The notes under the pieces were generated by a model that worked only from the letters and a program-made list of their open reading frames with translations, was not told where the DNA came from and searched no databases. The position numbers were made by a program, and so were the translations under genes. A stretch of 64,000 nucleotides of DNA from Desulfofustis limnaeus (GTDB lineage: Bacteria; Desulfobacterota; Desulfobulbia; Desulfobulbales; Desulfocapsaceae), in contig NZ_AP025516.1 of NCBI RefSeq assembly GCF_023169885.1, positions 868,001 through 932,000 on the forward strand, read 5' to 3'. Shown here one piece after another: positions 1 to 64,000 of this stretch. The first letter of the stretch is position 1. Each line of letters begins with the position of its first letter.

Positions 1-1
1 G

Positions 2-535
2 GTCCCGACCGCTCTCGTCTATTCCCGGCAGAGTCTCGGACATGGAAGGATTACTACGGTCCGCGACATTATCTATGTGAAACCGGATACCTTCGAGGCC
101 GCTGCGACTCGGGAGATGGCCCGAGAGATCGGCGTGTTGAACCGCAAACTGGCCGGCGAAGGGCGCCATTTTCTGCTCATCGGCCCGGGGCGCTGGGGCT
201 CCAACGACCACTGGCTCGGCATTCCCGTGCAGTGGAGTGACATCTCCAATGCTCAGATCATCGTCGAGGTGCGCAACCAGCTGCTGCGTGCCGATCCATC
301 CCAGGGCTCGCACTTCTTCCAGAATCTCACCTCGCTCGGCATACCGTATCTGACGGTCGATGAAGAAAACGGTGGAACCGACACGTCGGACCGGGACAGG
401 ATTGATTGGCAGATCTTGCAGGGGCTTCCGGTTGAATCGGATGGTCGCTGGGTCCGCCATGTGCGATCGGAAAAAGCGCTGCTCGCCAAATGTGACGGCC
501 GATCCTCTATCGGTCTTATCTCGTTGACGAATTAG
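2..535 (+). CDS. PEP synthase-like / PEP-pyruvate-binding domain protein, C-terminal part
   Basis: The reading frame is open from base 2, so this is the 3' end of a gene that starts outside the window; about 177 residues are visible. The stretch GPGRWGSNDHWLGIPVQW, followed by QGSHFFQNLTSLG and a closing VRHVRSEKALLAK..DGRSSIG segment, resembles the C-terminal region of the PEP/pyruvate-binding-domain proteins (PEP-synthase relatives) common in Desulfobacterota. The ATP-grasp and phosphohistidine domains that would prove the activity are not visible. The stop codon abuts the ATG of the next gene, so the two are probably co-transcribed. The family call is from pattern memory; substrate and activity are not established. 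Confidence 0.65.
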   Translation, partial: VPTALVYSRQSLGHGRITTVRDIIYVKPDTFEAAATREMAREIGVLNRKLAGEGRHFLLIGPGRWGSNDHWLGIPVQWSDISNAQIIVEVRNQLLRADPSQGSHFFQNLTSLGIPYLTVDEENGGTDTSDRDRIDWQILQGLPVESDGRWVRHVRSEKALLAKCDGRSSIGLISLTN

Positions 536-1279
536 ATGGCTCTCTACGATCGATTCTGCAATCAGGAATTTGCCCGGCTGGAGAGGCAGCTCGATCGTTA
601 CTTCATCAGCCTGCGCATGGAGTGCCCTTACCAGCTGCCCTATGAGGCGACGTTTTACCAGGCCTTGTTCGGGCCGTTGACCGATCATGTCATGGAGTTG
701 TTTCTGGCCGCCGGCTATCGTCGCAACGGCAACAGTCTCTATACCATGCGCTGTGCCTCCTGCTCATCCTGTATCCCAATTCGCCTGCACCCTGCCGAGT
801 TCCGGATGAATCGCAACCAGCGCCGGGTGATGAAAAAAAATGCCGATCTTTCGGTGCATTTCAATTCGGTGCAGATGAACGAGGAAAATCTACTTCTCTG
901 CGAGCGGTTCCTCAGGGAGCGCTACCCCCAGAGGTCGAATACCGCCCTTGGCTACTATTCCGGGTTTTTCCTCAACCATATCGTCACCTCGCTGGAACTC
1001 CACTATCGTCTCGACGGCCGTCTGCTCGGCAACGGCATTATCGACATCGGCGAAAACTGGATGAATGCCGTGTACTTCTATTTTGATCCGGATCAGGCGG
1101 GGCGTAGCTTGGGATCCTTCAATATCCTGACGATGGTCGATTTCTGCCGGCAAAAGGGAATCGATTACCTGTATCTCGGTTACTATATCCCCGGTGTTTC
1201 GGCCATGGACTACAAGGCACGTTTTTATCCGCATTATCTGCGGCTGGACAACACCTGGCGACGCTTTGACCGGCCCTGA
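536..1279 (+). CDS. bpt: Aspartate/glutamate leucyltransferase (Bpt family)
   Basis: This 247-residue protein matches the Bpt/ATE1 family, which transfers leucine from Leu-tRNA to N-terminal Asp or Glu of proteins, marking them for N-end-rule degradation. Visible signatures are the N-terminal YQLPYEATFYQALFGPL region, the Cys-rich MRCASCSSCIPIR segment, NRNQRRVMKKN, and the C-terminal GYYIPGVSAMDYKARFYPHY block typical of the family. Length fits bacterial Bpt (about 230-250 residues). The ATG directly follows the TAG of the upstream gene with no gap, so translation is probably coupled. Substrate specificity (Leu rather than Arg) is inferred from the bacterial subgroup. Confidence 0.85.
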   Translation: MALYDRFCNQEFARLERQLDRYFISLRMECPYQLPYEATFYQALFGPLTDHVMELFLAAGYRRNGNSLYTMRCASCSSCIPIRLHPAEFRMNRNQRRVMKKNADLSVHFNSVQMNEENLLLCERFLRERYPQRSNTALGYYSGFFLNHIVTSLELHYRLDGRLLGNGIIDIGENWMNAVYFYFDPDQAGRSLGSFNILTMVDFCRQKGIDYLYLGYYIPGVSAMDYKARFYPHYLRLDNTWRRFDRP

Positions 1280-1307
1280 GAGGACCACATGCCGGACTAA
1301 TTACCGA

Positions 1308-1338
1308 TTGACTCCGACCGTATCCGGTATGATATTAT
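1308..1338 (+). promoter_or_regulatory. Candidate sigma-70 promoter ahead of amrS
   Basis: TTGACT at 1308-1313 is followed by the AT-rich run GATATTATAA; GATATT gives a 17-base spacer and TATTAT a 19-base one. It is the only AT-rich stretch between bpt and the radical SAM gene, so it is the likeliest start site for that transcript. This is motif reading only. Confidence 0.4.
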
Positions 1339-1388
1339 AACGTATAAACCACACCAACGATGTCCCGTTCATTTGGGTTGGAGAATCT

Positions 1389-1577
1389 ATGAAGCGGTGG
1401 CAGCTGGAGAGTATCATCAGGGTCGCCGATAATCACCGTGCCAGAAAATTGGAGCTGCCCGATTGGCGGAGCGAAGGACTATTTTCGGGTCATTACAAAA
1501 TAGAATTTCGCAACGAATCGCGCTTGAGCGGTTGGCGCCGAAGGCTGGTGACGATCGTTCGTCGCCGGCGGGTGTGA
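1389..1577 (+). CDS. Possible small basic protein, unknown
   Basis: A 62-codon frame follows GGAG about 7 bases upstream of its ATG and lies downstream of the candidate promoter at 1308. The product would be Arg-rich (ending RRRLVTIVRRRRV) with no recognisable domain. It stops 60 bases before amrS. It may be a real leader ORF or chance; the window has many spurious frames because of its GC content. With it, the 358-base stretch between bpt and amrS holds only this frame and the promoter. Confidence 0.22.
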   Translation: MKRWQLESIIRVADNHRARKLELPDWRSEGLFSGHYKIEFRNESRLSGWRRRLVTIVRRRRV

Positions 1578-1637
1578 CGGCTCCGGGTGCCTGGCAAACA
1601 GACGAAGAGTCGGCCGCAACCGCGGAGGGGCGAGATC

Positions 1638-2687
1638 ATGAAGGAAGCATTGCTCTATCAACCAGGCGACGACGGTTCGGTCCATTGCCGTCTCTGTTCC
1701 CATCAATGCACTGTCAAGCCCGGCCGACGGGGTATCTGCGGTGTTCGGGAAAACCGGGAAGGAAAACTCTATTCGCTGGTGTACGGCAAAGTTGCCGCGG
1801 AACACATCGACCCGGTGGAAAAGAAACCGCTGTTCCATTTTCTCCCCGGTTCGCTGACCTATTCCCTGTCCACCGTTGGGTGCAATTTCCGCTGCCTGCA
1901 CTGTCAGAACCATACCATCTCCCAGGTTGTCGGGTCGCCTGATGAGATGCCTCATCAGCGCCGTCGGCCGGCAGACATCGTCGCCGCAGCGGAGGCGTCA
2001 GGGTGCCGATCGATCAGTTACACCTATACCGAGCCGACGATTTTCTTCGAGTTCGCGTACGACTGCTGTCAGGCGGCACGCCAGCAGGGGTTGTTCAACA
2101 TCTTCGTGTCCAACGGCTACATGAGCCGTGAAGCTGCGGAGATGCTGGTGCCGGTGTTGGCGGCCATCAATATCGACATCAAGGCGTTCAGTGAGACCTT
2201 TTACCACAAGGTTTGCGGCGCCAAACTGCAACCGGTGCTGGACAATGTCAGGTTTTTCCGGGCCCATGGTGTCTGGGTCGAGGTCACGACCCTGGTTATT
2301 CCGGGGATGAACGACTCGGACGAGGAACTGCGCTCCATCGCTGAATTCCTTGTCGCCTGTGACCCGGACATCCCGTGGCACGTATCCGCCTTCCGTCCCA
2401 CCTACAAGATGCTCGATCGCCCCCCCACCCCGGCCCAGCGGTTGCTGTCGGCTCGCGACCTCGGATTGGCCGCCGGGCTGCGCCAGGTCTACGTGGGAAA
2501 TATCTACGGGAGCGGCGGCGAAGATACCGTTTGTCCCGGTTGCTCGCAGGTGCTGGTGCGCCGGCGGGGCTTCCGGGTGGAGCAAAACGCTATCAGGGAC
2601 GGCTGCTGCCTCTCCTGCTCCTTGCCGGTTGCCGGTATCTGGGATGAGAGCGGATTAACGGCGTCCCGCCAGTTGTCGGCGGAATAA
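1638..2687 (+). CDS. amrS: AmmeMemoRadiSam system radical SAM enzyme
   Basis: This 349-residue protein has the radical SAM cluster motif CNFRCLHC (CxxxCxxC), preceded by an N-terminal Cys-containing region CRLCSHQCTVKPGRRGICGVR and closed by CCLSCSLPVAGIW, an arrangement typical of the AmrS family (relatives of pyruvate-formate-lyase-activating enzymes). The start at 1638 is chosen because GGAGGGG lies 8-10 bases upstream; a longer in-frame start at 1587 lacks this. In other genomes AmrS travels with AmrA (AMMECR1) and AmrB (MEMO); neither partner is seen here. The 3' end overlaps the convergent membrane-protein gene by 33 bases. The natural substrate of the family is unknown to me. Confidence 0.85.
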   Translation: MKEALLYQPGDDGSVHCRLCSHQCTVKPGRRGICGVRENREGKLYSLVYGKVAAEHIDPVEKKPLFHFLPGSLTYSLSTVGCNFRCLHCQNHTISQVVGSPDEMPHQRRRPADIVAAAEASGCRSISYTYTEPTIFFEFAYDCCQAARQQGLFNIFVSNGYMSREAAEMLVPVLAAINIDIKAFSETFYHKVCGAKLQPVLDNVRFFRAHGVWVEVTTLVIPGMNDSDEELRSIAEFLVACDPDIPWHVSAFRPTYKMLDRPPTPAQRLLSARDLGLAAGLRQVYVGNIYGSGGEDTVCPGCSQVLVRRRGFRVEQNAIRDGCCLSCSLPVAGIWDESGLTASRQLSAE

Positions 2688-3521
2688 TTGCTGGCTGACG
2701 ATGGTCAGGGAAATGGCAAACAAGGCGGCGGCGATCCCCAACAGGACGTTGAAGTAGGGTGGCGCCGCCAGCGCGATACGAATGATCACGGTTGCCAGGG
2801 CAAAGCCGGAGTTGCGGAACACCGCATAAAAACCGGGCTGGAAACACTGAGAAATAAGCACCACCAGGACATCGGCCAGGATCAGCAGTGTGTAGAAGTC
2901 GTGCAGGAAGTCCGCATGCTCGACTCCGTGCAGCGTCAGCCAGGCGCTGCGAATTCCCATGATGATAAAGGCGGCCAGCAGCAGGAGCGCGAGCCCTTTT
3001 TTTGCCGCAACAAAGCCGAACAGATCGACGGCGCTCATGGTCTCATCCTGTTTTTTCTTCTGGATCAGGTAATAGATGCCGAGAAGGGCGAAGATGATCA
3101 AAGCGCCGAAGCCGTCCGACAGGATGCGCAGAATGGCCTCTTCATTGCCGGCAAACGAAATCGGTTCAGGAAAATCGGAGAGTTCCTTGAATGCGTTGCG
3201 CAGCAGGATCAGGGCGAGCAGTTCGAATTGTTTGCCGACCGAACGGGAAAAGGAGCAGGGCAGGGTGAAGATGAGGCTGATTACCTCCAGAATCAGGACC
3301 ACGGTAAAGGCCATTTCGATGGCGGAAAAATGGCTCTGGGGGATGACGGCAGCGAGCGAGTCCGGCAGCAGACCGAGTCTGCGCAGTTCGATGCAGAACA
3401 GCCCGACAAGAAAGAACACGACCAGGCCGACCGAGATTTTTCGTGCCAGCTTTTCATGCTCCCACTGGTGATGGAGTGGGTCAAAAAGATAGGTAATCTT
3501 CTCGTAGACGGTGTTCATCAT
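2655..3521 (-). CDS. Multi-pass inner-membrane protein, unknown function
   Basis: This 288-residue protein has an N-terminal cytosolic stretch followed by about six or seven hydrophobic segments (for example near residues 28-50, 68-88, 135-155, 178-195, 210-228 and 240-270). KKKQDET sits in a likely loop around residue 158. I recognise no named family and no catalytic motif. The gene is convergent with amrS, overlapping its last 33 bases, and shares no operon with neighbours. Codon use and composition look like the surrounding genes, and the frame is long and strongly hydrophobic on this strand only, so it is real. Confidence 0.7.
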   Translation of the reverse strand: MMNTVYEKITYLFDPLHHQWEHEKLARKISVGLVVFFLVGLFCIELRRLGLLPDSLAAVIPQSHFSAIEMAFTVVLILEVISLIFTLPCSFSRSVGKQFELLALILLRNAFKELSDFPEPISFAGNEEAILRILSDGFGALIIFALLGIYYLIQKKKQDETMSAVDLFGFVAAKKGLALLLLAAFIIMGIRSAWLTLHGVEHADFLHDFYTLLILADVLVVLISQCFQPGFYAVFRNSGFALATVIIRIALAAPPYFNVLLGIAAALFAISLTIVSQQLFRRQLAGRR

Positions 3522-3715
3522 CCGCCAGGGTACAAATCCATGGAAAATTGGCGCAAATCGGCCCGGATCCGCTGGCCTGCCCGGAACTCTACCACGGCCG
3601 CCGGCGATGGGCGATGCTTTTGTGTGGTTTTGGGCCGATAAGCCGTTGAGTCATCCGCGAAATCATTCTACAATATGACCGTTTCTTGACTTTGGGCCGG
3701 CCGCCGACTGCCGTT

Positions 3716-3867
3716 GAACCTTTAGGGGGGCATGAAAAATTCGAAATTTCGTTCAAGATCGAGGCGCGCAAGATCATTTTATCGCAGGCATATACATGAT
3801 ATTCCGAGAATAAAATGTGATTGCGCAACGATGAGATTGGGCGAAATGGCAATTTTTCACGGTTCCC
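3716..3867 (+). repeat. MITE-like repeat, copy 1
   Basis: This 152-base element matches the reverse complement of 41374-41524 at about 88% identity with a single one-base gap. Both copies begin GAACC.TTAGGGGG and end GGTTCCC, so the tips form an inverted repeat (GAACC/GGTTC), extended inward by TGAAAAATT and ATTTCG on both ends. It can be read as a 55-codon peptide from 3732, but the other copy has a frameshifting gap, so it is not conserved as coding. It ends 49 bases before the start of the amidohydrolase gene and may supply its promoter. No transposase is linked. Confidence 0.85.
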
Positions 3868-3916
3868 TTTATTCGGTGGTAAGGGGCGGTATCTGATTTT
3901 ACGGATGGGAAGACCC

Positions 3917-4777
3917 ATGGACCTGCTCTCGGAAGCCGACATCATCGCAGCAATCCGATCCGGCACACCTGTTTCGGCATTGGTTGACAGTGGTGCCTTT
4001 CATATTGTCGTGCCGCGGTATATCCCGGCCGTGGCGACAGCGATTCATGATGGACACGAGGTCCCCGGGCCGGTCGAAGCGGCGATGCTGGTCTCGGTAG
4101 AGGAGCGGTGTTTTGAAGAAGACCCGTACACCGGGCGGATCGCCGATACGGTCGCCATCTCCCTGGTGATGCACCACTCCCGCTATTACTACGACGTGAA
4201 CCGGCGGCCGGCTGCCTGTATCTACGACGAAGCGTGGGGAAAGAAGGTCTGGCGGAGCTTTCCCGACGAGCAGGCGCGGGCTGCCATAGTCGATCTGCAT
4301 GCCAGTTATTTCCGCGTACTCGATGCCCTGCTGTCAGCGCTGGAACAACGGTTCCCGGCCGTCGTGCTGTATGATCTGCATTCGTATAATTACGGACGCT
4401 TGCGGGGGGAGCCACCGTTGTTCAATATTGGTACCCATTTTATCGACAGCCAACAGTGGCACAGCCTGCCCGACCGACTGGCGGAGGGGTTGCGGTCGAT
4501 AGCCGTGCCCGGGATAGCCAACCGCACCGTTTTTGACGAGGTATTTGTCGGCAAGGGATACCAGGCAGAGCATATCCGGAGCCACCATGATCGTTGTCTC
4601 TGTCTGCCCCTCGAGATCAAGAAGGTGTTTCTGGATGAGGTGTCGGGACGGCTGTGCGTGGAACGTTTCCAGGCACTGCAAAACGGTTTGACCGAGGTGC
4701 TGGCCAGCCATGCCGCTGCCTGCGCCCAGCAGTGGTCAGCGGGCGATTTTTCCAAAAACGATTTTGTGCGAACATGA
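3917..4777 (+). CDS. N-formylglutamate amidohydrolase family protein
   Basis: A 286-residue protein resembling the FGase family (zinc hydrolases that deformylate N-formylglutamate in histidine breakdown, and relatives of unknown substrate). Supporting segments are FHIVVPRYIPAVA, the HHSRYYYDVNR block, VVLYDLHSYN with its metal-binding Asp/His, and the late SHHDRCLCLPLEIKKVFLDE. I chose the ATG at 3917 because GGGAAGA precedes it; an in-frame ATG at 3905 lacks a ribosome site, and the frame stays open back into the repeat. No histidine-utilisation genes are nearby, so the substrate is open. Confidence 0.75.
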   Translation: MDLLSEADIIAAIRSGTPVSALVDSGAFHIVVPRYIPAVATAIHDGHEVPGPVEAAMLVSVEERCFEEDPYTGRIADTVAISLVMHHSRYYYDVNRRPAACIYDEAWGKKVWRSFPDEQARAAIVDLHASYFRVLDALLSALEQRFPAVVLYDLHSYNYGRLRGEPPLFNIGTHFIDSQQWHSLPDRLAEGLRSIAVPGIANRTVFDEVFVGKGYQAEHIRSHHDRCLCLPLEIKKVFLDEVSGRLCVERFQALQNGLTEVLASHAAACAQQWSAGDFSKNDFVRT

Positions 4778-4882
4778 CGCTCGCGAGCAGGCCGTGAAAG
4801 AAGCGGGATCGGGGATGGATCACGGAGACCGGGCTGCGGCTGCGGTGCCGGCTGGATAGCTCGGGAGACCAAGAGAGTACGT

Positions 4883-5662
4883 ATGATTGTCATCACAGAA
4901 GACGGTGGCGGAACAGCTTTGGACCTGGCGGTGACGGCACTGCGCGAGGCACGGCTGGCGGTGGCGCTGACCGGTGCCGGTATTTCCGTGGGCAGCGGTA
5001 TTCCAGACTTTCGCAGCCGTGATGGCTTGTGGTCCCGTTTTCCCCCGGACGAATATGCGACACTGGACGTGTTTCGTGCCGATCCGGTCAAGGCCTGGCA
5101 CTTGTTTCGGGCGCTTGCCCGGATCTTGCGGAATAAACAACCCAACCCGGCGCATTTCGCCCTTGCTGAAATCGAGCGACAGGGGGTGCTGCACGGCATT
5201 GTCACCCAGAACATCGATGGGTTGCACCAACTGGCCGGCAGCCGCACCGTCCTCGAAATCCATGGCGAGCATCGACATCTGCATTGCCTTCGCTGCGGCG
5301 TGATGGTCCCGGTGCCGGATGAAGACGTGGGCACCGATGATCTTCCCCGGTGCGCGTCCTGTCGCTACCCGTTGAAACCCAACGTCGTCCTGTTCGGCGA
5401 GGCGGTGCGGGCCATGGGCGAGATCGACGCGCTGGTCAAACGGTGTGATCTGCTGCTGGTTATCGGTACCTCGGCTCAGGTATACCCGGCGGCGGGGCTG
5501 ATCCCGGCGGTGAAGCGCAACGGCGGGGTCATCTTCGAGTTTAATCGGGAACAGGCGTTGGGAGGGTTTGCTTTCGGCGGCCGGGAAGTCCTCACCGATT
5601 ATTATTTTCAAGGTGACGCCGGAAAAACCTTGCCTCTTCTGCTGCAGGCCCTGCAGTCATGA
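4883..5662 (+). CDS. cobB: NAD-dependent protein deacylase (SIR2 family)
   Basis: This 259-residue sirtuin removes acyl groups from lysines with NAD as co-substrate. Visible features are the NAD-binding GAGIS at residues 31-35 with GIPDFR following, TQNIDGLH, the catalytic histidine in EIHGE (H127), and a zinc site C135-x2-C138 ... C157-x2-C160. LLVIGTSAQVYPAA completes the Rossmann part. The stop overlaps the ATG of the MFS transporter by four bases, so the two are translationally coupled. Whether it deacetylates or desuccinylates is not decidable by eye. Confidence 0.93.
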   Translation: MIVITEDGGGTALDLAVTALREARLAVALTGAGISVGSGIPDFRSRDGLWSRFPPDEYATLDVFRADPVKAWHLFRALARILRNKQPNPAHFALAEIERQGVLHGIVTQNIDGLHQLAGSRTVLEIHGEHRHLHCLRCGVMVPVPDEDVGTDDLPRCASCRYPLKPNVVLFGEAVRAMGEIDALVKRCDLLLVIGTSAQVYPAAGLIPAVKRNGGVIFEFNREQALGGFAFGGREVLTDYYFQGDAGKTLPLLLQALQS

Positions 5663-6885
5663 GCAGACCTTTCGTGACCGGCATCGCGGCCCGTGTTTTT
5701 CTCCCCTTTGCGGCCGGCTATTTTATTTCCTATCTGTTCCGGGTGGTCAATGCGGTTATCGCCTCGGATTTGGCCGGCGACATCGGCATCGGCCCATCGG
5801 CTCTGGGCCTGCTGACCGCCACCTATTTCATCTCTTTTGCCTCGTTCCAGGTTCCCCTCGGGCTGCTGCTCGATCGATTCGGGCCGCGCCGGGTCGAAGC
5901 GGTGCTGCTGATTTTTGCCGGGATTGGGGCGGTGTTGTTTGCCCGGGCCGAGAGTCTGGCTGGATTGATCGTCGGTCGGGCATTGATCGGGTTCGGGGTA
6001 TCGTCCTGTCTGATGGCGGCGTTCAAAGCCTACACCATCTGGTTTGATCGCCAGCACTGGCCGATGATCAACGGTTTTCAGATGGCCAGTGGCGGCCTGG
6101 GGGCGCTGGCAGCCACCTATCCGGTGGAGGTGCTGCTCGGTTTCACCGATTGGCGCGGTGTGTTTATGCTCCTGGCCGGCATGACCTGGGCCATCGCCGT
6201 CCTCGTTTTTGTTGTGGTCCCTGAACGCCGCGACGGTCTTTCACCGGAGCCGATAGCAAGACAATGGCAAGGAGTCCGGCAGGTATTCGCTGATCGCGGT
6301 TTCTGGCGGTCGGCGCCACTGACCACCATGTCGCAGACGGCCTTGCTCGCCATCCAAGGCCTCTGGGCCGGGCCCTGGTTTCGCGATGTGGTCGGGTTGG
6401 ATCGTGAGGGCGTGGCCGCCTCCCTGTTCGGTATCGCCGTGGCGATGATCTGCGGCTGGTTGGTACTCGGTACGCTGGCCGGGCGTCTGGTGCAGCGCGG
6501 TTACGACTTGATGCTGGTGGCGGTTGCCGGGATGGCTGTTTTCATCGTGGTACAACTCCTGTTGCTGGTGTGTCCGGTTTCCTGGGCCCTGCCGCTCTGG
6601 CTGGCCTTCGGTTTCTTTGGTACCTCCGGTATCATCGCTTACCCGGCGCTGTCACAGATGTTCCCGCTGCAGCTTTCCGGTCGGGTGTCGACTGCCATCA
6701 ACCTGCTGGTCTTTGTCACCGCCTTTATCGGTCAGTGGTTGATTGGCGTGATCATCGCGTTTTGGCCGGTTGGTGCGGACGGCAGGTATGCGGTACCCGG
6801 TTATCGAACCGGTTTCCTGCTGATGGCCGGTTTACAGATCTTGGGCCTGGTGTGGTACGTGGTATCCTCTCGTCGGGCTCGATGA
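5659..6885 (+). CDS. MFS transporter
   Basis: A 408-residue major facilitator protein with about twelve hydrophobic segments. The family loop motif appears as GLLLDRFGPRRVEAV after the second transmembrane segment, and a long polar centre (VVPERRDGLSPEPIARQWQGV) separates the two six-helix halves. The start overlaps the cobB stop (ATGA), which implies co-expression with the sirtuin. The substrate cannot be inferred; membership of the nitrate/nitrite-like or sugar-phosphate-like branches is not clear from sequence reading. Confidence 0.85.
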   Translation: MSRPFVTGIAARVFLPFAAGYFISYLFRVVNAVIASDLAGDIGIGPSALGLLTATYFISFASFQVPLGLLLDRFGPRRVEAVLLIFAGIGAVLFARAESLAGLIVGRALIGFGVSSCLMAAFKAYTIWFDRQHWPMINGFQMASGGLGALAATYPVEVLLGFTDWRGVFMLLAGMTWAIAVLVFVVVPERRDGLSPEPIARQWQGVRQVFADRGFWRSAPLTTMSQTALLAIQGLWAGPWFRDVVGLDREGVAASLFGIAVAMICGWLVLGTLAGRLVQRGYDLMLVAVAGMAVFIVVQLLLLVCPVSWALPLWLAFGFFGTSGIIAYPALSQMFPLQLSGRVSTAINLLVFVTAFIGQWLIGVIIAFWPVGADGRYAVPGYRTGFLLMAGLQILGLVWYVVSSRRAR

Positions 6886-6946
6886 GAGGCTAGCGGTGCG
6901 AGGCGCACCGGTGGCTGCAAGCAGGCAGACAATTGACGGAGGGATT

Positions 6947-7795
6947 ATGCTGTTCACTGATTCCGGCGGCGCCATTCCTTATGTGCTGGACGAAGAATTG
7001 GCGCGTATCGTCAACATCTCAATGACCTTGGAGATGCCGCTGCTCATCAAGGGCGAACCGGGTACCGGCAAGACCATGCTGGCCCATGCCATTGCCGAAC
7101 GTCTCGGCATGCCGCTGCTGGTGCTCAATGTAAAATCGAGCATGAAACTGATCGAAGCCCTCTATCAATACGACACCTTGACCCGTCTCAACGATAGCCG
7201 GTTCGGCGATTCCCGACGCGATGTCAGCAATATCAAGGAGTATATCAGGATGGGCAAGATCGGCCAGGCCTTCACCGCCGAGCAGCGGTGCGTGCTGCTG
7301 ATCGATGAGATTGACAAGGCCGATACCGAGTTTCAGGATGACATGCTCGATGTCCTTGATCAGATGCAGTTTGACATCTTGGAGACCGATGAAGTGATCC
7401 GGGCCCGGCAGCGGCCGGTAATCATCATCACTTCCAACGCCAAGAAGGATTTGTCGGACCCTTTTCTCGGCCGTTGCAATTTCCATCATATCGCCTTTCC
7501 CGACGCTGAGACGATGCGCCGGATCATCTCCGTGCATTTCCCTGATATCAGTGAGCGGTTGGCCGAGGGGGCTCTACGCGTCTTTTACGAGCTACGCTCC
7601 CTCGACGGTATTGAGAAAAAGCCGGCAACGCGCGAGCTGATCAACTGGATTCGCGCCCTGCAGGCCGATCCCGATTTCCGCAGTGGTGCTGCCCTGGAGA
7701 GAGAAATTCCCTATCTGGGCATATTGTTCAAGAAAAGCGGTGATTACCACAAGTCCCAGCCGGGGGCGACCAAACGCCGCCTTTTTCGCCATTGA
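6947..7795 (+). CDS. MoxR-family AAA+ ATPase
   Basis: This 282-residue ATPase has a Walker A GEPGTGKT near residue 38, a Walker B CVLLIDEIDKAD, a sensor-1 region VIIITSNAKKDLSD, and an arginine-finger-like FLGRCNF. It resembles the MoxR/CbbQ/CoxD group, which remodel or load metal into target enzymes together with a VWA (CoxE) partner. GGAGGG sits immediately upstream of the ATG, and upstream in-frame alternatives are unsupported. The usual neighbour, a CoxE-like VWA protein, is not adjacent but occurs at 21537-22751 on the same strand. The client enzyme is unknown. Confidence 0.85.
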   Translation: MLFTDSGGAIPYVLDEELARIVNISMTLEMPLLIKGEPGTGKTMLAHAIAERLGMPLLVLNVKSSMKLIEALYQYDTLTRLNDSRFGDSRRDVSNIKEYIRMGKIGQAFTAEQRCVLLIDEIDKADTEFQDDMLDVLDQMQFDILETDEVIRARQRPVIIITSNAKKDLSDPFLGRCNFHHIAFPDAETMRRIISVHFPDISERLAEGALRVFYELRSLDGIEKKPATRELINWIRALQADPDFRSGAALEREIPYLGILFKKSGDYHKSQPGATKRRLFRH

Positions 7796-8031
7796 CGCCG
7801 GTATCCTGAAGGTTGCTCGACAGCCGTTAGGCTCTGCAACGCGGCGTAAACGGAGACGAGAGAATCACGCCGTTGCTCATCGCACTTGACAATCAAGACC
7901 GGGTCTTTCGAGCCGGCACGGCAGCGGCCTGGCCCTGTTGCTTTGGTATAGGTACCCATTCGGGAGCATGAGAAAAAGGAGGAATCAGGGCATCAGAAGA
8001 GCGGACTGCGGGGGACGATTGGTCCCTGGAT

Positions 8032-11000
8032 TCACTTTGTCCAGTCGATTCGCCCCGATTCGAGGAGGAGCCCGAACTGGGAGGCCGGCACCGGCCGGCT
8101 GGCCAGATACCCTTGTATGATCATCGGCCCCATGTTCAGTAGCGTTTCCCGTTGCAGCGGGGTTTCCACCCCTTCGGCAACGATGGCCAGATGGAGGGTG
8201 TTGGCCAGGGAGACAATGGCGCTTGATATCTCCCGGCTGTCCTGGTCATGGACGATATCCTTGATAAAGGCTCGATCAATTTTCACCCCGTCGATCGGCA
8301 GTCGTTTCAGATAGGAGAGGGACGAATAACCGGTACCGAAATCATCGAGATAGAATTTGATCCCGAGATCGCGGAGCGCTCCCATGATTTTCTGGGTTTG
8401 CGCCAGATCACCCATGACCATCGATTCGGTTACTTCGAAATAAAGCCGGCCCGGCTCGAATTCTCCGGCGTCGATCAACGAGCAGAGCAGGGTGACCAGG
8501 TCCTGTCCGACGAACTGGCGCGGTGAGAGATTAACCGAGACCGAAAGCTCATGCCCCTCATGCCGCCAGCGGCTTGCCTGAGCAGCAGCAGTCCTGATTA
8601 CCCATTCACCAAGCGGCAGGATCAGGCCGGTGTCTTCAGCCAGGGGGATAAATTCGTTCGGGGACACCACGACTTCGTCATGACGCCATCGTATCAGCGC
8701 CTCTGCGCCGACAATAGCACCGTCATCGATGGTGACCAGCGGTTGATAGAATAACTCGAACTCACCTTTTTCCAGGGCACGACGCAGCTGTAATTCGAGA
8801 GACATGCGGCGGTGGGCTTGAATGTCCAGCTCCGGAGCGAAAAACTGGTAATTGTTGCGCCCCAAGGATTTAGCCCGGTACATGGCGATGTCGGCATTCT
8901 TGATCAGGGTCATGGCGTCGCTGCCATCGTCCGGACCGATGGTTACACCGATACTGCCGGTGATATGGAGTTCGAGATCCTGGGTACGAAAGGGGTCCTT
9001 CAAGCTGTCGATGAGGCGAACGGCGACCATACTCACCGAATCGGTATGGTCGAGTTTCGGGAGCAGAATGAGAAACTCGTCGCCGCCAAGTCTGGCCATG
9101 GTGTCGCCGCGTCGCAATTGCCCAGCTAGACGCTGGGAAAGGCTGATCAGCAACTCGTCACCGATATTGTGGCCGAAGGCGTCGTTAATATGCTTGAAGT
9201 TGTCCAGGTCCAGGTAGAGTAAGGCAAGTTTGTCGTTGGTCCGGTTGATTGTGGCCAGGGCCATTTTCAGCCGGTCGTTGATCAGAATCCGGTTGGGCAG
9301 ACCGGTCAGAGCATCGTGATGAGCCAGGTGCAACAGCGCCTCCTGCTGTTGCTTCAGCTCGGAGATGTCATGAAAGACAGCGACGTAATGAGTGGTGGCG
9401 CCGCCCTGGTTGCGAATGGCGTTGATGGTCAGCCATTCCGGATAGGCTTCGCCGTTTTTCCTTCGGTTCCAGATCTCGCCGGCCCATTGTCCGCTGTTGA
9501 TCAGTTGTTCCCACATGTCCTTGTAGAATTCCGGTGGATGTCTGTCCGATTTCAAGATGCGGGGATTGGCGCCGATCGCCTCTTCGGTAGCGTATCCGGT
9601 GATGGTGGTGAAGGCCGGGTTGACGCGCATGATGGTACCATCTGCATCGGTCAAGACGATCCCCTCGATGGAGTGCTCAAAGACTTTGTCAGCGAATATG
9701 AGTCGCTCCTCGGCCTCCTTGCGTGCCGAGATGTCGCGCATGACGGCCACGGCAAACTGCGGTTGTTGGTCTGGGCGCCAGAGGGGCGATGCGGAAACGA
9801 TCCCCCAGATTACTGTGCCGTTCTTATGAAGATAGCGTTTTTCGAGGGTGTACTCCTTTATCTCACCGGCGACGAGCTTGGCAAGTAGCTCTCGGTTGTA
9901 GCTGGTATCGTCGGGATGGGTGATGTCGAAAAGGGTCAGCTGAGTCAGTTCCTCTTCGAGATACCCGATGGTCTCCTCAAATTTCCGGTTGCATTCCATA
10001 AATCTGCCGGTACGGACATCAAATCTCGCAACGCCGACGTTGGTCAATTCGAAGAAGGCGCGAAAATGTTGTTCCCGTTCCGCCAGGGAAGCTGTGCGTT
10101 GCCGAACCACGCCGGAGAGGCGGCGATTGAAGACGAGCAGTCCGAGAGCGAGTATGCCACCCGAAAGGAAAGCGAGCCCTACCGCCCACAGGCCGACGGC
10201 GATCCATCGTTGCCTGGTTTGATCGAGGTGTTCTTTGATGTCCATGTAGGTGAATCCGGCTATATCCACCTCGCTGTCAACAAGACCAAGCTTTCTGAAC
10301 GTCTGCCCGATGCGCTCCCAGCGCTGTGGGTTCATGTGACCGATCTCGACCAGATCCGGCTGAATCAGCCGGCTGACGGCTTTCGCCTCGAAAAGCAGCT
10401 GGTCAACCCCTTTTTCTGAGGTATATCGGTGATGAATTAACCGGGCAAGTTCACCAGGATGGCTCAGGGCGTAGAGCCATCCTTGCTGCACCGCTTTCCT
10501 GAATCTTTCAATCTGCTCAAAGTTGTTCAGTGCATGGTCTTTGGTCGTGAAAAGACAATCACCATAAAAATCGATGCCGTAGTTGAGGGGATTGATGATG
10601 GTGACCGGCACTCCCGCAACTTCAAAAAAATAAGGCTCGTTGGAAATATAAGCGGTTTGGGCATCGATGTTTCCCGCCCTGAGGTCTTCTATCGACCACG
10701 TGTGCGGAACGATGGTCAGCCGGTCCAGCGGGATGCCTTCTTCGGCAAGCATGGCCTGCACTTCCACATCTAACCCCGCTTTCATCATGATCCGCTTGCC
10801 GGCGAAACTCTGCGGCGTCGTCAAGCTGTCTGCGGTACGCGTGATGACGACTACCGGTGAGTGCTGAAAAATAGCAGCGACGGCGACGATCGGCGCACCC
10901 TGCTGAAAATGAACCAGGGCAGCGGGGGAGTCGATGGCGTAATCAACCCGGCCGGCCACAAGCTCGTCGATGGGGTCGATGGCCGGTTTCCCTTCCACGA

Positions 11001-11235
11001 GTTCTACGTCCAGTCCGGCTTGGCGAAAAAAACCCTGCTCGATTGCCGCGTAATAACCGGCGAACTGAAACTGATGTCGCCATTTCAAATGCAGCCGCAC
11101 CGTCTCCAGGGTGGGCGGCGCATCGGCTCCGTGTGCCCACCGCTCCGGTACAATGCCAACCAGCACGGCCAGAATGACAAAAAAAAGGGGTGGATATATG
11201 GATGGGTAGTTGAGCTGGGAGGGAAGACGATTCAT
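8032..11235 (-). CDS. Sensor diguanylate cyclase/phosphodiesterase with NMT1/THI5-type periplasmic domain
   Basis: This 1067-residue protein reads signal anchor, NMT1/THI5-type binding domain (about 45-330), a transmembrane helix (about 344-368), two PAS domains (about 385-630), GGDEF (about 640-800) and EAL (about 810-1060). The LKWRHQFQFAGYYAA stretch resembles pyrimidine-precursor (HMP) binding proteins. GGDEF is intact at 717-721 and EAL at 845-847, so both synthesis and breakdown of cyclic di-GMP are possible. The start at 11235 has AGGAG seven bases upstream. It probably senses a small ligand in the periplasm and changes c-di-GMP; the ligand is inferred only from the domain type. Confidence 0.9.
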   Translation of the reverse strand: MNRLPSQLNYPSIYPPLFFVILAVLVGIVPERWAHGADAPPTLETVRLHLKWRHQFQFAGYYAAIEQGFFRQAGLDVELVEGKPAIDPIDELVAGRVDYAIDSPAALVHFQQGAPIVAVAAIFQHSPVVVITRTADSLTTPQSFAGKRIMMKAGLDVEVQAMLAEEGIPLDRLTIVPHTWSIEDLRAGNIDAQTAYISNEPYFFEVAGVPVTIINPLNYGIDFYGDCLFTTKDHALNNFEQIERFRKAVQQGWLYALSHPGELARLIHHRYTSEKGVDQLLFEAKAVSRLIQPDLVEIGHMNPQRWERIGQTFRKLGLVDSEVDIAGFTYMDIKEHLDQTRQRWIAVGLWAVGLAFLSGGILALGLLVFNRRLSGVVRQRTASLAEREQHFRAFFELTNVGVARFDVRTGRFMECNRKFEETIGYLEEELTQLTLFDITHPDDTSYNRELLAKLVAGEIKEYTLEKRYLHKNGTVIWGIVSASPLWRPDQQPQFAVAVMRDISARKEAEERLIFADKVFEHSIEGIVLTDADGTIMRVNPAFTTITGYATEEAIGANPRILKSDRHPPEFYKDMWEQLINSGQWAGEIWNRRKNGEAYPEWLTINAIRNQGGATTHYVAVFHDISELKQQQEALLHLAHHDALTGLPNRILINDRLKMALATINRTNDKLALLYLDLDNFKHINDAFGHNIGDELLISLSQRLAGQLRRGDTMARLGGDEFLILLPKLDHTDSVSMVAVRLIDSLKDPFRTQDLELHITGSIGVTIGPDDGSDAMTLIKNADIAMYRAKSLGRNNYQFFAPELDIQAHRRMSLELQLRRALEKGEFELFYQPLVTIDDGAIVGAEALIRWRHDEVVVSPNEFIPLAEDTGLILPLGEWVIRTAAAQASRWRHEGHELSVSVNLSPRQFVGQDLVTLLCSLIDAGEFEPGRLYFEVTESMVMGDLAQTQKIMGALRDLGIKFYLDDFGTGYSSLSYLKRLPIDGVKIDRAFIKDIVHDQDSREISSAIVSLANTLHLAIVAEGVETPLQRETLLNMGPMIIQGYLASRPVPASQFGLLLESGRIDWTK

Positions 11236-11475
11236 CCGGACTCCTGAGAAGAGCAGAAACAACGATCAGCAGAGATCATAGCAGTTGAGCTGTTCCGGCT
11301 CAAGTTCAAGAAGGGCGAAAAAAGGGTTTGTGTGTCGTCGTCTCTCTGGTCCTGGTGGCGCCGGGCTTGAAAACCTCGTTGAACCCGACTACCATGTCTG
11401 CAGGTGCGGCAGGATCAATCGGTCTTGCCTGCGCCTGCCCGACGCGGCAACGATGGATCACCAGGAGATAGCGGC

Positions 11476-12363
11476 ATGGACGATATCAGTCAACTTACCG
11501 AAACCCTGTTTGCTGATACCCCGAAGGGTTCGCTCTATCACTACACTACGCTCAGCGGACTGCTGGGCATTGTTCAAAGCCGAAAGCTATGGGCCAGTGA
11601 CATCCGATATATGAACGATTCTGCGGAATTGAGGCATAGTGCCGACCTGATCCGCAGCGAAGTGCAGGAACGGATTTCTCGTAAGCAGGGTCGGCCTGAC
11701 CTGCTTGGCCGGTTCGTCGACTGGGTCAGCCACCGGATTACCAACGGTCATCTGCTGTTTGGCGCCTCCTTTCGTTCCCACGGCAACCTGTTGAGCCAGT
11801 GGCGCGGATACAGCACTCATGGTAAAGGGGTCAGCCTCGGCTTTGCTGCCGAGTACATCACCACATGTGCCGAAGTCCAGCACTTCCAGATCGGCAAATG
11901 CATCTACGAACCAGCCCGACAGAAGCGTCTCATCGGCCAGGTGCTCGATGCGCTGGAAGTCCTGGTGGAACGCCAGCTCACCGGCCAGGAGAGCCGGGAG
12001 CGGCTCTTTGCCGTCTATGGCCAGGTCTTTGATCAGATTGAAACCGACCTGTTGCGCATCGCTGCCATTCTCAAGCATCCCTCTTTCCGCGAGGAAAAAG
12101 AATGGCGAATCGTCTCGCCTGTCTATACCGGAGGCGCCGGCCGCACCATCCTCTTTCGCGAGGCCAACGCCATGCTTGTCCCCTATGTGGAGTTTGACCT
12201 GGTTCCGGAAGGCCATGGCCCGCCACAACTGGATCACGTCTATGTCGGTCCGTCTCCGAACAGCAATATTTCGGTCAATTCGGTTCAGATGTTTCTCTCT
12301 CGGAACGACATCATTCCTTCCCGCGGTATCGAGTACTGCCAGATTCCGTATCGCCTGCGTTGA
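11476..12363 (+). CDS. DUF2971 domain protein
   Basis: This 295-residue soluble protein carries the DUF2971 pattern: LYHYTTLSGLLGIVQSRKLWASD near the N-terminus (shown here as key residues YHYT...GI...LW.SD), YMNDSAEL, SFRSHGNLLSQWRGYS, and a late FREEKEWRIVSP. CAGGAGATAG precedes the chosen ATG. Function of the family is not established to my knowledge; members are scattered and often found near accessory or defence genes. Here it is isolated, divergent from the c-di-GMP receptor and convergent with the cytochrome operon, so context gives no role. Confidence 0.75.
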   Translation: MDDISQLTETLFADTPKGSLYHYTTLSGLLGIVQSRKLWASDIRYMNDSAELRHSADLIRSEVQERISRKQGRPDLLGRFVDWVSHRITNGHLLFGASFRSHGNLLSQWRGYSTHGKGVSLGFAAEYITTCAEVQHFQIGKCIYEPARQKRLIGQVLDALEVLVERQLTGQESRERLFAVYGQVFDQIETDLLRIAAILKHPSFREEKEWRIVSPVYTGGAGRTILFREANAMLVPYVEFDLVPEGHGPPQLDHVYVGPSPNSNISVNSVQMFLSRNDIIPSRGIEYCQIPYRLR

Positions 12364-12456
12364 GGCATACGAACCCTGAAGAGTGGGATTTGCCCTGCCC
12401 GTTCGACTAATCGGGTGACTCCGGCAAACCTTGCTTGGGCGTCCCAGAGAAGAAAA

Positions 12457-12482
12457 GCGGGGTGTTCCGGTGAACACCCCGC
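12457..12482 (-). terminator. Intrinsic terminator of the porin-cytochrome operon
   Basis: A perfect 11-base-pair hairpin (GCGGGGTGTTC, four-base loop, GAACACCCCGC) is followed on the minus strand by TTTTCTTCTC. It lies 13 bases past the stop of the porin gene, ending that operon, and can also stop the convergent DUF2971 transcript. Confidence 0.85.
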
Positions 12483-12495
12483 GACAGGGACGTGT

Positions 12496-14505
12496 TTAGA
12501 ATCGGTAGCTGGTTATCAGGTATACCTGGTGGGCTTCGTAGTCCTGGTCGAGTCCAGCTCCACTCAGATAGCCGGTGCCGGGGTTATAGGTGTAATTTTC
12601 GTACTTCCACTCGTCGAGATTGGAGAGGGCAAAGAGATAACCGAGCGTGAACTTCCAGTTTTCGTCGAGTTGATAGTGTGTCTTTATGCCGAGTTCGGTC
12701 CGGTAGTAATCGTCCGCCTCCTTCACCGTCTCCAGCGGGTCGCCGGCAGCGGCGGCGCGGGCGAAATCGACGTTACCGTCAACCACCTGGTAATTGGCGT
12801 TGAGAATAACATCGAGATCGTGCCGGACCGGGATGGTCAGGCTGCCGCCGACGACGAAGAAGTCATAGCTTGTCTCCTGGGTCCAGTTAAAATTGGTGGC
12901 ACTGGCCGGGATGGTCGGCAAAGCAAAACCAGGGTTATAGCGACGTGAGGCATAGTCACTGGTGGTGTACTCGTACCCGGCAAACGTATTGAGCTGCATG
13001 GTCCCGAGTGCTCGCAGGCCGAGATCCAGGTATATTTCATGCCGCTGGTCGTCCTGAACGCCGAATCGGGTGGTGTCGTAATCACGGTATTCCAGCCCGT
13101 AGCGGGCGCCGAGATCGATGTTGTCGGTCACCAGGAAATCGAACGAAAGCTCTGCCCGGTACTGATCTTTGCTGGCGTAATCGAAGGGTGTGAAATAGAG
13201 GTGGATCAGGCCATCGCCTTCAAGGGTCTCGGGACTGTAGCCAGTGTCGGAAGAACGGTTGACATATTCGAGTTTGAGCTTGGTGGTGACCCAGTCGATC
13301 GAGGTGTTCTTCCACTGGGCAAAAATCTGGTGATCCCTTGACGTTTCGGCATCTTCGCGGTTCTGGTCGGTGTAGGTAAAGCCGTAACCGGCAGCAAGCC
13401 GGTTGGCTCCGTTCAACCGGTGATTATAATCGAAGCCGGCCTGGTGTTTGGAGTATTCGTAAAGGTGATTGGTGCGACGGCCGCCGTCTATCGAGGTGAT
13501 CTCGTCGGAGTCGTTGCTGCGGTCGATGAAATGGTAATAGAGCCTCGAATCGGCGGCATTGCTCCACCGCGTGGTCACTGCCGAGTTGAAGCGCAGATAG
13601 GTGATGTCGCCGTCGAAGGTGCCGTCTATCGTTGGTGAGTCGATAAGCAGGTATTTGCTGAAATCCGTTTCGCTGACATGGCGACTATATGAGGCCTTCA
13701 AGGCGAGCAGGCTGTCCATGGGCAATCGTTGCTTCAATCGACCGCTGATGTTGTAGCTGTAGTTGTCGGCCGCGGTACTGTATTCCTCTATCTCATTTCC
13801 ATTATTGGTGGTGAAGAGGTCGTTGTCGTTGTCGAAATCGCTGAAGCTGGCCGTCAATACAAAACTGGTCTCTTCACCCTGGTAACCGCTCTCGGCCATA
13901 AGGTTGTTGGTGGTGTAATCGATGGGCATGGGCAGTTCGAAATCGGACGTGTTGAACAGTCCCCAGGGCATGGTTCCTTCGTGACGTTGTTGTTCCAGGG
14001 ATAAGCGGTAGTACCACGGTGATGCCGCTTTTACCGTCACCTTGCCGCCGTATACCTGGCGCTCGATTTCGTAGTCGAACTCGGTCCAGGCCGATCGAGG
14101 CGGTACCGTGAACGGTAGGTTGGCATTCGGTATCAGCAGATAGTTGCTGCCGATGCCCAGTGCCGGGCTACGGGCACCGTCCGAGAGACGATGGGTCAAC
14201 TCGTCGAAATAGAGCGTCGCCTTGTATCTGCCGAACTTCCCACCCTGGATTTCCAGGGATTGGTCGGTAAGTCCCGGGTTCTCAACTTCGATATCGAGAT
14301 AGTGGCTGTCCGTATCGTAATAGAGACCGGCCGCCCCGAAGAGACCGTCACTCATATCCCTATATTCATCGAATTTGGCGCTGGATTCGCCTGAGTTGAA
14401 CTGAGTCGTCCGTATACCGAGATCGATGTGACCTTGGAATTCTGACAGAGCGGTGGAAGGAACGGTTATAACCAGGGCCACAGGTAGAAAGAGCATCCGT
14501 TTCAT
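12496..14505 (-). CDS. mtrB: MtrB/PioB-family decahaem-associated outer-membrane beta-barrel
   Basis: This 669-residue protein has a signal peptide ending near TALSEFQG, many alternating aromatic/polar beta strands, and a terminal phenylalanine (SYRF), the classic outer-membrane barrel end. It lies 11 bases after a ten-haem DmsE-type cytochrome, the known partner that threads through MtrB/PioB porins to carry electrons across the outer membrane. AGGAGG six bases upstream fixes the start. No cysteine occurs in the protein, so the CxxC seen in Shewanella MtrB is missing, as in PioB-like members. No outer-surface MtrC-type cytochrome is nearby. Confidence 0.85.
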   Translation of the reverse strand: MKRMLFLPVALVITVPSTALSEFQGHIDLGIRTTQFNSGESSAKFDEYRDMSDGLFGAAGLYYDTDSHYLDIEVENPGLTDQSLEIQGGKFGRYKATLYFDELTHRLSDGARSPALGIGSNYLLIPNANLPFTVPPRSAWTEFDYEIERQVYGGKVTVKAASPWYYRLSLEQQRHEGTMPWGLFNTSDFELPMPIDYTTNNLMAESGYQGEETSFVLTASFSDFDNDNDLFTTNNGNEIEEYSTAADNYSYNISGRLKQRLPMDSLLALKASYSRHVSETDFSKYLLIDSPTIDGTFDGDITYLRFNSAVTTRWSNAADSRLYYHFIDRSNDSDEITSIDGGRRTNHLYEYSKHQAGFDYNHRLNGANRLAAGYGFTYTDQNREDAETSRDHQIFAQWKNTSIDWVTTKLKLEYVNRSSDTGYSPETLEGDGLIHLYFTPFDYASKDQYRAELSFDFLVTDNIDLGARYGLEYRDYDTTRFGVQDDQRHEIYLDLGLRALGTMQLNTFAGYEYTTSDYASRRYNPGFALPTIPASATNFNWTQETSYDFFVVGGSLTIPVRHDLDVILNANYQVVDGNVDFARAAAAGDPLETVKEADDYYRTELGIKTHYQLDENWKFTLGYLFALSNLDEWKYENYTYNPGTGYLSGAGLDQDYEAHQVYLITSYRF

Positions 14506-14516
14506 GGTGTTCCTCC

Positions 14517-15419
14517 TTATCGTACGTAGCGCATACCACCGCCATGCGGTGAGTTGGAGCCATGGATGGCAGGATGACAGCGGAGGCAATCCCAGCGGCT
14601 GGCAAAGGAAGCAGCATCGTCATAGGGGGTGCCGGGATGACGTGACCAGTCATGGCAGTTCTGGCAGAGCTGGGGAATACGTTCGCTCAGCAAACGGGTA
14701 TGGGAACTGCCGTGCGGCGTGTGGCAGCTCTGACAATTCTCCTCGACCGGGGGGTGCTCCCAGACCACCGGACCCCGTTTATCGGCATGACACAGAAAAC
14801 AGAGTTCCTGCGCATCGTCGGCCACCAACATGCTCCTGGTCATGCTGCCATGGGGAGCGTGACAGGAAGAACAACTGACCTTGCCCTGCAGAATAGGGTG
14901 GTGGGACCGCTTGTTTGCTTCAACCTTGACGGAGCGGTGACACTCAAAGCAGACGTCCGGATCGTCCGGTTTCTGGCTTCTTCCCGTGTGCAGGGCATGG
15001 CAGGAATCACAGGCCACGTCGTTTCGAGCGTGGACGCCCATCTCCCAGAGATCCATGCCCGGCGTCTGTGCATGGCAGGTCAAGCACTGCGCCGATCTGG
15101 CCTGAGCGTCCACCCGGTCGTTGAAATCAAAGATGTCCACATCCCTGCCGCCGCCTTTCTCGACGTGCATGGCCCCGGGGCCGTGGCATGTTTCACAGGC
15201 GTTTTGTGACTGTGGGCCTTTGATCGATTTTTTTGCGTGCACCGAACTGGCATAGGTGGCGTATTGCTGTTCATGACACTCTTTACAGGTTTCGGCACCG
15301 ATATACCCGGCCAGTTCCTCTTCGGCAGACAGGCCGTCACCACTGGTAAGCAGCGGCAAAAAGCCGACCATTAAAAGGATCGGCAGCAATGGCAGCACCT
15401 TTTTCAACATTCTCTTCAT
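14517..15419 (-). CDS. dmsE: DmsE/MtrA-family ten-haem c-type cytochrome
   Basis: A 300-residue secreted protein with exactly ten CxxCH haem sites (CKECH, CETCH, CLTCH, CDSCH, CFECH, CSSCH, CFLCH, CQSCH, CQNCH, CLRCH). The N-terminus is a signal peptide with a long hydrophobic core. Length and haem count match the MtrA/PioA/DmsE periplasmic cytochromes that plug an MtrB-type porin. It is the middle gene of a three-gene operon. The start lies behind GGAGG inside a palindrome (CATGGAGG/CCTCCATG) that could fold over the ribosome site. The direction of electron flow (out to metal or in from a donor) cannot be read from sequence. Confidence 0.93.
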   Translation of the reverse strand: MKRMLKKVLPLLPILLMVGFLPLLTSGDGLSAEEELAGYIGAETCKECHEQQYATYASSVHAKKSIKGPQSQNACETCHGPGAMHVEKGGGRDVDIFDFNDRVDAQARSAQCLTCHAQTPGMDLWEMGVHARNDVACDSCHALHTGRSQKPDDPDVCFECHRSVKVEANKRSHHPILQGKVSCSSCHAPHGSMTRSMLVADDAQELCFLCHADKRGPVVWEHPPVEENCQSCHTPHGSSHTRLLSERIPQLCQNCHDWSRHPGTPYDDAASFASRWDCLRCHPAIHGSNSPHGGGMRYVR

Positions 15420-15476
15420 GGAGGACCTCCATACGTGTGAGCTGATGGCTGAACGGACGTTACGGTTTCGTCTCCG

Positions 15477-16310
15477 CTAGGGCGTGCTCTTGACCAGACG
15501 AAAGCCGAGCGAATGGTGGCCAAATCCTGGGGAAAGCCCCACTCGGTGCGAGCTTCTAACTCCGAGCGGTCCGTTGCTCCAGCCGCCGCCACGCATGACC
15601 CGGTATTCCCCGCTGCCGGTGTAGAGAGGGTTGTCTTTGGGCAGTTTTTCATAGGCCTCGCTGTTATAAACGTCCTCGCACCATTCCCAGACATTGCCGA
15701 GCATATCGTACAAACCGTAGTCGTTGGCCTTGAAGCTGCCCACCGGTGCCGCCGCAGCGTAGCCGTCAGAGCAGGGGAAGACGGTCCATTTTGCCCATTG
15801 TTGCTGTGCCGTCAGGTCGGCCACATTGGCATAGGTGCAGGTGTCATCGACGGAGTTTCCCCAATACCGGCTTTGAGAGCTGCCTGCCCGAGCTGCATAT
15901 TCCCATTCCGCTTCGGATGGCAGTCGGTAGGTGGCTCCGCTTTGGGTCGAGAGCCATTGCGCGAAGGCTCTGGCATCTTCCCAGGAGACGTTGACCACCG
16001 GTAGATCGTCACCGTCCAGTGAGGCGCCTTGCGAGCTACCGCTGCCATGGTTCGGTTGGAACAGTTTGTATTGTTTGTTGGTCACTTCATGGGTGCCGAT
16101 GAGAAAATCTCCAACGCACACTTCTCTTACCGGGCGTTCGTTGGGGTCGCCGTCGCCGGCACTGTCTCCCATGGAGTAGCACCCACCCGGGATGAGGGCA
16201 AAGATCATGCCGGTTACCGGTTCCGTGTACTGGGTTTCCGCAGCGGCTACCGTGCCGGGAAGGAAAGCGCACAGTATGGCGAGTAATACCTTCTTCCTCT
16301 TTAACTCCAT
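15477..16310 (-). CDS. Secreted formylglycine-generating-enzyme (SUMF1) family protein
   Basis: This 277-residue protein has a signal peptide (cut near TVAAAE) and a full SUMF1/FGE fold: MIFALIPGGCYSMG, VNVSWEDARAFAQWLS, TYRLPSEAEWEYAARAG, YDMLGNVWEWCED and VMRGGGWSNGPLGVRSSHR. In true FGEs two cysteines near the RGGSW...R motif perform catalysis; here those places are not cysteine, so it is probably not a classical sulfatase activator. It is the first gene of the cytochrome-porin operon, 57 bases ahead of dmsE, with AGGAGG before its ATG. A binding or assembly role with the conduit is inference from position. Confidence 0.85.
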   Translation of the reverse strand: MELKRKKVLLAILCAFLPGTVAAAETQYTEPVTGMIFALIPGGCYSMGDSAGDGDPNERPVREVCVGDFLIGTHEVTNKQYKLFQPNHGSGSSQGASLDGDDLPVVNVSWEDARAFAQWLSTQSGATYRLPSEAEWEYAARAGSSQSRYWGNSVDDTCTYANVADLTAQQQWAKWTVFPCSDGYAAAAPVGSFKANDYGLYDMLGNVWEWCEDVYNSEAYEKLPKDNPLYTGSGEYRVMRGGGWSNGPLGVRSSHRVGLSPGFGHHSLGFRLVKSTP

Positions 16311-17013
16311 TCCGCACCTCCTCTACTGGTAAAATAGTCCGTGACTGACGACGATCGACGTATGGTCCTTGGGCCGTCTGTCATGCTTGGTCACCGCCCG
16401 TGCGCACTCCACGGGAAGTAGAAAAACGCAATGAGCCGATCCGTTAGAGAAGTCGGGCTGGTCTGGCAGGATGACAGAGCCCCGGTTGGCAAACCGACGC
16501 TGTCTTGTGCCGGGCCACCACCGCCTTCCCTGCACAAAGGGCCTTCGTCTGTTGATGAGCCGTACGGTGAGCGGCGTGTGATGAGGAGCCGCTGCACCCC
16601 ACGGCATTTCTTATCGTCGACCTGTTCGTGTTACCTCAGGTCGGTAGAGTCGGGAGAGAAGGATACTGCGTAGCCGTTGGCCTTCACCGCACGCGGCTGT
16701 CTCTGTCGGCGAACCATTATTCGAAACTCGGGGAACATCCCCCGTTAATTCCTTACGACAGCTTCCGGCTGTGGGTGTATGGGAGGAACGGTCAATGGAT
16801 TATATGATGAATCGTTGAGCCGAGTCAAAAGAAAAGTTCTACGCTGTGACAGAAGCAGCGCAGGCTTATAACGGCACATCTCATCGGTCAGTTGCTCGTC
16901 GAGTTGTGTTGTCGCCGGTTCGGCATCTCGTCATACTGACCCGTCACTCACCGGTATCGGGCCAAGTAGTTTCCCTGGTACGGGGCGTTCACCATGGGTA
17001 CGAGGTACAAAAG
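16311..17013 (+). other. Gene-poor stretch of 703 bases
   Basis: No convincing gene is visible. It contains small hairpins (CGGGG/CCCCG near 16733 and ACAGC/GCTGT near 16760) and, around 16785-16815, a ribosome-site-like GGGAGGAACGG followed by an ATG frame of only seven codons. Longer frames of 60-95 codons on both strands have no supporting ribosome site or domain. The promoter of the cytochrome operon must lie at the left end on the minus strand, but I could not assign it. The rest may be decayed sequence. Confidence 0.4.
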
Positions 17014-17709
17014 TCAGATGACCTTGAGTTTTGCCCAGTCCGGCGTGGCGTCACGTGCAGCGGCAATTTTGGGATGCCGTTTGCGTGAATCGCGCTCTCC
17101 CGGTTCCTCCGGCTTGTATTTCGGGCCGGTTGGTTTCATCCACATCTTGGTGCTGTCGGCCGCTGAAAACTCCTCCCCATCTGAAAAGACGAACTCCAAT
17201 CGTCGAGGCCGATCATCGATCCAGCGGGGAAGCGGAAACTTGCGATGCCAGTGTTCATAAGGGCTGCCATGGATTTTGGTCCACCAGGTGCGGTCTCTGC
17301 TCTCACTTGTTTCATGGGGATTGCCTCGCCACTGGATGGTGATCCATTCTCCCGATGATTCGGCTGATTGGTCGTTGTCCTGTTTTTCCGATGTATCGGT
17401 TTTCGATTTTTCTTCAGATTCTTCCGGGTCCGCGGCCCCGGTGAGCTCCTCGTACTTTTGGGCCAATTCGGTGATCAACGCGCTGGTGGTGGCATGGGCG
17501 GGCAAGGCCCCGAATTCCACCAGCGGCGATGTCCATTTTCCCGGGAGGATGCTGCAGCCAGCCAATGCGGTGCTGCCAATGGCCACTTTTTTGAGTATTT
17601 CTCTGCGCTTTCTGCTCTCTATCCGGGCAACAACCAGAGGCTGTTCGATGCCTTCTGAAGGTTTTGTCCGGTTGGCTTTGGGGGGGGTGTCCGTCAGATA
17701 ATTTCGCAC
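17014..17709 (-). CDS. Tat-type secreted protein of unknown function
   Basis: A 231-residue protein starting at a GTG with AGAGGAG seven bases upstream. Residues about 30-75 form a twin-basic signal (SRKRREILKK, then VAIGSTALAGC) ending in WTSPLVEFGALPAHATTS; the LPAHA ending is recurrent in Tat-like signals I have seen and should be the peptidase site. A short acidic, charged linker (EESEEKSKTDTSEKQDNDQ) follows, then a Trp-rich domain (TIQWRGNP, RTWWTKIHG, KMWMKPTGP) I do not recognise. It stands alone in a gene-poor 2-kb stretch. The 81 bases before the GTG are also open but lack a ribosome site. Confidence 0.65.
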   Translation of the reverse strand: MRNYLTDTPPKANRTKPSEGIEQPLVVARIESRKRREILKKVAIGSTALAGCSILPGKWTSPLVEFGALPAHATTSALITELAQKYEELTGAADPEESEEKSKTDTSEKQDNDQSAESSGEWITIQWRGNPHETSESRDRTWWTKIHGSPYEHWHRKFPLPRWIDDRPRRLEFVFSDGEEFSAADSTKMWMKPTGPKYKPEEPGERDSRKRHPKIAAARDATPDWAKLKVI

Positions 17710-18293
17710 CGTTCTCCTCTTCTGCTGAAGGGTTGTTGGACAGGTGTGGTAGATTTTTACAGACAATACCTGTTGAGTTAAAAAAAGCAACGTAATATTG
17801 AAATGTTGGGATGGTAATCTAGATTTTCGATGATGTTTTCACTGCTGGGAGATCCTTTGCCTGTTGAATATTTTCAATAAAATCAATAGATTGAGGTGCG
17901 AACGTAAAAAATGCCGAGAAACGCAATCCGTGCCTTCACAAGGTCCTTTCTTGCGGGATTACAAGCAGAAAAAGCTGAAAAAATGATGCTGGATATAGGC
18001 ACCAGGGCAATGGGCAGAGAGGCTCGCGGGTGGTGTGGTACGAGAAGGGCCTGCTTCGGGCGTCTTCTCCGTAGCGCACTTAAGTCGTAGGGACGAGGAA
18101 AAAGTGGATGAAAAGCAATCAGAGCATGCTCAAGGACACGGTCGACGGGGGACTGATCTGCGGTCACCTGGTTGAGGATCTGGGGGCGTTTGTCGCCCTC
18201 ACGAGACCTTGAGCGGCTGCCTGCGCAGGTGGTTACCGTGACCAGTGCGTGAACTGCTGGAGCAGTATGGTTTAAAAATGGAGTAGTACGACT
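17710..18293 (+). other. Intergenic stretch of 584 bases
   Basis: The left part (17740-17900) is AT-rich and is the presumed promoter region of the Tat-type gene on the minus strand. The remainder holds no convincing gene apart from a 34-codon frame at 18108. Longer minus-strand frames here lack ribosome sites and family features. Confidence 0.4.
18108..18212 (+). CDS. Possible small ORF (34 residues) or gene remnant
   Basis: An ATG preceded by GAGG about ten bases upstream opens a 34-codon frame containing TVDGGLICGHLVEDLGAFVA, which looks more protein-like than the usual chance frames here. No family recognised. It may be the surviving start of a decayed gene ahead of arsN2. Confidence 0.2.
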   Translation: MKSNQSMLKDTVDGGLICGHLVEDLGAFVALTRP

Positions 18294-18731
18294 ATGCGTG
18301 CAGAGCTCATGGCCCTTTCCAAAGAAATGGAAGCGCTCCTGCGAGAAGCCGGACTTCCAACGTCTGATCTATCTTTTTGTCCCCATCTTGAGCTGTTGGG
18401 TGTGCGAGAGTCCGGACAACTGCTCGGCCTGGTGGGTGTCGAACGGTATAAAGAGGTTGGCTTGCTTCGCTCTCTGGTCGTGGCAGAAACGCACCGTGGC
18501 CAGGGGTACGGTGCGTTTCTGGTGTCACAAGCGGAGAGTTTGGCCTGCCGTAACGGCATTCAGCGTCTCTACGTGCTGACGGTCAGCGCGGCTGATTTTT
18601 TTACCAGGCTGGGGTACCAGGTCACAGACCGGAGACAAGCGCCGGAAGCCATCAGGGTGACAACTGAGTTTTCCCACCTGTGCCCGTACTCCTCAATCCT
18701 GATGAGCAAAGGACTCCTTTGCGCGCCGTAG
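18294..18731 (+). CDS. arsN2: GNAT acetyltransferase of the ArsN2 type
   Basis: A 145-residue GNAT protein. The acetyl-CoA loop appears as RGQGYG, with LLRSLVV before it, and the family-specific segments LREAGLPTSDL, LTVSAADFFTRLGY and FSHLCPYSSILMSKGL match the arsenic-resistance N-acetyltransferase ArsN2 group. ArsN2 proteins are associated with arsenic operons and organo-arsenical detoxification, but no ars gene is visible within this window. GGAG lies about ten bases upstream of the ATG. It is followed, 57 bases on, by nudC on the same strand. Confidence 0.75.
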   Translation: MRAELMALSKEMEALLREAGLPTSDLSFCPHLELLGVRESGQLLGLVGVERYKEVGLLRSLVVAETHRGQGYGAFLVSQAESLACRNGIQRLYVLTVSAADFFTRLGYQVTDRRQAPEAIRVTTEFSHLCPYSSILMSKGLLCAP

Positions 18732-18788
18732 CGATTCGTCAGGTGGGCGGGCGCCTTGTGAATCGCAAAAAGAGAGGAAAGTCTAAAA

Positions 18789-19679
18789 ATGCCGGTATTG
18801 CCGGTCGACGATGAACAGTCGATGCCTACTTCTTTGACGTTACATGATCCATTTATGCCATTTTTCGGACCGGCGCCGGCCGATCGCGAGACGGTCTGTT
18901 GGTTTGTCTTCAGCAATGCCATGCTGCTGCTGGTCAGATCTGCGGGAGGCGCCTTGGTGCTTCCGAGCGGTTGGCAGCGCCCGGTGCCGACCGCATCAAT
19001 TTCTTACGAACGGCTTGTGGCCAGGCATCAGCGACGCAGTTGCGTCGTCATCGCTTGTGAAGACGGGTTCGACCACGCGGAGCACGGTTTTGAGGGAGTA
19101 AGTCTGCGGCAGGCTGCGGAATTGCTCGGCACCGACCTGTGGCTCATTGCCGGCCGCGCCGATCAGATCCTGAACTGGCATCGCAGTCATCAGTTTTGCG
19201 GGTGTTGCGGCCAACGCACGGTGGAAAAGAGCGGTGAGGCGGTAAAGGTGTGCACTACCTGTGGAGCGACCGCCTACCCCCGCCTGGCTCCGGCGGTCAT
19301 CATGGCGGTCACCAGGGATGATGCCATCCTGCTTGGCCGGTCGCCCCGGTTTCCGGCCGGTATGTACAGCACGCTGGCCGGCTTCGTCGAACCGGGCGAG
19401 ACGCTGGAGGCCGCAGTCGCCCGCGAAATATACGAGGAAGTGGGAGTGGAAGTCGTCGATATCCGATATGTCGCCAGCCAACCGTGGCCGTTTCCCCACT
19501 CCTTGATGCTCGGCTTTACCTGCCGTTATCTTCGTGGCGAGATCAGGATAAACCACGATGAACTTGAGGACGCCGCCTGGTTTCATGCTGACCGGATGCC
19601 TCGCTTGCCGTCGTCGATCAGCATCGCCCGTTTGCTCATCGACGGGTTTCTGGCGGACCGGGGAATCGTTCTGACCTGA
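18789..19679 (+). CDS. nudC: NAD(+) diphosphatase (Nudix)
   Basis: This 296-residue enzyme hydrolyses NADH to NMNH and AMP and may decap NAD-capped RNA. The zinc site is CGCCG ... CTTCG, the Nudix box GFVEPGETLEAAVAREIYEEVGVEV is given here only by its Gx5Ex7REUxEExGU pattern near residues 197-221, and the NudC signature SQPWPFPHSLM follows it. RBS AGAGGAAAG precedes the ATG. Length agrees with bacterial NudC. It is convergent with the guanidinium exporter. Confidence 0.92.
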   Translation: MPVLPVDDEQSMPTSLTLHDPFMPFFGPAPADRETVCWFVFSNAMLLLVRSAGGALVLPSGWQRPVPTASISYERLVARHQRRSCVVIACEDGFDHAEHGFEGVSLRQAAELLGTDLWLIAGRADQILNWHRSHQFCGCCGQRTVEKSGEAVKVCTTCGATAYPRLAPAVIMAVTRDDAILLGRSPRFPAGMYSTLAGFVEPGETLEAAVAREIYEEVGVEVVDIRYVASQPWPFPHSLMLGFTCRYLRGEIRINHDELEDAAWFHADRMPRLPSSISIARLLIDGFLADRGIVLT

Positions 19680-19716
19680 ATCACAAAGCCATCAGGGATG
19701 CACTGATTTCGGCGCG

Positions 19717-19740
19717 CACCTGATTCTCGGTGGTCAGGTG
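19717..19740. terminator. Hairpin between convergent nudC and gdx
   Basis: CACCTGA and TCAGGTG form a seven-base-pair stem with a ten-base loop, 37 bases after the nudC stop. No T-run follows directly (TTTTT begins 14 bases later), so termination strength is doubtful. Confidence 0.4.
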
Positions 19741-19851
19741 TGAATTGAATTGCCGTTTTTGTCCGGGACCGCCACTACCCTGTATGGCCATGTGTGGCCA
19801 GGATGGTGATGAGGGTTAAAGCAACACCCGCAGGAGGCAGTGCGCGAGTTA

Positions 19852-20172
19852 TCAGGCAGATGATGCGAGCTTGAGGCCAACAATACCCGCGACGATCAGC
19901 CCCAGGCTTACTAACCTCAAAGGATGTGCCGCCTCTCCCAGCAGGACAATACCGAGGATGGCTGTGCCGACAGAGCCCACCCCTACCCAGACTGCATAGG
20001 CCGTACCGACAGGAAGGCTCTTCATGGCGATACCGAGCAAGCCGAGGCTGATGATCATGGACAGCACGGTGCCAACCGTGGGCCACAGGCGAGTAAAACC
20101 TTCGGTGTACTTAAGTCCGACCGCCCAACCGATTTCGAAGAGACCAGCTGTCACAAGAATAAACCAATCCAT
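19852..20172 (-). CDS. gdx: Guanidinium exporter, SMR family (Gdx/SugE)
   Basis: A 106-residue, four-helix small multidrug resistance protein. The substrate glutamate is E13 ([18 protein letters not shown]), and [13 protein letters not shown] matches the Gdx subgroup, which exports guanidinium in exchange for protons. I choose the ATG at 20172; the GTG two codons upstream has no room for a ribosome site. A guanidine-II riboswitch sits 20 bases upstream of the start, which argues for guanidinium as the true substrate rather than quaternary ammonium drugs. The gene is monocistronic, convergent with nudC. Confidence 0.93.
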
Positions 20173-20192
20173 CTCCACTTCCCACTTGTTGT

Positions 20193-20237
20193 ATGGGGCC
20201 GTCCCTCATTGAAGAAGAGCGGTGAGGTCGTCCTCAC
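20193..20237 (-). promoter_or_regulatory. Guanidine-II (mini-ykkC) riboswitch
   Basis: Reading the minus strand, hairpin 1 (20237-20222) is GTGAGG-ACGA-CCTCAC, a perfect six-pair stem with an ACGA loop. After 12 bases, hairpin 2 (20209-20193) is ATG-A-GGG-ACGG-CCC-CAT, six pairs with one bulged A and an ACGG loop. Two hairpins with ACGR tetraloops are the defining mini-ykkC architecture, and the downstream gene is the expected SMR exporter. The second hairpin ends 20 bases before the start codon, close enough to control access to the ribosome site. Confidence 0.88.
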
Positions 20238-20524
20238 GTCTTTGCGTAGGCCCGGAACAGTGGCCTGGCGTAGAGGGGGCAACCGTGTAAGCAAACCTTG
20301 GCACGGTCGCGGTAACCGGATCACAAATACGAGCCGAAGGCAAGGGCCATCTCGCAATGATTCGCCCGAAAGGCATCCCGGGGCGTCATGCGATATGATC
20401 GATACTTTGAACGTACGTCTTCTTCTGGGGCGCCGCGGGTAGGTCCGAGGACTCTAGAAAAGCCGTTGCAGACCAGGGGCGGGAACCCTTGCCAGGTCAG
20501 TACGATCGGGTTTTGTCTTTTTTG
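20238..20524 (-). other. Leader and promoter region of gdx
   Basis: These 287 bases lie between a small hypothetical gene and the riboswitch. They should hold the gdx promoter, but no hexamer pair stands out. An imperfect hairpin (GACC...GGTC) with a nearby T-rich stretch lies around 20473-20520. No gene is visible. Confidence 0.35.
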
Positions 20525-20782
20525 TTAGGATTGCCGATATAATTCGAGGTTGCGCTTGAGTTGACCAATCTGTAGTCCCAGGGGAAGGCAGCGGTCCTTG
20601 TTCAGGCAGGTTTCCGCTTCGTTTTCCTCCACGAAGGTCTTCAGGTGAATGTCGCCCCGGTGCAGGTCAACCGACCAGGCGTGGTTTCGTTCATCATACT
20701 CAACGGTAAAATCCCGGTCGCAGGCACCGGCCTCGGGCATGATCGATTCAATCTTTCGGCAAATGTCATTTTTGGATGCCAC
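20525..20782 (-). CDS. Small conserved-type hypothetical protein
   Basis: An 85-residue soluble protein that begins at a GTG with AGGAGG seven bases upstream, a strong ribosome site. It contains three cysteines outside any clear metal motif (ICRKIE, GACDRD, TCLNKDRCLP has two) and reads DFTVEYDERNHAWSVDL in the middle, a likely beta-hairpin. No family is recognised. It lies upstream of gdx on the same strand, but 287 bases separate them, and the riboswitch suggests independent control. Confidence 0.6.
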   Translation of the reverse strand: MASKNDICRKIESIMPEAGACDRDFTVEYDERNHAWSVDLHRGDIHLKTFVEENEAETCLNKDRCLPLGLQIGQLKRNLELYRQS

Positions 20783-21057
20783 GATCTGACCTCCTTGTTC
20801 TGCAGGTTCTGCGGATGTCTTCCCGCTTTGCTACAATGTAGTGATTTGCCGATCGTAATCAAGGGTCACAGACCGGTGCCGGGCGGCCCGGCGGGACACT
20901 GCGGGCACACGAGAGGGAGGGCCCGACACCAGGTGAAGGAGCGGTGAAATAAAAGATCTCTTTCAGCCCAGACCAACGACGTTGCGTTCCCCACGGTTTG
21001 CAACTATGATCAGGTGGATGCCGCGGTAAACATTTTCAGATAATGGAGGTGAGGCGA

Positions 21058-21495
21058 GTGCCAACAACAATAGCCGTCGTACACGGTCCGAACCTGAACC
21101 TGCTCGGCAAGCGTGAGGTGGGGATCTATGGAGGGAAGACCATGGAGGAGATCAACGCGGAGGTTGCCTCCGCAGCCCGAATCCTGGGTGTTGATGTCGA
21201 GTTCTATCAATCCAATAGCGAAGGTGATCTGGTTACCTATATTCAAAACTGCGTCGGAAGAGTGGCCGGCATCGTTATCAACGCAGGCGCCTATACCCAC
21301 TATTCCATCGCGGTACGGGATGCGCTCGCCGCCGTCAAAATACCGACGGCTGAGGTCCATATTTCCAACATTTACCAGCGTGAGCCGTTTCGTCATACAT
21401 CGGTGATCGCCCCGGTTTGTGTCGGGCAGATCAGCGGTTTTGGCGGATATGGTTACGTGCTGGCACTACAGGCTCTGGTGCATGGGGCAGAGTGA
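21058..21495 (+). CDS. aroQ: 3-dehydroquinate dehydratase, type II
   Basis: This 145-residue enzyme converts 3-dehydroquinate to 3-dehydroshikimate in the aromatic amino acid pathway. Visible are GPNLNLLG, the catalytic-tyrosine loop (GIYGGKTM), QSNSEGDLV, NAGAYTHYSIAVRDAL and EVHISNIYQREPFRH. I place the start at the GTG at 21058 because GGAGGTGAGG lies directly upstream; the ATG at 21043 overlaps that ribosome site. The resulting length equals the family norm. It is followed 41 bases later by the VWA gene. Confidence 0.93.
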   Translation: MPTTIAVVHGPNLNLLGKREVGIYGGKTMEEINAEVASAARILGVDVEFYQSNSEGDLVTYIQNCVGRVAGIVINAGAYTHYSIAVRDALAAVKIPTAEVHISNIYQREPFRHTSVIAPVCVGQISGFGGYGYVLALQALVHGAE

Positions 21496-21536
21496 TCGTT
21501 AGACCTCTGATTTCAGAAAAGCACACGAGATGAGCG

Positions 21537-22751
21537 ATGTTCATCGCCTTTTTTTATCTCCTTCGTTCCCACGGTGTACCGGTCAGTCCAACCTCGTTTC
21601 TGCGGTTGCAGCGGGCCCTGAGTGAGGGATTGGTCGCTTCCGTGGACGACCTCTATGTGGCAGCCCGAACGATTTTAATCAAAGACGAACGGTATTTCGA
21701 TAGCTATGATCGGGTTTTCGGTCATCTCTTTGCTGCCGGTGATCTGCCCGGGTCGGGAGAGCAAGACGAGTTGTTCTGGGCGCAGTTCATACTCGACGAG
21801 TGGCTGCGCGATCCGAAGTCGCTGGCGATGAAGTTGGGTGTCGATGAACGGGACGTGCAGAACCGCTCCATAGATGAATTGCTCGACTATTTCCGTCGGC
21901 GTTTGCGAGAACAAGATGGCCGACACGACGGCGGGTCGAAATGGATCGGTACCGGTGGCACCTCACCTGTGGGGCATTCCGGATACCATCCGGGCGGTAT
22001 GCGGGTGGGCGGCGCATCGAGACACAAATCGGCGGTCCAGGTGGCGGCTGAACGGCGCTACCGTGAGTATGCCCACGATCGCCCGCTTGGCATGGCTGGG
22101 GTCGGTGATGCCCTGAAAAAGCTCCGTCATCTGGTGCCGCGTGGGGTTCGCGACCAATTGAACGTGGACGAGAGCATCCGCCAAACCATTAAAAATGGCG
22201 GAGAGATCGAGATCGTCTTTGATCGCAGCAGTGTCGATCGGCTCAAAGTCGTGCTGCTGATCGATAACGGTGGCTGGTCGATGGACCCGTATGTGGATCT
22301 GGTTCAGCTATTGTTTTCGTATGCTCGCTCTCAGTTCAAGGAGCTTTCCATCTACTATTTCCACAATACCGTGTACGATCTGCTCTGGGAGGACGCGGGC
22401 CGTCATCGTCGCCCGGTCCGGATCGATCGCTTGGGAGAATGTGGCTCAGAGACACGCTTGATCATGGTCGGTGATGCCAGCATGGCCCCTTACGAACTGA
22501 TGGTGCCGGACGGCTCGATTTACGCATTCCAGAAAAGCGGCAGGCCGAGTATCGAGCAATTGCGGCTGTTGACGGGTCTGTTTCCCCACCATGCCTGGCT
22601 CAACCCGGTTCCGGCAGCGCGCTGGCACTTGACCCGCAGCATCGGCATGATTCGTTCCATGTTCCCGATGTTTGAATTGTCTCTGGACGGGCTGGAACAG
22701 GCGGTGGCCCACCTCATGTCTCGTTCAAACAGCGCATTTCAGGCGCTATGA
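21537..22751 (+). CDS. CoxE-like VWA-domain protein
   Basis: A 404-residue protein with an N-terminal helical CoxE-type region (FLRLQRALSEGL, DLYVAARTILIKDE) and a C-terminal von Willebrand A domain starting VVLLIDNGGWSMDPYVDL. The usual MIDAS DxSxS is replaced by DNGGWS, keeping Asp and one Ser. Such proteins pair with a MoxR ATPase to mature or activate enzymes; the only MoxR in view is at 6947-7795, 13.7 kb upstream. A Gly-rich stretch (residues about 140-160) links the two halves. The client is unknown. Confidence 0.8.
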   Translation: MFIAFFYLLRSHGVPVSPTSFLRLQRALSEGLVASVDDLYVAARTILIKDERYFDSYDRVFGHLFAAGDLPGSGEQDELFWAQFILDEWLRDPKSLAMKLGVDERDVQNRSIDELLDYFRRRLREQDGRHDGGSKWIGTGGTSPVGHSGYHPGGMRVGGASRHKSAVQVAAERRYREYAHDRPLGMAGVGDALKKLRHLVPRGVRDQLNVDESIRQTIKNGGEIEIVFDRSSVDRLKVVLLIDNGGWSMDPYVDLVQLLFSYARSQFKELSIYYFHNTVYDLLWEDAGRHRRPVRIDRLGECGSETRLIMVGDASMAPYELMVPDGSIYAFQKSGRPSIEQLRLLTGLFPHHAWLNPVPAARWHLTRSIGMIRSMFPMFELSLDGLEQAVAHLMSRSNSAFQAL

Positions 22752-22881
22752 CGGGTTGTTCAACGGTGGCGATAGCGCTTGCCGGCTCATGGTCGATGTA
22801 CTAAACTGACCCTGAGATTCGCTTCCATCTGGCGGGAATCGAATAAAAACTGACCGGGATTCTGGCAACAGAGGAGGAAGG

Positions 22882-23322
22882 ATGAAAATTCCTATCGAAC
22901 GAATTCAGGTGAATGAGGAGCTACGCGTCAGAAAAGAGATCGGCAATCTTGAACCGTTGCAGGTATCGATTGCCAAGGTTGGGTTGATCAACCCGATCCT
23001 GATTGACGAAAACGACAATCTGGTTGCCGGATACCGTCGACTCCGCGCCTGCCGGAATCTGGGGTGGCTGGAAATAGACGTCTGTGTCGTCGAATTCGGT
23101 GGTGACGAACTGGGCATGCTCGAGACCGAGATCGCCGAGAACTTTTTCCGCAAGGATTTCAGTCCGGAAGAGATCTTGGCAACGGAACGGCGCCGCCAGG
23201 AAATCATTGAGAAGCATCGTCACAAAAGCTGGTGGGAACGGTTTTGGACCTGGCTGAAAACTGTTTTCGGCGGCGGGAAAAAAAGTGAGCGGATTGGCGC
23301 CGGATCGACTCACAACCGGTAG
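22882..23322 (+). CDS. ParB-like nuclease-fold protein, stand-alone
   Basis: This 146-residue protein carries a ParB/Srx N-terminal domain: PIERIQVNEELRVRKE, VGLINPILIDENDNLVAGYRRL (given by its GYRRLRAC core) and LETEIAENFFRKDFSPEE. The ParB DNA-binding and dimer domains are missing; instead the chain ends in a Trp-rich amphipathic segment (KSWWERFWTWLKTVFGGG) that could sit on a membrane. GAGGAGGAAGG lies right before the ATG. It is not next to parA, so chromosome partitioning is unlikely; the family also includes CTPases and nucleases. Role unknown. Confidence 0.75.
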   Translation: MKIPIERIQVNEELRVRKEIGNLEPLQVSIAKVGLINPILIDENDNLVAGYRRLRACRNLGWLEIDVCVVEFGGDELGMLETEIAENFFRKDFSPEEILATERRRQEIIEKHRHKSWWERFWTWLKTVFGGGKKSERIGAGSTHNR

Positions 23323-23385
23323 AGGGAACCGTTCACCTGGCGGACGTCCGCGAAGCTGACCACGGTAGAGATAGGAGAGATACCG

Positions 23386-24732
23386 ATGAACCTCTATTCG
23401 ATGCTGCAAAAACGGGCCGAGGAGCATGATCCGATCAGGATCGGTGTAATCGGAGCCGGCAAATTCAGTTCCATGTTTCTTTCTCAGGCGAGACTGACTC
23501 CCGGCTTGCAGATTGTCGGCATCGCCGACCTTGACCCGAGCAAGACGATGCAGGCCCTGGATAAGACCGGATGGCACCCGGACCAGGCGATGCATGCCGA
23601 TACGACCGGAGCCATCAACGATGCTGCCCGCCTGGGCAAGATAGGCGTTACCGGTGATGCTGCCGCTTTATTGGCAGCTGATTGTCACGTTATCATGGAG
23701 ATCACTGGCCATCCGGAGGCGGGCACCAGGCATGCGGTGCAGGCCATGGAGCATGGTAAACATGTGGTCATGGTCAATGTCGAGGCTGACTGTCTGTTGG
23801 GGCCGGAACTGGCGCGCCTGGCCCAGGAGCGCAGTGTCATCTGCAGCATGGCCTACGGGGACCAACCGGCTCTGATAGCAGAACAGCTGGACTGGGCACG
23901 CACGGTCGGCTTCGAGGTGGTCTGCGCTGGCAAGGGGACCCGCTACCAGCCGGAATACCATTATTCAACGCCGGAGACCGTCTGGGGGTATTACGGTTTC
24001 TCTGCTGAACGGGTGGCCAGCGGAGATTATAACGCCCAGATGTTCAATTCGTTTCTTGACGGCAGCAAGTCGGCCATCGAGATGTGCGCTGTGGCCAACG
24101 GTTCCGGACTGTTGCCGCAGACATGCGGACTGCAGTTTCCGCCGGTGGATTGTAACGAACTGGCCGAGGTACTCAAACCGAGGTCCGCCGGCGGCATTCT
24201 CGAGCACAGCGGCACGGTTGAGGTGGTAGCCAGCGAGCGGCGGGATGGGACGCCGGTGACGGCAGATTTGCGCTGGGGTGTCTATGTGGTCTTTCGGGCG
24301 CCGACGCCTTATGTGGCCCGTTGTTTTCAGGAGTATGGGATGAAGACGGACAGCAGCGGTCTTTACTCGGCGCTGTATCGGCCCTATCATTTCATCGGGT
24401 TGGAATTGGGTGTCAGTGCCGCCAGCATCGTATTGCGGCGTGAACCGACCGGCTGCAGCCGTGATTTCGTCGCCGACGTGGCGGCCTACGCCAAAAAAGA
24501 CCTGCAGCCGCAAGACATGCTCGACGGCGAGGGTGGCTACACCGTCTTTGGCAGATTGATGCGGGCCCGGGAGAGTGTCGCCGCCGGGGCTTTGCCCCTC
24601 GGCCTGAGCGGGAGAGCACGGGTGATGGAGCCGGTGAAGAAGGGCGAGTTGATAACCTATCGCCACGTGGAACTGGATCGCGACAGCCTGGCCTATACGT
24701 TGCGGCGACGGATGGAAGCGCGGATTGCCTGA
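23386..24732 (+). CDS. NAD(P)-dependent oxidoreductase with SAF domain
   Basis: A 448-residue protein with an N-terminal Rossmann fold (IGVIGAGKFSSMF, residues about 19-31) of the Gfo/Idh or homoserine-dehydrogenase kind, a middle region containing VIMEITGHPEAG and KHVVMVNVEADCLLG, and a C-terminal SAF domain (LGLSGRARVMEPVKKGELI). Proteins of this layout occur in sugar-acid and branched-chain pathways, but no specific reaction is assured. It is 31 bases ahead of a flavodoxin-like gene on the same strand, suggesting a redox partner. The start has GATAGGAGAG upstream. Confidence 0.75.
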   Translation: MNLYSMLQKRAEEHDPIRIGVIGAGKFSSMFLSQARLTPGLQIVGIADLDPSKTMQALDKTGWHPDQAMHADTTGAINDAARLGKIGVTGDAAALLAADCHVIMEITGHPEAGTRHAVQAMEHGKHVVMVNVEADCLLGPELARLAQERSVICSMAYGDQPALIAEQLDWARTVGFEVVCAGKGTRYQPEYHYSTPETVWGYYGFSAERVASGDYNAQMFNSFLDGSKSAIEMCAVANGSGLLPQTCGLQFPPVDCNELAEVLKPRSAGGILEHSGTVEVVASERRDGTPVTADLRWGVYVVFRAPTPYVARCFQEYGMKTDSSGLYSALYRPYHFIGLELGVSAASIVLRREPTGCSRDFVADVAAYAKKDLQPQDMLDGEGGYTVFGRLMRARESVAAGALPLGLSGRARVMEPVKKGELITYRHVELDRDSLAYTLRRRMEARIA

Positions 24733-24763
24733 TAATCTAAAAACTACAGAAAATGAGGCCCAC

Positions 24764-25210
24764 ATGAGAAAGGTATTGATCGTCTACTTCAGTCGGACCG
24801 GTAAAACCGAGAAGATGGCTCAGTATATTGCCGAGGGCGTACGGATGGCCGGGTGCTCGGTGGAGATGTCCACGGTCTCGAAAATCGCAAGCGATGCGGA
24901 ACTGATCGGTTATGACGGTTATATCTTCGGCTGTCCCACCTACCACAAGGATATGACCAACAACATGAAGCAATTTCTGTTTATCGCCGAGCGGGCCAAT
25001 CTGGTGGGTAAGGTTGGCGGCGCCTTCGGATCGCATACTCACAGTGGTGAAGCGGCCCCGATGATTTACGACACCATGCAACACGTGTTCAAAATGGATA
25101 CAACGACACTCGGGCCGCTCAATATGAGCGAAGCGATGGTCGGCACCGATGAAGGGCTGAAGGCCTGTCAACACTATGGCCGGGCGGTGGGCGAGATGCT
25201 TGCCGACTAG
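24764..25210 (+). CDS. Flavodoxin-domain protein
   Basis: A 148-residue flavoprotein of the flavodoxin/WrbA fold. The FMN phosphate loop is YFSRTGKTEKMA (residues 8-19), and GYIFGCPTYHKDM, GGAFGSHTHSGEA are the two flavin-contact loops. GAGG lies before the ATG at 24764. It probably acts as an electron carrier or small quinone/flavin reductase, possibly serving the oxidoreductase just upstream. A strong terminator follows 55 bases on. Confidence 0.85.
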   Translation: MRKVLIVYFSRTGKTEKMAQYIAEGVRMAGCSVEMSTVSKIASDAELIGYDGYIFGCPTYHKDMTNNMKQFLFIAERANLVGKVGGAFGSHTHSGEAAPMIYDTMQHVFKMDTTTLGPLNMSEAMVGTDEGLKACQHYGRAVGEMLAD

Positions 25211-25265
25211 CGTCGCCGGATGCGCGGTGGTGCCGGGCTGTAGTCAAATGTGCTTTAGCCCAAAA

Positions 25266-25310
25266 AAAGCCGGAAATGGAGCGTCTGCGCTCGGTTTCCG
25301 GCTTTGTTTT
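25266..25310. terminator. Bidirectional intrinsic terminator
   Basis: AAAGCCGGAAA and TTTCCGGCTTT form an 11-base-pair stem. The plus strand continues GTTTTTG and the minus strand continues with a T-run, so it can end both the flavodoxin transcript and the convergent lipoprotein transcript. Confidence 0.9.
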
Positions 25311-25356
25311 TGGGGTCGATGAAAATAAGGCTGCAGAGGCGAAGGGTTGATTTCTG

Positions 25357-25965
25357 TCAGTTGACCAGCGTGAAGGTCATGTAATGCCATTTGGCGTAGG
25401 CGCCGTGGTCGTCGCCACACGGGTAGACGTCGTCTCCCCAGAAGCCGATGTTGTCGCCGGTGTTGAGCGAGTGGGTGCCACAGTCGATGGTGGCGCTACG
25501 GTCGGGGCATACAGAGCGCCAATCGTCGTGGGGACAGTCACAATGGAGTGAACTGGAGAGCGAGTACTCGCCCTCCTTGATGGTCTGACCGTTGATGGAA
25601 ACCCGGTAGGGTGATCTTCCGTCGTATTCCGTCTGGACCTTGATGGATATCCGGTATCTGCCGGACGGTCCGGGAAAACTGGCCGAGCAGGAGCCGCTGC
25701 CCGAATAGGGCTTGAGGCCGAGGGCGCCATCCCGATCAGTCCAGTTGCCGCTACAGGAAAAATCATCGAAGGCGTCAAGGGTGACTTTCCCGGAAGCAGT
25801 TTTACTGGAGGTGGTCGTATCTGTGGTCTGCGTTGTTGGGGCGGTCGTGGTTGCCGCCACCTCTCCGCTGCCGCCGGTCGAACTGCTGTCGTCACTGCCG
25901 CCGTCGCAAGATGTTAAAACGAGACCGACTGCCAGTAACGCCATGAAAAAGTAGGTGGTTCTCAT
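25357..25965 (-). CDS. Cys-rich lipoprotein of unknown family, paralog 1
   Basis: A 202-residue lipoprotein: signal MRTTYFFMALLAVGLVLTSC with lipobox LTSC, then a Ser/Thr-rich linker (residues about 20-60), then a globular domain of about 140 residues. The domain reads FSCSGNWTDRDGALGLKP, GSGSCSASFPG, SPYRVSINGQTIKEGEY, HCDCPHDDWRSVCPD, GFWGDDVYPCGDDHG and ends MTFTLVN. It shares roughly 70% identity, by eye, with the next gene, including paired cysteines. The fold looks like a beta-sandwich with Ca- or carbohydrate-binding character, but I do not recognise it. Located on the outer or inner membrane surface. Confidence 0.75.
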   Translation of the reverse strand: MRTTYFFMALLAVGLVLTSCDGGSDDSSSTGGSGEVAATTTAPTTQTTDTTTSSKTASGKVTLDAFDDFSCSGNWTDRDGALGLKPYSGSGSCSASFPGPSGRYRISIKVQTEYDGRSPYRVSINGQTIKEGEYSLSSSLHCDCPHDDWRSVCPDRSATIDCGTHSLNTGDNIGFWGDDVYPCGDDHGAYAKWHYMTFTLVN

Positions 25966-26136
25966 GATCAACGCTCCCCCGGTAATGAGAAAGTGAATGG
26001 AATCACGATTGATTCGCCGAGCCACGGCCCAGTCAAGTATGGACGAATATACCACCAAAGTGGGAGTTGTCCAGTGTTCTCTTTGCGTTGTTAATTTTTA
26101 CGGATACGGTGGGAAAAACCTTTTGGCAGGCAGGGA

Positions 26137-26772
26137 TCAGTTCACCAGCGTAAAGGTGATGCCGTGCCATTTGGCATAGGAACCGTGATCGCCGCAGGGA
26201 TAGACATCATCACCCCAGAATTCGACCGTGTCCCCGGGGGCGAGGGTGTGGGTGCCGCCGTCGATGGTAACGTTTTTGTCGGGGCAGATCGATCGCCAAT
26301 CATCTTTGGGACAGTCGCAGAATAGTGAACTGGAGAGCGGGTATTCACCTTGCTTGATTACCTGGCCATTGATCGAAATGGAGTAGGGTGATTGTCCATC
26401 AAATTCGGTCTGAATTTTTGCGTGGATGCGGTAGGTCCCTGCTTTTCCCGGAAAGACGGCCGAACACGAACCACTTCCCGAAAATGGTTTCAGGCCGAGG
26501 GCTCCGTCTCGATCGGCCCAGTTGCCGGAACAGGAAAAATCCTTAAAAGCATCGAGGTAAATCTTTGTGCCGGCAGAACTTCCCTGGTCAAGAGTCGCTT
26601 CGGAGGTTGTCGCTCCAGCAGCAATTTCGCCACTGCCGCTGGTGGCTGACCCCTCGTCGTCATCGTCAAAGTAGTCTTCAATCGTGTCACAGGCCGAGAC
26701 AAGGAAACAAAGAGTCAAGCACAACAGCAGGGATTTTTTCGGCAGCAGGGAATTTTGTGCTGAGGAGGGCAT
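26137..26772 (-). CDS. Cys-rich lipoprotein of unknown family, paralog 2
   Basis: A 211-residue paralog of the preceding lipoprotein. The signal peptide ends in LVSAC (lipobox), followed by an acidic stretch EDYFDDDDEG and a short Ser/Gly/Thr linker, then the same domain (FSCSGNWADRDGALGLKP, GSCSAVFPG, YSISINGQVIKQGEY, FCDCPKDDWRSICPD, FWGDDVYPCGD). The two genes lie head to tail, 171 bases apart, and are a recent tandem duplication that diverged mainly in signal and linker. I chose the ATG at 26772; an in-frame GTG at 26811 is possible, and neither has a clear ribosome site. Confidence 0.7.
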   Translation of the reverse strand: MPSSAQNSLLPKKSLLLCLTLCFLVSACDTIEDYFDDDDEGSATSGSGEIAAGATTSEATLDQGSSAGTKIYLDAFKDFSCSGNWADRDGALGLKPFSGSGSCSAVFPGKAGTYRIHAKIQTEFDGQSPYSISINGQVIKQGEYPLSSSLFCDCPKDDWRSICPDKNVTIDGGTHTLAPGDTVEFWGDDVYPCGDHGSYAKWHGITFTLVN

Positions 26773-27098
26773 GGGAATAAGTTGATTTTTAAGAGAAGTT
26801 AATAAAAACACGGGTCGGCGAGGGTAGTGCGGAGGCTGGTGCGTTCGCTCTCATCCTGCTGTGTAACAACCGTGTCGGCGCCGAACCACTATACCACAAA
26901 CAGCCTACGGGTCCAGCTTTCGTTGGAAAATCAGGCGATCGTCTGCGATGGCGGTGTGCTCACCAACTCGGCCGGGCTGAGTTCAGAGCTCTTGAGGCAC
27001 TCTGGCTACAAGCAATAATTGGATTGTTTTCTTTCTGTTATCCGTGATAAAAGGTGAGCGGTGCGGTGTTTTTATAGGCAGGGAGGGAACCGATTCTC
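26773..27098 (+). other. Intergenic stretch between divergent genes
   Basis: These 326 bases separate the lipoprotein pair from the hybrid kinase. The right end is AT-rich (near 27018-27050: TTGTTT ... GATAAA) and may hold the kinase promoter, followed by AGGGAGGG. A frame of about 60 codons at 26827 is not convincing. Nothing else is seen. Confidence 0.35.
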
Positions 27099-29981
27099 AT
27101 GAAGCTAGGCGTAAAACGGCTTGTATCAGCTCTTCGTCTGCACGCGTTATGTGACGGCAGCATTCGCAGCAGCCTGATTCTCTCTTTTTCTTCAGTGGCA
27201 CTTCTGTCGGCACTTTCTGCCTTGATTGCCTTGTTTTTATTGGAAACGAGCGAAAGACAGACCCGTCAGATCCTGAACGAAACGCTTCCCATTGCCGCCG
27301 ATGCTCAGGCCCTTGGCCGGACTATCGGGCTTTACGCCGCTGTTTCCAAAGAGTTGCCGGCAGTCGAAGACGAACAGCGGCATGAGCAACTGATCCAGAC
27401 CATGCGTCAAAGTATCGACGACATGGAAAAACGACTTGATGCGATTCGCAGCCGCGATCAGTCCGGTGGTCCGAACCAGCAGATGGACACCATGGTTGAT
27501 GGTTTACGTCTTACCATGGAGCGGCAGCATGAACTGGTCTTGGCCTTTCTGGCTGCGAATCGGCGTCTGAAAGAAGTGGATGCACAAATTCGCATCCAAC
27601 ACCGGCAGTTCACCGATCTCGTTGAGCCGCGCATGAAGGCCAGCTATCGAAACTTCATCGAAGAGAGTCAGAGCATTCGGGCCGAGATTTCTTCGCTGAT
27701 TGTACAACCGTCGGCCAGACAAAACCCGAAACAACTGGAGCACTTGTTTCGGGTCGGGTTCGAGTCGCTTGTCGGTGCTGCCGTCGGCGAGGCGTGGGCG
27801 AGCCATGAGCTGACGGCGGTTGCTTCAGCAGCCTTCAGCCTCCTGTTGGAGGCCGAGATGGCCGATTCCGTGGAAAAGGTTGCAGGTCTGAATGCTGAGT
27901 ACGATAGTATATTGCCCCTATTTGATCAATTGGAACTGGTTGTGGAGCCGGTCAGCGGTCGTCATGATGCGGTGCTTCAAGCAGCCCTTGGCCTATATCG
28001 TCTCGGGCAGGGCGATTCCTCTCCCTTTGTCCTGCGGACAATCGAACTGACAGCGCGGGGCGAATCGAAGCGCCTCTCGGAAGAGGCCGAAGCGTTGTCC
28101 CAGTCGCTGGCCGAACAGGCCCGGCTGGTGACCGATAACCTGCGCCGGAAAGCGGCAGTCGACTCCGAGGCTCTTCAGGGGATGCTGGCTACCGCCAGTT
28201 TCGTTCAACTGCTGCTGGTTATCTCTGTCGTGTTGGTCAGTGTTGCCATTGGCTGGTACTACGTGGGGCGTCATTTGGTGAGTAGGGTCATCGCCCTGAA
28301 AAAGGCTATGGACCAGCATGCCATGGGGATCGAGGCCAAGATTCCCTTGCAGGGTAAGGATGAAATTACCGATATGGCCCATGCCCTTCAGTGCTTCGTC
28401 CGGCAGCGGAGTACGGTGGAAACCGCTCTGCGGCAGAGTATCGACTCGTTGAACGAGGCTCAGTTGATCGCCAAATTGGGCAGTTGTACCTGGGATGAGG
28501 ATGACGCCGAATGGCAGTGGAGCGACGGGTTTTATCGAATGCTCGGTTACCAGCCCGGAGAAATCGAAGCTGATCGTGAGCAATTCTTACTATTGGTGGA
28601 CCCTGCCGACCAAGCGAAGGTTGAGCGGTTTTTCCGACAACTATCGCCGTCGGCGCGGATCTATGAGCTTGATTTCTCCCTGTGCAGAAAAGACGGTTCT
28701 CGTTGTATCGTGACCACGCGGTGGCGGTATGCAAAAGTCGGGGGCAAGATTACCGGTTCGTTGCACGGAACGTTGCTCGATATTTCGGAACGGCAAAGAA
28801 TCGAAGAAGAATTGCTGAAGATCAAGAAGCTCGAGTCGATCGGTGTTTTGGCAGGAGGTATAGCCCATGATTTCAACAACTTGTTAACGGTTATCATGGG
28901 GAATACCGCTCTGGCTCGACGCGAGCTACCGCAGACTCACGCGGTGCAGCACTTTCTGAGGCTCACGGAGAACGCCGCCAATCGGGCCCGAGACCTGACC
29001 TCCCGTCTTCTGACCTTTGCCAAAGGGGGGGAACCGGTTCGCAGTGTCACCGATATGCGCAGCTTGTTGAACGAAGTGGTGGAATTCGTGCTGCACGGCA
29101 GCAAGGTTCGATGTGTCTTCGACATCCCGGAAGACCTCTGGTCGGCAGATGTGGATGCCGGCCAGATCGGCCAGGTCATCCAGAATCTTGCGGTGAATGC
29201 GATCCAAGCCATGCCGGAAGGCGGCGAGATCACCGTTAGCTGCAACAACGTACGTGTGGATGGAGATAAGGGGGAGCCGCTGTTGCCCGGAGACTATCTG
29301 CGAATCGAAATGGTCGATCAGGGGCACGGTATTGCCGAAGAACATCTCAAACGGGTTTTCGACCCTTATTTTACGACCCGTGAGATGGATAGCACCAAAG
29401 GAAGCGAGCTCGGACTGGCCATTGTCCACTCGATCATCAGAAAACACGGAGGCACGGTTGACGTATCCTCAACGGTTGGCCAGGGCACGACTTTTACCCT
29501 GCACCTTCCGGCCCTGCCCGGAGAACACGTGGGGATGGATTCGGCCGGTTTCTCCGAGCATGCTGAAAATGCGTCGCGGCGGGCCGGATTGGTGCTGGTC
29601 ATGGACGATGAGCAGATGGTTCGGGAAGTTGTCGAGGCCATGCTGCAGCATCTCGGGTTTGAAGTGTTGTCGGCGGCGCACGGTGAACAAGCGATAGAGG
29701 TCTACCGCGACTGCCTCGGTGAGGGGCGGCGGCCCGATCTGGTGATCATGGACCTGACCATTCCCGGGGGAATGGGAGGTGAGCAGGCGGCACAAGCGCT
29801 TCTCGACCTGGATCCGACGGCGAAAATTATCGTTGCCAGCGGCTATTCGGGGAACCAGGTGCTTGAACAGTACCGGGCCTACGGTTTCTGTGCCATCGCC
29901 TCCAAACCCTTTCAGATACAGGAACTCTCGGAGACGATCTCTACGGTCTTGGCGCTTGATGACTCCGTCTCGACGAGATGA
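27099..29981 (+). CDS. Membrane hybrid sensor histidine kinase
   Basis: A 960-residue kinase: transmembrane helix (about 25-48), a long helical periplasmic domain (about 50-365) of the TorS-like four-helix type, a second transmembrane helix (about 367-390), HAMP, PAS (about 450-570), HisKA with phospho-acceptor H590 in GGIAHDFNN, HATPase (NLAVNAIQAM, VDQGHGI), and a receiver with phospho-acceptor D885 in VIMDLTIPG. It can therefore phosphorylate its own receiver. AGGGAGGG precedes the start. It is convergent with an ABC importer, their stop codons touching. The ligand is unknown. Confidence 0.9.
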   Translation: MKLGVKRLVSALRLHALCDGSIRSSLILSFSSVALLSALSALIALFLLETSERQTRQILNETLPIAADAQALGRTIGLYAAVSKELPAVEDEQRHEQLIQTMRQSIDDMEKRLDAIRSRDQSGGPNQQMDTMVDGLRLTMERQHELVLAFLAANRRLKEVDAQIRIQHRQFTDLVEPRMKASYRNFIEESQSIRAEISSLIVQPSARQNPKQLEHLFRVGFESLVGAAVGEAWASHELTAVASAAFSLLLEAEMADSVEKVAGLNAEYDSILPLFDQLELVVEPVSGRHDAVLQAALGLYRLGQGDSSPFVLRTIELTARGESKRLSEEAEALSQSLAEQARLVTDNLRRKAAVDSEALQGMLATASFVQLLLVISVVLVSVAIGWYYVGRHLVSRVIALKKAMDQHAMGIEAKIPLQGKDEITDMAHALQCFVRQRSTVETALRQSIDSLNEAQLIAKLGSCTWDEDDAEWQWSDGFYRMLGYQPGEIEADREQFLLLVDPADQAKVERFFRQLSPSARIYELDFSLCRKDGSRCIVTTRWRYAKVGGKITGSLHGTLLDISERQRIEEELLKIKKLESIGVLAGGIAHDFNNLLTVIMGNTALARRELPQTHAVQHFLRLTENAANRARDLTSRLLTFAKGGEPVRSVTDMRSLLNEVVEFVLHGSKVRCVFDIPEDLWSADVDAGQIGQVIQNLAVNAIQAMPEGGEITVSCNNVRVDGDKGEPLLPGDYLRIEMVDQGHGIAEEHLKRVFDPYFTTREMDSTKGSELGLAIVHSIIRKHGGTVDVSSTVGQGTTFTLHLPALPGEHVGMDSAGFSEHAENASRRAGLVLVMDDEQMVREVVEAMLQHLGFEVLSAAHGEQAIEVYRDCLGEGRRPDLVIMDLTIPGGMGGEQAAQALLDLDPTAKIIVASGYSGNQVLEQYRAYGFCAIASKPFQIQELSETISTVLALDDSVSTR

Positions 29982-30725
29982 TCAATCGTTGCGGGTCCAG
30001 CGGCAGATTCGCTGCTCGAGTCGATCGAGAACGATGTAGAGGCTGAAGCCCAGCAGGGCCATGCAGCAGATGCCGGTATACAGCGCCACATAATCGGCTC
30101 GTCCCCAGGAATCCATGATCCGATAGCCAAGTCCTTTGGTGGTGGCGAACGACTCGACGAAAAAGAGGATGGCTACCGATGTGCCGATGGAGATGCGCAG
30201 TGCCGTCAGGATCTTGGGCAGGCTAGCGGGAAGAATCACATGGCGGTAGATCTGCAAACGCGAAGCGCCGAGCGTGAGCATGGAATAATAGTAATTTCGG
30301 TTGATGCCCTTGGCAGCGTCTCTGGTGGTGACCAAAATCTGGAAGAAGACGATCAGGGCGATCAGAAAGATTTTAGACAAGTTACCGATACCAAAGAGAA
30401 TAATGATCAGCGGCAGGAGGACCACGTGGGGGATGGGGTAGAGCAGGTAAATAAAAGGCGATAAGCGCTTCCGCACCGGTTCTTCAGCGCCAATGACCAA
30501 TCCCAGGGGAACTGCGGCGGCAAGGGCGAGTGCCAGTCCGAGCAAGGCGCGGATCGACGAGATTGCCAGATCGTCAAACAGATTGCCGTCTCGAAAGGCG
30601 GCGACCATGTCCCGGGCCACGATCCATGGTTCGGGCAGGGCAATGGAGTCGAGCAGAAGCGCGGCACCCTGCCAGATGGCAAGCAGGATAAGGGCAGCAA
30701 AGACGGTGTCACGCTTCCGATTCAT
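29982..30725 (-). CDS. ABC transporter permease (nitrate/sulfonate/NMT1 type)
   Basis: A 247-residue BPD-type permease with about six transmembrane helices and the EAA-type loop seen as LTLGASRLQIYRHVILPASLPKIL. It is the third gene of an importer operon (binding protein, ATPase, permease), overlapping the ATPase by 17 bases. GAGGGAG sits ahead of the ATG at 30725, so I did not use the slightly longer frame. It resembles permeases of the SsuC/TauC/NrtB group; the true substrate is set by the binding protein. Confidence 0.85.
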   Translation of the reverse strand: MNRKRDTVFAALILLAIWQGAALLLDSIALPEPWIVARDMVAAFRDGNLFDDLAISSIRALLGLALALAAAVPLGLVIGAEEPVRKRLSPFIYLLYPIPHVVLLPLIIILFGIGNLSKIFLIALIVFFQILVTTRDAAKGINRNYYYSMLTLGASRLQIYRHVILPASLPKILTALRISIGTSVAILFFVESFATTKGLGYRIMDSWGRADYVALYTGICCMALLGFSLYIVLDRLEQRICRWTRND

Positions 30726-31452
30726 CGGTCTCCCTCGCAAGTGTCGCCCTTAGGGTGCTGCACTGGCGGAAAAACGACTCGCTGGTGCGGAAATCTCTGC
30801 TGCCGGCGTCGGGATTGTCGAGGATCCGGACTATCTGTCCCGGACGGTGTGAGAGCAGGATGATCCTGCGCCCCAGAAACACCGCTTCCTCGATTGAATG
30901 GGTGACCAGCACGGTGGTAATGCGTTTGGTCCGGCCAATATGCAGGATAAGGTTCTGCAAGCGTTCCCGGGTGAGCGCATCCAGAGAGGAGAGGGGCTCG
31001 TCCATATAGAGGATTTCCGGATCGATGGCCAGGGCCCGGGCCAGCGCCACCCGCTGTTGCATACCTCCGGATAGCTGGCCGGGGAAATGGTTTTCGAAAC
31101 CGGTCAACTCCATCTCCTCGAGCAATCCTTTGACGCGTTTACCGGCCGTGTCGGCAGGTTCCCTGCGAAGCGAGAGGCCGAGTGCGATGTTCTGGACGAC
31201 GGATTTCCAGGGAAACAGGCCAAAGTTTTGCAAAATGGTGCCGCAGCGCGGCGCCCCGGTGATGGTGATGGCTCCCGAGTCCGGTTGCAGGAGCCCGTTG
31301 AGCAGAAAGAGCAGTGACGTCTTGCCGCACCCGGACGGGCCGATGATGGCGCAGCTGTCTTCGGCGCCGAGCTCAAACGAGATGTCTTTGAGGACGGGGA
31401 GCCGGACGCCATTATGGTGAAAACTGAGATTGACCGAGCGGACCGAGATCAT
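30709..31452 (-). CDS. ABC transporter ATP-binding protein (NMT1-type system)
   Basis: A 247-residue ATPase with Walker A GPSGCGKT, signature LSGGMQQR, Walker B ILYMDEPLSSLD and the switch histidine in VTHSIEEA. Sequence is of the TauB/SsuB/NrtC type that works with the adjacent permease. The start lies 9 bases downstream of the binding-protein stop, consistent with one transcript. Confidence 0.88.
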   Translation of the reverse strand: MISVRSVNLSFHHNGVRLPVLKDISFELGAEDSCAIIGPSGCGKTSLLFLLNGLLQPDSGAITITGAPRCGTILQNFGLFPWKSVVQNIALGLSLRREPADTAGKRVKGLLEEMELTGFENHFPGQLSGGMQQRVALARALAIDPEILYMDEPLSSLDALTRERLQNLILHIGRTKRITTVLVTHSIEEAVFLGRRIILLSHRPGQIVRILDNPDAGSRDFRTSESFFRQCSTLRATLARETDESEA

Positions 31453-31461
31453 GAGCGGGGA

Positions 31462-32427
31462 TCACTGATCCTGCCGGGGACCGAGGAAATCGGTGGAGAC
31501 CATGGTTTCATAGGCCAGTGGCGGCGCCAACTGTCGCTCGGCCAACCAGCCAATGACCGGCTCGTAAAGTTCACGGGAAAACGGCTCCGGCAGCGGATAG
31601 CGGGGGATCGGATAGCGTGATGCCAGATCTGCGGGGATGCGCCCGATGGTAACGAATAACTCGCGGTAATCCTCGGGGCGTTCGTTTAACGCCTCGACGG
31701 CGCGACGGTATCCGCGAAAGAAGGCAGCCACGTCAGCCCGGCGTTGACCCAGCACCGTGGAGCGAAAGACGATAACCGTTTGCGACAGACTTTGTTCCGC
31801 CTGAGCGTCGCTGATCAGCAGGCGGGCACCGCCGCCAACGGCGATAGAGGCGAGCGGTTCCGGCAGGGTGGCAGCCTGAATCGAACCGGACAGCAGCATT
31901 TGCATGCGGATCGGCATCTTCTTGACATCGATGGTGCGGATCTCTCCCGGGGCAAAGCCGCTGCTGCGCAGCAGCCGTTCGGTGACATATTCGATGATGG
32001 TCGCCCGGGAGACGCCGATTTCCACCCCCTTCAAATCCTCCACCGTCTTGATCGTCGATCGTGGGGCGACGAGGATGGCAAAGGGACCTTCGGCCGGCGT
32101 CTGTCCCAGGCCCAGGGAGGTGATGCGTAACAACGAGCGGCCCCGGTCAAAAAGGATCGCGCCGATTGGATCGTTTATGGCACCGTCGATGGCCTCGGCG
32201 GTCAGGGCGCTGTCCCGTTCCAAAGCGCTGAGAAACGGGACCAGTTCCACATCGATTCCCTGTTCCTGGAAGAAGCCCTGCTGTTCGGCCAGGTAGAAGG
32301 GTACCACATCTTCGATCTGCAACACTCCCATACGCAGTGGTTGCCCTGCCTGGCTGGAAAAGGGCGCCAGCAGAAGCAGCGGCAGGATAAGCCAGCACAA
32401 GATCTGGGCCGGTGACGAGAAGCGCAT
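31462..32427 (-). CDS. NMT1/SsuA-like periplasmic binding protein
   Basis: This 321-residue protein has a signal peptide (hydrophobic ILCWLILPLLLLAPF, cut near SSQAG) and a type-2 periplasmic fold: FYLAEQQGFFQEQGIDVELV, AIDGAINDPIGAIL, and VEDLKGVEIGVSRATIIEYV are the usual landmarks. It is the first gene of the importer operon. Relatives bind sulfonates, nitrate or pyrimidine precursors; the residues do not let me choose. About 285 bases with no convincing gene separate it from the divergent quinone oxidoreductase. Confidence 0.82.
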   Translation of the reverse strand: MRFSSPAQILCWLILPLLLLAPFSSQAGQPLRMGVLQIEDVVPFYLAEQQGFFQEQGIDVELVPFLSALERDSALTAEAIDGAINDPIGAILFDRGRSLLRITSLGLGQTPAEGPFAILVAPRSTIKTVEDLKGVEIGVSRATIIEYVTERLLRSSGFAPGEIRTIDVKKMPIRMQMLLSGSIQAATLPEPLASIAVGGGARLLISDAQAEQSLSQTVIVFRSTVLGQRRADVAAFFRGYRRAVEALNERPEDYRELFVTIGRIPADLASRYPIPRYPLPEPFSRELYEPVIGWLAERQLAPPLAYETMVSTDFLGPRQDQ

Positions 32428-32712
32428 GGAAAACAGTTCCGATTTGTGGCCCGAGAACGCCGGCGGCAGGGCCGTGTGTCTTGAAGCTACCTGAATTGTC
32501 GCTGATGCGCAAGCGGGAATGGCGGCCTCGGCAATCGTGCAAGGCCCTCCTCCAGGACTTCATCAACAAAGGCATGCGGGGCGAAGATGACTATTGTCTG
32601 TGGTGGAGTGCGACGCTGCCGCAAGTGGCACCGCAACGCCTCCGCAGGCATCGATGGGAGCAACTGCTCGGATCGATAACCATTGAAAAATAATCAGATA
32701 CGGGAGGGGAGT

Positions 32713-33690
32713 ATGGGAAAAGCAATCGTCATGGAGCGGACCGGCGGGCCGGAGGTGTTGTGTTGGCAAGACTTCGACCCCGGCAAGCCGGGTCCCGGTG
32801 AAGTGCGGGTCGTTCATGAGGCGGTCGGACTCAACTATATCGATGTCTATCATCGGACCGGGTTGTATCCGCTCCCCTCGCTTCCGGCAGTGCCCGGTCT
32901 CGAAGGAGCCGGTCGTGTCGAGACGGTCGGCGAAGGGGTAACCGGCCTGGCCGTTGGCGATCGCGTGGCCTATGCCGGGGTCCCGGTCGGCGCCTATGCG
33001 CAGGCCAGATGTATCCCGGCGCATCGGCTGATCAAGCTGCCCGAGCAGATCTCGTGTCGTCAGGCAGCTGCCATGATGCTGCAGGGCATGACCGCCCGCT
33101 ACCTGCTGAACGGTTGTTACCGCGTCGATGAGAAGAGCGTGATCCTGGTACATGCCGCCGCCGGCGGGGTTGGCTCCATCCTCTGCCAGTGGGCGGCCCA
33201 TCGCGGGGCGACGGTCATCGGCACGGCGGGTTCCGAGGAAAAGGCTGAGATGGCGCGCCGCAACGGCTGCCGGGAAGTTATCCTGTATCGAAGTGAAGAC
33301 GTCCCGGCAGCGGTGCGCAGAATGACCGGAGGGAGCGGCGTTGATGTGGTCTACGACTCGGTCGGAAAGGATACGTTTATGGCCTCGCTCGATTGCCTGC
33401 GGCCAATGGGGATGATGGTTTCTTTCGGGCAGTCTTCCGGGGCGATCGGGCCATTTGATCTGAGTGTCCTGGCGGCGAAGGGATCCCTCTTCCTGACCCG
33501 GCCTAGCCTGATGCATTACACTGCCAAACGGGAAGACCTGGAGGCCCATGCCGCTGATCTCTTTGGGGTGGTCCTGTCGGGGGCGGTGCGCATCTCGATT
33601 GACCGGGAATACCCGTTGAGCGAAGCGGCCCAGGCGCATCGCGATCTGGAGCAGCGGCGGACCAAAGGGAGTTCGGTGCTGCTTCCCTGA
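32713..33690 (+). CDS. qor: NADPH:quinone oxidoreductase (zeta-crystallin type)
   Basis: A 325-residue MDR-superfamily enzyme without structural zinc. It shows GLNYIDVYHRTGLYPL, VPGLEGAGRVETVGEGV, the nucleotide loop VHAAAGGVGSILCQWA, GTAGSEEKAEMAR and VDVVYDSVGKDTF, all typical of bacterial Qor. GGGAGGGG precedes the ATG at 32713, which rules out the longer frame starting at 32683. It reduces quinones by one electron with NADPH in family members. It stands alone, convergent with the nickel operon. Confidence 0.9.
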   Translation: MGKAIVMERTGGPEVLCWQDFDPGKPGPGEVRVVHEAVGLNYIDVYHRTGLYPLPSLPAVPGLEGAGRVETVGEGVTGLAVGDRVAYAGVPVGAYAQARCIPAHRLIKLPEQISCRQAAAMMLQGMTARYLLNGCYRVDEKSVILVHAAAGGVGSILCQWAAHRGATVIGTAGSEEKAEMARRNGCREVILYRSEDVPAAVRRMTGGSGVDVVYDSVGKDTFMASLDCLRPMGMMVSFGQSSGAIGPFDLSVLAAKGSLFLTRPSLMHYTAKREDLEAHAADLFGVVLSGAVRISIDREYPLSEAAQAHRDLEQRRTKGSSVLLP

Positions 33691-33748
33691 ACCGTGCCAG
33701 GAGGAGGCGGCCGGGAGAACTGCCGAGAATCGGACGGTGCTTGCCTGC

Positions 33749-34474
33749 TCAGGTGTCGCCGTGCCGGTGCGGCAGTGAACCGTGGCGATGGATATGGTAG
33801 TGGGTATGCAGGCTTGACGGTTCGCCGATGAGTACCTTGCCGTTTTCCATGATGCGGGTGTCCCGGCAGGTCGCGGCGAGGAAGTCGTAATCGTGGGAGA
33901 TGACGATGGTTGCCAGGTCGAGACCGGCGAGGATGTCGATCAGCCGCTCCCGGGTGGGCGGATCGAGGTTGTTGGTCGGTTCGTCCAGCAGCAGCGCCGA
34001 GGGCTCCATGACCAGGATGGTGGCGAGGGCGACCAGCTTTTTCTCTCCACCGGACAGTTGATGGGTGATGCGCTCGTGCAAATGTCGGAGTCCCAGCTCC
34101 TCCAGCACCCGTAGCGACCGGGTGCGGGCCTCTTCGGCAGAGACGCCGAGATTCAGAGGGCCGAAGGCGATGTCTTCGAGCACGGTGGGCGAGAAGAGTT
34201 GATCGTCCGCGTCCTGGAAGAGCAGGCCCACATCTTGTCGCAACACTTTGAAATCTTTTTCTTTGGTCAGGGGGTGACCACGAAAGTAGAGGTGGCCGCA
34301 ACGCGGTCTGACCAAGCCCATGATCAGGTTGAACAACGTCGTCTTGCCGCTGCCGTTGGGGCCGATCAGGCCGATCCGCTGCTTTTCGTGCAGGGCCAGG
34401 TCGACCTGGTCGATGATGAGGGCGTCGTTGCGGTATCCGAAAGAAACGGCGCACAGTTCGATGAGCGGGATCAT
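33749..34474 (-). CDS. nikO: Nickel/cobalt ECF transporter ATPase
   Basis: A 241-residue ATPase of the CbiO/NikO type: Walker A GPNGSGKT, signature LSGGEKKLVA, Walker B ALLLDEPTNNLDP, switch VISHDYDFL. The C-terminus is His-rich (LHTHYHIHRHGSLPHRHGD), a feature often seen in nickel proteins. It ends the nik operon, 85 bases after nikQ. The start at 34474 gives a normal length; the frame is open for a further 36 codons upstream but that region is not family-like. Confidence 0.88.
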   Translation of the reverse strand: MIPLIELCAVSFGYRNDALIIDQVDLALHEKQRIGLIGPNGSGKTTLFNLIMGLVRPRCGHLYFRGHPLTKEKDFKVLRQDVGLLFQDADDQLFSPTVLEDIAFGPLNLGVSAEEARTRSLRVLEELGLRHLHERITHQLSGGEKKLVALATILVMEPSALLLDEPTNNLDPPTRERLIDILAGLDLATIVISHDYDFLAATCRDTRIMENGKVLIGEPSSLHTHYHIHRHGSLPHRHGDT

Positions 34475-34559
34475 GGATTCATGTCGGGATTGCTGTTGGG
34501 GTAGCTGTGGTTCTTCCGATGGTGCTGGCCGGTGGTGGCAGGAGCGGAGCAGCCTGGCA

Positions 34560-35318
34560 TCATCCGACCGGTATGGTCTCAAAGGTCATGAGCAGCAGTG
34601 ACAGCGCTACCATTACCCCAAGAAAGAGCAGATCTCCACGATTAATTGCGGCTGGGGCGATGCGGTAAAAACGGCCCTGAAAACCGCGCAACAACATCGC
34701 TTGGCGAACCCGTTCCGCCCGGTGCCAGCTTTTCAGCAAGGTCATGCCCAGCAGATAGCCGAAGGTGCGGTAGGTATGCATGCTGGTTTTCGGCTCGAAG
34801 CAGCGCAATCGCGCTGCCCGTGCCAGCCGCTGGTATTCCTGATGGATGACGAAGATATAGCGGTAGGAGAAGAGCAGCAGCAGGCACAATTTGTGCGGCA
34901 GTCGAAGCTGCTCCAGGCCGTAACCGATGTCGGCCACGGTTGATGTGGCCAGCAAAGCCATAAGCAGGAGCACGATGCTGTTGGCCTTAATGGTGATCGT
35001 CTTCGCCAGGGCGATCCCCGGACCGCTGAGAGGCAGCGGTCCGATGGAAAAAACAGTCTCGCCCGGGTAGGTCAGGGGCAGGCTCAGCCAGAGAAAGAGC
35101 ACGAAACCATTGACGATCAACAACCGTTTGGCCACCGAGCTCAGGGGCAGGCGAGCGGCCAGGACCAGGGCCAGGCCGAGCAGCAGGCCGGCCGGTGGGA
35201 TCACGCTGGCGTGGCTGAGGGCGATGACCAGGATGAGCAGCGCCGCGCTGACGATCTTGATGCGCACATCACGGCGGTGCAGCAGGGAAGAACCACTGCT
35301 GAAAAGCTCGAAGATCAT
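34560..35318 (-). CDS. nikQ: Nickel/cobalt ECF transporter T-component
   Basis: A 252-residue multi-pass membrane protein of the CbiQ/NikQ family, which couples the ATPase to the substrate-binding unit. The hallmark coupling-helix region reads SYRYIFVIHQEYQRLARAARLR and later ERVRQAMLLRGFQGR (paired A-R-x motifs; here split and shortened: RAARLR and QAMLLRG). The start overlaps the nikK stop (ATGA), fixing the ATG at 35318. It is the fourth gene of the nik operon. Confidence 0.88.
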   Translation of the reverse strand: MIFELFSSGSSLLHRRDVRIKIVSAALLILVIALSHASVIPPAGLLLGLALVLAARLPLSSVAKRLLIVNGFVLFLWLSLPLTYPGETVFSIGPLPLSGPGIALAKTITIKANSIVLLLMALLATSTVADIGYGLEQLRLPHKLCLLLLFSYRYIFVIHQEYQRLARAARLRCFEPKTSMHTYRTFGYLLGMTLLKSWHRAERVRQAMLLRGFQGRFYRIAPAAINRGDLLFLGVMVALSLLLMTFETIPVG

Positions 35319-36094
35319 GGGCGTTTGAACTCGTCCAGATGAATCCACAGAACCGCGCCTATTTCAACGCCCTTTTCCTCACCCGCATCGGTTTTCAGCG
35401 TGTAATCCGCTTCGTTGAGGGCAGCAAAGCCCCACCAGCCGGCCAGCGGACAGGTGAAGGAGAAGACGCCGTCGGCATCGGCCTTGATCACTTGGGTGAC
35501 GTGATAATCGCTGGGGGCCTGGTAAACGCCGCCATCGTTGTAGTATTCCACTTCCACTTCGGCGTGGGGAACCGGCTCCCCGTTCAGCAGTACCTGGCCG
35601 GAAAAAGCGTTGCCGGCATAATTCCCGAACGGTCTGAGCAGCGGGACGATTTCCGTGGGCAGGCCGATCGGCTCGTCCCAGCCCACGTCATCACCGAAAG
35701 CGGCGACGATGGTCTTGGTATAGTGGATGATGAACAGATCCTCGGCAGGCTCCCAATAGGGGTGTGGTTCCATGGCGAATTGATAGACGCCCGGTCGTTT
35801 GAAAGCGAAGCTGGTCCGCCAGCCGGTGTGACCCATGATTTCCGTTGGTTGCAGACTATCTCGCAAATCGGTCTCGGAGCCGTCGTTTACCACAAAAAAG
35901 CGGGCCGGTTGCACCAGCTCCATGCCGACTTGCTCGAAGGGATGGGAAAAAGACACGTTCAGGTCGATGCTCTTGTGGTGCTGATCAGCAATCGGCGTCG
36001 AGGGAATCAGCATGCCGAAGTGAGCCTGGGCTGCGTCGACGCCGGCGAGGGTAACGGCTGCCAGACAGCCGCAAAGAGCAAGGGTATGTCTCAT
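35315..36094 (-). CDS. nikK: Nickel transporter accessory protein NikK (DUF4198)
   Basis: A 259-residue secreted DUF4198 protein. Its signal peptide ends in DAAQA, and the predicted mature chain begins with His (HFGMLIPS). Segments HPFEQVGMELVQPARFFV, GHTGWRTSFAFKRPGVYQF, and FSFTCPLAGWWGFAAL match the family. In nickel ECF systems this component replaces NikN. AAGGAGG precedes the start, and the stop overlaps nikQ while the start overlaps the nikL stop, all by four bases. A role in catching or handing over Ni(2+) at the periplasmic face is inferred. Confidence 0.85.
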   Translation of the reverse strand: MRHTLALCGCLAAVTLAGVDAAQAHFGMLIPSTPIADQHHKSIDLNVSFSHPFEQVGMELVQPARFFVVNDGSETDLRDSLQPTEIMGHTGWRTSFAFKRPGVYQFAMEPHPYWEPAEDLFIIHYTKTIVAAFGDDVGWDEPIGLPTEIVPLLRPFGNYAGNAFSGQVLLNGEPVPHAEVEVEYYNDGGVYQAPSDYHVTQVIKADADGVFSFTCPLAGWWGFAALNEADYTLKTDAGEEKGVEIGAVLWIHLDEFKRP

Positions 36095-36714
36095 GAAATG
36101 CCTCCTTTTCGATGTTTTATCCAGGCGATGATGCCGAATATGCCGATGATGTAACCAATCCCGGCAACCACATCGCGCCACAGCGGCCGCTGGTCCCGGG
36201 TTTCAAGCAGTGTTCGTCGCAGCGGCGCAATCTGGCGCTCGACTGCTGTTTCGACGACGTGTTGCAAGCGTTCGTCGGTCACTGTCGTCATGGATCGAGA
36301 CGCGGTTTGCTCGGCAAGCGGCGGCTGCTCAGGTGGGAGAGCGCTGGCGTCGAGGCGGTCGGTCCTTGCCAGATATTCATCGACTGTGATCGTCCATTCG
36401 TTGCGATGACCGTCGCCGGCGCTGACCACGATCACCAGATCACCCTGCAACTCAGCGGCCTGCTGCGGCAATGGCAGGCTGAACGCACCGTGCTCGTCGG
36501 TGCGTCCTTCCCGGACCACGGCACCGCTGTTGCTGTCGATGACGGTGATCTGCGCCTGTTTGGCCGGCCGGCCGCCGCTGAACGTTGCCGTCCCGTTGAT
36601 GGTACCGTTTTCCACCAGAGCGAAGAGGTTGACTTTATGGGCTGTTGCCGGTTGCGCTGCCGCCAGGAAGCAAAACAGCAGAAGCAGCGATAGGCGCGAT
36701 GAACCGGTGGTCAT
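36091..36714 (-). CDS. nikL: Nickel transporter accessory protein NikL
   Basis: A 207-residue protein: signal peptide ending ATA, mature start HKVNLFALVENG (the NikL signature), a carboxypeptidase-regulatory-like beta domain (GTATFSGGRPAKQAQITV..SGAVVREGRTDEHGAFSLPLP in pieces), a helical stretch (residues 130-170), and one C-terminal transmembrane helix (about 180-198). It overlaps nikM and nikK by four bases each. Like NikK it predicts an N-terminal histidine after cleavage, suited to metal binding. Confidence 0.85.
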   Translation of the reverse strand: MTTGSSRLSLLLLFCFLAAAQPATAHKVNLFALVENGTINGTATFSGGRPAKQAQITVIDSNSGAVVREGRTDEHGAFSLPLPQQAAELQGDLVIVVSAGDGHRNEWTITVDEYLARTDRLDASALPPEQPPLAEQTASRSMTTVTDERLQHVVETAVERQIAPLRRTLLETRDQRPLWRDVVAGIGYIIGIFGIIAWIKHRKGGIS

Positions 36715-37313
36715 GGTCGACCTCCCGACAAGATATCCGGGTGGACTTTGGCCAGAAAAGTTACGGTAAACATGGTGATAAACCCCTCAATCAGCATGAT
36801 CGGCAGATTGGCCGCCACGGTCAGCTGGGCGGTGGTAAGGAAACCGCGGTCGGAAAGAGCCAGGGAGAGGGCCATGCAGACAGCCGCCAACAGGATGGCC
36901 GCTGCCCCACCGGCGAAACCGGCGAGAGCCCGGCCTCGTGGACGAGCAAGAAACGGTCGCACCAAATAGCCGCAGAGCAGGGCGGGAGCTGCCATGTTGA
37001 AGGTGTTGACTCCCAAGACGAGCAAACCGCCGAACTGGAAGAAGACGGCCTGCAGCAGGAGCGCCACCAGGATGGCGGGAAAGCAGGCCCAACCGAGCAA
37101 AATGCCGAGCAGTCCGTTGAGGACCAGGTGGATACTGCCCGGTCCGATCGGCACGTGTATCAGGGAGGCGACAAAAAAAGCAGCGGTGAGGATGGCGGTG
37201 TGCATGATACGGTCGTAATCGAGCCTGTGCAAACCAATGGCGGTGCCGATCACTGTCAGGGCGCCACCGCCGATCAGGACCGGGGCGGCAAGGACTCCTT
37301 CGGAAATATGCAT
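36711..37313 (-). CDS. nikM: Nickel/cobalt ECF transporter substrate-binding subunit
   Basis: A 200-residue membrane protein of the CbiM/NikM family. It begins MHISEGV; in this family the N-terminal amine and His2 ligate the metal, along with a later His, here probably H62 in PIGPGSIHLVLNG. Seven or so hydrophobic segments follow. First gene of the nikM-L-K-Q-O operon, whose members overlap tightly. The accessory genes nikL and nikK (rather than cbiN) point to Ni(2+) instead of Co(2+). Confidence 0.9.
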   Translation of the reverse strand: MHISEGVLAAPVLIGGGALTVIGTAIGLHRLDYDRIMHTAILTAAFFVASLIHVPIGPGSIHLVLNGLLGILLGWACFPAILVALLLQAVFFQFGGLLVLGVNTFNMAAPALLCGYLVRPFLARPRGRALAGFAGGAAAILLAAVCMALSLALSDRGFLTTAQLTVAANLPIMLIEGFITMFTVTFLAKVHPDILSGGRP

Positions 37314-37373
37314 TTCTCTTCTATATGCCGCTGTCTTTCACGAAGCGAAACGGGGCAGTACCTCTCGCTCGCG

Positions 37374-37400
37374 GTAACACCATTTTTAAAATGGTAATAC
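37374..37400 (-). promoter_or_regulatory. Candidate nickel-regulator operator
   Basis: Perfect palindrome ACCATTTT-T-AAAATGGT (37379-37395) within GTAACAC...GTAATAC, where the same GTAAYAC half-site appears twice, 13 bases apart, as a direct repeat. It lies 61 bases upstream of nikM. Known NikR sites of sulfate reducers use GTGTTAC/GTAACAC half-sites as I recall; orientation here differs, so binding by NikR is only a possibility. Confidence 0.5.
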
Positions 37401-37616
37401 GTTGACCATCTTCCCTCCTTCCTGTCAAGTGAATTTTCCAGAGCAGATTTCCTGTTGCGGCTCTGAAGTCACTATTGTCTCTCCTTGATACCTCCCGGTT
37501 CCGAACGTACGAGGCCGAATCTGGTACTGTTGGCAGGGGTTGACGGAATGTTTGGAGCGCCTTACTGTATGACCTGCTACCACGTGGCAGCTCGCGTGGA
37601 GCCATGCGTAACGACT

Positions 37617-37642
37617 GCCGTCCGTGATTTTTCTCGGACGGC
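37617..37642 (+). other. Hairpin in the sod leader
   Basis: GCCGTCCG and CGGACGGC form a perfect eight-base-pair stem with a loop of ten bases (TGATTTTTCT), 38 bases upstream of the sod start. It could stabilise or control the leader of the sod transcript, or be the end of a short transcript. Without a T-run after it, a terminator is less likely. Confidence 0.45.
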
Positions 37643-37679
37643 TTGACGATAGCTCTTCAGATCAGAGAGGATTGGAATC

Positions 37680-38285
37680 ATGGAACACAGCTTACCTGCA
37701 CTACCCTACAGCTATGACGCCCTTGAGCCGTTCATTGATGCCCGGACCATGGAGATTCATCATACCAAGCATCATCAGGCCTATATCAACAACCTCAACG
37801 GTGCCTTGAAAGACCATGCCGCCTTGCAGCAATGGGAGGTGGAGCGGTTGGTTGCGCAACTGGACCAAGTCCCGGAGGCGATCCGGACGGTCGTCAGAAA
37901 CCACGGTGGCGGCCACGCCAATCATTCCTTTTTCTGGCCCCTGTTGAAAAAGGATGTGCCCCCGAGTGGTCCGGCCGTTGATGCGATCATAAAAAAATTC
38001 GGTAGTTTTGAAGCATTTAAAAAAAGTTTTTCGGAGACCGCCGTCAAGCTCTTCGGCAGCGGCTGGGCTTGGCTGACCTTGCACAACGGTGCGTTGGAAC
38101 TGATTGCCACGCCCAATCAGGACAACCCGCTCACCCAGGGAAAAAAGCCGCTCTTGGGCATCGATGTCTGGGAGCACGCTTATTATCTGCTGTACCAGAA
38201 TCGCCGGCCCGATTATGTGGAAGCATTTTTCAACGTGATCAACTGGGAACGGGTCAATGACCTGTTCCTCGCCCATTCCCGATAA
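37680..38285 (+). CDS. sodA: Superoxide dismutase, Fe/Mn family (Mn-like)
   Basis: A 201-residue enzyme that converts superoxide to oxygen and hydrogen peroxide. Metal ligands by position are H27, H82, D162 and H166 (the last two in DVWEH). The [13 protein letters not shown] block and the glutamine in TPNQDNPL are of the Mn-type pattern, where the second-shell Gln comes from the C-terminal domain; metal use remains a guess. No signal peptide is present, so it is cytosolic. AGAGAGG lies nine bases ahead of the ATG. A hairpin in the leader is noted separately. Confidence 0.93.
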
Positions 38286-38292
38286 AGCTCCT

Positions 38293-38326
38293 CACGGAAC
38301 GGCGCGCTTCGTGCCGCCGTTCCGTG
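38293..38326 (+). terminator. Hairpin after sod
   Basis: CACGGAACGGC and GCCGTTCCGTG give a perfect 11-base-pair stem, starting seven bases after the sod stop. No T-run follows (CCTCCCTC), so it may act as a 3' stabiliser or a weak terminator. Confidence 0.55.
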
Positions 38327-38554
38327 CCTCCCTCTGCCATCGTCTGTCTTCTCCCTTCCTTCAGCCTGATCGGTATCTGCCGTGGGATAACACGCCAGCC
38401 GTCTCACCCCTCTGAGTCTGATGAAAAGCCAATGAAATGGCAGGATTGACGATTCGAGCGGAATTTCATGAACCGGTTACGATCATGGTGGAAAAGTGAA
38501 AATAAAGTGATTACCTTGGTGCTGAAATTCCCTTAACTGAGTGGAGGTGTTCTC

Positions 38555-39418
38555 ATGCGCATTCTTCTGTATCTGGCTACCAACCTTGCTATCCTCATCC
38601 TACTGGGAACGGTGATGAGCATTCTTGGGGTCGATACTCGCTCCACATCCGGCCTGCTGGTCTTCGCTGCGCTGTTCGGAATGGGCGGATCGTTTATCTC
38701 GCTGGCCATGTCCAAGTGGATAGCCAAAAAGGCGACCCGTGCCCAGGTCATCGACCAGCCGACCAACCCGACTGAACGATGGCTGATGGATACCGTGCGC
38801 CGCCAGGCCGAGCTTGCCGGTATTGGCATGCCCGAGGTGGCCGTCTACCAGGCCCCGGACATGAACGCCTTTGCCACCGGCATGAAGCGCGACGATGCGC
38901 TGGTGGCGGTCAGTACCGGCCTGTTGCAGAATATGAGCAAGGACGAGGTGGAAGCGGTTCTGGCTCATGAAATCAGCCATGTGGCCAACGGCGATATGGT
39001 AACCATGGCATTGATCCAAGGCGTGTTGAACACCTTTGTCATCCTCCTTTCCCGCATGGCCGCCTCCATTATCGACAATTTCCTGCGTCAGGACGAAGCG
39101 GGGGGCGGTCTCGGTTTCATGGGCTACATGGCGGTGACCATCGTCCTCGAACTGGTCTTCGGCCTGCTTGCTTCGATCATCGTCATGTGGTTCTCGCGCC
39201 GGCGTGAGTTCCGGGCCGACAGCGGCGCCGTGCAACTGGCCGGTCGGCAGAAAATGATCGATGCCCTGCGCCGATTGCAGGCGCATCATGAGCCGTCGCG
39301 GTTGCCCGAACAGATGGCGGCGTTCGGCATCCGTCCTCGAGAAGGCGGCCTGACTGCCCTGTTTCGCAGCCATCCACCGCTTGAGGCGCGGATCCGGGCG
39401 CTGCAGAGCGGCCAGTAA
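38555..39418 (+). CDS. htpX: Membrane zinc protease HtpX
   Basis: A 287-residue membrane metalloprotease of the M48 family that helps clear misfolded membrane proteins. The zinc site is HEISH at residues 138-142, the third ligand probably the Glu in [12 protein letters not shown]. Two N-terminal transmembrane helices (about 5-25 and 32-50) and two further ones flank the catalytic part. TGGAGG precedes the ATG. E. coli relatives are induced by envelope stress; no such site is visible here. Confidence 0.93.
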
Positions 39419-39446
39419 CCATCTTCGCACGAACGTCGTGACGGCA

Positions 39447-39476
39447 GAGGCGGTTCGGCATGACCGGGGCCGCCTC
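39447..39476 (+). terminator. Weak hairpin after htpX
   Basis: GAGGCGG and CCGCCTC pair across a 16-base loop, 29 bases after the htpX stop. No T-run follows. Listed as a weak candidate only. Confidence 0.3.
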
Positions 39477-39527
39477 GCTGCGTAGTGGTGAGAACGAATA
39501 AGAGTCCCTTCTCGGCAGGATGATTTC

Positions 39528-41336
39528 ATGACGCAGTCCATCCGGCAGACGCTGAAGCGCGTTTTCGGATACGACGAATTTCGGCCGGCTCAGCAAGAGA
39601 TCGTCGAATGTGTGCTGGCCGGTAACGATTGCTTCGTCCTGATGCCCACCGGTGGCGGCAAATCACTCTGTTATCAGTTGCCGGCGTTGCTCCGGCCGGG
39701 TGTCGGTGTCGTCGTGTCGCCGCTGATCTCGTTGATGAAGGACCAGGTGGACGCGCTGCAGGCCTGCGGTGTGCAGGCCGCCTACTACAACTCGTCATTG
39801 AGTGGTGCCGAAGCGCGCCGTGTGCTGGCGCAGCTCCACGACGGCCGGCTGGATATGCTCTATGTCGCGCCGGAGCGGCTGATGGGTGACGATTTTTTGG
39901 CTCGCCTGGCCACGCTTCCCCTGGCCCTGTTCGCCATCGACGAAGCCCACTGCATTTCTCAGTGGGGACACGATTTTCGCCCTGAATATCGCCAGCTGGG
40001 GGAGCTGCGCCACCATTTTCCGGCGATCCCGATCATTGCCCTGACGGCCACCGCCGAACCGCATACCCGCAAAGACATTATCGAACGGCTCCATCTGGGG
40101 GGAGCGCGCTCCTTCATCACCGGTTACGATCGGCCCAATATCCGTTATACGGTAGTCGAGAAACAGAAGCCGCTTGTCCAGCTGCGTGAATTTGTGCAAG
40201 GACGCCCGGACGATGCCGGCATCGTCTATTGCCTGAGCCGCAAACGGGTCGACAAGGTCTGCGAGCAGCTGGTGGCCGCCGGGTTCTCCGCCGCACCCTA
40301 TCATGCCGGCTTGCCGGATTCTCTGCGCCGCGATGTCCAGGAGCGGTTTCTCTTCGACAAGGTCCGCATTATCGTGGCCACCGTCGCTTTCGGGATGGGG
40401 ATCGACAAGTCCAATATCCGTTACGTGGTCCATTACGATATCCCGAAGAACATCGAGGGGTTTTACCAGGAAACGGGCCGGGCCGGGCGGGACGGGCTGC
40501 CGGCCGAAGCCCTATTGCTCTTCGGCTACGGCGATATCCAGGTGGCTCGCGGTCTGATCGACAAGACGACCAATCCGGATCACCGGCGCATCGAGTTGCA
40601 CAAGCTCAATACCATGGTCGGCTTTGCCGAAGCGCTCGGGTGCCGCCGTCGAGTCCTGCTCGGCTATTTTGGTGAGCAGCCGCAGGAGGATTGCGGTAAT
40701 TGCGATATCTGCCTGAACCCGCCGGAAATGATCGATATTACCGAAGACAGTCGCAAGGCGTTGTCCTGTGTGTTTCGGGTTGGCCAGCGTTTCGGTGCCG
40801 GTCACGTGATAGCGGTCTTGCGGGGATCGAGCCAGGAACGCATCGTGCGGCTTGGGCACCATCACCTGTCCACCTATGGCATAGGCGCCGATCGCGACCA
40901 GGATTACTGGGGCAGTATCATCAGGCATCTGGTCCAGCGCGGCTACTTGAGCCAGGACGTGGGGGACTATTCGGTGCTTCGCTTGACTGACGCAGCTTGG
41001 CCGCTGCTACGGGGTGAACGTCCTTTGTCCATGGCCCGACCCCGGACCAGAACCGGGCCGCCGAAGGCGAAAGGGGGAACGATCCGCGGCTCCGATGAGG
41101 AGTACGATCGGGATTTATTTGATCGGTTGCGCCTGGTTCGCAAGGAACTTGCCGAGCGTCGCGGGGTCCCGCCCTTTGTCATCTTTCACGATAAGACCCT
41201 GGTGGAGATGGCCGGCAGAAAACCGCAGAACGAAGGCGAGCTGTTGGCGATCAATGGTGTCGGAGAAGCCAAGTGCAGGAGCTACGGCACCGATTTCCTG
41301 GCAGCGATCCGGGACTATCTGAGTGCCGGCAGGTGA
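39528..41336 (+). CDS. recQ: ATP-dependent DNA helicase RecQ
   Basis: A 602-residue helicase with all RecQ parts: Walker A PTGGGKS (K45), DEAH box in FAIDEAHCISQWGHDFRPEYR (read as DEAH plus the aromatic-rich loop), motif VI region GRAGRDG, the zinc site with the cluster CGNCDIC, a winged-helix RQC domain, and a C-terminal HRDC domain (ELLAINGVGEAKCRSYG). It unwinds DNA in recombination and fork repair. Length matches E. coli RecQ. Its stop lies 37 bases before copy 2 of the repeat. Confidence 0.95.
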   Translation: MTQSIRQTLKRVFGYDEFRPAQQEIVECVLAGNDCFVLMPTGGGKSLCYQLPALLRPGVGVVVSPLISLMKDQVDALQACGVQAAYYNSSLSGAEARRVLAQLHDGRLDMLYVAPERLMGDDFLARLATLPLALFAIDEAHCISQWGHDFRPEYRQLGELRHHFPAIPIIALTATAEPHTRKDIIERLHLGGARSFITGYDRPNIRYTVVEKQKPLVQLREFVQGRPDDAGIVYCLSRKRVDKVCEQLVAAGFSAAPYHAGLPDSLRRDVQERFLFDKVRIIVATVAFGMGIDKSNIRYVVHYDIPKNIEGFYQETGRAGRDGLPAEALLLFGYGDIQVARGLIDKTTNPDHRRIELHKLNTMVGFAEALGCRRRVLLGYFGEQPQEDCGNCDICLNPPEMIDITEDSRKALSCVFRVGQRFGAGHVIAVLRGSSQERIVRLGHHHLSTYGIGADRDQDYWGSIIRHLVQRGYLSQDVGDYSVLRLTDAAWPLLRGERPLSMARPRTRTGPPKAKGGTIRGSDEEYDRDLFDRLRLVRKELAERRGVPPFVIFHDKTLVEMAGRKPQNEGELLAINGVGEAKCRSYGTDFLAAIRDYLSAGR

Positions 41337-41373
41337 ACGCCGGTGTTGCTCCGTATGGTCCGCCGTCTCTAAT

Positions 41374-41524
41374 GGGAACCTTGAAAAATTGTCAGTTCGT
41401 CCAATCTCATCGTTGCGTAATTACATTTTATCCTCGGAATATCATATACATGCCTGCGGAAAATCCTCTTGCGCACCTTGATCCTGAACGAAATTTCGAA
41501 TTTTTCATGGCCCCCTAATGGTTC
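41374..41524 (-). repeat. MITE-like repeat, copy 2 (inverted)
   Basis: Reverse-complement partner of 3716-3867, about 88% identical over 151 bases with one gap. It lies between two convergent genes, recQ and the FAD/Fe-S dehydrogenase, so it does not serve as a promoter here. The tips GAACC/GGTTC are again inverted. The copies face each other across about 37.5 kb, so recombination would invert the segment. Confidence 0.85.
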
Positions 41525-41549
41525 TGGCTTTTTGTGCCGGTGCTGTCGG

Positions 41550-44384
41550 TTATTTCCATTTCGGTTGCGACACTTCGTCTACCAGCGCCAGAATGGAACG
41601 ATAGGGGATCCCGGCGTGCAATGACAGCCCGACTTCGCAGGTCTTGCTGGTGGAGTAGCCCGCTTCGCAGCTGCTGACCTGCTCCGCCAAGCCGTTCAAT
41701 GCCGATTTGTTCAATTCCGGGAAGGTAAAGCCGCGATCACCGGCAAATCCGCAACAATGGATATCCTCCGGCCAGATCACCCTGGTCGCGCAGGCCTGAG
41801 CCAACTCCAGCAGTTTCTTTTCCAGACCCATCTTGCGGGTGGAGCAGGTAGGGTGGATGGCGATGGTGGCCTCCTTCTGTTTGAAGCTCAAGCGGTCCCG
41901 CAAAAACTCCAATACGAACTCGATCGGTTCGAAGAGGCGCAGCCGCCGGTCCAGCGTCGCCCGCATTCGCTGCAGGCACGGACTGGTGTCGCAGAGAATC
42001 GGCACAGCGCCGTTGTCGGAGGCGGCGAGCAGCGCTGCCGACAACTCTGCCGAACGGCGATCGGCTTCGACCGTGAATCCTTTGCTTTCAAAAGCTTGAC
42101 CGCAACACAGTCCGTCCAGTCCGTGGGGGTGGATGATCCGGTAGCCGGCCTTGTGCAACAGGGAAGCGGTAACCGTGGGCAAAGGGTGGCGCTCGGTCTC
42201 GTGGCGAGCGGGGCCGCCCATGGCGCGACTGGCGCAACTGGGGAAATAGACTACGCGTAGATCGCCGGTGACGCCTGCCGATTCCGGGGTGATCTTGCCC
42301 GATCCGGTGGGCATCTCCCGGTTCCACAGGGGCAGGCGATTGAATGTCGCTTTTCTGGCCAGCGATGAGGCCTGCTCCATGAAGGTGGTGCCTACCGATC
42401 GATGCACCAGATCGACCCCGTCCAGAACGTGCGCGATGGTCCGGGAAACGGGAGCGAAGTGGTTGCCGACGGTAGCGGCGATTTTCGTGGCCAGCGGCCC
42501 GTGAGCTTCCTGGCGCAACGCTTTGACCATTTTACCGGTATCGATGCCCACCGGACAGCGGGTGGCGCAAAGGCCGTCGGCGGCGCAGGTGTCGATGCCG
42601 GGGTACTGGTAGCGGGCGGTGAATCGTCTGAACGCCAGGCCGCCGGCACCGGCGGCCAGACGACGGCTGATCTCGCGGCGGCCGGCGATACGCTGGCGCG
42701 GGGTAAAGCTGAGATCACGCGACGGGCAGACCGGTTCACAGAACCCGCATTCGATGCAGGTGTCGGCGATCTCGTGGGTGGCCGGCAACGGTTTCAGGTG
42801 ATGGATATGGGCCTCGGCATCCTCGTTGAGGATGACCCCCGGGTTGAGTAGATTGGCCGGATCGAAGAGGGCTTTGATCCGCTTCATCAAGGCATAGGCG
42901 GTGGGGCCCCATTCCTTCTCGACAAACGGCGCCATGTTGCGGCCGGTGCCGTGTTCCGCCTTGAGTGAGCCGTCATAGGTGGTCACCACCATCTCCACCA
43001 CCTCGGCCATGAAATCACGATAGCGGGCAACCTCGGCCGGGCTGGAGAAATCCTGGGTAAAGACGAAGTGCAGGTTGCCTTCGAAAGCGTGGCCGAAGAT
43101 GATAGCCTCATGGTAGCGGTATGTGGCAAACAGATCCTGCAGTTCGAGGGCGGCGCTGGCCAGGCGTTCGGTGGGGAAGGCGACATCCTCGATGATGACC
43201 GTGGTGCCGGTCTGCCGGACGGCTCCCACTGCCGGAAAAAGCCCTTTGCGAATCTTCCAGAGGGCCTGGAACTCGGCGGGAACCGAGGTGAACGAGATGG
43301 GCATGACGGTCTGGAAAGCGGCCAGGCTGGCGGTAATGGCCTCGACCTGCGCCGTCAGCTGGTCGGCGTCATTGGTCCTGGTCTCGACCAGCAGGGCGGT
43401 AACTGACTGGTCCAACCCTTTCAGATAGGGCGGCATGCCCGGTTGATCCTGCACTGATGCCAGGCTGGCGCGGTCCATGAGTTCGGCTGCCGCCACCGGT
43501 TGGCTGCGCAGAATCGGGATGGCCCGGCAGGCGTCCTCCATGGAGGTAAAAAGGATCAGAGCGGTGGCTTTGTAGCGGTGTTCGATGACCGTCGTGAAGG
43601 TCGCATCGGCGATAAACGCCAAGGTCCCTTCCGAGCCGATCATCAGGTGAGCCATGATGTCGATCGGGTCATGATAGTCAACCAGGGCGTTGAGGCTGTA
43701 GCCGGTGGTGTTCTTGATCTTGAACTTGCGGCGGATCTTGTCGGTGAGTGCCGGGTCTGTCAGCACCGTGTCGCGCAGGTGTGTCAGACCGGTCAGAAGG
43801 CCGGCGTGGCTGGCACGGAAATCCGCCACACTTTTGGCATCGCCGGTGTCGACGATCGTCCCGTCGGCCAGGATCAAGCGAATGCTGGCCAGGGTCTGAT
43901 AGCTGTTCTGCTCGACACCGCAGCACATACCGCTGGCGTTGTTGGCCAGGATACCGCCGATTTTGGCGGAGTCGATCGAGGCTGGATCAGGGCCGATCTT
44001 CCGGTCGAAAACGGCCAATTGCCGGTTGGCATAGCCGCCGATGATGCCCGGTTGCAGACGGATGGTGGCGGCATCGCCGGAGATCTGGCAGCGGTCCCAG
44101 CCGCGCCCGAGACGCACCAGGATACTGTCGGTGATCGACTGGCCGGACAAACTAGTGCCGGCCGCCCGAAAAGTGACGGGCAACCTGAGCCGGCGGGCTT
44201 CGCGGAGAACCGCCTGAACCTCTTTTTCCTGCTCCACGTCAACGATGATCTGAGGCACTAGGCGATAGAAGCTGGCATCGACACCGATGGCAACCCGGCG
44301 CAGCGGATCGAGGATGATGTTTTTCTTGGGAATGGTGCGGGCGATGGCGCGGTAAAACTCACGGTAGGCGGGTGCTAAGGGCAT
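41550..44384 (-). CDS. FAD-linked oxidase fused to Fe-S reductase domain (D-lactate/glycolate type)
   Basis: A 944-residue fusion. The N-terminal half is a GlcD/Dld-type FAD-binding oxidase (PP-loop TFRAAGTSLSGQSITDS, IGGILANNASGMCCG, MIGSEGTLAFIADATF, HGTGRNMAPFVEKEWG). The C-terminal half has two 4Fe-4S clusters (CIECGFCEPVCPSR and CAADGLCATRCPVG) and the CCG-type domain of heterodisulfide-reductase relatives (CCGQ, PTCS, HCCGFAGDRGF). Proteins of this shape oxidise D-lactate, glycolate or other 2-hydroxy acids and pass electrons to the membrane. In sulfate reducers they are commonly the D-lactate dehydrogenase. No lactate permease is adjacent, so the substrate is open. Confidence 0.85.
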   Translation of the reverse strand: MPLAPAYREFYRAIARTIPKKNIILDPLRRVAIGVDASFYRLVPQIIVDVEQEKEVQAVLREARRLRLPVTFRAAGTSLSGQSITDSILVRLGRGWDRCQISGDAATIRLQPGIIGGYANRQLAVFDRKIGPDPASIDSAKIGGILANNASGMCCGVEQNSYQTLASIRLILADGTIVDTGDAKSVADFRASHAGLLTGLTHLRDTVLTDPALTDKIRRKFKIKNTTGYSLNALVDYHDPIDIMAHLMIGSEGTLAFIADATFTTVIEHRYKATALILFTSMEDACRAIPILRSQPVAAAELMDRASLASVQDQPGMPPYLKGLDQSVTALLVETRTNDADQLTAQVEAITASLAAFQTVMPISFTSVPAEFQALWKIRKGLFPAVGAVRQTGTTVIIEDVAFPTERLASAALELQDLFATYRYHEAIIFGHAFEGNLHFVFTQDFSSPAEVARYRDFMAEVVEMVVTTYDGSLKAEHGTGRNMAPFVEKEWGPTAYALMKRIKALFDPANLLNPGVILNEDAEAHIHHLKPLPATHEIADTCIECGFCEPVCPSRDLSFTPRQRIAGRREISRRLAAGAGGLAFRRFTARYQYPGIDTCAADGLCATRCPVGIDTGKMVKALRQEAHGPLATKIAATVGNHFAPVSRTIAHVLDGVDLVHRSVGTTFMEQASSLARKATFNRLPLWNREMPTGSGKITPESAGVTGDLRVVYFPSCASRAMGGPARHETERHPLPTVTASLLHKAGYRIIHPHGLDGLCCGQAFESKGFTVEADRRSAELSAALLAASDNGAVPILCDTSPCLQRMRATLDRRLRLFEPIEFVLEFLRDRLSFKQKEATIAIHPTCSTRKMGLEKKLLELAQACATRVIWPEDIHCCGFAGDRGFTFPELNKSALNGLAEQVSSCEAGYSTSKTCEVGLSLHAGIPYRSILALVDEVSQPKWK

Positions 44385-44607
44385 CGTCGGACTCTCAACT
44401 GGTAATGAATATCACTACTTCGTTCTGTGTTCTTTCTACCATGTTTGTCCGGGGCAGGGAAGCAGAAAACCGGTCCGTGGCAGCGGGAGCGAGCCACTCC
44501 CGGCAGAGACCTGTCAGAGGTGTTGTGGGCGTTGAGAAAATCATTGAAATGATGGATCTTTTGCAGTAGAACCCAGGGCCGATAAGTAAAGAGGAGGAGC
44601 GTGTCTC

Positions 44608-44910
44608 ATGTCTGGTCAGGAGAGTTCACCGGAAATGCAACAAGGGCTGTTGGGGGCAGAACTGTCGTTTCGCACCCGAGGGGATCGTCGAGCGCCAGGC
44701 GATCGACGGGTGAACGGCGAACGACGATATGATCCGCGCGGTGGCATCGCCAGGAAGCGCTCGCTAAAGGCCTGGGTACGTTCCCTGACCAACCCGCGCA
44801 TCGGGGTTGATCGTCGCAAAGGCGAGGATCGTCGTAAGGTAGAACCGCAGAAATCCATCGGTGTAAAGACGCTGCTGACCCAACAGGAGCTTGACGAACT
44901 GAGCAGGTAA
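44608..44910 (+). CDS. Small basic protein with repeated DRR motifs
   Basis: A 100-residue protein, strongly basic, with repeated (D/E)RR units: GDRRAPGDRRVNGERRYDPR, then VDRRKGEDRRKVEP. The spacing of five to six residues suits one face of a helix or a nucleic-acid or acidic-partner surface. GAGGAGGAG lies upstream. I do not recognise a named family. It stands alone, followed by a candidate terminator, and is not in an operon. Confidence 0.6.
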   Translation: MSGQESSPEMQQGLLGAELSFRTRGDRRAPGDRRVNGERRYDPRGGIARKRSLKAWVRSLTNPRIGVDRRKGEDRRKVEPQKSIGVKTLLTQQELDELSR

Positions 44911-44914
44911 AACG

Positions 44915-44970
44915 GCACCGGTTTGCCGATGTTGTGGCCCCCGGCCGGCGGAGCCGGTGCTCTTTTTCTT
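44915..44970 (+). terminator. Candidate terminator after the DRR protein
   Basis: GCACCGG and CCGGTGC pair across a 32-base loop containing its own CCGGCCGG hairpin, followed by TCTTTTTCTT. The T-rich tail supports termination, but the long loop weakens the call. Confidence 0.5.
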
Positions 44971-45003
44971 GAGTGGTTGTGTCGTCCTGATTATAGTTGT
45001 TCC

Positions 45004-45594
45004 ATGGGAATCACGGATAAGCCATCAGTGTCGGCCGAAGCATTGGCTTCAACGGTGGAACGCCGCCGTGGCCAGGACGTTCCTGCCGGCGCCGCAGTAG
45101 CCATCATCCGTTGTCTCGACCCGGTGGAGAGCGTCTTGCTGGTACGGCGGGCCAACAACCGCAGGGACCCATGGTCCGGACACTTTGCCTTCCCCGGTGG
45201 CAGGAAGGACGATGATGATATATCGATCTTTGCCACGTGCACCAGGGAGGTCGAGGAGGAAACCGGTATCGCCTTGTCGCCCGCGGAGTTGGTCTCTGTT
45301 CTGCCACCACAGCCCGCAGGCAGGCGGCTTCTGGCGCCGGTCCTGGTGCAGCCTTTTCTCTTCGAAGTCTCCCGTCGTCCTGCTGTCTGCCCGGCGGCGT
45401 CGGAGATCGAATCCTATTTTTGGTTGGAGACCGACTGGTTTCGCGATTCAGCCAATCATCATGTGACTGAGGTCATTCCAGGGGTGCAGCGACCGGTGTT
45501 CCCGGTGGCCGATTATTATATCTGGGGATTTACCTACGCGGTGCTCTGTTCCTTGCTGGAAGTTGCGTGCCCCTCTGTCGGGGAAGGCAGGTAG
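45004..45594 (+). CDS. Nudix hydrolase (CoA pyrophosphatase-like)
   Basis: A 196-residue Nudix protein. The box reads GGRKDDDDISIF... then REVEEETGI, and the upstream WSGHFAFPGGR is of the type seen in CoA pyrophosphatases (NudL/NUDT7-like), which clear CoA or acyl-CoA. The chosen ATG at 45004 gives the usual length; the open frame extends back to 44923 but crosses the terminator of the previous gene. A substrate call beyond the Nudix fold is tentative. Confidence 0.8.
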   Translation: MGITDKPSVSAEALASTVERRRGQDVPAGAAVAIIRCLDPVESVLLVRRANNRRDPWSGHFAFPGGRKDDDDISIFATCTREVEEETGIALSPAELVSVLPPQPAGRRLLAPVLVQPFLFEVSRRPAVCPAASEIESYFWLETDWFRDSANHHVTEVIPGVQRPVFPVADYYIWGFTYAVLCSLLEVACPSVGEGR

Positions 45595-45620
45595 CCGTTC
45601 TCGGTTGACTGGCTATTTTT
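45592..45620 (+). terminator. Short hairpin with T-run after the Nudix gene
   Basis: TAGCC pairs with GGCTA across a 14-base loop and TTTTT follows directly. It begins at the Nudix stop codon and overlaps the last codons of the convergent kinase. Short stem, so weak. Confidence 0.4.
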
Positions 45621-47616
45621 CGCACGGCCGGCCGTCGAGGCAGCGACGAACGGCGTGAGCCAGCCGTTTCGGCCCCACCGGTTTTTGCAGGAAATGGATG
45701 CCGTTGGCCAGTACTCCCTGACGAACAATGGCGTTCTCAGTGTAACCGGACATGAAGAGGGTGCGTATACCGGGATGCATCTTGCCGAGCATGGTCGATG
45801 TCTCCGGGCCGTTCAGCTCCGGCATCACCACGTCGGTCAGCAGCAGATCAATGCGTCCATGGAAGCGTCGGGCTGTATCCACCGCGGCTCGGCCGTTCCC
45901 CGCCTCGAGCACCGTATAGCCCAGATCGGCCAGGATTTTGACGCAGAGAGCGCGTAGTGCGTGGTCGTCTTCCACCAGAAGAATGGTTTCCTTACCGCGC
46001 GGCAGGACTTCCGATTCCTCACCCGGATGAGGAGAAAGCTCAGTGGCCGTTCCCATGCAGCGGGGCAGCAGAATACTGAACGTTGACCCTTGGCCCGGTG
46101 CACTGGTAACTGAGATGAAGCCGTTGTTCTGCTTGATGATGCCGTAGACGGTGGAGAGCCCAAAACCGGTGCCGACGCCTTTGGGTTTGGTGGTGAAAAA
46201 CGGCTCGAAGATCTGTTCCATGATCTCGGGGGTCATACCGGAACCCGTATCGCTACAGGTGATCTGCACGTACTCACCGGACGCGACGGTATAGCTCCCG
46301 TGGCGTGCCGGTTCAGGGATCGGCCGGTTGCGGATCTCAATGGTCAAGGCCCCTGTTTCTCCCATGGCATCCCTGGCATTGACCACCAGATTGAGGATGA
46401 CCTGCTCGAATTGGGAACGGTCCATCTTGACGAACCAGAGGCCGCTGTCGGCCACAATGTGCAGGACTATGGCCTCGCCCAACAAACGGTGGAGCATCCG
46501 CTCGAGGGCCTGGAACTCCTGATGGATATTGAGCAGTTGCGGTTGAATGATTTGTTTTCTGCTGAAACCGAGCAATTGCTGGGTGAGCCGGGCGGCGCGG
46601 TTGCCGGCCTCGTTGATCTGTTCGATCCTGATTCGATACGGATCATCCGCTGCCATCTCGAATAGACAGATATCCGAATAGCCGTTGATGATGCTCAGTA
46701 TATTGTTGAAATCATGAGCTATACCGCCTGCCAGGCGACCAATGGCCTCCATCTTCTGGGATTGGTGGAGTTGATGTTCCAGCCGCTTGGCAGTGGTGTT
46801 GTCGTGTACCTTCGCCACCAGACCGATGACCTTGTCGGTATCGCTGAAGACCGGGTAGTAGGTATAGCGAACGTGGCGTTCTCCCGACCCGGGAAAGGTT
46901 CGCCACCCTTCAAAGTGGGTGATATTGCCGGCCAGCGCTTGATCGATGTGGGGGGCCATGACGGAGTAGAACAACTCGTCGCCGACGATATCCCGTGCAT
47001 ACCGGTCAATCAGTTCTTGACGGGATCGGGCATAAGCGGCGCAATAGGCATCGTTAACCGCCAGGTACTGCCCCTCGGGGCTGATGATGGCCAGCATGTC
47101 ATCGACGGTTGAGGCCATAACCTCATAATGGCGTAGCCGCTCCTCGAAGTTGATATGATCGGTGATGTCTTCGGCGATACCGAGAATGCCAATGACGCGG
47201 TCTCGTTCATCATGGAGCGGCAGTTTGCTCGTCCTCAGCCAGATTCGCTGCCCGTCTGCTCGCTGTTTGGACTCGATGATGTTGTGCTCGGGGCGGTCGT
47301 ATTCAACAATGCGTTCGTCGCAGAATCGATAAAAATCGGCATCTTTTTTGTCGCCGGGCAGGTCGTAATCGGTCTTGCCGACAATCGCTTGGGGACTGTC
47401 GAGGCCACAAGCGGTAGCGTAGTGCCGGTTGCACCCCCGGTAGACGTAATCGGAGTCTTTCCAGAATATGAACAGCGGTAGATTCTCCAGGAGCAGATTG
47501 ACAAAGCGATCGCTCCGGAGCGTTGGTAGTTGGGCAGTGCCGGAGGAACTGAGCTGTTCACGATGGAGCGGGTCCATTTCGACTGGGTTCTGATGGGCGC
47601 GCTCCCGTCTGCTCAT
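45613..47616 (-). CDS. Cytoplasmic hybrid histidine kinase
   Basis: A 667-residue protein without transmembrane segments: two PAS domains (about 35-150 and 160-275; FWKDSDYVYRGCN marks the first), HisKA with phospho-acceptor H301 in GGIAHDFNN, HATPase (NLVVNARDAM, CSDTGSGM, GTGFGLSTVYGI), and a receiver with D595 in LLLTDVVMPE. The start at 47616 has GGGAG five bases upstream. It reads like the PAS-kinase hybrids that feed NtrC-type or c-di-GMP outputs; no response regulator is adjacent. Confidence 0.9.
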   Translation of the reverse strand: MSRRERAHQNPVEMDPLHREQLSSSGTAQLPTLRSDRFVNLLLENLPLFIFWKDSDYVYRGCNRHYATACGLDSPQAIVGKTDYDLPGDKKDADFYRFCDERIVEYDRPEHNIIESKQRADGQRIWLRTSKLPLHDERDRVIGILGIAEDITDHINFEERLRHYEVMASTVDDMLAIISPEGQYLAVNDAYCAAYARSRQELIDRYARDIVGDELFYSVMAPHIDQALAGNITHFEGWRTFPGSGERHVRYTYYPVFSDTDKVIGLVAKVHDNTTAKRLEHQLHQSQKMEAIGRLAGGIAHDFNNILSIINGYSDICLFEMAADDPYRIRIEQINEAGNRAARLTQQLLGFSRKQIIQPQLLNIHQEFQALERMLHRLLGEAIVLHIVADSGLWFVKMDRSQFEQVILNLVVNARDAMGETGALTIEIRNRPIPEPARHGSYTVASGEYVQITCSDTGSGMTPEIMEQIFEPFFTTKPKGVGTGFGLSTVYGIIKQNNGFISVTSAPGQGSTFSILLPRCMGTATELSPHPGEESEVLPRGKETILLVEDDHALRALCVKILADLGYTVLEAGNGRAAVDTARRFHGRIDLLLTDVVMPELNGPETSTMLGKMHPGIRTLFMSGYTENAIVRQGVLANGIHFLQKPVGPKRLAHAVRRCLDGRPCEK

Positions 47617-47835
47617 GGCCACTCCCGAGAAATCATTGGGTCTGCTTGGCTGTAGGGGTCTTCAGGGACGCCGACTTCGGACTTCACCACCATATCACCC
47701 CCCTGGTCGGTCCCGCCCCTTACACATAGTCGTCGTCACCCGGTGGATCGGCCTAAAACCAGGTGACCAATGGTGCGGCTGGACGAAGCAACGCTTACTG
47801 GGGCAAGGCTGCCTCCACGCCAGGCGTTGTCTTGG

Positions 47836-48522
47836 TTAGAAATGATAGGTGAGCATGGCCGAGGCCACCGGATAAAACTCGAACCACTCGAGTTCGTCCT
47901 CGATTTCCTGTTCTTGCTCGGCGAGGAACCGTTGCACTTCGTCGTTGCCGTTGACGTCGATCGGTGCATTTACCCGCAGATTCTTGACATCGGGTGCCCC
48001 TTGAAACATGACACCCAGTTCGACAGCAAAACCCCATCCCGAATCTTCACTATTGGTTCGCCAACCCAAACCGGCGTAGGGGGCGATCGGATTGAACTCC
48101 ACTTCTCCGCTGATGGACACCAGGTCGGCCAGGAAGGAATAACCGTAATAAGCTGCAGGGAAGGCACCTCGGTCGAGGGTACCGTTGACGTCGACGCTGT
48201 TGTTGTTCAGGAAGATGCCGCCGCTGACAAAAAAGGTTCCGGCAAAGGGATGGACATCCACGATCAAGGAGGCGGAGTTGTACTGTGGGTCGAATTCGTA
48301 ATCGATATCGTCGATGGTCGATTCAAAACTGTAGTCCAGGTAGTTGAGGCCGCCACGCAGCCGTGTGTGAGGCAGCAGCGAAATGCTGACCTCCGCGCCA
48401 AACCCGACGGTGCCGGCTTTGGCGGCGATGCCCAAGGATTCGGCAGCTGATGCCGGGCGGGTGAAGCCGATCAGGAGAGTGATGGTGATGACGGTAGCGA
48501 GTGCGGTGGTTTTGAGCTGCAT
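47836..48522 (-). CDS. Outer-membrane beta-barrel protein, unknown
   Basis: A 228-residue secreted protein. The signal peptide (ATVITITLLIGFTRPASA) is followed by alternating strands (TRLRGGLNYLDYSFE, FVSGGIFLNNNSVDV, WGFAVELGVMFQG) and a C-terminal SAMLTYHF ending in Phe, as barrel proteins do. A charged helical piece (RFLAEQEQEIEDELEWFEF) precedes the last strand. I do not recognise the family; it resembles small eight-stranded barrels. It stands alone; a candidate promoter lies upstream. Confidence 0.7.
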   Translation of the reverse strand: MQLKTTALATVITITLLIGFTRPASAAESLGIAAKAGTVGFGAEVSISLLPHTRLRGGLNYLDYSFESTIDDIDYEFDPQYNSASLIVDVHPFAGTFFVSGGIFLNNNSVDVNGTLDRGAFPAAYYGYSFLADLVSISGEVEFNPIAPYAGLGWRTNSEDSGWGFAVELGVMFQGAPDVKNLRVNAPIDVNGNDEVQRFLAEQEQEIEDELEWFEFYPVASAMLTYHF

Positions 48523-48600
48523 GGTCGATTCGTCCTTGGCGAGGGTTGACAGAAAACATGCCGGTTCGATACGGGTTCGGCGCATGCCACAATCGACCAA

Positions 48601-48628
48601 CTATTACCTATAGATAACCGAAACTCAA
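48601..48628 (-). promoter_or_regulatory. Candidate promoter of the outer-membrane protein gene
   Basis: On the minus strand TTGAGT (48628-48623) and TAATAG (48606-48601) are 16 bases apart, about 78 bases upstream of the ATG. It is the most AT-rich spot between the two genes. Confidence 0.4.
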
Positions 48629-48714
48629 GTTTTTCAGGAATGAAGTGGGCAGAAAGTGAACCATCAGCCGGCCGAATGGGCGGACGGCGATTGCCTGTCT
48701 TGCTGAAACTCGCT

Positions 48715-49371
48715 TCAGTTCAGGGGCGGCAACAATTCGATGCGAAAGTCAGTGCCCCGGTAGTTGAGCAGGACACCGGTCTCGGTGATTGCCGTCAGTC
48801 GCAGGTCGGCGGTGATCAGATCCTGTTCGCGAACAATGGCCTGATCGGCCATGATCATGCGCAGGTCGGGCTTCAGTGAGTAGACATGGCCGCTGAAACG
48901 AACGTTCGGGATGGCCTTTTTCAGGTCTGCCGGCAGATCGTCAAAGAGCGGCGGGATGACCGTTGGGGCGGAAGTGGCGACTGGCGAAGGGGGCGTTTGT
49001 TGTTGTGACGGGTCCGGATGAGGAGATTCGGTCCGCGCTGGGGCCGGTATATTGGCGACGGTGGCTGCGGCTGGTGGTATCTCGACATCGGCGGTGCTTG
49101 TCGGTGCCGCTTGTTGCAAGGTGGCCGGATCGACGGGCGCAGACAGCTTCTCGACCGAGTCGGCGGAAGAGTGTGTTTTATACCGCCAGTACCAGGCGGC
49201 GCCGGCCAGCCCGCAGAGGCAGAGGCAAAGAGATACGAGCAGGACTCCGGTACGCCTCTTTCTGCCGGTACTCTCAAGCGGCAGGGGAGTGCCGTAGGGC
49301 AGCGAGGCAGCGGCTTGGGCCCGGCGTCGTTCTTCGGCGGATTTTTTCAGGGCGTCAAGGATGTACGACAT
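48715..49371 (-). CDS. gspB: Type II secretion protein GspB
   Basis: A 218-residue protein beginning MSYILDALKKSAEERRRA, the family-typical cytoplasmic start, then one transmembrane helix (about 40-62), a long Pro/Ala/Thr-rich periplasmic linker, and a C-terminal domain (VRFSGHVYSLKPDLRMIMAD, GVLLNYRGTDFRIELL) as in GspB/PilP-like proteins. With GspA it inserts the secretin through peptidoglycan. It overlaps gspA by 17 bases and is downstream of it. The rest of the gsp cluster is not in view. Confidence 0.85.
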   Translation of the reverse strand: MSYILDALKKSAEERRRAQAAASLPYGTPLPLESTGRKRRTGVLLVSLCLCLCGLAGAAWYWRYKTHSSADSVEKLSAPVDPATLQQAAPTSTADVEIPPAAATVANIPAPARTESPHPDPSQQQTPPSPVATSAPTVIPPLFDDLPADLKKAIPNVRFSGHVYSLKPDLRMIMADQAIVREQDLITADLRLTAITETGVLLNYRGTDFRIELLPPLN

Positions 49372-50503
49372 GCGAATCCGTCTGTGACGTGTTGTGCGGT
49401 TTCTCGTTTACCGTGATTGGCCCGATGACGATACGGCTGTCGCCATCCTGGCCGGCCAGGCGAAGCAACGGATCGTCAGATTCGTCGCCTGGCGAGGGGG
49501 CATCACCATCCGAGAAGACCTGGGGATCGGCTGGGGCCGGAGCCGAGGTCGTCTTCTGGGGGCCAATCTGGTCGGAGCGGAGATCGACGAGCAGGCTTCC
49601 CAGCCAGATGCCGACAGCCAGCACGGCAACGAGCAGGCCGGCCAGGGGCAGAAAACGGGATCGCGACGGCAGGGGGCGGAGGCTGACACGGTGATCGTCG
49701 AACAATTCTTTCGCCGCCCGTTTGACGATTGTTCGATCCACCCGGGTCTTGCCCTCGGTATAGGCGCCCAGCAGCGAGCGATCGCAGAGACTGTTGACCA
49801 GACGTGGAATGCCTCCGGTCAAGGAGAAGATGCTCTTTATGGCCGCATCGTTGAACAGCTGGGTCCGGCCGCCGCCGGCCACGCTGATGCGGTGCTGGAT
49901 ATAGCCGGGGAGATCGCTTCGCTGCAGTCCTTTCAGGTGGTATCTACTGGTGATCCGCTGCGTGATCTGCCTCATTTCGGGGCGGGCGAGCAGGGTCGCC
50001 AATTCCGACTGGCCGAGCAGGACTATTTTCAGAAGCTTGTGCCGGTCGGTTTCCAGGTTGGTCAAAAGGCGCATCATCTCCAGAACATCCCGGTCGAGAT
50101 GCTGCGCTTCGTCGACGATCAGGAGTGCCTGCCGATTGTTGGCGTGGCCCTGTAAGAGGAACTTGTTGAGCCGGTGCAGCAGCTGTCGAGAGGAGGAGGG
50201 TTCCGGCGGACGATCGATCCTGAATTCGTCACAGATGGCGGCCAGCAGTTCATCGGCGGTCAACTTTGGGTTGAGGACCATGGCCACATCGGTGGCGGGG
50301 TCAAGGCTCTCGATGAAACGTCGGCAGATGGTGGTCTTGCCGGTACCGACCTCGCCCGTCAGCAAAATGATGCATCCGTCCGATGCGGCGCCGAAGCTCA
50401 GATGAGCCAACGCCTCCTGGTGCCGTTCGCTCATGAAGAGATAACGCGGATCGGGTGCGATGGAAAAAGGATTCTCGTTAAAGCCGAAATGATGTTTGTA
50501 CAT
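49355..50503 (-). CDS. gspA: General secretion pathway ATPase GspA
   Basis: A 382-residue protein with an ExeA/GspA AAA domain: MYKHHFGFNENPFSIAPDPRYLF at the start (split: MYKHHFGFNENPF, then IAPDPRYLF), Walker A TGEVGTGKTT, Walker B LLIVDEAQHLD, and a transmembrane helix (about 275-295) leading to a short periplasmic tail. It acts with GspB at the inner membrane. The ATG at 50503 is used; a GTG two codons earlier is possible. It is divergent from gspN. Confidence 0.87.
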   Translation of the reverse strand: MYKHHFGFNENPFSIAPDPRYLFMSERHQEALAHLSFGAASDGCIILLTGEVGTGKTTICRRFIESLDPATDVAMVLNPKLTADELLAAICDEFRIDRPPEPSSSRQLLHRLNKFLLQGHANNRQALLIVDEAQHLDRDVLEMMRLLTNLETDRHKLLKIVLLGQSELATLLARPEMRQITQRITSRYHLKGLQRSDLPGYIQHRISVAGGGRTQLFNDAAIKSIFSLTGGIPRLVNSLCDRSLLGAYTEGKTRVDRTIVKRAAKELFDDHRVSLRPLPSRSRFLPLAGLLVAVLAVGIWLGSLLVDLRSDQIGPQKTTSAPAPADPQVFSDGDAPSPGDESDDPLLRLAGQDGDSRIVIGPITVNEKPHNTSQTDSHVVHP

Positions 50504-50833
50504 GATCACGATCCACGGCGAACAACCGGCGGGGCGGCCTGCCTGCAGGCCTCATTCTCGGCATTATAGGATAAATCGGGAGCCATTGCCATGCTTCTTT
50601 GTCCACCCTTCCGGCGGCGTGATCGAGGTTCCTTCGGTTGTCCGATTATGCTACCGTGAGGGTCACTACAACATGGTCCCGACCCAGCAGGGCAGCCGGC
50701 TAAGGTGTTGGGTGGGCTCTTTTCCTGTTGTCTTTGTCGACAAGAGGGCTTAGCATGACGACAGCGGGTGGGGCGGTAGTCGTTTCTCGGCCCGACGTTT
50801 TCGTTGGAGCTTTTTTTTTCGCCAGGTGTGGAA
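50504..50833 (+). other. Divergent control region of gspA and gspN
   Basis: These 330 bases between divergent gsp genes must hold both promoters. A palindrome TTGTCGACAA lies around 50733-50742 and a T-rich run at 50811-50819 is close to gspN. No promoter pair can be assigned with confidence, and no gene is visible. Confidence 0.4.
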
Positions 50834-51718
50834 ATGCGTAAGACCGTTCTTCTGGTGATCTTCTTTGTTTTCTATGCGGTGCTGGTGACGGCAGTCCTGC
50901 TGGCGGTGAGGTTCCCGAAAGATCTTTTTCTCACCGGTGCCGTCATGCGCTTGGAGCAGGCTTTTCCCGGCTCGACCTGGTCGATAAGCGATGTCTCCAT
51001 GCGCTATCCTGCCGCCGTTGTCTTTGGGGGCGTCCAGGTAGACCATGAGGTGACGGGAAGACCGGTGCCGATAGAAGAGGTAGTGGTCGAAATAGACCGC
51101 CAGCATCCATTGAGCGGCTTTTCCACTCGGTTTAACGTGCTGGGGGCCGAGGTGGCCGGAGAGCTCCGCTACGATCAGCAGCAGCAGTTGCTGCATCTGC
51201 CTGCGGTGGCAGTTCAGGGAATGGATTTGGCTCGCTTGCCCGGCCTTGCTGATCGATTGGAGCGTCAATTCGAGGGCAGCGTGACCTTCACCGGCACCTA
51301 CCGCAAATCATTGCGTCAGCAGGATTCCGGTACCCTGCAGGGGACCGTTCGCATCGAAAACCTGCACTTCCCGCTGAAACGGCCGATCCTCAGGGAAAAC
51401 AGCCTGCACTTTGCCGCGCTGTCGGCGCAGATAGAGGCCTCTGGAGCGTTGATTTCGCTGTCCCAGGGACAAGCGACAGGCCCTTCCTACAGCGGCTCCT
51501 TCAGCGGTCAGGTGCGGCTCAACAGGCCGTGGGAAGAGAGCGAAGTCGAGGTCTTCGGCGAGTTTCAGGCGCAACCGGAGTACCTCAGTCGCAAGAGTCA
51601 CCTGGCCCGCTCGTTTGCTCTGCTGGGCAAGACTTATGGGGAGGGACCGATCCCCTGCACTATTCGCGGCAATCTGACCGGGCCGATTTTCGCTTTCGGC
51701 CGCGGCCAGAGACCGTGA
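50834..51718 (+). CDS. gspN: Type II secretion protein GspN
   Basis: A 294-residue protein with one N-terminal transmembrane anchor (TVLLVIFFVFYAVLVTAVLL) followed by an all-beta periplasmic domain (VMRLEQAFPGSTW, GGVQVDHEV, FEGSVTFTGTYRKS, GTVRIENLHFPLK), the profile of GspN/AsmA-like proteins. GspN is an accessory part of type II systems. It stands 55 bases ahead of gspE. The start is preceded by GGTGTGGAA, a weak ribosome site. Confidence 0.7.
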   Translation: MRKTVLLVIFFVFYAVLVTAVLLAVRFPKDLFLTGAVMRLEQAFPGSTWSISDVSMRYPAAVVFGGVQVDHEVTGRPVPIEEVVVEIDRQHPLSGFSTRFNVLGAEVAGELRYDQQQQLLHLPAVAVQGMDLARLPGLADRLERQFEGSVTFTGTYRKSLRQQDSGTLQGTVRIENLHFPLKRPILRENSLHFAALSAQIEASGALISLSQGQATGPSYSGSFSGQVRLNRPWEESEVEVFGEFQAQPEYLSRKSHLARSFALLGKTYGEGPIPCTIRGNLTGPIFAFGRGQRP

Positions 51719-51773
51719 ACGGACAGCGGGCCGAAGGGCAGGCCTGGGGCCGACTGAACGTGGAAAGGAAGGT

Positions 51774-53465
51774 ATGAACGACAGGATGGGAGCAGTGCTG
51801 GTCAGCCGTGCCGGCCTCACCGAAGAAGCCTTGCAGCAGGCCTATGCGTTGCAGAAAAAGAGTGGCGGCAAACTCGGAGACATCCTCATCCGGCAGAAGG
51901 CGATCCGGGAGATGGACCTGCTGCAGGTGCTGGCGGAACAGTTTCGTATGGCGGTGATCCCGGTTCTGCCCCCATCGATCGATACCGATTTCACGAAGAG
52001 GCTGGCCATCGGTTTCCTCAAGAAAAATCTGATTGTACCTGTGATGACCGAGGATGACGCCTATATCGCCATGCATGATCCATTCGACTTTCAGGCCCTC
52101 GACGAGGTGCGCCTGCGTTTGGATCGCCCGGCCTGCCCGGCGGTGCTCAGTCCGCAGGCGGAAATTGTCAGGACCATCAATACGGCCTACGATCTGACCC
52201 TGGACACCGCCGAGGAGGTCATGCAGGATATCGACGAGGAGGACGCTGACGTCCTCTTCTCGAAGATCGAGGAGGTGGGCGACCTGCTCGACGACACCTC
52301 TCATTCCCCGGTGATCCGCCTGGTTAACCTGATGCTGTCGCAGGCGGTGCGTCATAAGGTGTCGGACATCCACATCGAACCCTTCCAGAACAGCCTGAAG
52401 ATCAGACAACGCCTGGACGGGTTGCTCTACGACATGTTTACCCCGCCCAAGCACGTGCAATCGGCACTCACCTCGCGGATCAAATTGATGGCCCGGATGA
52501 ACATCGCCGAAAAGCGGCTGCCCCAGGACGGCAGGATCGAAATCAAGGTGGGCAACAAGGATATCGATATCCGGGTCTCCACCTTGCCGACCGCCTTCGG
52601 TGAACGGGTAGTCTTACGCTTGCTGGATAAATCCACGGTACGGATGTCGCTCACCGATCTTGGCATGTCCCAGGAAAGGCTGGCCCTGTTTTCCCGGATC
52701 ATCAAAGCGCCTAACGGCATCGTACTGGTCACCGGACCGACCGGCTCGGGTAAGACGACGACTCTTTATGCCGCCCTGTCGGCGATCAACCGGGTGGATA
52801 TCAATATCATTACGGTGGAGGACCCCATCGAGTACCGGATTCCGGGGATCGGTCAGGTTCAGGTCAACCCGAAGATCGATCTGACCTTTGCCTCCGGCCT
52901 GCGATCCATCGTCCGGCAGGACCCTGATGTCATTCTGATCGGCGAGATTCGCGACCTGGAGACGGCAGAGATCGCCATCCAATCAGCCCTGACTGGTCAC
53001 CTGGTGTTCTCCACCCTGCACACCAACGACGCGCCGAGTACCATCACCAGGCTGCGGGATATGGGTGTGGAGTCTTTTCTCATCGCTTCGTCGATAAACG
53101 CCATTCTCGCCCAGCGGCTGATCCGCATCATCTGTCCCCATTGCCGGGAACCGTACGAGCCGGACCCGCAGGAGGCGGCCGGGATCGGCCTGTCTCCGGA
53201 GATTCTGGCGGCGCAACCGGTGTACCGGGGCAGAGGATGCGAGGAATGTCGCCACACCGGCTACCGGGGACGGACCGGGATCCATGAATTCATGATCATG
53301 GACGACGACATGAAACACCTTATCCTCAAGACGGCCGATGCCGGAGCCCTGCGCCGTCAGGCCCGGGCCTCCGGCATGACCACGTTGCTCGAAGACGGTG
53401 CTGCCAAGGTGTTGGCCGGCCTGACCACCATTGAAGAGGTCTATCGCGTCGCGCAGGCCCAGTAA
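51774..53465 (+). CDS. gspE: Type II secretion ATPase GspE
   Basis: A 563-residue hexameric ATPase. It has an N-terminal GspE/PilB domain (residues about 1-150), the central region SDIHIEPFQNSLKIRQRLDG, Walker A GPTGSGKT at 321-328, the Asp box and Walker B (VILIGEIRDLETAEIA), the His box (STLHTNDAP) and the zinc-binding CPHC...CEEC tetracysteine. It powers pseudopilus assembly. AAGGAAGG precedes the ATG. It sits downstream of gspN; the rest of the T2SS (gspC, D, F-M) is not in the window. Confidence 0.93.
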   Translation: MNDRMGAVLVSRAGLTEEALQQAYALQKKSGGKLGDILIRQKAIREMDLLQVLAEQFRMAVIPVLPPSIDTDFTKRLAIGFLKKNLIVPVMTEDDAYIAMHDPFDFQALDEVRLRLDRPACPAVLSPQAEIVRTINTAYDLTLDTAEEVMQDIDEEDADVLFSKIEEVGDLLDDTSHSPVIRLVNLMLSQAVRHKVSDIHIEPFQNSLKIRQRLDGLLYDMFTPPKHVQSALTSRIKLMARMNIAEKRLPQDGRIEIKVGNKDIDIRVSTLPTAFGERVVLRLLDKSTVRMSLTDLGMSQERLALFSRIIKAPNGIVLVTGPTGSGKTTTLYAALSAINRVDINIITVEDPIEYRIPGIGQVQVNPKIDLTFASGLRSIVRQDPDVILIGEIRDLETAEIAIQSALTGHLVFSTLHTNDAPSTITRLRDMGVESFLIASSINAILAQRLIRIICPHCREPYEPDPQEAAGIGLSPEILAAQPVYRGRGCEECRHTGYRGRTGIHEFMIMDDDMKHLILKTADAGALRRQARASGMTTLLEDGAAKVLAGLTTIEEVYRVAQAQ

Positions 53466-53483
53466 GAGGGCTGGGTGACGCGC

Positions 53484-53894
53484 TCAGCCTTTCTTCATGT
53501 CGGCCAGCTGCTTTTTCAGCTTCTGCTCCATGTCGCTGAACAGATCCTGCCTTTTCTTCGCCATTTCCGCCTGAATCGATTCCACCTTCTTGCTCATCTC
53601 CTGCTTTTTCGCCATGAACTTTTCCAGTTCCTGAGAAAGAGCGTCATTCTGCTTCTCTTCCCGCGGCAGGTCCTCGATCGCCAGATGATCTTCGATTGTT
53701 ACCCTGATGGTAAAGGGATCGTCGATCAGCTTGACGATATCCTGCTTGGCCAGACGGCGGCAGACGGCCAGGGCTGACTCCTGGGAAACATCGAGCAGTG
53801 CGCCGATGTCGCTTATTGACGGGGCGCCTGGTTGGCGATGGGATAACAGGCGGATGGCGGCGACGTACAGATGGGCTTCGCGGTATTGATCCAT
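53484..53894 (-). CDS. Small protein: winged-helix-like N-terminus plus coiled coil
   Basis: A 136-residue protein. The N-terminal part (HLYVAAIRLLSHRQPGAPS, SISDIGALLDVSQESALAVC) looks like a MarR- or GntR-sized winged helix, and DDPFTIRVTIEDHLAIEDLP may be its wing. The second half (about 78-136) is a charged coiled coil with a long run of E/K/M/Q ending in KKQLADMKKG. It does not match a family I know. It is convergent with gspE, whose stop lies 19 bases away. Confidence 0.6.
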   Translation of the reverse strand: MDQYREAHLYVAAIRLLSHRQPGAPSISDIGALLDVSQESALAVCRRLAKQDIVKLIDDPFTIRVTIEDHLAIEDLPREEKQNDALSQELEKFMAKKQEMSKKVESIQAEMAKKRQDLFSDMEQKLKKQLADMKKG

Positions 53895-54035
53895 ATCTCA
53901 CCTCACGATCAGTTGTGGGTACGCGTGACGGGAACCTGAATGGGCACGCACATGATACTCATCTCGATGGTGTTTGTCATCGACCCTGCACCGATGTGGG
54001 GCCTATGGCCGGGTGGGTGTGGGCGCCGGTTTCTC

Positions 54036-54680
54036 TCAAGCGGCTCGGCGTGGCCGGAACGGCGTGCCGAGCGGTTTTTCCGGCGGCAGGTCACGGGAAT
54101 GATCGTGGTCGTCCGGTGGGCAGAGGTCGAGATACAGGCCGACTTTTTGGAGTGCCTCAGCGATGGCCTGGTTGATCGGTCGGCGTACGGCGCCCAGGTG
54201 GGGATGAAGCGCGGTAATGGCGACGCCGAAGGTGTGAAAAAGCGGCAGCGGCGCAGTTTCGTCGGTGGGTCCGGGGCCCAGGTGGTACATTTCTTTCATG
54301 ACCCGGCAATGGGCCAGACGCGGCGTTCCCTCCCGATCCTCGGCGCCGGCGAAACCAAAGAGGCGGCAGACCAGGGCACGGTACGGATAGTGACTGCAGC
54401 CGCCGCCAAACTCAGGAGCCAGATCGGGACGAAAGAGGATGCAGTGCTCGGCCTGATGCTGTTTGTCGATCCGTTTGAGCAGTAGTTCCGCCTGGTTGGA
54501 GCGAAACAGATGGAACGCCAGGGGGATCAGTTCAAGCGTGGTCGCCTCGACCTTGGGCGAATGGCAACAGGAGACACAACCGGACGGGCAACGGAGACCG
54601 GTGGCGGTCCGGTAGCGGTGCACCGCTTGATCGGCCTGCGCATAGACTTCGAGAACGCGTACTACCAGATCGGGCAGCAT
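54036..54680 (-). CDS. YkgJ-family Cys-cluster protein
   Basis: A 214-residue protein with the cluster CPSGCVSCCHSPKVEATTLE, the CxxxCxxCC motif of the YkgJ family, thought to bind zinc or an Fe-S cluster. A second Cys group follows (GGGCSHYPYRALVCRLFGF and HCRVMKE). Family function is not established to me. The start at the ATG is tentative: no clear ribosome site; a TTG six codons upstream is an alternative. A string of charged residues at the C-terminus (DDHDHSRDLPPEKP) is His/Asp-rich. Confidence 0.65.
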   Translation of the reverse strand: MLPDLVVRVLEVYAQADQAVHRYRTATGLRCPSGCVSCCHSPKVEATTLELIPLAFHLFRSNQAELLLKRIDKQHQAEHCILFRPDLAPEFGGGCSHYPYRALVCRLFGFAGAEDREGTPRLAHCRVMKEMYHLGPGPTDETAPLPLFHTFGVAITALHPHLGAVRRPINQAIAEALQKVGLYLDLCPPDDHDHSRDLPPEKPLGTPFRPRRAA

Positions 54681-54894
54681 GACTTGAGGTATGGGCAAAG
54701 GGAAGAGAAGGGCGCCGCGGCAGCGGCACTGACTGTGCAGCGATGCGCTGATATGTACGTGCCTTTGCTAAAAATTGCAAGAGCTTCCCGCACCCTCTGA
54801 TGCGCTGTGTCGCCGGGATCGAGCACAGAGTCGCCGGGACTCCGGCACCGACCCGCTGCCGGTGATGCTGATGCGTGTAGGCCGTGGCCTTCGC

Positions 54895-55797
54895 TCAGGG
54901 GGCCGGGACGACAGGAGGTGAGGCTTGCAGGTAGTCGAGAAAGACCTGATAGTGATTGGGCATGGTTCGTTTACGCGGGGTGACGATGTAAAACGAACGA
55001 TGCATATCCAGCCCCTTGATTCTTGTTTCCTGCAGTGTACCGGTGGCCAGTTCGTCGCGGATCGCTGTCCGGGAGATGACCGCCACGCCGAGTCCCGCCT
55101 TGACGGCTTCCTTGATGGCGGTGCTGGAGCCGAGTCTGGCCCTGATCCTGAGTTCCGTCTGGGGCAGGCCAGCCTGGTTGAGAAACTGTTGCACATGGCG
55201 GCCTGTTCCCGAACCTTCTTCCCGGATCAAGAAATCATACGAGGTGAGTAAGGAAACCTCGATCTCATCGGGCAATCCCTGGTCGATGCGCGACGCCAGG
55301 ATCAACTCGTCGCCGGCAAACGCGGTATAATTCAGTCTGGTTGAAGGGATCTTGGCCCCAACCACACCGAGGTAGAGGCGATGGTCATTGACTCGTTTGA
55401 TGATCTCCGCCGAATCGTTGATGACAATGGTAAAGGACACACCGGGGTAGGTCTGCTTGAAGGCTGCCGCCTGTTCGGGGAGGAGGTAGGCCCCGGGGAT
55501 GGTACTGGCGCCGATGGTCAGGTCGCCGGCCACCTGTTTGGTGGCTGCGGCCAGCGTCTCTTTGAGCCGGTCCATCTCGTCGAGAAGGGCCATTGCCTTC
55601 GGGAAGAGGAGCTGGGCCTCCGGGGTGGGAGCGATGGAACGTCCCAAGCGGTCGAACAGACGACACCCCAGCTTCTCCTCGAGATTGTGCATGTGTTCGC
55701 TGACCGTCGGCTGGCTGGTGAAGAGCTGCTCTGCCGCCTTGGTAAAGCTTCTCGTCTGATAGACGGTGACGAAAATCCGTAAATGTCTTGTTTCCAT
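54895..55797 (-). CDS. LysR-family transcriptional regulator
   Basis: A 300-residue LysR regulator. The N-terminal HTH is METRHLRIFVTVYQTRSFTKAAEQL (given here as TRSFTKAAEQLF and SQPTVSEHMHNLE), and the effector domain begins near GDLTIGASTIPGAYLLP. It is divergent from a trans-sulfuration gene, 393 bases away, a typical LysR layout. A subgroup of Desulfobacterota LysR proteins is annotated as selenium-metabolism-associated, and selD/yedF lie only 5 kb away; I cannot confirm membership. Ligand unknown. Confidence 0.85.
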   Translation of the reverse strand: METRHLRIFVTVYQTRSFTKAAEQLFTSQPTVSEHMHNLEEKLGCRLFDRLGRSIAPTPEAQLLFPKAMALLDEMDRLKETLAAATKQVAGDLTIGASTIPGAYLLPEQAAAFKQTYPGVSFTIVINDSAEIIKRVNDHRLYLGVVGAKIPSTRLNYTAFAGDELILASRIDQGLPDEIEVSLLTSYDFLIREEGSGTGRHVQQFLNQAGLPQTELRIRARLGSSTAIKEAVKAGLGVAVISRTAIRDELATGTLQETRIKGLDMHRSFYIVTPRKRTMPNHYQVFLDYLQASPPVVPAP

Positions 55798-56190
55798 GGC
55801 CACTTACCAGAATGTGGATAAAAATAAGGTTCATCCGGATTCAGTGTACGTTTTTGAGTTACCGGCAAAGAACCCGGTAGCAGATACGTACGCATGAGTC
55901 GGAATCATCAAAAATCGGAATATTTAATTATTCTAATCCATATCGTCTATATCGGTCAATACCGACAGGGTGGAAGGATGCTCGTTGCTTGGCGTCCATC
56001 ACGTGTTCTGCGGGCAACGGGCTGGGGACCTTTACCTGGCGTAATCGATGCGCCTATGTTACCGTGCTCGACGCCTGGTCGACGGGCTCAGGCCTTGCCG
56101 GTCTGGAGTCCGGCAGTACCAGGTAGAACCAGGAGACTGGATCGATCATGTCGCCCCTACAACGGCACGTTAGCCGACAAGGACACCACC
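55798..56190 (+). other. Divergent region between lysR and trans-sulfuration gene
   Basis: These 393 bases contain an AT-rich part (about 55905-55945, AATATTTAATTATTCTAATCC) that could hold LysR sites of the T-N11-A type and the promoter of the trans-sulfuration gene. The rest (56000-56170) is GC-rich and forms several short inverted repeats that fit no known riboswitch. No coding sequence is supported, though a frame is open upstream. Confidence 0.4.
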
Positions 56191-57321
56191 ATGAACAAAC
56201 AGACCCAATGCGTACACAGCGGTACTCGTCCGGACCCGCAGACCGGCGGGATCAATACCCCGATCTTCACCTCGTCGGCATTCACCTACCTGGGCAAGGA
56301 GGTCAACCCGTACCCCCGCTATTTCAATACGCCTAACCAGGAGGCGGTGGTAGCCAAGCTCTGCGCCCTGGAGGAAGCGGAGGACGGCCTGCTCTTCAGC
56401 TCCGGTATGGCGGCGGTGGTTACCACCATTTTGGCCTTGGTGCGCAGCGGCGAACACGTGGTGGTGCAGGACGAATTGTATGGCGGCACGCACGCCATGC
56501 TCACCGGCCTGCTGTCCCGCTTCGGGGTCCGTTACCGTTTCGTCGGAAAGTCCGTCCAGTCGTTTGCGGCGGCGATCGAAGAGAAGACCAAACTCATCTA
56601 TATCGAGACACCGACCAATCCGCTGCTCGGTATCGTCGATATTCGCGAGATCACCGCCCTGGCCCAAGACAAGGGTATCATCACCGTTATCGACAACACG
56701 TTTGCCTCGCCGATCAATCAGACGCCGCGGACGCTCGGGGTCGATGTGGTGGTGCACAGCGGCACCAAGTATCTGGGTGGCCACAGCGACCTCTGCTGTG
56801 GCGCCGCCCTGTTTGGCCGCGAGCATGGCGACCGGCTGCGACACGCCGCCATCAACCTGGGCGGCAACCTCAATGCCGAGGCCTGCAGCCTGTTGGAGCG
56901 AAGCCTCAAGACCCTGCATTTGCGGGTCAGCAAACAGACGGAGAACGCCGCCGCCGTCGCCGCGTTTCTCGAGGAGCACGGGGCGGTGTCGGCCGTCCAT
57001 TATCCGGGGCTGACCAGCCACCCCGGACACCAGGTAGCACGGCGGCAGATGAGCGGCTTCGGGGCCATGCTCAGCTTCGAACTGGGAGGGAAGGCGCCGG
57101 CAACCGACGTTTTCCTGAAAAGACTGAAGATGATCGTTCCGGCGCTCAGTCTGGGCGGTGTCGAGTCAACCATTTGCGACCCGGCTCGCACCTCGCATGC
57201 CAAGATGAGTGCCGAAGAACGGCAACGGGTGGGAATCAGCGACCGGCTGCTGCGGCTATCGGTGGGAATTGAACACCCCGACGATTTGACTGCAGATCTC
57301 GCCCAGGCCTTGGGCGGTTGA
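56191..57321 (+). CDS. PLP-dependent trans-sulfuration enzyme (cystathionine synthase/lyase family)
   Basis: A 376-residue Cys/Met-metabolism PLP enzyme. It begins NKQTQCVHSGTRPDP, carries YPRYFNTPNQEAVVAKL, SSGMAAV, the PLP lysine in VVHSGTKYLGGHSD, and ends SLGGVESTICDPA with the substrate-recognition Arg near LLRLSVGIEH. Possible reactions are cystathionine gamma-synthesis, gamma- or beta-elimination, or methionine/homocysteine lysis. I place the start at 56191 with AAGGA upstream; the frame is open 99 codons further but that part is not family-like. Divergent from lysR. Confidence 0.88.
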   Translation: MNKQTQCVHSGTRPDPQTGGINTPIFTSSAFTYLGKEVNPYPRYFNTPNQEAVVAKLCALEEAEDGLLFSSGMAAVVTTILALVRSGEHVVVQDELYGGTHAMLTGLLSRFGVRYRFVGKSVQSFAAAIEEKTKLIYIETPTNPLLGIVDIREITALAQDKGIITVIDNTFASPINQTPRTLGVDVVVHSGTKYLGGHSDLCCGAALFGREHGDRLRHAAINLGGNLNAEACSLLERSLKTLHLRVSKQTENAAAVAAFLEEHGAVSAVHYPGLTSHPGHQVARRQMSGFGAMLSFELGGKAPATDVFLKRLKMIVPALSLGGVESTICDPARTSHAKMSAEERQRVGISDRLLRLSVGIEHPDDLTADLAQALGG

Positions 57322-57340
57322 CCGTTCGTTCGTGACGCTC

Positions 57341-57370
57341 CGTCACCATGGACGCCTGACCATGGTGACG
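57341..57370. terminator. Perfect hairpin between convergent genes
   Basis: CGTCACCATGG and CCATGGTGACG form an 11-base-pair stem with an eight-base loop between the trans-sulfuration gene and fmdE. A competing GTGACG-CTC-CGTCAC hairpin starts nine bases earlier and shares its left arm. No T-run follows on either side, so it is a possible Rho-independent or protein-assisted end or stabiliser. Confidence 0.5.
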
Positions 57371-57416
57371 AAAGGGCGCTGCGTCGGTACAGCTTCGCTT
57401 TGACGATGGTGAAGGC

Positions 57417-58028
57417 CTAGCGTTTCTGCTCGATCTGCTCGAAACAGGGGATGCAGTAGGTCCTGCCGGCCAGCCGCCGGGTTCGCGTCTCCATGGTCTT
57501 TTCGTTACAGGCGCTGCAGGTCAGGCTCTGCATGATCCGCGCCGGTCGTGGCCTGGTCCCGTCGACGGTCTGTTTGGCGAACAAGGTCTCCAACGGCAGT
57601 TCCATAATCCTTGTTTGGCTCTGCCGGCGCAGGAGTTCGAGGCGCGCCTGTTCCTCTCGCGAGAGGGTTCCCTCGATGCTTTTCGCCATCAACCCGCTCA
57701 TCTCTTCATGGCCGCCGTCCTGCCGGTAATTGTTGAGTGTCAGACGGATACCGCGGTTACTGCTTCGATCAAAGAACGAAAATGCCATTTTCCCGTAATC
57801 ACGATGAATCAGGTTGCCTTTGCCGAACGTGCATCCGGTCAGGTACTGGATGGCATCGACGCCGCACATGTCGGTCTCGGTGACGCAGACCAGATCGGCG
57901 GCCGATGTTTCGGGGAATTCCCGCGAAGCGTACTCGGCAGCGCGAATACCGATGGCAAGGCCGGGACAGCGGTGACCGTGGAAAGAGACGACCCGCTCGA
58001 TGACTTCTGCAGCATAAGAACAACTCAT
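57417..58028 (-). CDS. FmdE-family protein
   Basis: A 203-residue protein with the FmdE domain: FHGHRCPGLAIGIRAA (metal-binding His/Cys, residues about 15-30), CVTETDMCGVDAIQYLTGCTFGKGN (parted as DMCGVDAIQ and GCTFGKGNL), and a C-terminal zinc-ribbon-like CSACNEKTME...CIPCF. FmdE was named for formylmethanofuran dehydrogenase, but many bacteria have it without that enzyme, often beside metal importers. It is the last gene of a FecBCD-type operon, 19 bases after the ATPase. A role in handling the imported metal or a tetrapyrrole is inference. Confidence 0.82.
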   Translation of the reverse strand: MSCSYAAEVIERVVSFHGHRCPGLAIGIRAAEYASREFPETSAADLVCVTETDMCGVDAIQYLTGCTFGKGNLIHRDYGKMAFSFFDRSSNRGIRLTLNNYRQDGGHEEMSGLMAKSIEGTLSREEQARLELLRRQSQTRIMELPLETLFAKQTVDGTRPRPARIMQSLTCSACNEKTMETRTRRLAGRTYCIPCFEQIEQKR

Positions 58029-58047
58029 GATGATCTCCGCTCTAGAT

Positions 58048-58812
58048 TCAATGATCCGCCCGGTGGGGCAGGATGATGGTCTGGTTGTCGATGCGATGGA
58101 TGGCCACTCGGACGCCGTATACCGCTTCGATGACTTCCGGGGTCAACTCGTCGCTGCCGCTGACGCTATGGATCCTGCCGTCTTTGAGGAAGCAGAAACG
58201 GTCGCCGTAGCGCAACGCGCTGTTCAGATCGTGCATGGTCATGACCGCGGAAATCTTATGCTCGCTGACTATCCTACGGATAATCGAGAGGATGTGCAAT
58301 TGGTTCTTGAGATCGAGCGAGGCGGTCGGTTCGTCCAGCAGCAGCAATCGCGGTTCCTGGACCAGGGCCCGGGCGATGGCGACTTTCTGCAACTCACCAC
58401 CGCTCAATTCGTCGATATAGCGCAGGGCCAGGTGGTCCATATGGAGCAGTGACAGAGCGCTGTTCACCAGGCGCAGATCCCGGTCGGCGACTCGCCAGTT
58501 CAGGTGCGGCTTGCGCCCCAGCAGAACCGTATCAAAGACGGTGAAACGTGCCGTTTCCGCCCGTTGCGGGACGTAGCCGATGAGACGGGCGATCTCTGCC
58601 GCCTTCATCGACAGGACGTTGCGATCTTCAACCAGGATCGCGCCGTTGCTCGGTTTGTGAATGGCGTTGAGGCATTTGAGCAAGGTGGTCTTGCCCACCC
58701 CGTTGGGGCCGAGGATGGCCAGCAGCTGCCCCGGCATTACCGTCAGATCGATGCGCTCCAGGACGGCTGTGCCGTTATAGGCGAAAGCCAGGTCGTGAAT
58801 GGCGATACTCAT
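58048..58812 (-). CDS. FecE/BtuD-type ABC transporter ATPase
   Basis: A 254-residue ATPase: Walker A GPNGVGKT, signature LSGGELQK, Walker B LLLLDEPTASLD, switch MTMHDLN. It is of the iron/cobalamin importer type. Its ATG overlaps the permease stop by four bases (ATGA). Third gene of a four-gene operon with permease, binding protein and fmdE. Confidence 0.88.
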   Translation of the reverse strand: MSIAIHDLAFAYNGTAVLERIDLTVMPGQLLAILGPNGVGKTTLLKCLNAIHKPSNGAILVEDRNVLSMKAAEIARLIGYVPQRAETARFTVFDTVLLGRKPHLNWRVADRDLRLVNSALSLLHMDHLALRYIDELSGGELQKVAIARALVQEPRLLLLDEPTASLDLKNQLHILSIIRRIVSEHKISAVMTMHDLNSALRYGDRFCFLKDGRIHSVSGSDELTPEVIEAVYGVRVAIHRIDNQTIILPHRADH

Positions 58813-59879
58813 CGTCGACTCCTGAGGATGATGAGCCAGAAAAAGGCCGGGGCGCCGAGAAACGAGGTCAGCACCGAAACCGGCAGCACGTGGGGGAGCA
58901 GAATCATCCGGGCCACGGTATCGGAGATGAGCAGCAGCAGGGCGCCGGCAATGATCGAGGCGGGCAGCAGGAAGCGGTGGTCGGCGCCGATAATGCGCCG
59001 GACCAGGTGCGGAATGATCAGGCCCACGAAACCGATGATGCCGAGAAAGGCGATGATCACCGCGGTCAGCAGGGAGGCCAGCAGCATGCCGGTCATCCGC
59101 AGCCGCTCAACCCGGACGCCCAAGCTCTTGGCGGTCTCGTCGCCGCTGTCGATACCGTTGTAATTCCAACTGTTGAGAAGAAAGTAGAGGCAGCAAAGAA
59201 TCAGTACCAGGAAGATGAAGCCCAATTCCGTCCAACTGGCTCGGGCGGTGTCCCCGAAAGTCCAGAAGACCATGGCGGCCAACTGCACGTCATCGGCAAA
59301 GAACTGCAGAAACATGGTTCCGGCGGTGAATAGTGAGCCGAGCGCGACGCCGCTGAGTACCATGATTTCCGGCGTGGTGCCGCGCAGCCTGGTGATGGCG
59401 ATGATCAAGGCTGCCGCCAGCAGGCTGGAGCAAAAAGCCGACCCGGTGGTCAGCAAAGGGTCGGTGACCGTGACGGCTCCGACGCTGCCGGAGGTCATGG
59501 TGCCGCCGCCCAACAGCATGACCGCCAGGGCGGCACCGAACGCGGCAGCATGCGAGATACCCAGGGTGAACGGCGAGCCGAGCGGGTTGCGCAGGATCGA
59601 TTGCATGACCGCGCCGGCAACGGCCAGCCCGGCCCCGGCCGCACAGGCGGCAAGGGCTTGGGGCAACCGGATCTGCCAGACGATGGCGTTCAACTGGCCG
59701 TCGGTCTGCAGGCCGAGCAGGGCGCTGGCCACCGCTGTCAGCGGGATACGCGCTGCCCCGAGAGATACTGCGGCGACCAGTGAGCAAGCCAGCAGCACGG
59801 TCAGCAGGACGATAAAGCTGACCTTGCGGCCGATATAGGCGCGGTAATCGGTTGGCAGAGAACCGTGATCGAGATGCAT
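58809..59879 (-). CDS. FecCD-type ABC transporter permease
   Basis: A 356-residue permease with about ten transmembrane helices. Landmarks of the FecCD/BtuC family are LPQALAACAAGAGLAVAGAVMQSILRNPL (split: LPQALAACAAGAGLA and AGAVMQSILRNPLGS), LGISHAAAFG, and the late GIIGFVGLIIPHLVRRIIG. These importers carry iron chelates, haem or cobalamin. Substrate is undecided. It starts 5 bases after the binding-protein stop. Confidence 0.88.
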   Translation of the reverse strand: MHLDHGSLPTDYRAYIGRKVSFIVLLTVLLACSLVAAVSLGAARIPLTAVASALLGLQTDGQLNAIVWQIRLPQALAACAAGAGLAVAGAVMQSILRNPLGSPFTLGISHAAAFGAALAVMLLGGGTMTSGSVGAVTVTDPLLTTGSAFCSSLLAAALIIAITRLRGTTPEIMVLSGVALGSLFTAGTMFLQFFADDVQLAAMVFWTFGDTARASWTELGFIFLVLILCCLYFLLNSWNYNGIDSGDETAKSLGVRVERLRMTGMLLASLLTAVIIAFLGIIGFVGLIIPHLVRRIIGADHRFLLPASIIAGALLLLISDTVARMILLPHVLPVSVLTSFLGAPAFFWLIILRSRR

Positions 59880-59884
59880 GACAA

Positions 59885-60991
59885 TCAGTTATCGGTCAAC
59901 GGCACCGGACGATAGGCGAGATTGCCGAAGAGCCGGTCCATCTCGGCAAAGACCGACTTGCCGACCAGGAAATGGTAGATCTCGTCGGCCTTCTGCCTGG
60001 GGTCGATATCGGCAAAGCCTTCGGGATGGAGCAGGGTGCCGATGAAATAGCTGTTGGCCAGCAGCGAGCCGTAGTTGGTGGTGTACCAGTTATAGGGCAA
60101 CACCCCGTAGACCGTGCCGTGACGAACTGCCGTCAAGGTGCGATAGGCGGGATCGTTTTTCAATTCAAACAGGCCGCCGGCCTGGTCGCCCATCTGCAGT
60201 GTGGAGAGATCGAGAAAGAGGATATCCGGATCCCAGGCGATGATCTGTTCCTTGGCGACCGTGCTGTGGGCCGGCAGATGTGCCTCTTGGTCATCGCCGG
60301 CGGCACGGTTGTAAGCGTTAACGAAACGAAAGGGTGGGTAGGAGGGCTCGGTGGAGACGAAGCCGTGGGGTCCGCGATAGGCGACCCCGCCCAGGTAAAC
60401 CGAGGGCCGTTGCTCGGAACCACCAATCAAGGAGCGTTGCTGCAGGTCGGTAATGGCCGTTTCGAAAAAGGTGATTACCGCCTCGGCCCGTTCCTGCCGC
60501 TGCAGGACGGTGCCGATCAAGCGAAGCGAGTCGTAGAACAGCTGCCGTTTGGCCACCAGGTCGCCGTAGTCGAGCACGACCACCGGGATACCGGTCTTGG
60601 CCTGAAGTTCCACCGGGTCGTGACCGGCGGTAGAGGCGGTCTTGAAAATCACCTGAGGCTGCGGCGACAAGCTCAGGATCAGTTCCGGATTGTCGTGCCC
60701 GCGGAATTGTCCGAAAACGGGCAGCGCTTTCAATTCCGGATGGGCCAGGGCATATGGTCTGGCATCGAAGGTGCGGCGCTTGGTCTCAATGTCGTCAACG
60801 GCTACTACCACGTCGATCGCCTGAAGAAAAGCGAGCAGCCGCAGACACCCGGAGCCGGAACCGATGACCCGCTCGACATGATCCGGAACTTCCACAACCC
60901 TTCCCATGGCGTCGGTTACCATGCGGGCCTGAAGCAGGGATGGCAGCAGAAGGAGACAGAGCACGAGGTGGGGAAGGAGTCGTGTCAGCAT
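59885..60991 (-). CDS. Iron/metal-chelate-type periplasmic binding protein
   Basis: A 368-residue protein of the FecB/BtuF class III fold. A signal peptide (HLVLCLLLLPSLLQARM) is followed by VTDAMGRVVEVPDHVERVIG, SGCLRLLAFLQAIDVVVAVD, a central helix, and a second lobe (GTVYGVLPYNWYTTNYG). No cysteine for lipidation is seen at the cleavage site. It leads the operon binding protein, permease, ATPase, fmdE. The NWYTTNYG part is typical of the DUF-like subfamily in anaerobes rather than classic siderophore binders. A promoter is visible upstream. Confidence 0.83.
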   Translation of the reverse strand: MLTRLLPHLVLCLLLLPSLLQARMVTDAMGRVVEVPDHVERVIGSGSGCLRLLAFLQAIDVVVAVDDIETKRRTFDARPYALAHPELKALPVFGQFRGHDNPELILSLSPQPQVIFKTASTAGHDPVELQAKTGIPVVVLDYGDLVAKRQLFYDSLRLIGTVLQRQERAEAVITFFETAITDLQQRSLIGGSEQRPSVYLGGVAYRGPHGFVSTEPSYPPFRFVNAYNRAAGDDQEAHLPAHSTVAKEQIIAWDPDILFLDLSTLQMGDQAGGLFELKNDPAYRTLTAVRHGTVYGVLPYNWYTTNYGSLLANSYFIGTLLHPEGFADIDPRQKADEIYHFLVGKSVFAEMDRLFGNLAYRPVPLTDN

Positions 60992-61021
60992 GGTGAAGAG
61001 ACGGGCTTTAGTGTGAAAAAA

Positions 61022-61037
61022 GTAAAAAAAATATTAC
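61022..61037 (-). promoter_or_regulatory. Candidate operator of the FecBCD-FmdE operon
   Basis: An inverted GTAA...TTAC repeat (GTAA-AAAAAATA-TTAC) lies just downstream of the -10 of the candidate promoter. It could be the site of a metal-dependent repressor; no regulator is known here. Confidence 0.3.
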
Positions 61038-61046
61038 GCGTGTCTG

Positions 61047-61075
61047 TTCTTAACATGGGACGAAGCCTCGGTCAA
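61047..61075 (-). promoter_or_regulatory. Promoter of the FecBCD-FmdE operon
   Basis: On the minus strand TTGACC (61075-61070) and TAAGAA (61052-61047) are exactly 17 bases apart, about 55 bases upstream of the binding-protein ATG. Confidence 0.5.
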
Positions 61076-61203
61076 GGGCAAATCATACAATTTTAAAAGC
61101 AGTAATACTGACTTTGGATGCCTCCCCGGGGAAAGGTGTTATCGGCCTGCTCGATCTGTTTGCGATGAGCCATCGGAACCATCTATTGGCGTCTCGCGAC
61201 GAC

Positions 61204-61232
61204 TTGTGCTACAAAATGAGCCGATGTGATAC
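61204..61232 (+). promoter_or_regulatory. Candidate promoter of selD-yedF
   Basis: TTGTGC (61204-61209) and TGATAC (61227-61232) are 17 bases apart and lie 20 bases upstream of the selD ATG. It fits a short leader. Motif reading only. Confidence 0.35.
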
Positions 61233-61251
61233 AAGCCTTGAGAGAAACGCC

Positions 61252-62298
61252 ATGACGCCAAAAGACACACGACTGACCACCACCGTCAAAGGGGCCGGCT
61301 GAGCATCGAAACTGGCTCCGGGGGACCTGGACCGGGTTTTGTGTGGGCTCGATATCCCCACCGATGAGCGGGTGTTGATCGGTATCGGGACCGCTGATGA
61401 TGCGGGGGTTTACCTGATTTCCGAGGATCTGGCCCTGATCCAGACCGTCGATTTCTTCACCCCGATCGTCGACGATCCCTTTTCGTTCGGCCGTATCGCC
61501 GCCGCCAATGCCCTTTCCGACGTCTACGCCATGGGCGGACAGCCGAAAACGGCCATGAATATCGTTGCCTTTCCGGTGCAGAAACTGGCTATCGAGCTAT
61601 TGCGGGACGTGCTTGCCGGCGGTATGGCGACTCTGCGGGAAGCGGGGGTGGCGCTGATCGGCGGGCACAGTATCGAGGATGACGAGTTCAAGTACGGACT
61701 CTCGGTTTCCGGCTTTGTCCATCCCCAGCGGATCCTCGCCAACCAGGGATTGCGTCAGGGTGACCTGCTGATCCTGACCAAACCGCTCGGTACCGGTATC
61801 ATCAATACCGCTATCAAGGGCGGTCTGGCCTCGGAACAGACGATTCGTCAGGTGACCGAACAGATGGTCCGGCTCAACGCCGATGCGGCCGCCGTCATGG
61901 CCGATTTTCCGATCTCGGCCTGCACCGACGTCACCGGCTTCGGTCTGCTCGGGCACCTTGCCGAGATGATCAGCGGTACCACCACCGCTGTGCGGATCGA
62001 CAGCGATCGAGTGCCGTTGCTGGCCGAGGCCGTGGAGTTTGCCCGGATCGGGTTCGTGCCGGCCGGCGCTTATCGAAATAAAGCGTTTCGTCAGCCGCTG
62101 TTGAACGTGTCGCCGACGATCGATCCGATCCTGCTCGATGTGCTCTTTGACCCGCAGACCTCCGGCGGTCTGCTGCTGGGCTGTCCGGAAGCACAGGCCG
62201 AGGCCTTGCTGGCCCGGCTGCAGGCAGCGGGGGTAGACCGGGCGGCGATCATCGGTGGGGTTGTTGCCGGTGACAAAGACCAGATCATCATTAGCTGA
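61252..62298 (+). CDS. selD: Selenide, water dikinase with UGA-encoded selenocysteine
   Basis: SelD makes selenophosphate from selenide and ATP. The gene starts at 61252 (MTPKDTRLTTTVKGAG) and meets an in-frame TGA at 61300-61302, which sits where other SelDs have the catalytic Cys (GAG-C/U), then continues ASKLAPGDLDRVLCGLDIP and the whole remaining enzyme (DDAGVYLI, GRIAAANALSDVYAMGG, GGHSIEDDE, TDVTGFGLLGHLAEM, DPQTSGGLL). Reading TGA as selenocysteine gives 348 residues with Sec17, equal to the normal length. A SECIS-like hairpin follows. An ordinary gene caller would begin it at 61339 and miss the catalytic residue. yedF follows after 13 bases. Confidence 0.93.
61300..61339 (+). promoter_or_regulatory. 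Bacterial SECIS-type hairpin in selD
   Basis: After the TGA, bases 61309-61319 pair with 61329-61339: AAAC/GTTT, then T-G, GG/CC, a bulged C, TCC/GGA, closing a loop GGGGGACCT. The apical G-containing loop is 17-25 bases past the UGA, as in E. coli SECIS elements that recruit SelB. Structure inferred by hand. Confidence 0.65.
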
Positions 62299-62311
62299 CA
62301 GGAACAACTTC

Positions 62312-62932
62312 ATGCACAAGACACTCGATGCTCGACAACTGGCCTGCCCCGGTCCGGTGCTTCAGGTCAAGGAGGCGCTGGAGGCGGGACCGGTGAAGAC
62401 GATGGAGGTGGTGGTCGACAACGAAGCGGCGCGAGAGAATGTGTCGCGCTTTTTACAATCCCGGGGGTTTACCGTCGAGGCATCGATGCGGGGGGAGGAC
62501 CTCATTGTGGCGGCCCACCGTGCGGAGGCGGCGCGGCAAGACATCCCGTTGGACGCCGGAGAGCGCGGGTCCTCCCCAGTCTCGTCCGCCGCCAGAAAGA
62601 TCATGGTGGTTGTCGCGGCGGATGCCATGGGGCGCGGCGATCATGCGCTTGGCACCAAACTGTTGATCAATTATGTGAAGACCCTCAAAGAGATGGGACC
62701 GGACCTGTGGCGGCTGGTCTTCATCAACGGTGGCGTCACCTTGACCGTTACCGGTTCACCGGTCCTCGACGAACTGCGTGCCTATGAGCGCAGCGGGGTG
62801 GTTATCCTGGCGTGCGGCACCTGTCTCGAGCATTTCGGTCTGACCGCAGATAAACAGGTGGGACAGACCACCAATATGCTCGATATCGTCACGGCAATGC
62901 AGCTTGCCGATTCGGTGATCACCATCGGTTAG
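62312..62932 (+). CDS. yedF: Selenium metabolism protein YedF
   Basis: A 206-residue protein. The N-terminal half is a SirA/TusA-like domain with the CPGP motif (C12-P13-G14-P15, start MHKTLDARQLACPGP); the C-terminal half is a DsrE-like domain ending CGTCLEHFGLTADKQVGQTTN. This two-domain protein is regularly next to selD in selenoprotein-making bacteria, as here (13 bases), and may deliver selenide or a persulfide-like form. The start at 62312 is chosen because it matches the family; the frame is open further back into selD. Confidence 0.9.
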   Translation: MHKTLDARQLACPGPVLQVKEALEAGPVKTMEVVVDNEAARENVSRFLQSRGFTVEASMRGEDLIVAAHRAEAARQDIPLDAGERGSSPVSSAARKIMVVVAADAMGRGDHALGTKLLINYVKTLKEMGPDLWRLVFINGGVTLTVTGSPVLDELRAYERSGVVILACGTCLEHFGLTADKQVGQTTNMLDIVTAMQLADSVITIG

Positions 62933-63134
62933 CCGTCGCTCCGCTACCTTTCCCCTCTTCTGGCCAAGCGGTGCAGGATCGCACCTCGGTCAGCGTTCTC
63001 TGAGTTGGTCTTGCCGGCATTTCCAGCCGCTCCACCTCCCTTCTCTTTCCTGACAGAAGCGTTATGGTACAATGAACCGTACCGACGCCAATAACCGCGA
63101 ACAGCAACCAGAGCAGGTGAGGAGGATAGCCGCC

Positions 63135-64000
63135 ATGGCCGAAAAAGACCACTCGGCAGAAAAAGAGAAACCACCGTATGCCCGTCCCGTGGATAAGGTC
63201 CTGCAGCACTTAGAGAGCAGTGAGGAAGGTCTGAGTACGTCTGCTGTGACGCAAAAAGCTGCGGCTGCCGGGCCCAACCGGTTGCCGGAACCGCCCCCGG
63301 AGTCGATGCTCAAACGGTTCCTCAGGCAGTTTCACGACCTGCTGATCTATGTGTTGCTCGCCTCGGCCGGTATCACAGCGCTGCTGGCCCATTGGATCGA
63401 TACCGGGGTCATCCTCGGTGTGGTGGTGATCAACGCCTTGATCGGTTTTATTCAGGAAGGCCGGGCAGAACAGGCACTGGCCGGTATCCGTCGACTCCTG
63501 TCGGCCTCGGCCCGGGTCAGACGCGATGGCCGGTGGCAGGAGATCGAGGCGCAGACGCTGGTCCCCGGAGACATCGTCCGCCTGCGTTCCGGCGACCGGG
63601 TGCCGGCAGATCTGCGGTTGATCTCGACGATCAACCTGCTCGTCGAGGAATCGGCACTGACCGGTGAGTCCGAGGCCAGTCATAAGCAGCAGGAGTCGGT
63701 TGCCGCTACTGCCGCCCTTGGCGACCGTGCTTGCATGGCGTATTCCGGGACCATGGTGGTCGCCGGCCGGGGGGTTGGGGTGGTCACCGCCATCGGCGCC
63801 GACACGGAGATTGGGCGCATCAACCTGATGCTCGGCGAGGTGGAGAAGATCGCCACCCCGCTGACCCGGCAGATGAATCGTTTCGGTTCCATCCTGTCGT
63901 TTGCCATCGTCGGTTTGGCGCTGCTGTTGGTGGCGATCGGCCGGGTCATGCATGGGTATGCCTGGACGGAGCTTTTCTTTGCCGCCATCGGCTTTGCCGT
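63135..64000 (+). CDS. Cation-transporting P-type ATPase, N-terminal part
   Basis: 288 residues are visible before the window ends. An N-terminal cation-ATPase domain (KVLQHLESSEEGLSTSAV) precedes two transmembrane helices (LIYVLLASAGITALLAHW, VILGVVVINALIGFIQEG), then the actuator domain with the phosphatase loop VEESALTGESE and RVPADLRLI. The layout is that of type II (Ca/Mg/Na/K-type) pumps. The phosphorylation DKTG and the ion site lie beyond the window. AGGAGGA lies eight bases before the ATG at 63135, preferred over an in-frame ATG at 63072. Confidence 0.88.
   Translation, partial: MAEKDHSAEKEKPPYARPVDKVLQHLESSEEGLSTSAVTQKAAAAGPNRLPEPPPESMLKRFLRQFHDLLIYVLLASAGITALLAHWIDTGVILGVVVINALIGFIQEGRAEQALAGIRRLLSASARVRRDGRWQEIEAQTLVPGDIVRLRSGDRVPADLRLISTINLLVEESALTGESEASHKQQESVAATAALGDRACMAYSGTMVVAGRGVGVVTAIGADTEIGRINLMLGEVEKIATPLTRQMNRFGSILSFAIVGLALLLVAIGRVMHGYAWTELFFAAIGFA

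Follow-up and report, generated by a model that had tools for sequence, protein, structure and literature searches.

The window analysed here (64,000 nucleotides, positions 868001-932000 of the Desulfofustis limnaeus genome, a single contig of 4,232,141 bases) carries two inverted copies of a short non-coding repeat. An earlier note, made from the letters alone, had placed this pair at 3716-3867 and 41374-41524. BLAST recovered it as a single inverted match of 152 bp (190 bits, E 4e-51) with 88.2% identity and one gap, a similarity far above chance; the pair thus stood, while its exact ends did not. Alignment with 30 further genomic copies fixed the limits at 3725-3867 for copy A (143 bp, + strand; model match at genome positions 871724-871867) and at 41374-41515 for copy B (142 bp, − strand; model match at 909374-909516). 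The GAACC/GGTTC tips that had been proposed lie outside the element; as they are absent from the other copies, they represent flanks matching by chance. The ends are inverted, as claimed, the true ones being GGG..CTTGAAAAATT, with element tips GGG...CCC.

Terminal inverted repeats (TIRs) of copy A occupy 3725-3741 (GGGGGGCATGAAAAATT, + strand) and 3851-3867 (GGGAACCGTGAAAAATT on the − strand); both were delimited by the copy alignment and by the match to ends of an IS5-family element described below. The hairpin core, the part conserved across TIR classes in the phylum alignment and in core comparisons, lies between them at approximately 3746-3846 (+), and its apical part, ATCGCAGGCATATACATGATATTCCGAGAAT at 3781-3811 (+), is a conserved segment of the phylum alignment. 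Target-site duplications, which the note had suggested looking for, were found on both sides of both copies and are 4 bp long: TTTA at 3721-3724 and 3868-3871 around copy A (seen in the sequence and in repeat statistics), TAAT at 41370-41373 and 41516-41519 around copy B (seen in the sequence). The gene context had been described correctly: copy A is situated 49 bp upstream of the ATG of the FGase gene, and copy B sits between convergent ORFs. Imperfect TIRs, absence of a transposase and a MITE-like character were all borne out. Two unrelated features of the window should be mentioned, a match to the guanidine-II (mini-ykkC) riboswitch at 20194-20239 on the − strand (36.2 bits; Rfam gathering score 32) and a direct repeat of ∼424 bp at 25357-25780 and 26137-26557 (73% identity), probably a duplicated gene segment.

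Far from there being no other copies anywhere, an outcome for which the note had allowed, the covariance model found 97 unique loci in this genome, all spanning model positions 1-144; at least 40 copies were among the BLAST matches listed. The 37.5-kb frame seen around the pair is therefore a coincidence, copies A and B being merely two neighbours among ∼97 scattered copies. Searches with TIR patterns gave 70 + 65 matches in the genome versus 4 + 3 in the reversed control; unpaired TIRs, considered as possible ends of a longer element, were nearly all degenerate full copies or halves. The element is 142-144 bp long and non-coding, showing a constraint on pairing instead of a reading frame, with imperfect TIRs of ∼17-20 bp. 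Among 71 copies with sufficient flanks, 70 were intergenic according to a simple ORF caller (35 in tandem, 18 in divergent and 14 in convergent settings), and orientation with respect to neighbouring genes was unbiased (34/33 on the 5′ side, 38/29 on the 3′ side). Perfect 5-bp flanking repeats were present in 17 of 56 own-genome copies versus 1.2 in shuffled controls; per-base agreement of the flanks peaked when the repeat was taken as 4 bp long and shifted outward by one base, and G occupied position +5 in 35 of the 56.

The ends of the element led to a partner insertion sequence (IS). In a relative, G005, a PF01609 transposase is flanked by GGGAGCCTTGAATAATT and GGGTTCCTTGAAAAATC; these ends are 1302 bp apart and have TATA duplications. 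Homologues of this transposase, 66% identical, occur at 19 places in the window's genome (17 of them score identically), and the G005 homologue (L112) belongs to the IS5 family (NCBIfam NF033581, 276 bits at a cut-off of 140). The IS5-family element of this genome is 1334 bp long and exists in at least 17 near-identical copies, with a transposase gene at genome positions 340805-341818; it has TIRs GGGTTCCTTGAAAAATA / GGGCACCTTGAATAATGCCATTTT, duplications TTTA, TTAA, ATGA and ATTA, and a G following the duplication in 7 of 8 copies, the same preference as that of the hairpin element. As the two agree in TIR, in 4-bp duplication and in target preference within the same genome, the IS5-family transposase is the likely mobiliser of the hairpin element, which it would move in trans. 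In a comparison made for a possible derivation of the element's interior from this IS, the TIRs alone gave a clear match; the right ends are weakly similar over ∼45 bp, with a score of 20 versus a shuffled maximum of 22. A homologue of this transposase was not found, at the threshold used, in the element-rich genomes G009, G024 and G034. We also considered a Tn3 origin, given the GGGG ends and the apparent 5-bp repeat, and rejected it: the duplication of the partner IS is 4 bp long, and the Tn3 transposase domain (PF01526) was absent from the own genome and from element-rich genomes and present in only 4 of 58 relatives. At one locus (L174:290-1770, genome ∼3100688-3102169) an IS5-family copy begins ∼4 bp away from the end of a hairpin element, seemingly within or beside that element's target duplication.

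Folding of several copies, also proposed in the note, showed that the whole element forms a single long hairpin on either RNA strand; the fold surpassed those of 200 shuffled versions, with z-scores of -5.8 and -4.3 for copy A and down to -11.3 in relatives. The consensus over 70 elements has 50 pairs; 94.3% of cells are paired versus 77.2% in shuffled and at most 50.4% in slid controls. Double compensatory changes were seen across lineages in 37 of the 50 pairs, with a covariation score of 0.483 (0.182 shuffled, 0.13 slid). Helix 1 corresponds to the TIR and would be symmetrical in any case; in helices 2-5, 21 of 33 pairs covary. Many of the phylum copies were picked by the structure-aware model, which favours paired sequences; still, 16 of 42 pairs covary in a mostly BLAST-picked alignment. 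Several unpaired bases of the core are invariant or nearly so (A40, G42, A64, A86, A89 and A108), and subterminal TTTTYGYYCAA segments form inverted repeats on both sides. Rfam gave no match at the gathering threshold, and a relaxed E-value gave chance matches only.

Matches to the element were found by BLAST in 37 of 58 close relatives and by the covariance model in 89 of 395 genomes of the phylum, Desulfobacterota (62 of 246 genera). An exact 23-base piece of the element occurred, among named genomes, in Desulfofustis glycolicus only; viral contigs, plasmids and phages had no element matches. Length is nearly fixed: of 89 aligned elements, 82 measure 142-144 bp and 88 measure 140-144 bp. Some genomes are crowded with copies, with 405 ends of one type (T4, below) in a 2.7-Mb genome and 338 of another (T3) in a 2.8-Mb genome, versus 0-2 in controls.

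Across this range, a hairpin core of ∼100 nt occurs with TIRs of at least six classes: T1, GGGTACCTTGAAAAATT, with a 4-bp duplication; T2, GAGCCTCTTGCAAAATG; T3, GTGTCCATCCAGAAATG, with a 6-bp duplication; T4, GAGGCTGTCCGAGAATAG (also GAGGCTGTCCGAGAAT), with a preference for CTAG targets; T5, GAGACCTTTGAAAAACG; and T6, GTGTCTGAACGAAAACT. Duplications hold across lineages, with perfect 4-bp repeats in 22 of 34 T1 elements (2.7 shuffled) and perfect 6-bp repeats in 9 of 21 T3 elements (0.76 shuffled). With classes and cores assigned by consensus sequences made by eye, mean TIR identity was 0.80-1.00 within classes and 0.30-0.62 between them (chance 0.24), and core identity between classes was 0.65-0.80; for T2 and T4 the means were 0.78 in the core and 0.30 in the TIR. 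The sharpest case is given by elements L249 (T3, genome G243) and L275 (T5, genome G399), whose cores are 94% and TIRs 46% identical; in the sequences as read, the match starts and stops ∼20 bases inside each tip. A tree of cores only, built from 99 columns and with many forks not resolved, has seven changes of class label against a minimum of five; its starred branches require T3 and T1 each to have arisen at least twice, T3 being joined to two separate core lineages. T3 and T4 elements occur together in genome G125, and two classes are present in each of G089 and G401.

A second, different IS carries the T2 TIR in G036, of a related genus only (L116 and L126, the latter with a CTTA duplication); its transposase resembles the IS1182 and IS5 models, scoring below their cut-offs. 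For T3, T4, T5 and T6 no partner IS was found, the PF01609 loci of G243 and G125 being without T3-T6 TIRs; spaced TIR pairs in these two genomes, considered as T3 and T4 insertion sequences, turned out to be separate elements in the cases fetched. We saw in addition mini hairpins of ∼43-84 bp having the same TIRs and no core or a partial one (L090:1690-1735, L341:1-60, L343:142-199, L342:147-230); those in L090 (43 bp) and L341 (57 bp) consist of TIRs only.

We consider it likely, with a probability of roughly 0.7, that the element is a non-autonomous mobile hairpin with a conserved core, the ends of which were replaced to suit host transposases. The missing partners of T3-T6 and the element-rich genomes with no T1 transposase homologue at the threshold used count against this. 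We infer that the core acts in cis, as a module which propagation requires regardless of the transposase employed. A bolder version, which we regard as possible and somewhat short of probable, is that the core is a mobility module independent of the transposase, a structured hairpin that would render any pair of suitable TIRs mobile, and that its lineage, one of parasitic DNA, hopped between unrelated transposases across the phylum, trading only the outer ∼20 bp. As to mechanism, an IS5-family transposase would act in trans on the TIRs, with the core folding its strand into a hairpin or cruciform. The folded core could bring together for cutting both TIRs of a stiff 142-bp element, whose length would be comparable to the stiffness length of DNA; such a juxtaposition would explain both the fixed length and the independence from any one transposase. 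In the long term the element would persist by replacement of its outer ∼20 bp to fit the transposase of the host. One could speculate that mini hairpins with the same ends were donors in the exchange of TIRs.

Among other explanations the best survivor, albeit an unlikely one, is that the core is a structured RNA serving the host (terminator, mRNA stabiliser, riboswitch or sRNA), dispersed by insertion sequences and kept for the host's benefit. The strong covariation and the near-invariant unpaired bases would agree with it; so would the better folding of the sense strand than of its complement in 6 of 6 elements (e.g. -53.3 versus -40.8 and -64.3 versus -37.9) and the significant excess of sense-strand G-U over A-C in conserved pairs, 85:25 overall. 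This excess, however, is gone in the BLAST-picked subset (19:15) and may therefore reflect search bias; we dropped it as a test for the RNA strand. The unbiased orientation to neighbouring genes and the lack of an Rfam match argue against a host RNA, as does the way in which copies of this genome decay. Substitution rates in 72 of them are near-even (0.122 in the TIR, 0.111 at paired and 0.093 at unpaired core positions); among single changes in the 24 most diverged, 169 disrupt a pair and 49 leave it intact, and pair-keeping double changes show no excess (14 versus 13.6 shuffled). Inserted copies thus decay freely, and pairing is kept between lineages. On the simplest reading, the fold matters for propagation rather than for the host, and selection appears to work on the making of new copies, not on host use. 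Where the note had put selection on structure or old transposition as a choice, the data favour the two together, in a mobile element with a fold conserved between lineages and not in individual inserted copies.

Next in probability, and also unlikely, is the explanation that no strand folds at all, the arms being double-stranded sites of a symmetric protein with shifting specificity. The subterminal TTTTYGYYCAA inverted repeats on both sides would suit this reading; however, helices 3 and 4 vary and yet stay paired between copies in one genome, although all of these would meet one and the same host protein (columns 58/101 of A1, for example, hold C-G or A-T, and stems differ within G005). Still less probable is the appearance of compensatory changes with no selection, one palindrome arm being copied from the other by template switching in replication or repair. 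A long imperfect palindrome is the usual substrate for this process, and the antisense strand, too, matches the covariance model; arm copying should nevertheless erase the bulges, mismatches and U-G pairs that persist phylum-wide (columns 30/121 and 31/120), and the invariant unpaired bases and the missing excess of compensated doubles in diverged own copies speak against it as well. Least probable is an ordinary MITE with a functionless core, the TIRs of which drifted along with one evolving IS in the absence of any exchange of ends: the T1, T2 and T5 ends, which have parts of CTTTGAAAAA in common, may be related, the sorting of ends and core relied on consensus sequences made by eye, and recent spread could account for a conserved interior, but this leaves aside the L249/L275 contrast, duplications of 4 versus 6 bp, co-occurrence of two classes in three genomes, the different transposases to which T1 and T2 ends belong, and the presence of one TIR class on two core lineages.

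The preferred reading, a mobile hairpin with exchangeable ends, can be set against known systems. The usual picture of a MITE is that of a dead-end descendant of one insertion sequence, and REP/BIME elements are palindromes of 20-40 bp moved by a Y1 (RAYT) transposase; our element differs from the latter in size, TIRs and duplications. By anatomy it is a MITE: short, non-coding and multi-copy, with TIRs, target duplications and, for T1, a partner IS. Prokaryotic MITEs share with it these features as well as the intergenic location, the ability to form a hairpin and a partner IS with similar ends (PMC10969869). As a rule, each is recorded from a single species or lineage and linked to one IS (PMC10969869), unlike the element described here, whose interior is conserved phylum-wide and whose TIRs change at a length fixed near 142 bp. 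In the papers found, no MITE is credited with this combination of conserved core, interchangeable ends and phylum-wide spread. The Chunjie MITE of Geobacter uraniireducens (PMC10969869), compared by description only, resembles it in being multi-copy and intergenic and in having both TIRs and direct repeats, and its host, too, is a sulfur/metal-reducing bacterium; it differs in length, 178-235 bp, and is known from one strain. The bcr1 repeat of the Bacillus cereus group (PMC6542083) is about as abundant (39 copies on average, up to 130), is likewise interspersed and has mobile features; it is limited to one species group and goes with a TTTAT motif, and no end swap is mentioned in what was consulted of its description. 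Tn3-derived TIMEs (PMC4133298) have G-rich tips and are likewise short and non-autonomous, but their duplications are 5 bp rather than 4 bp, and TIR and partner are other ones. A literature search found no description of the element for Desulfobacterota.

Keeping the core while the ends change is the reverse of the usual evolution of miniature elements. If a core can survive phylum-wide by swapping ends, MITEs would be seen to form lineages that last for long without depending on one particular transposase, and it could be tested why full-length hairpins are so common among bacterial MITEs. The contrast of pairing strongly kept between lineages with the free decay of inserted copies tells selection for mobility apart from host benefit. 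As an apparently unregistered phylum-wide repeat, the element is also useful to know in annotation and assembly. In genome G021 many contigs end at an element copy (C113, C94, C34, C6, C7 and C1), hence near-identical copies seem to break assemblies. Some elements have extra sequence of ∼25-110 bp at or near the hairpin apex (L340:267-519, L206:217-383, L113:98-284).
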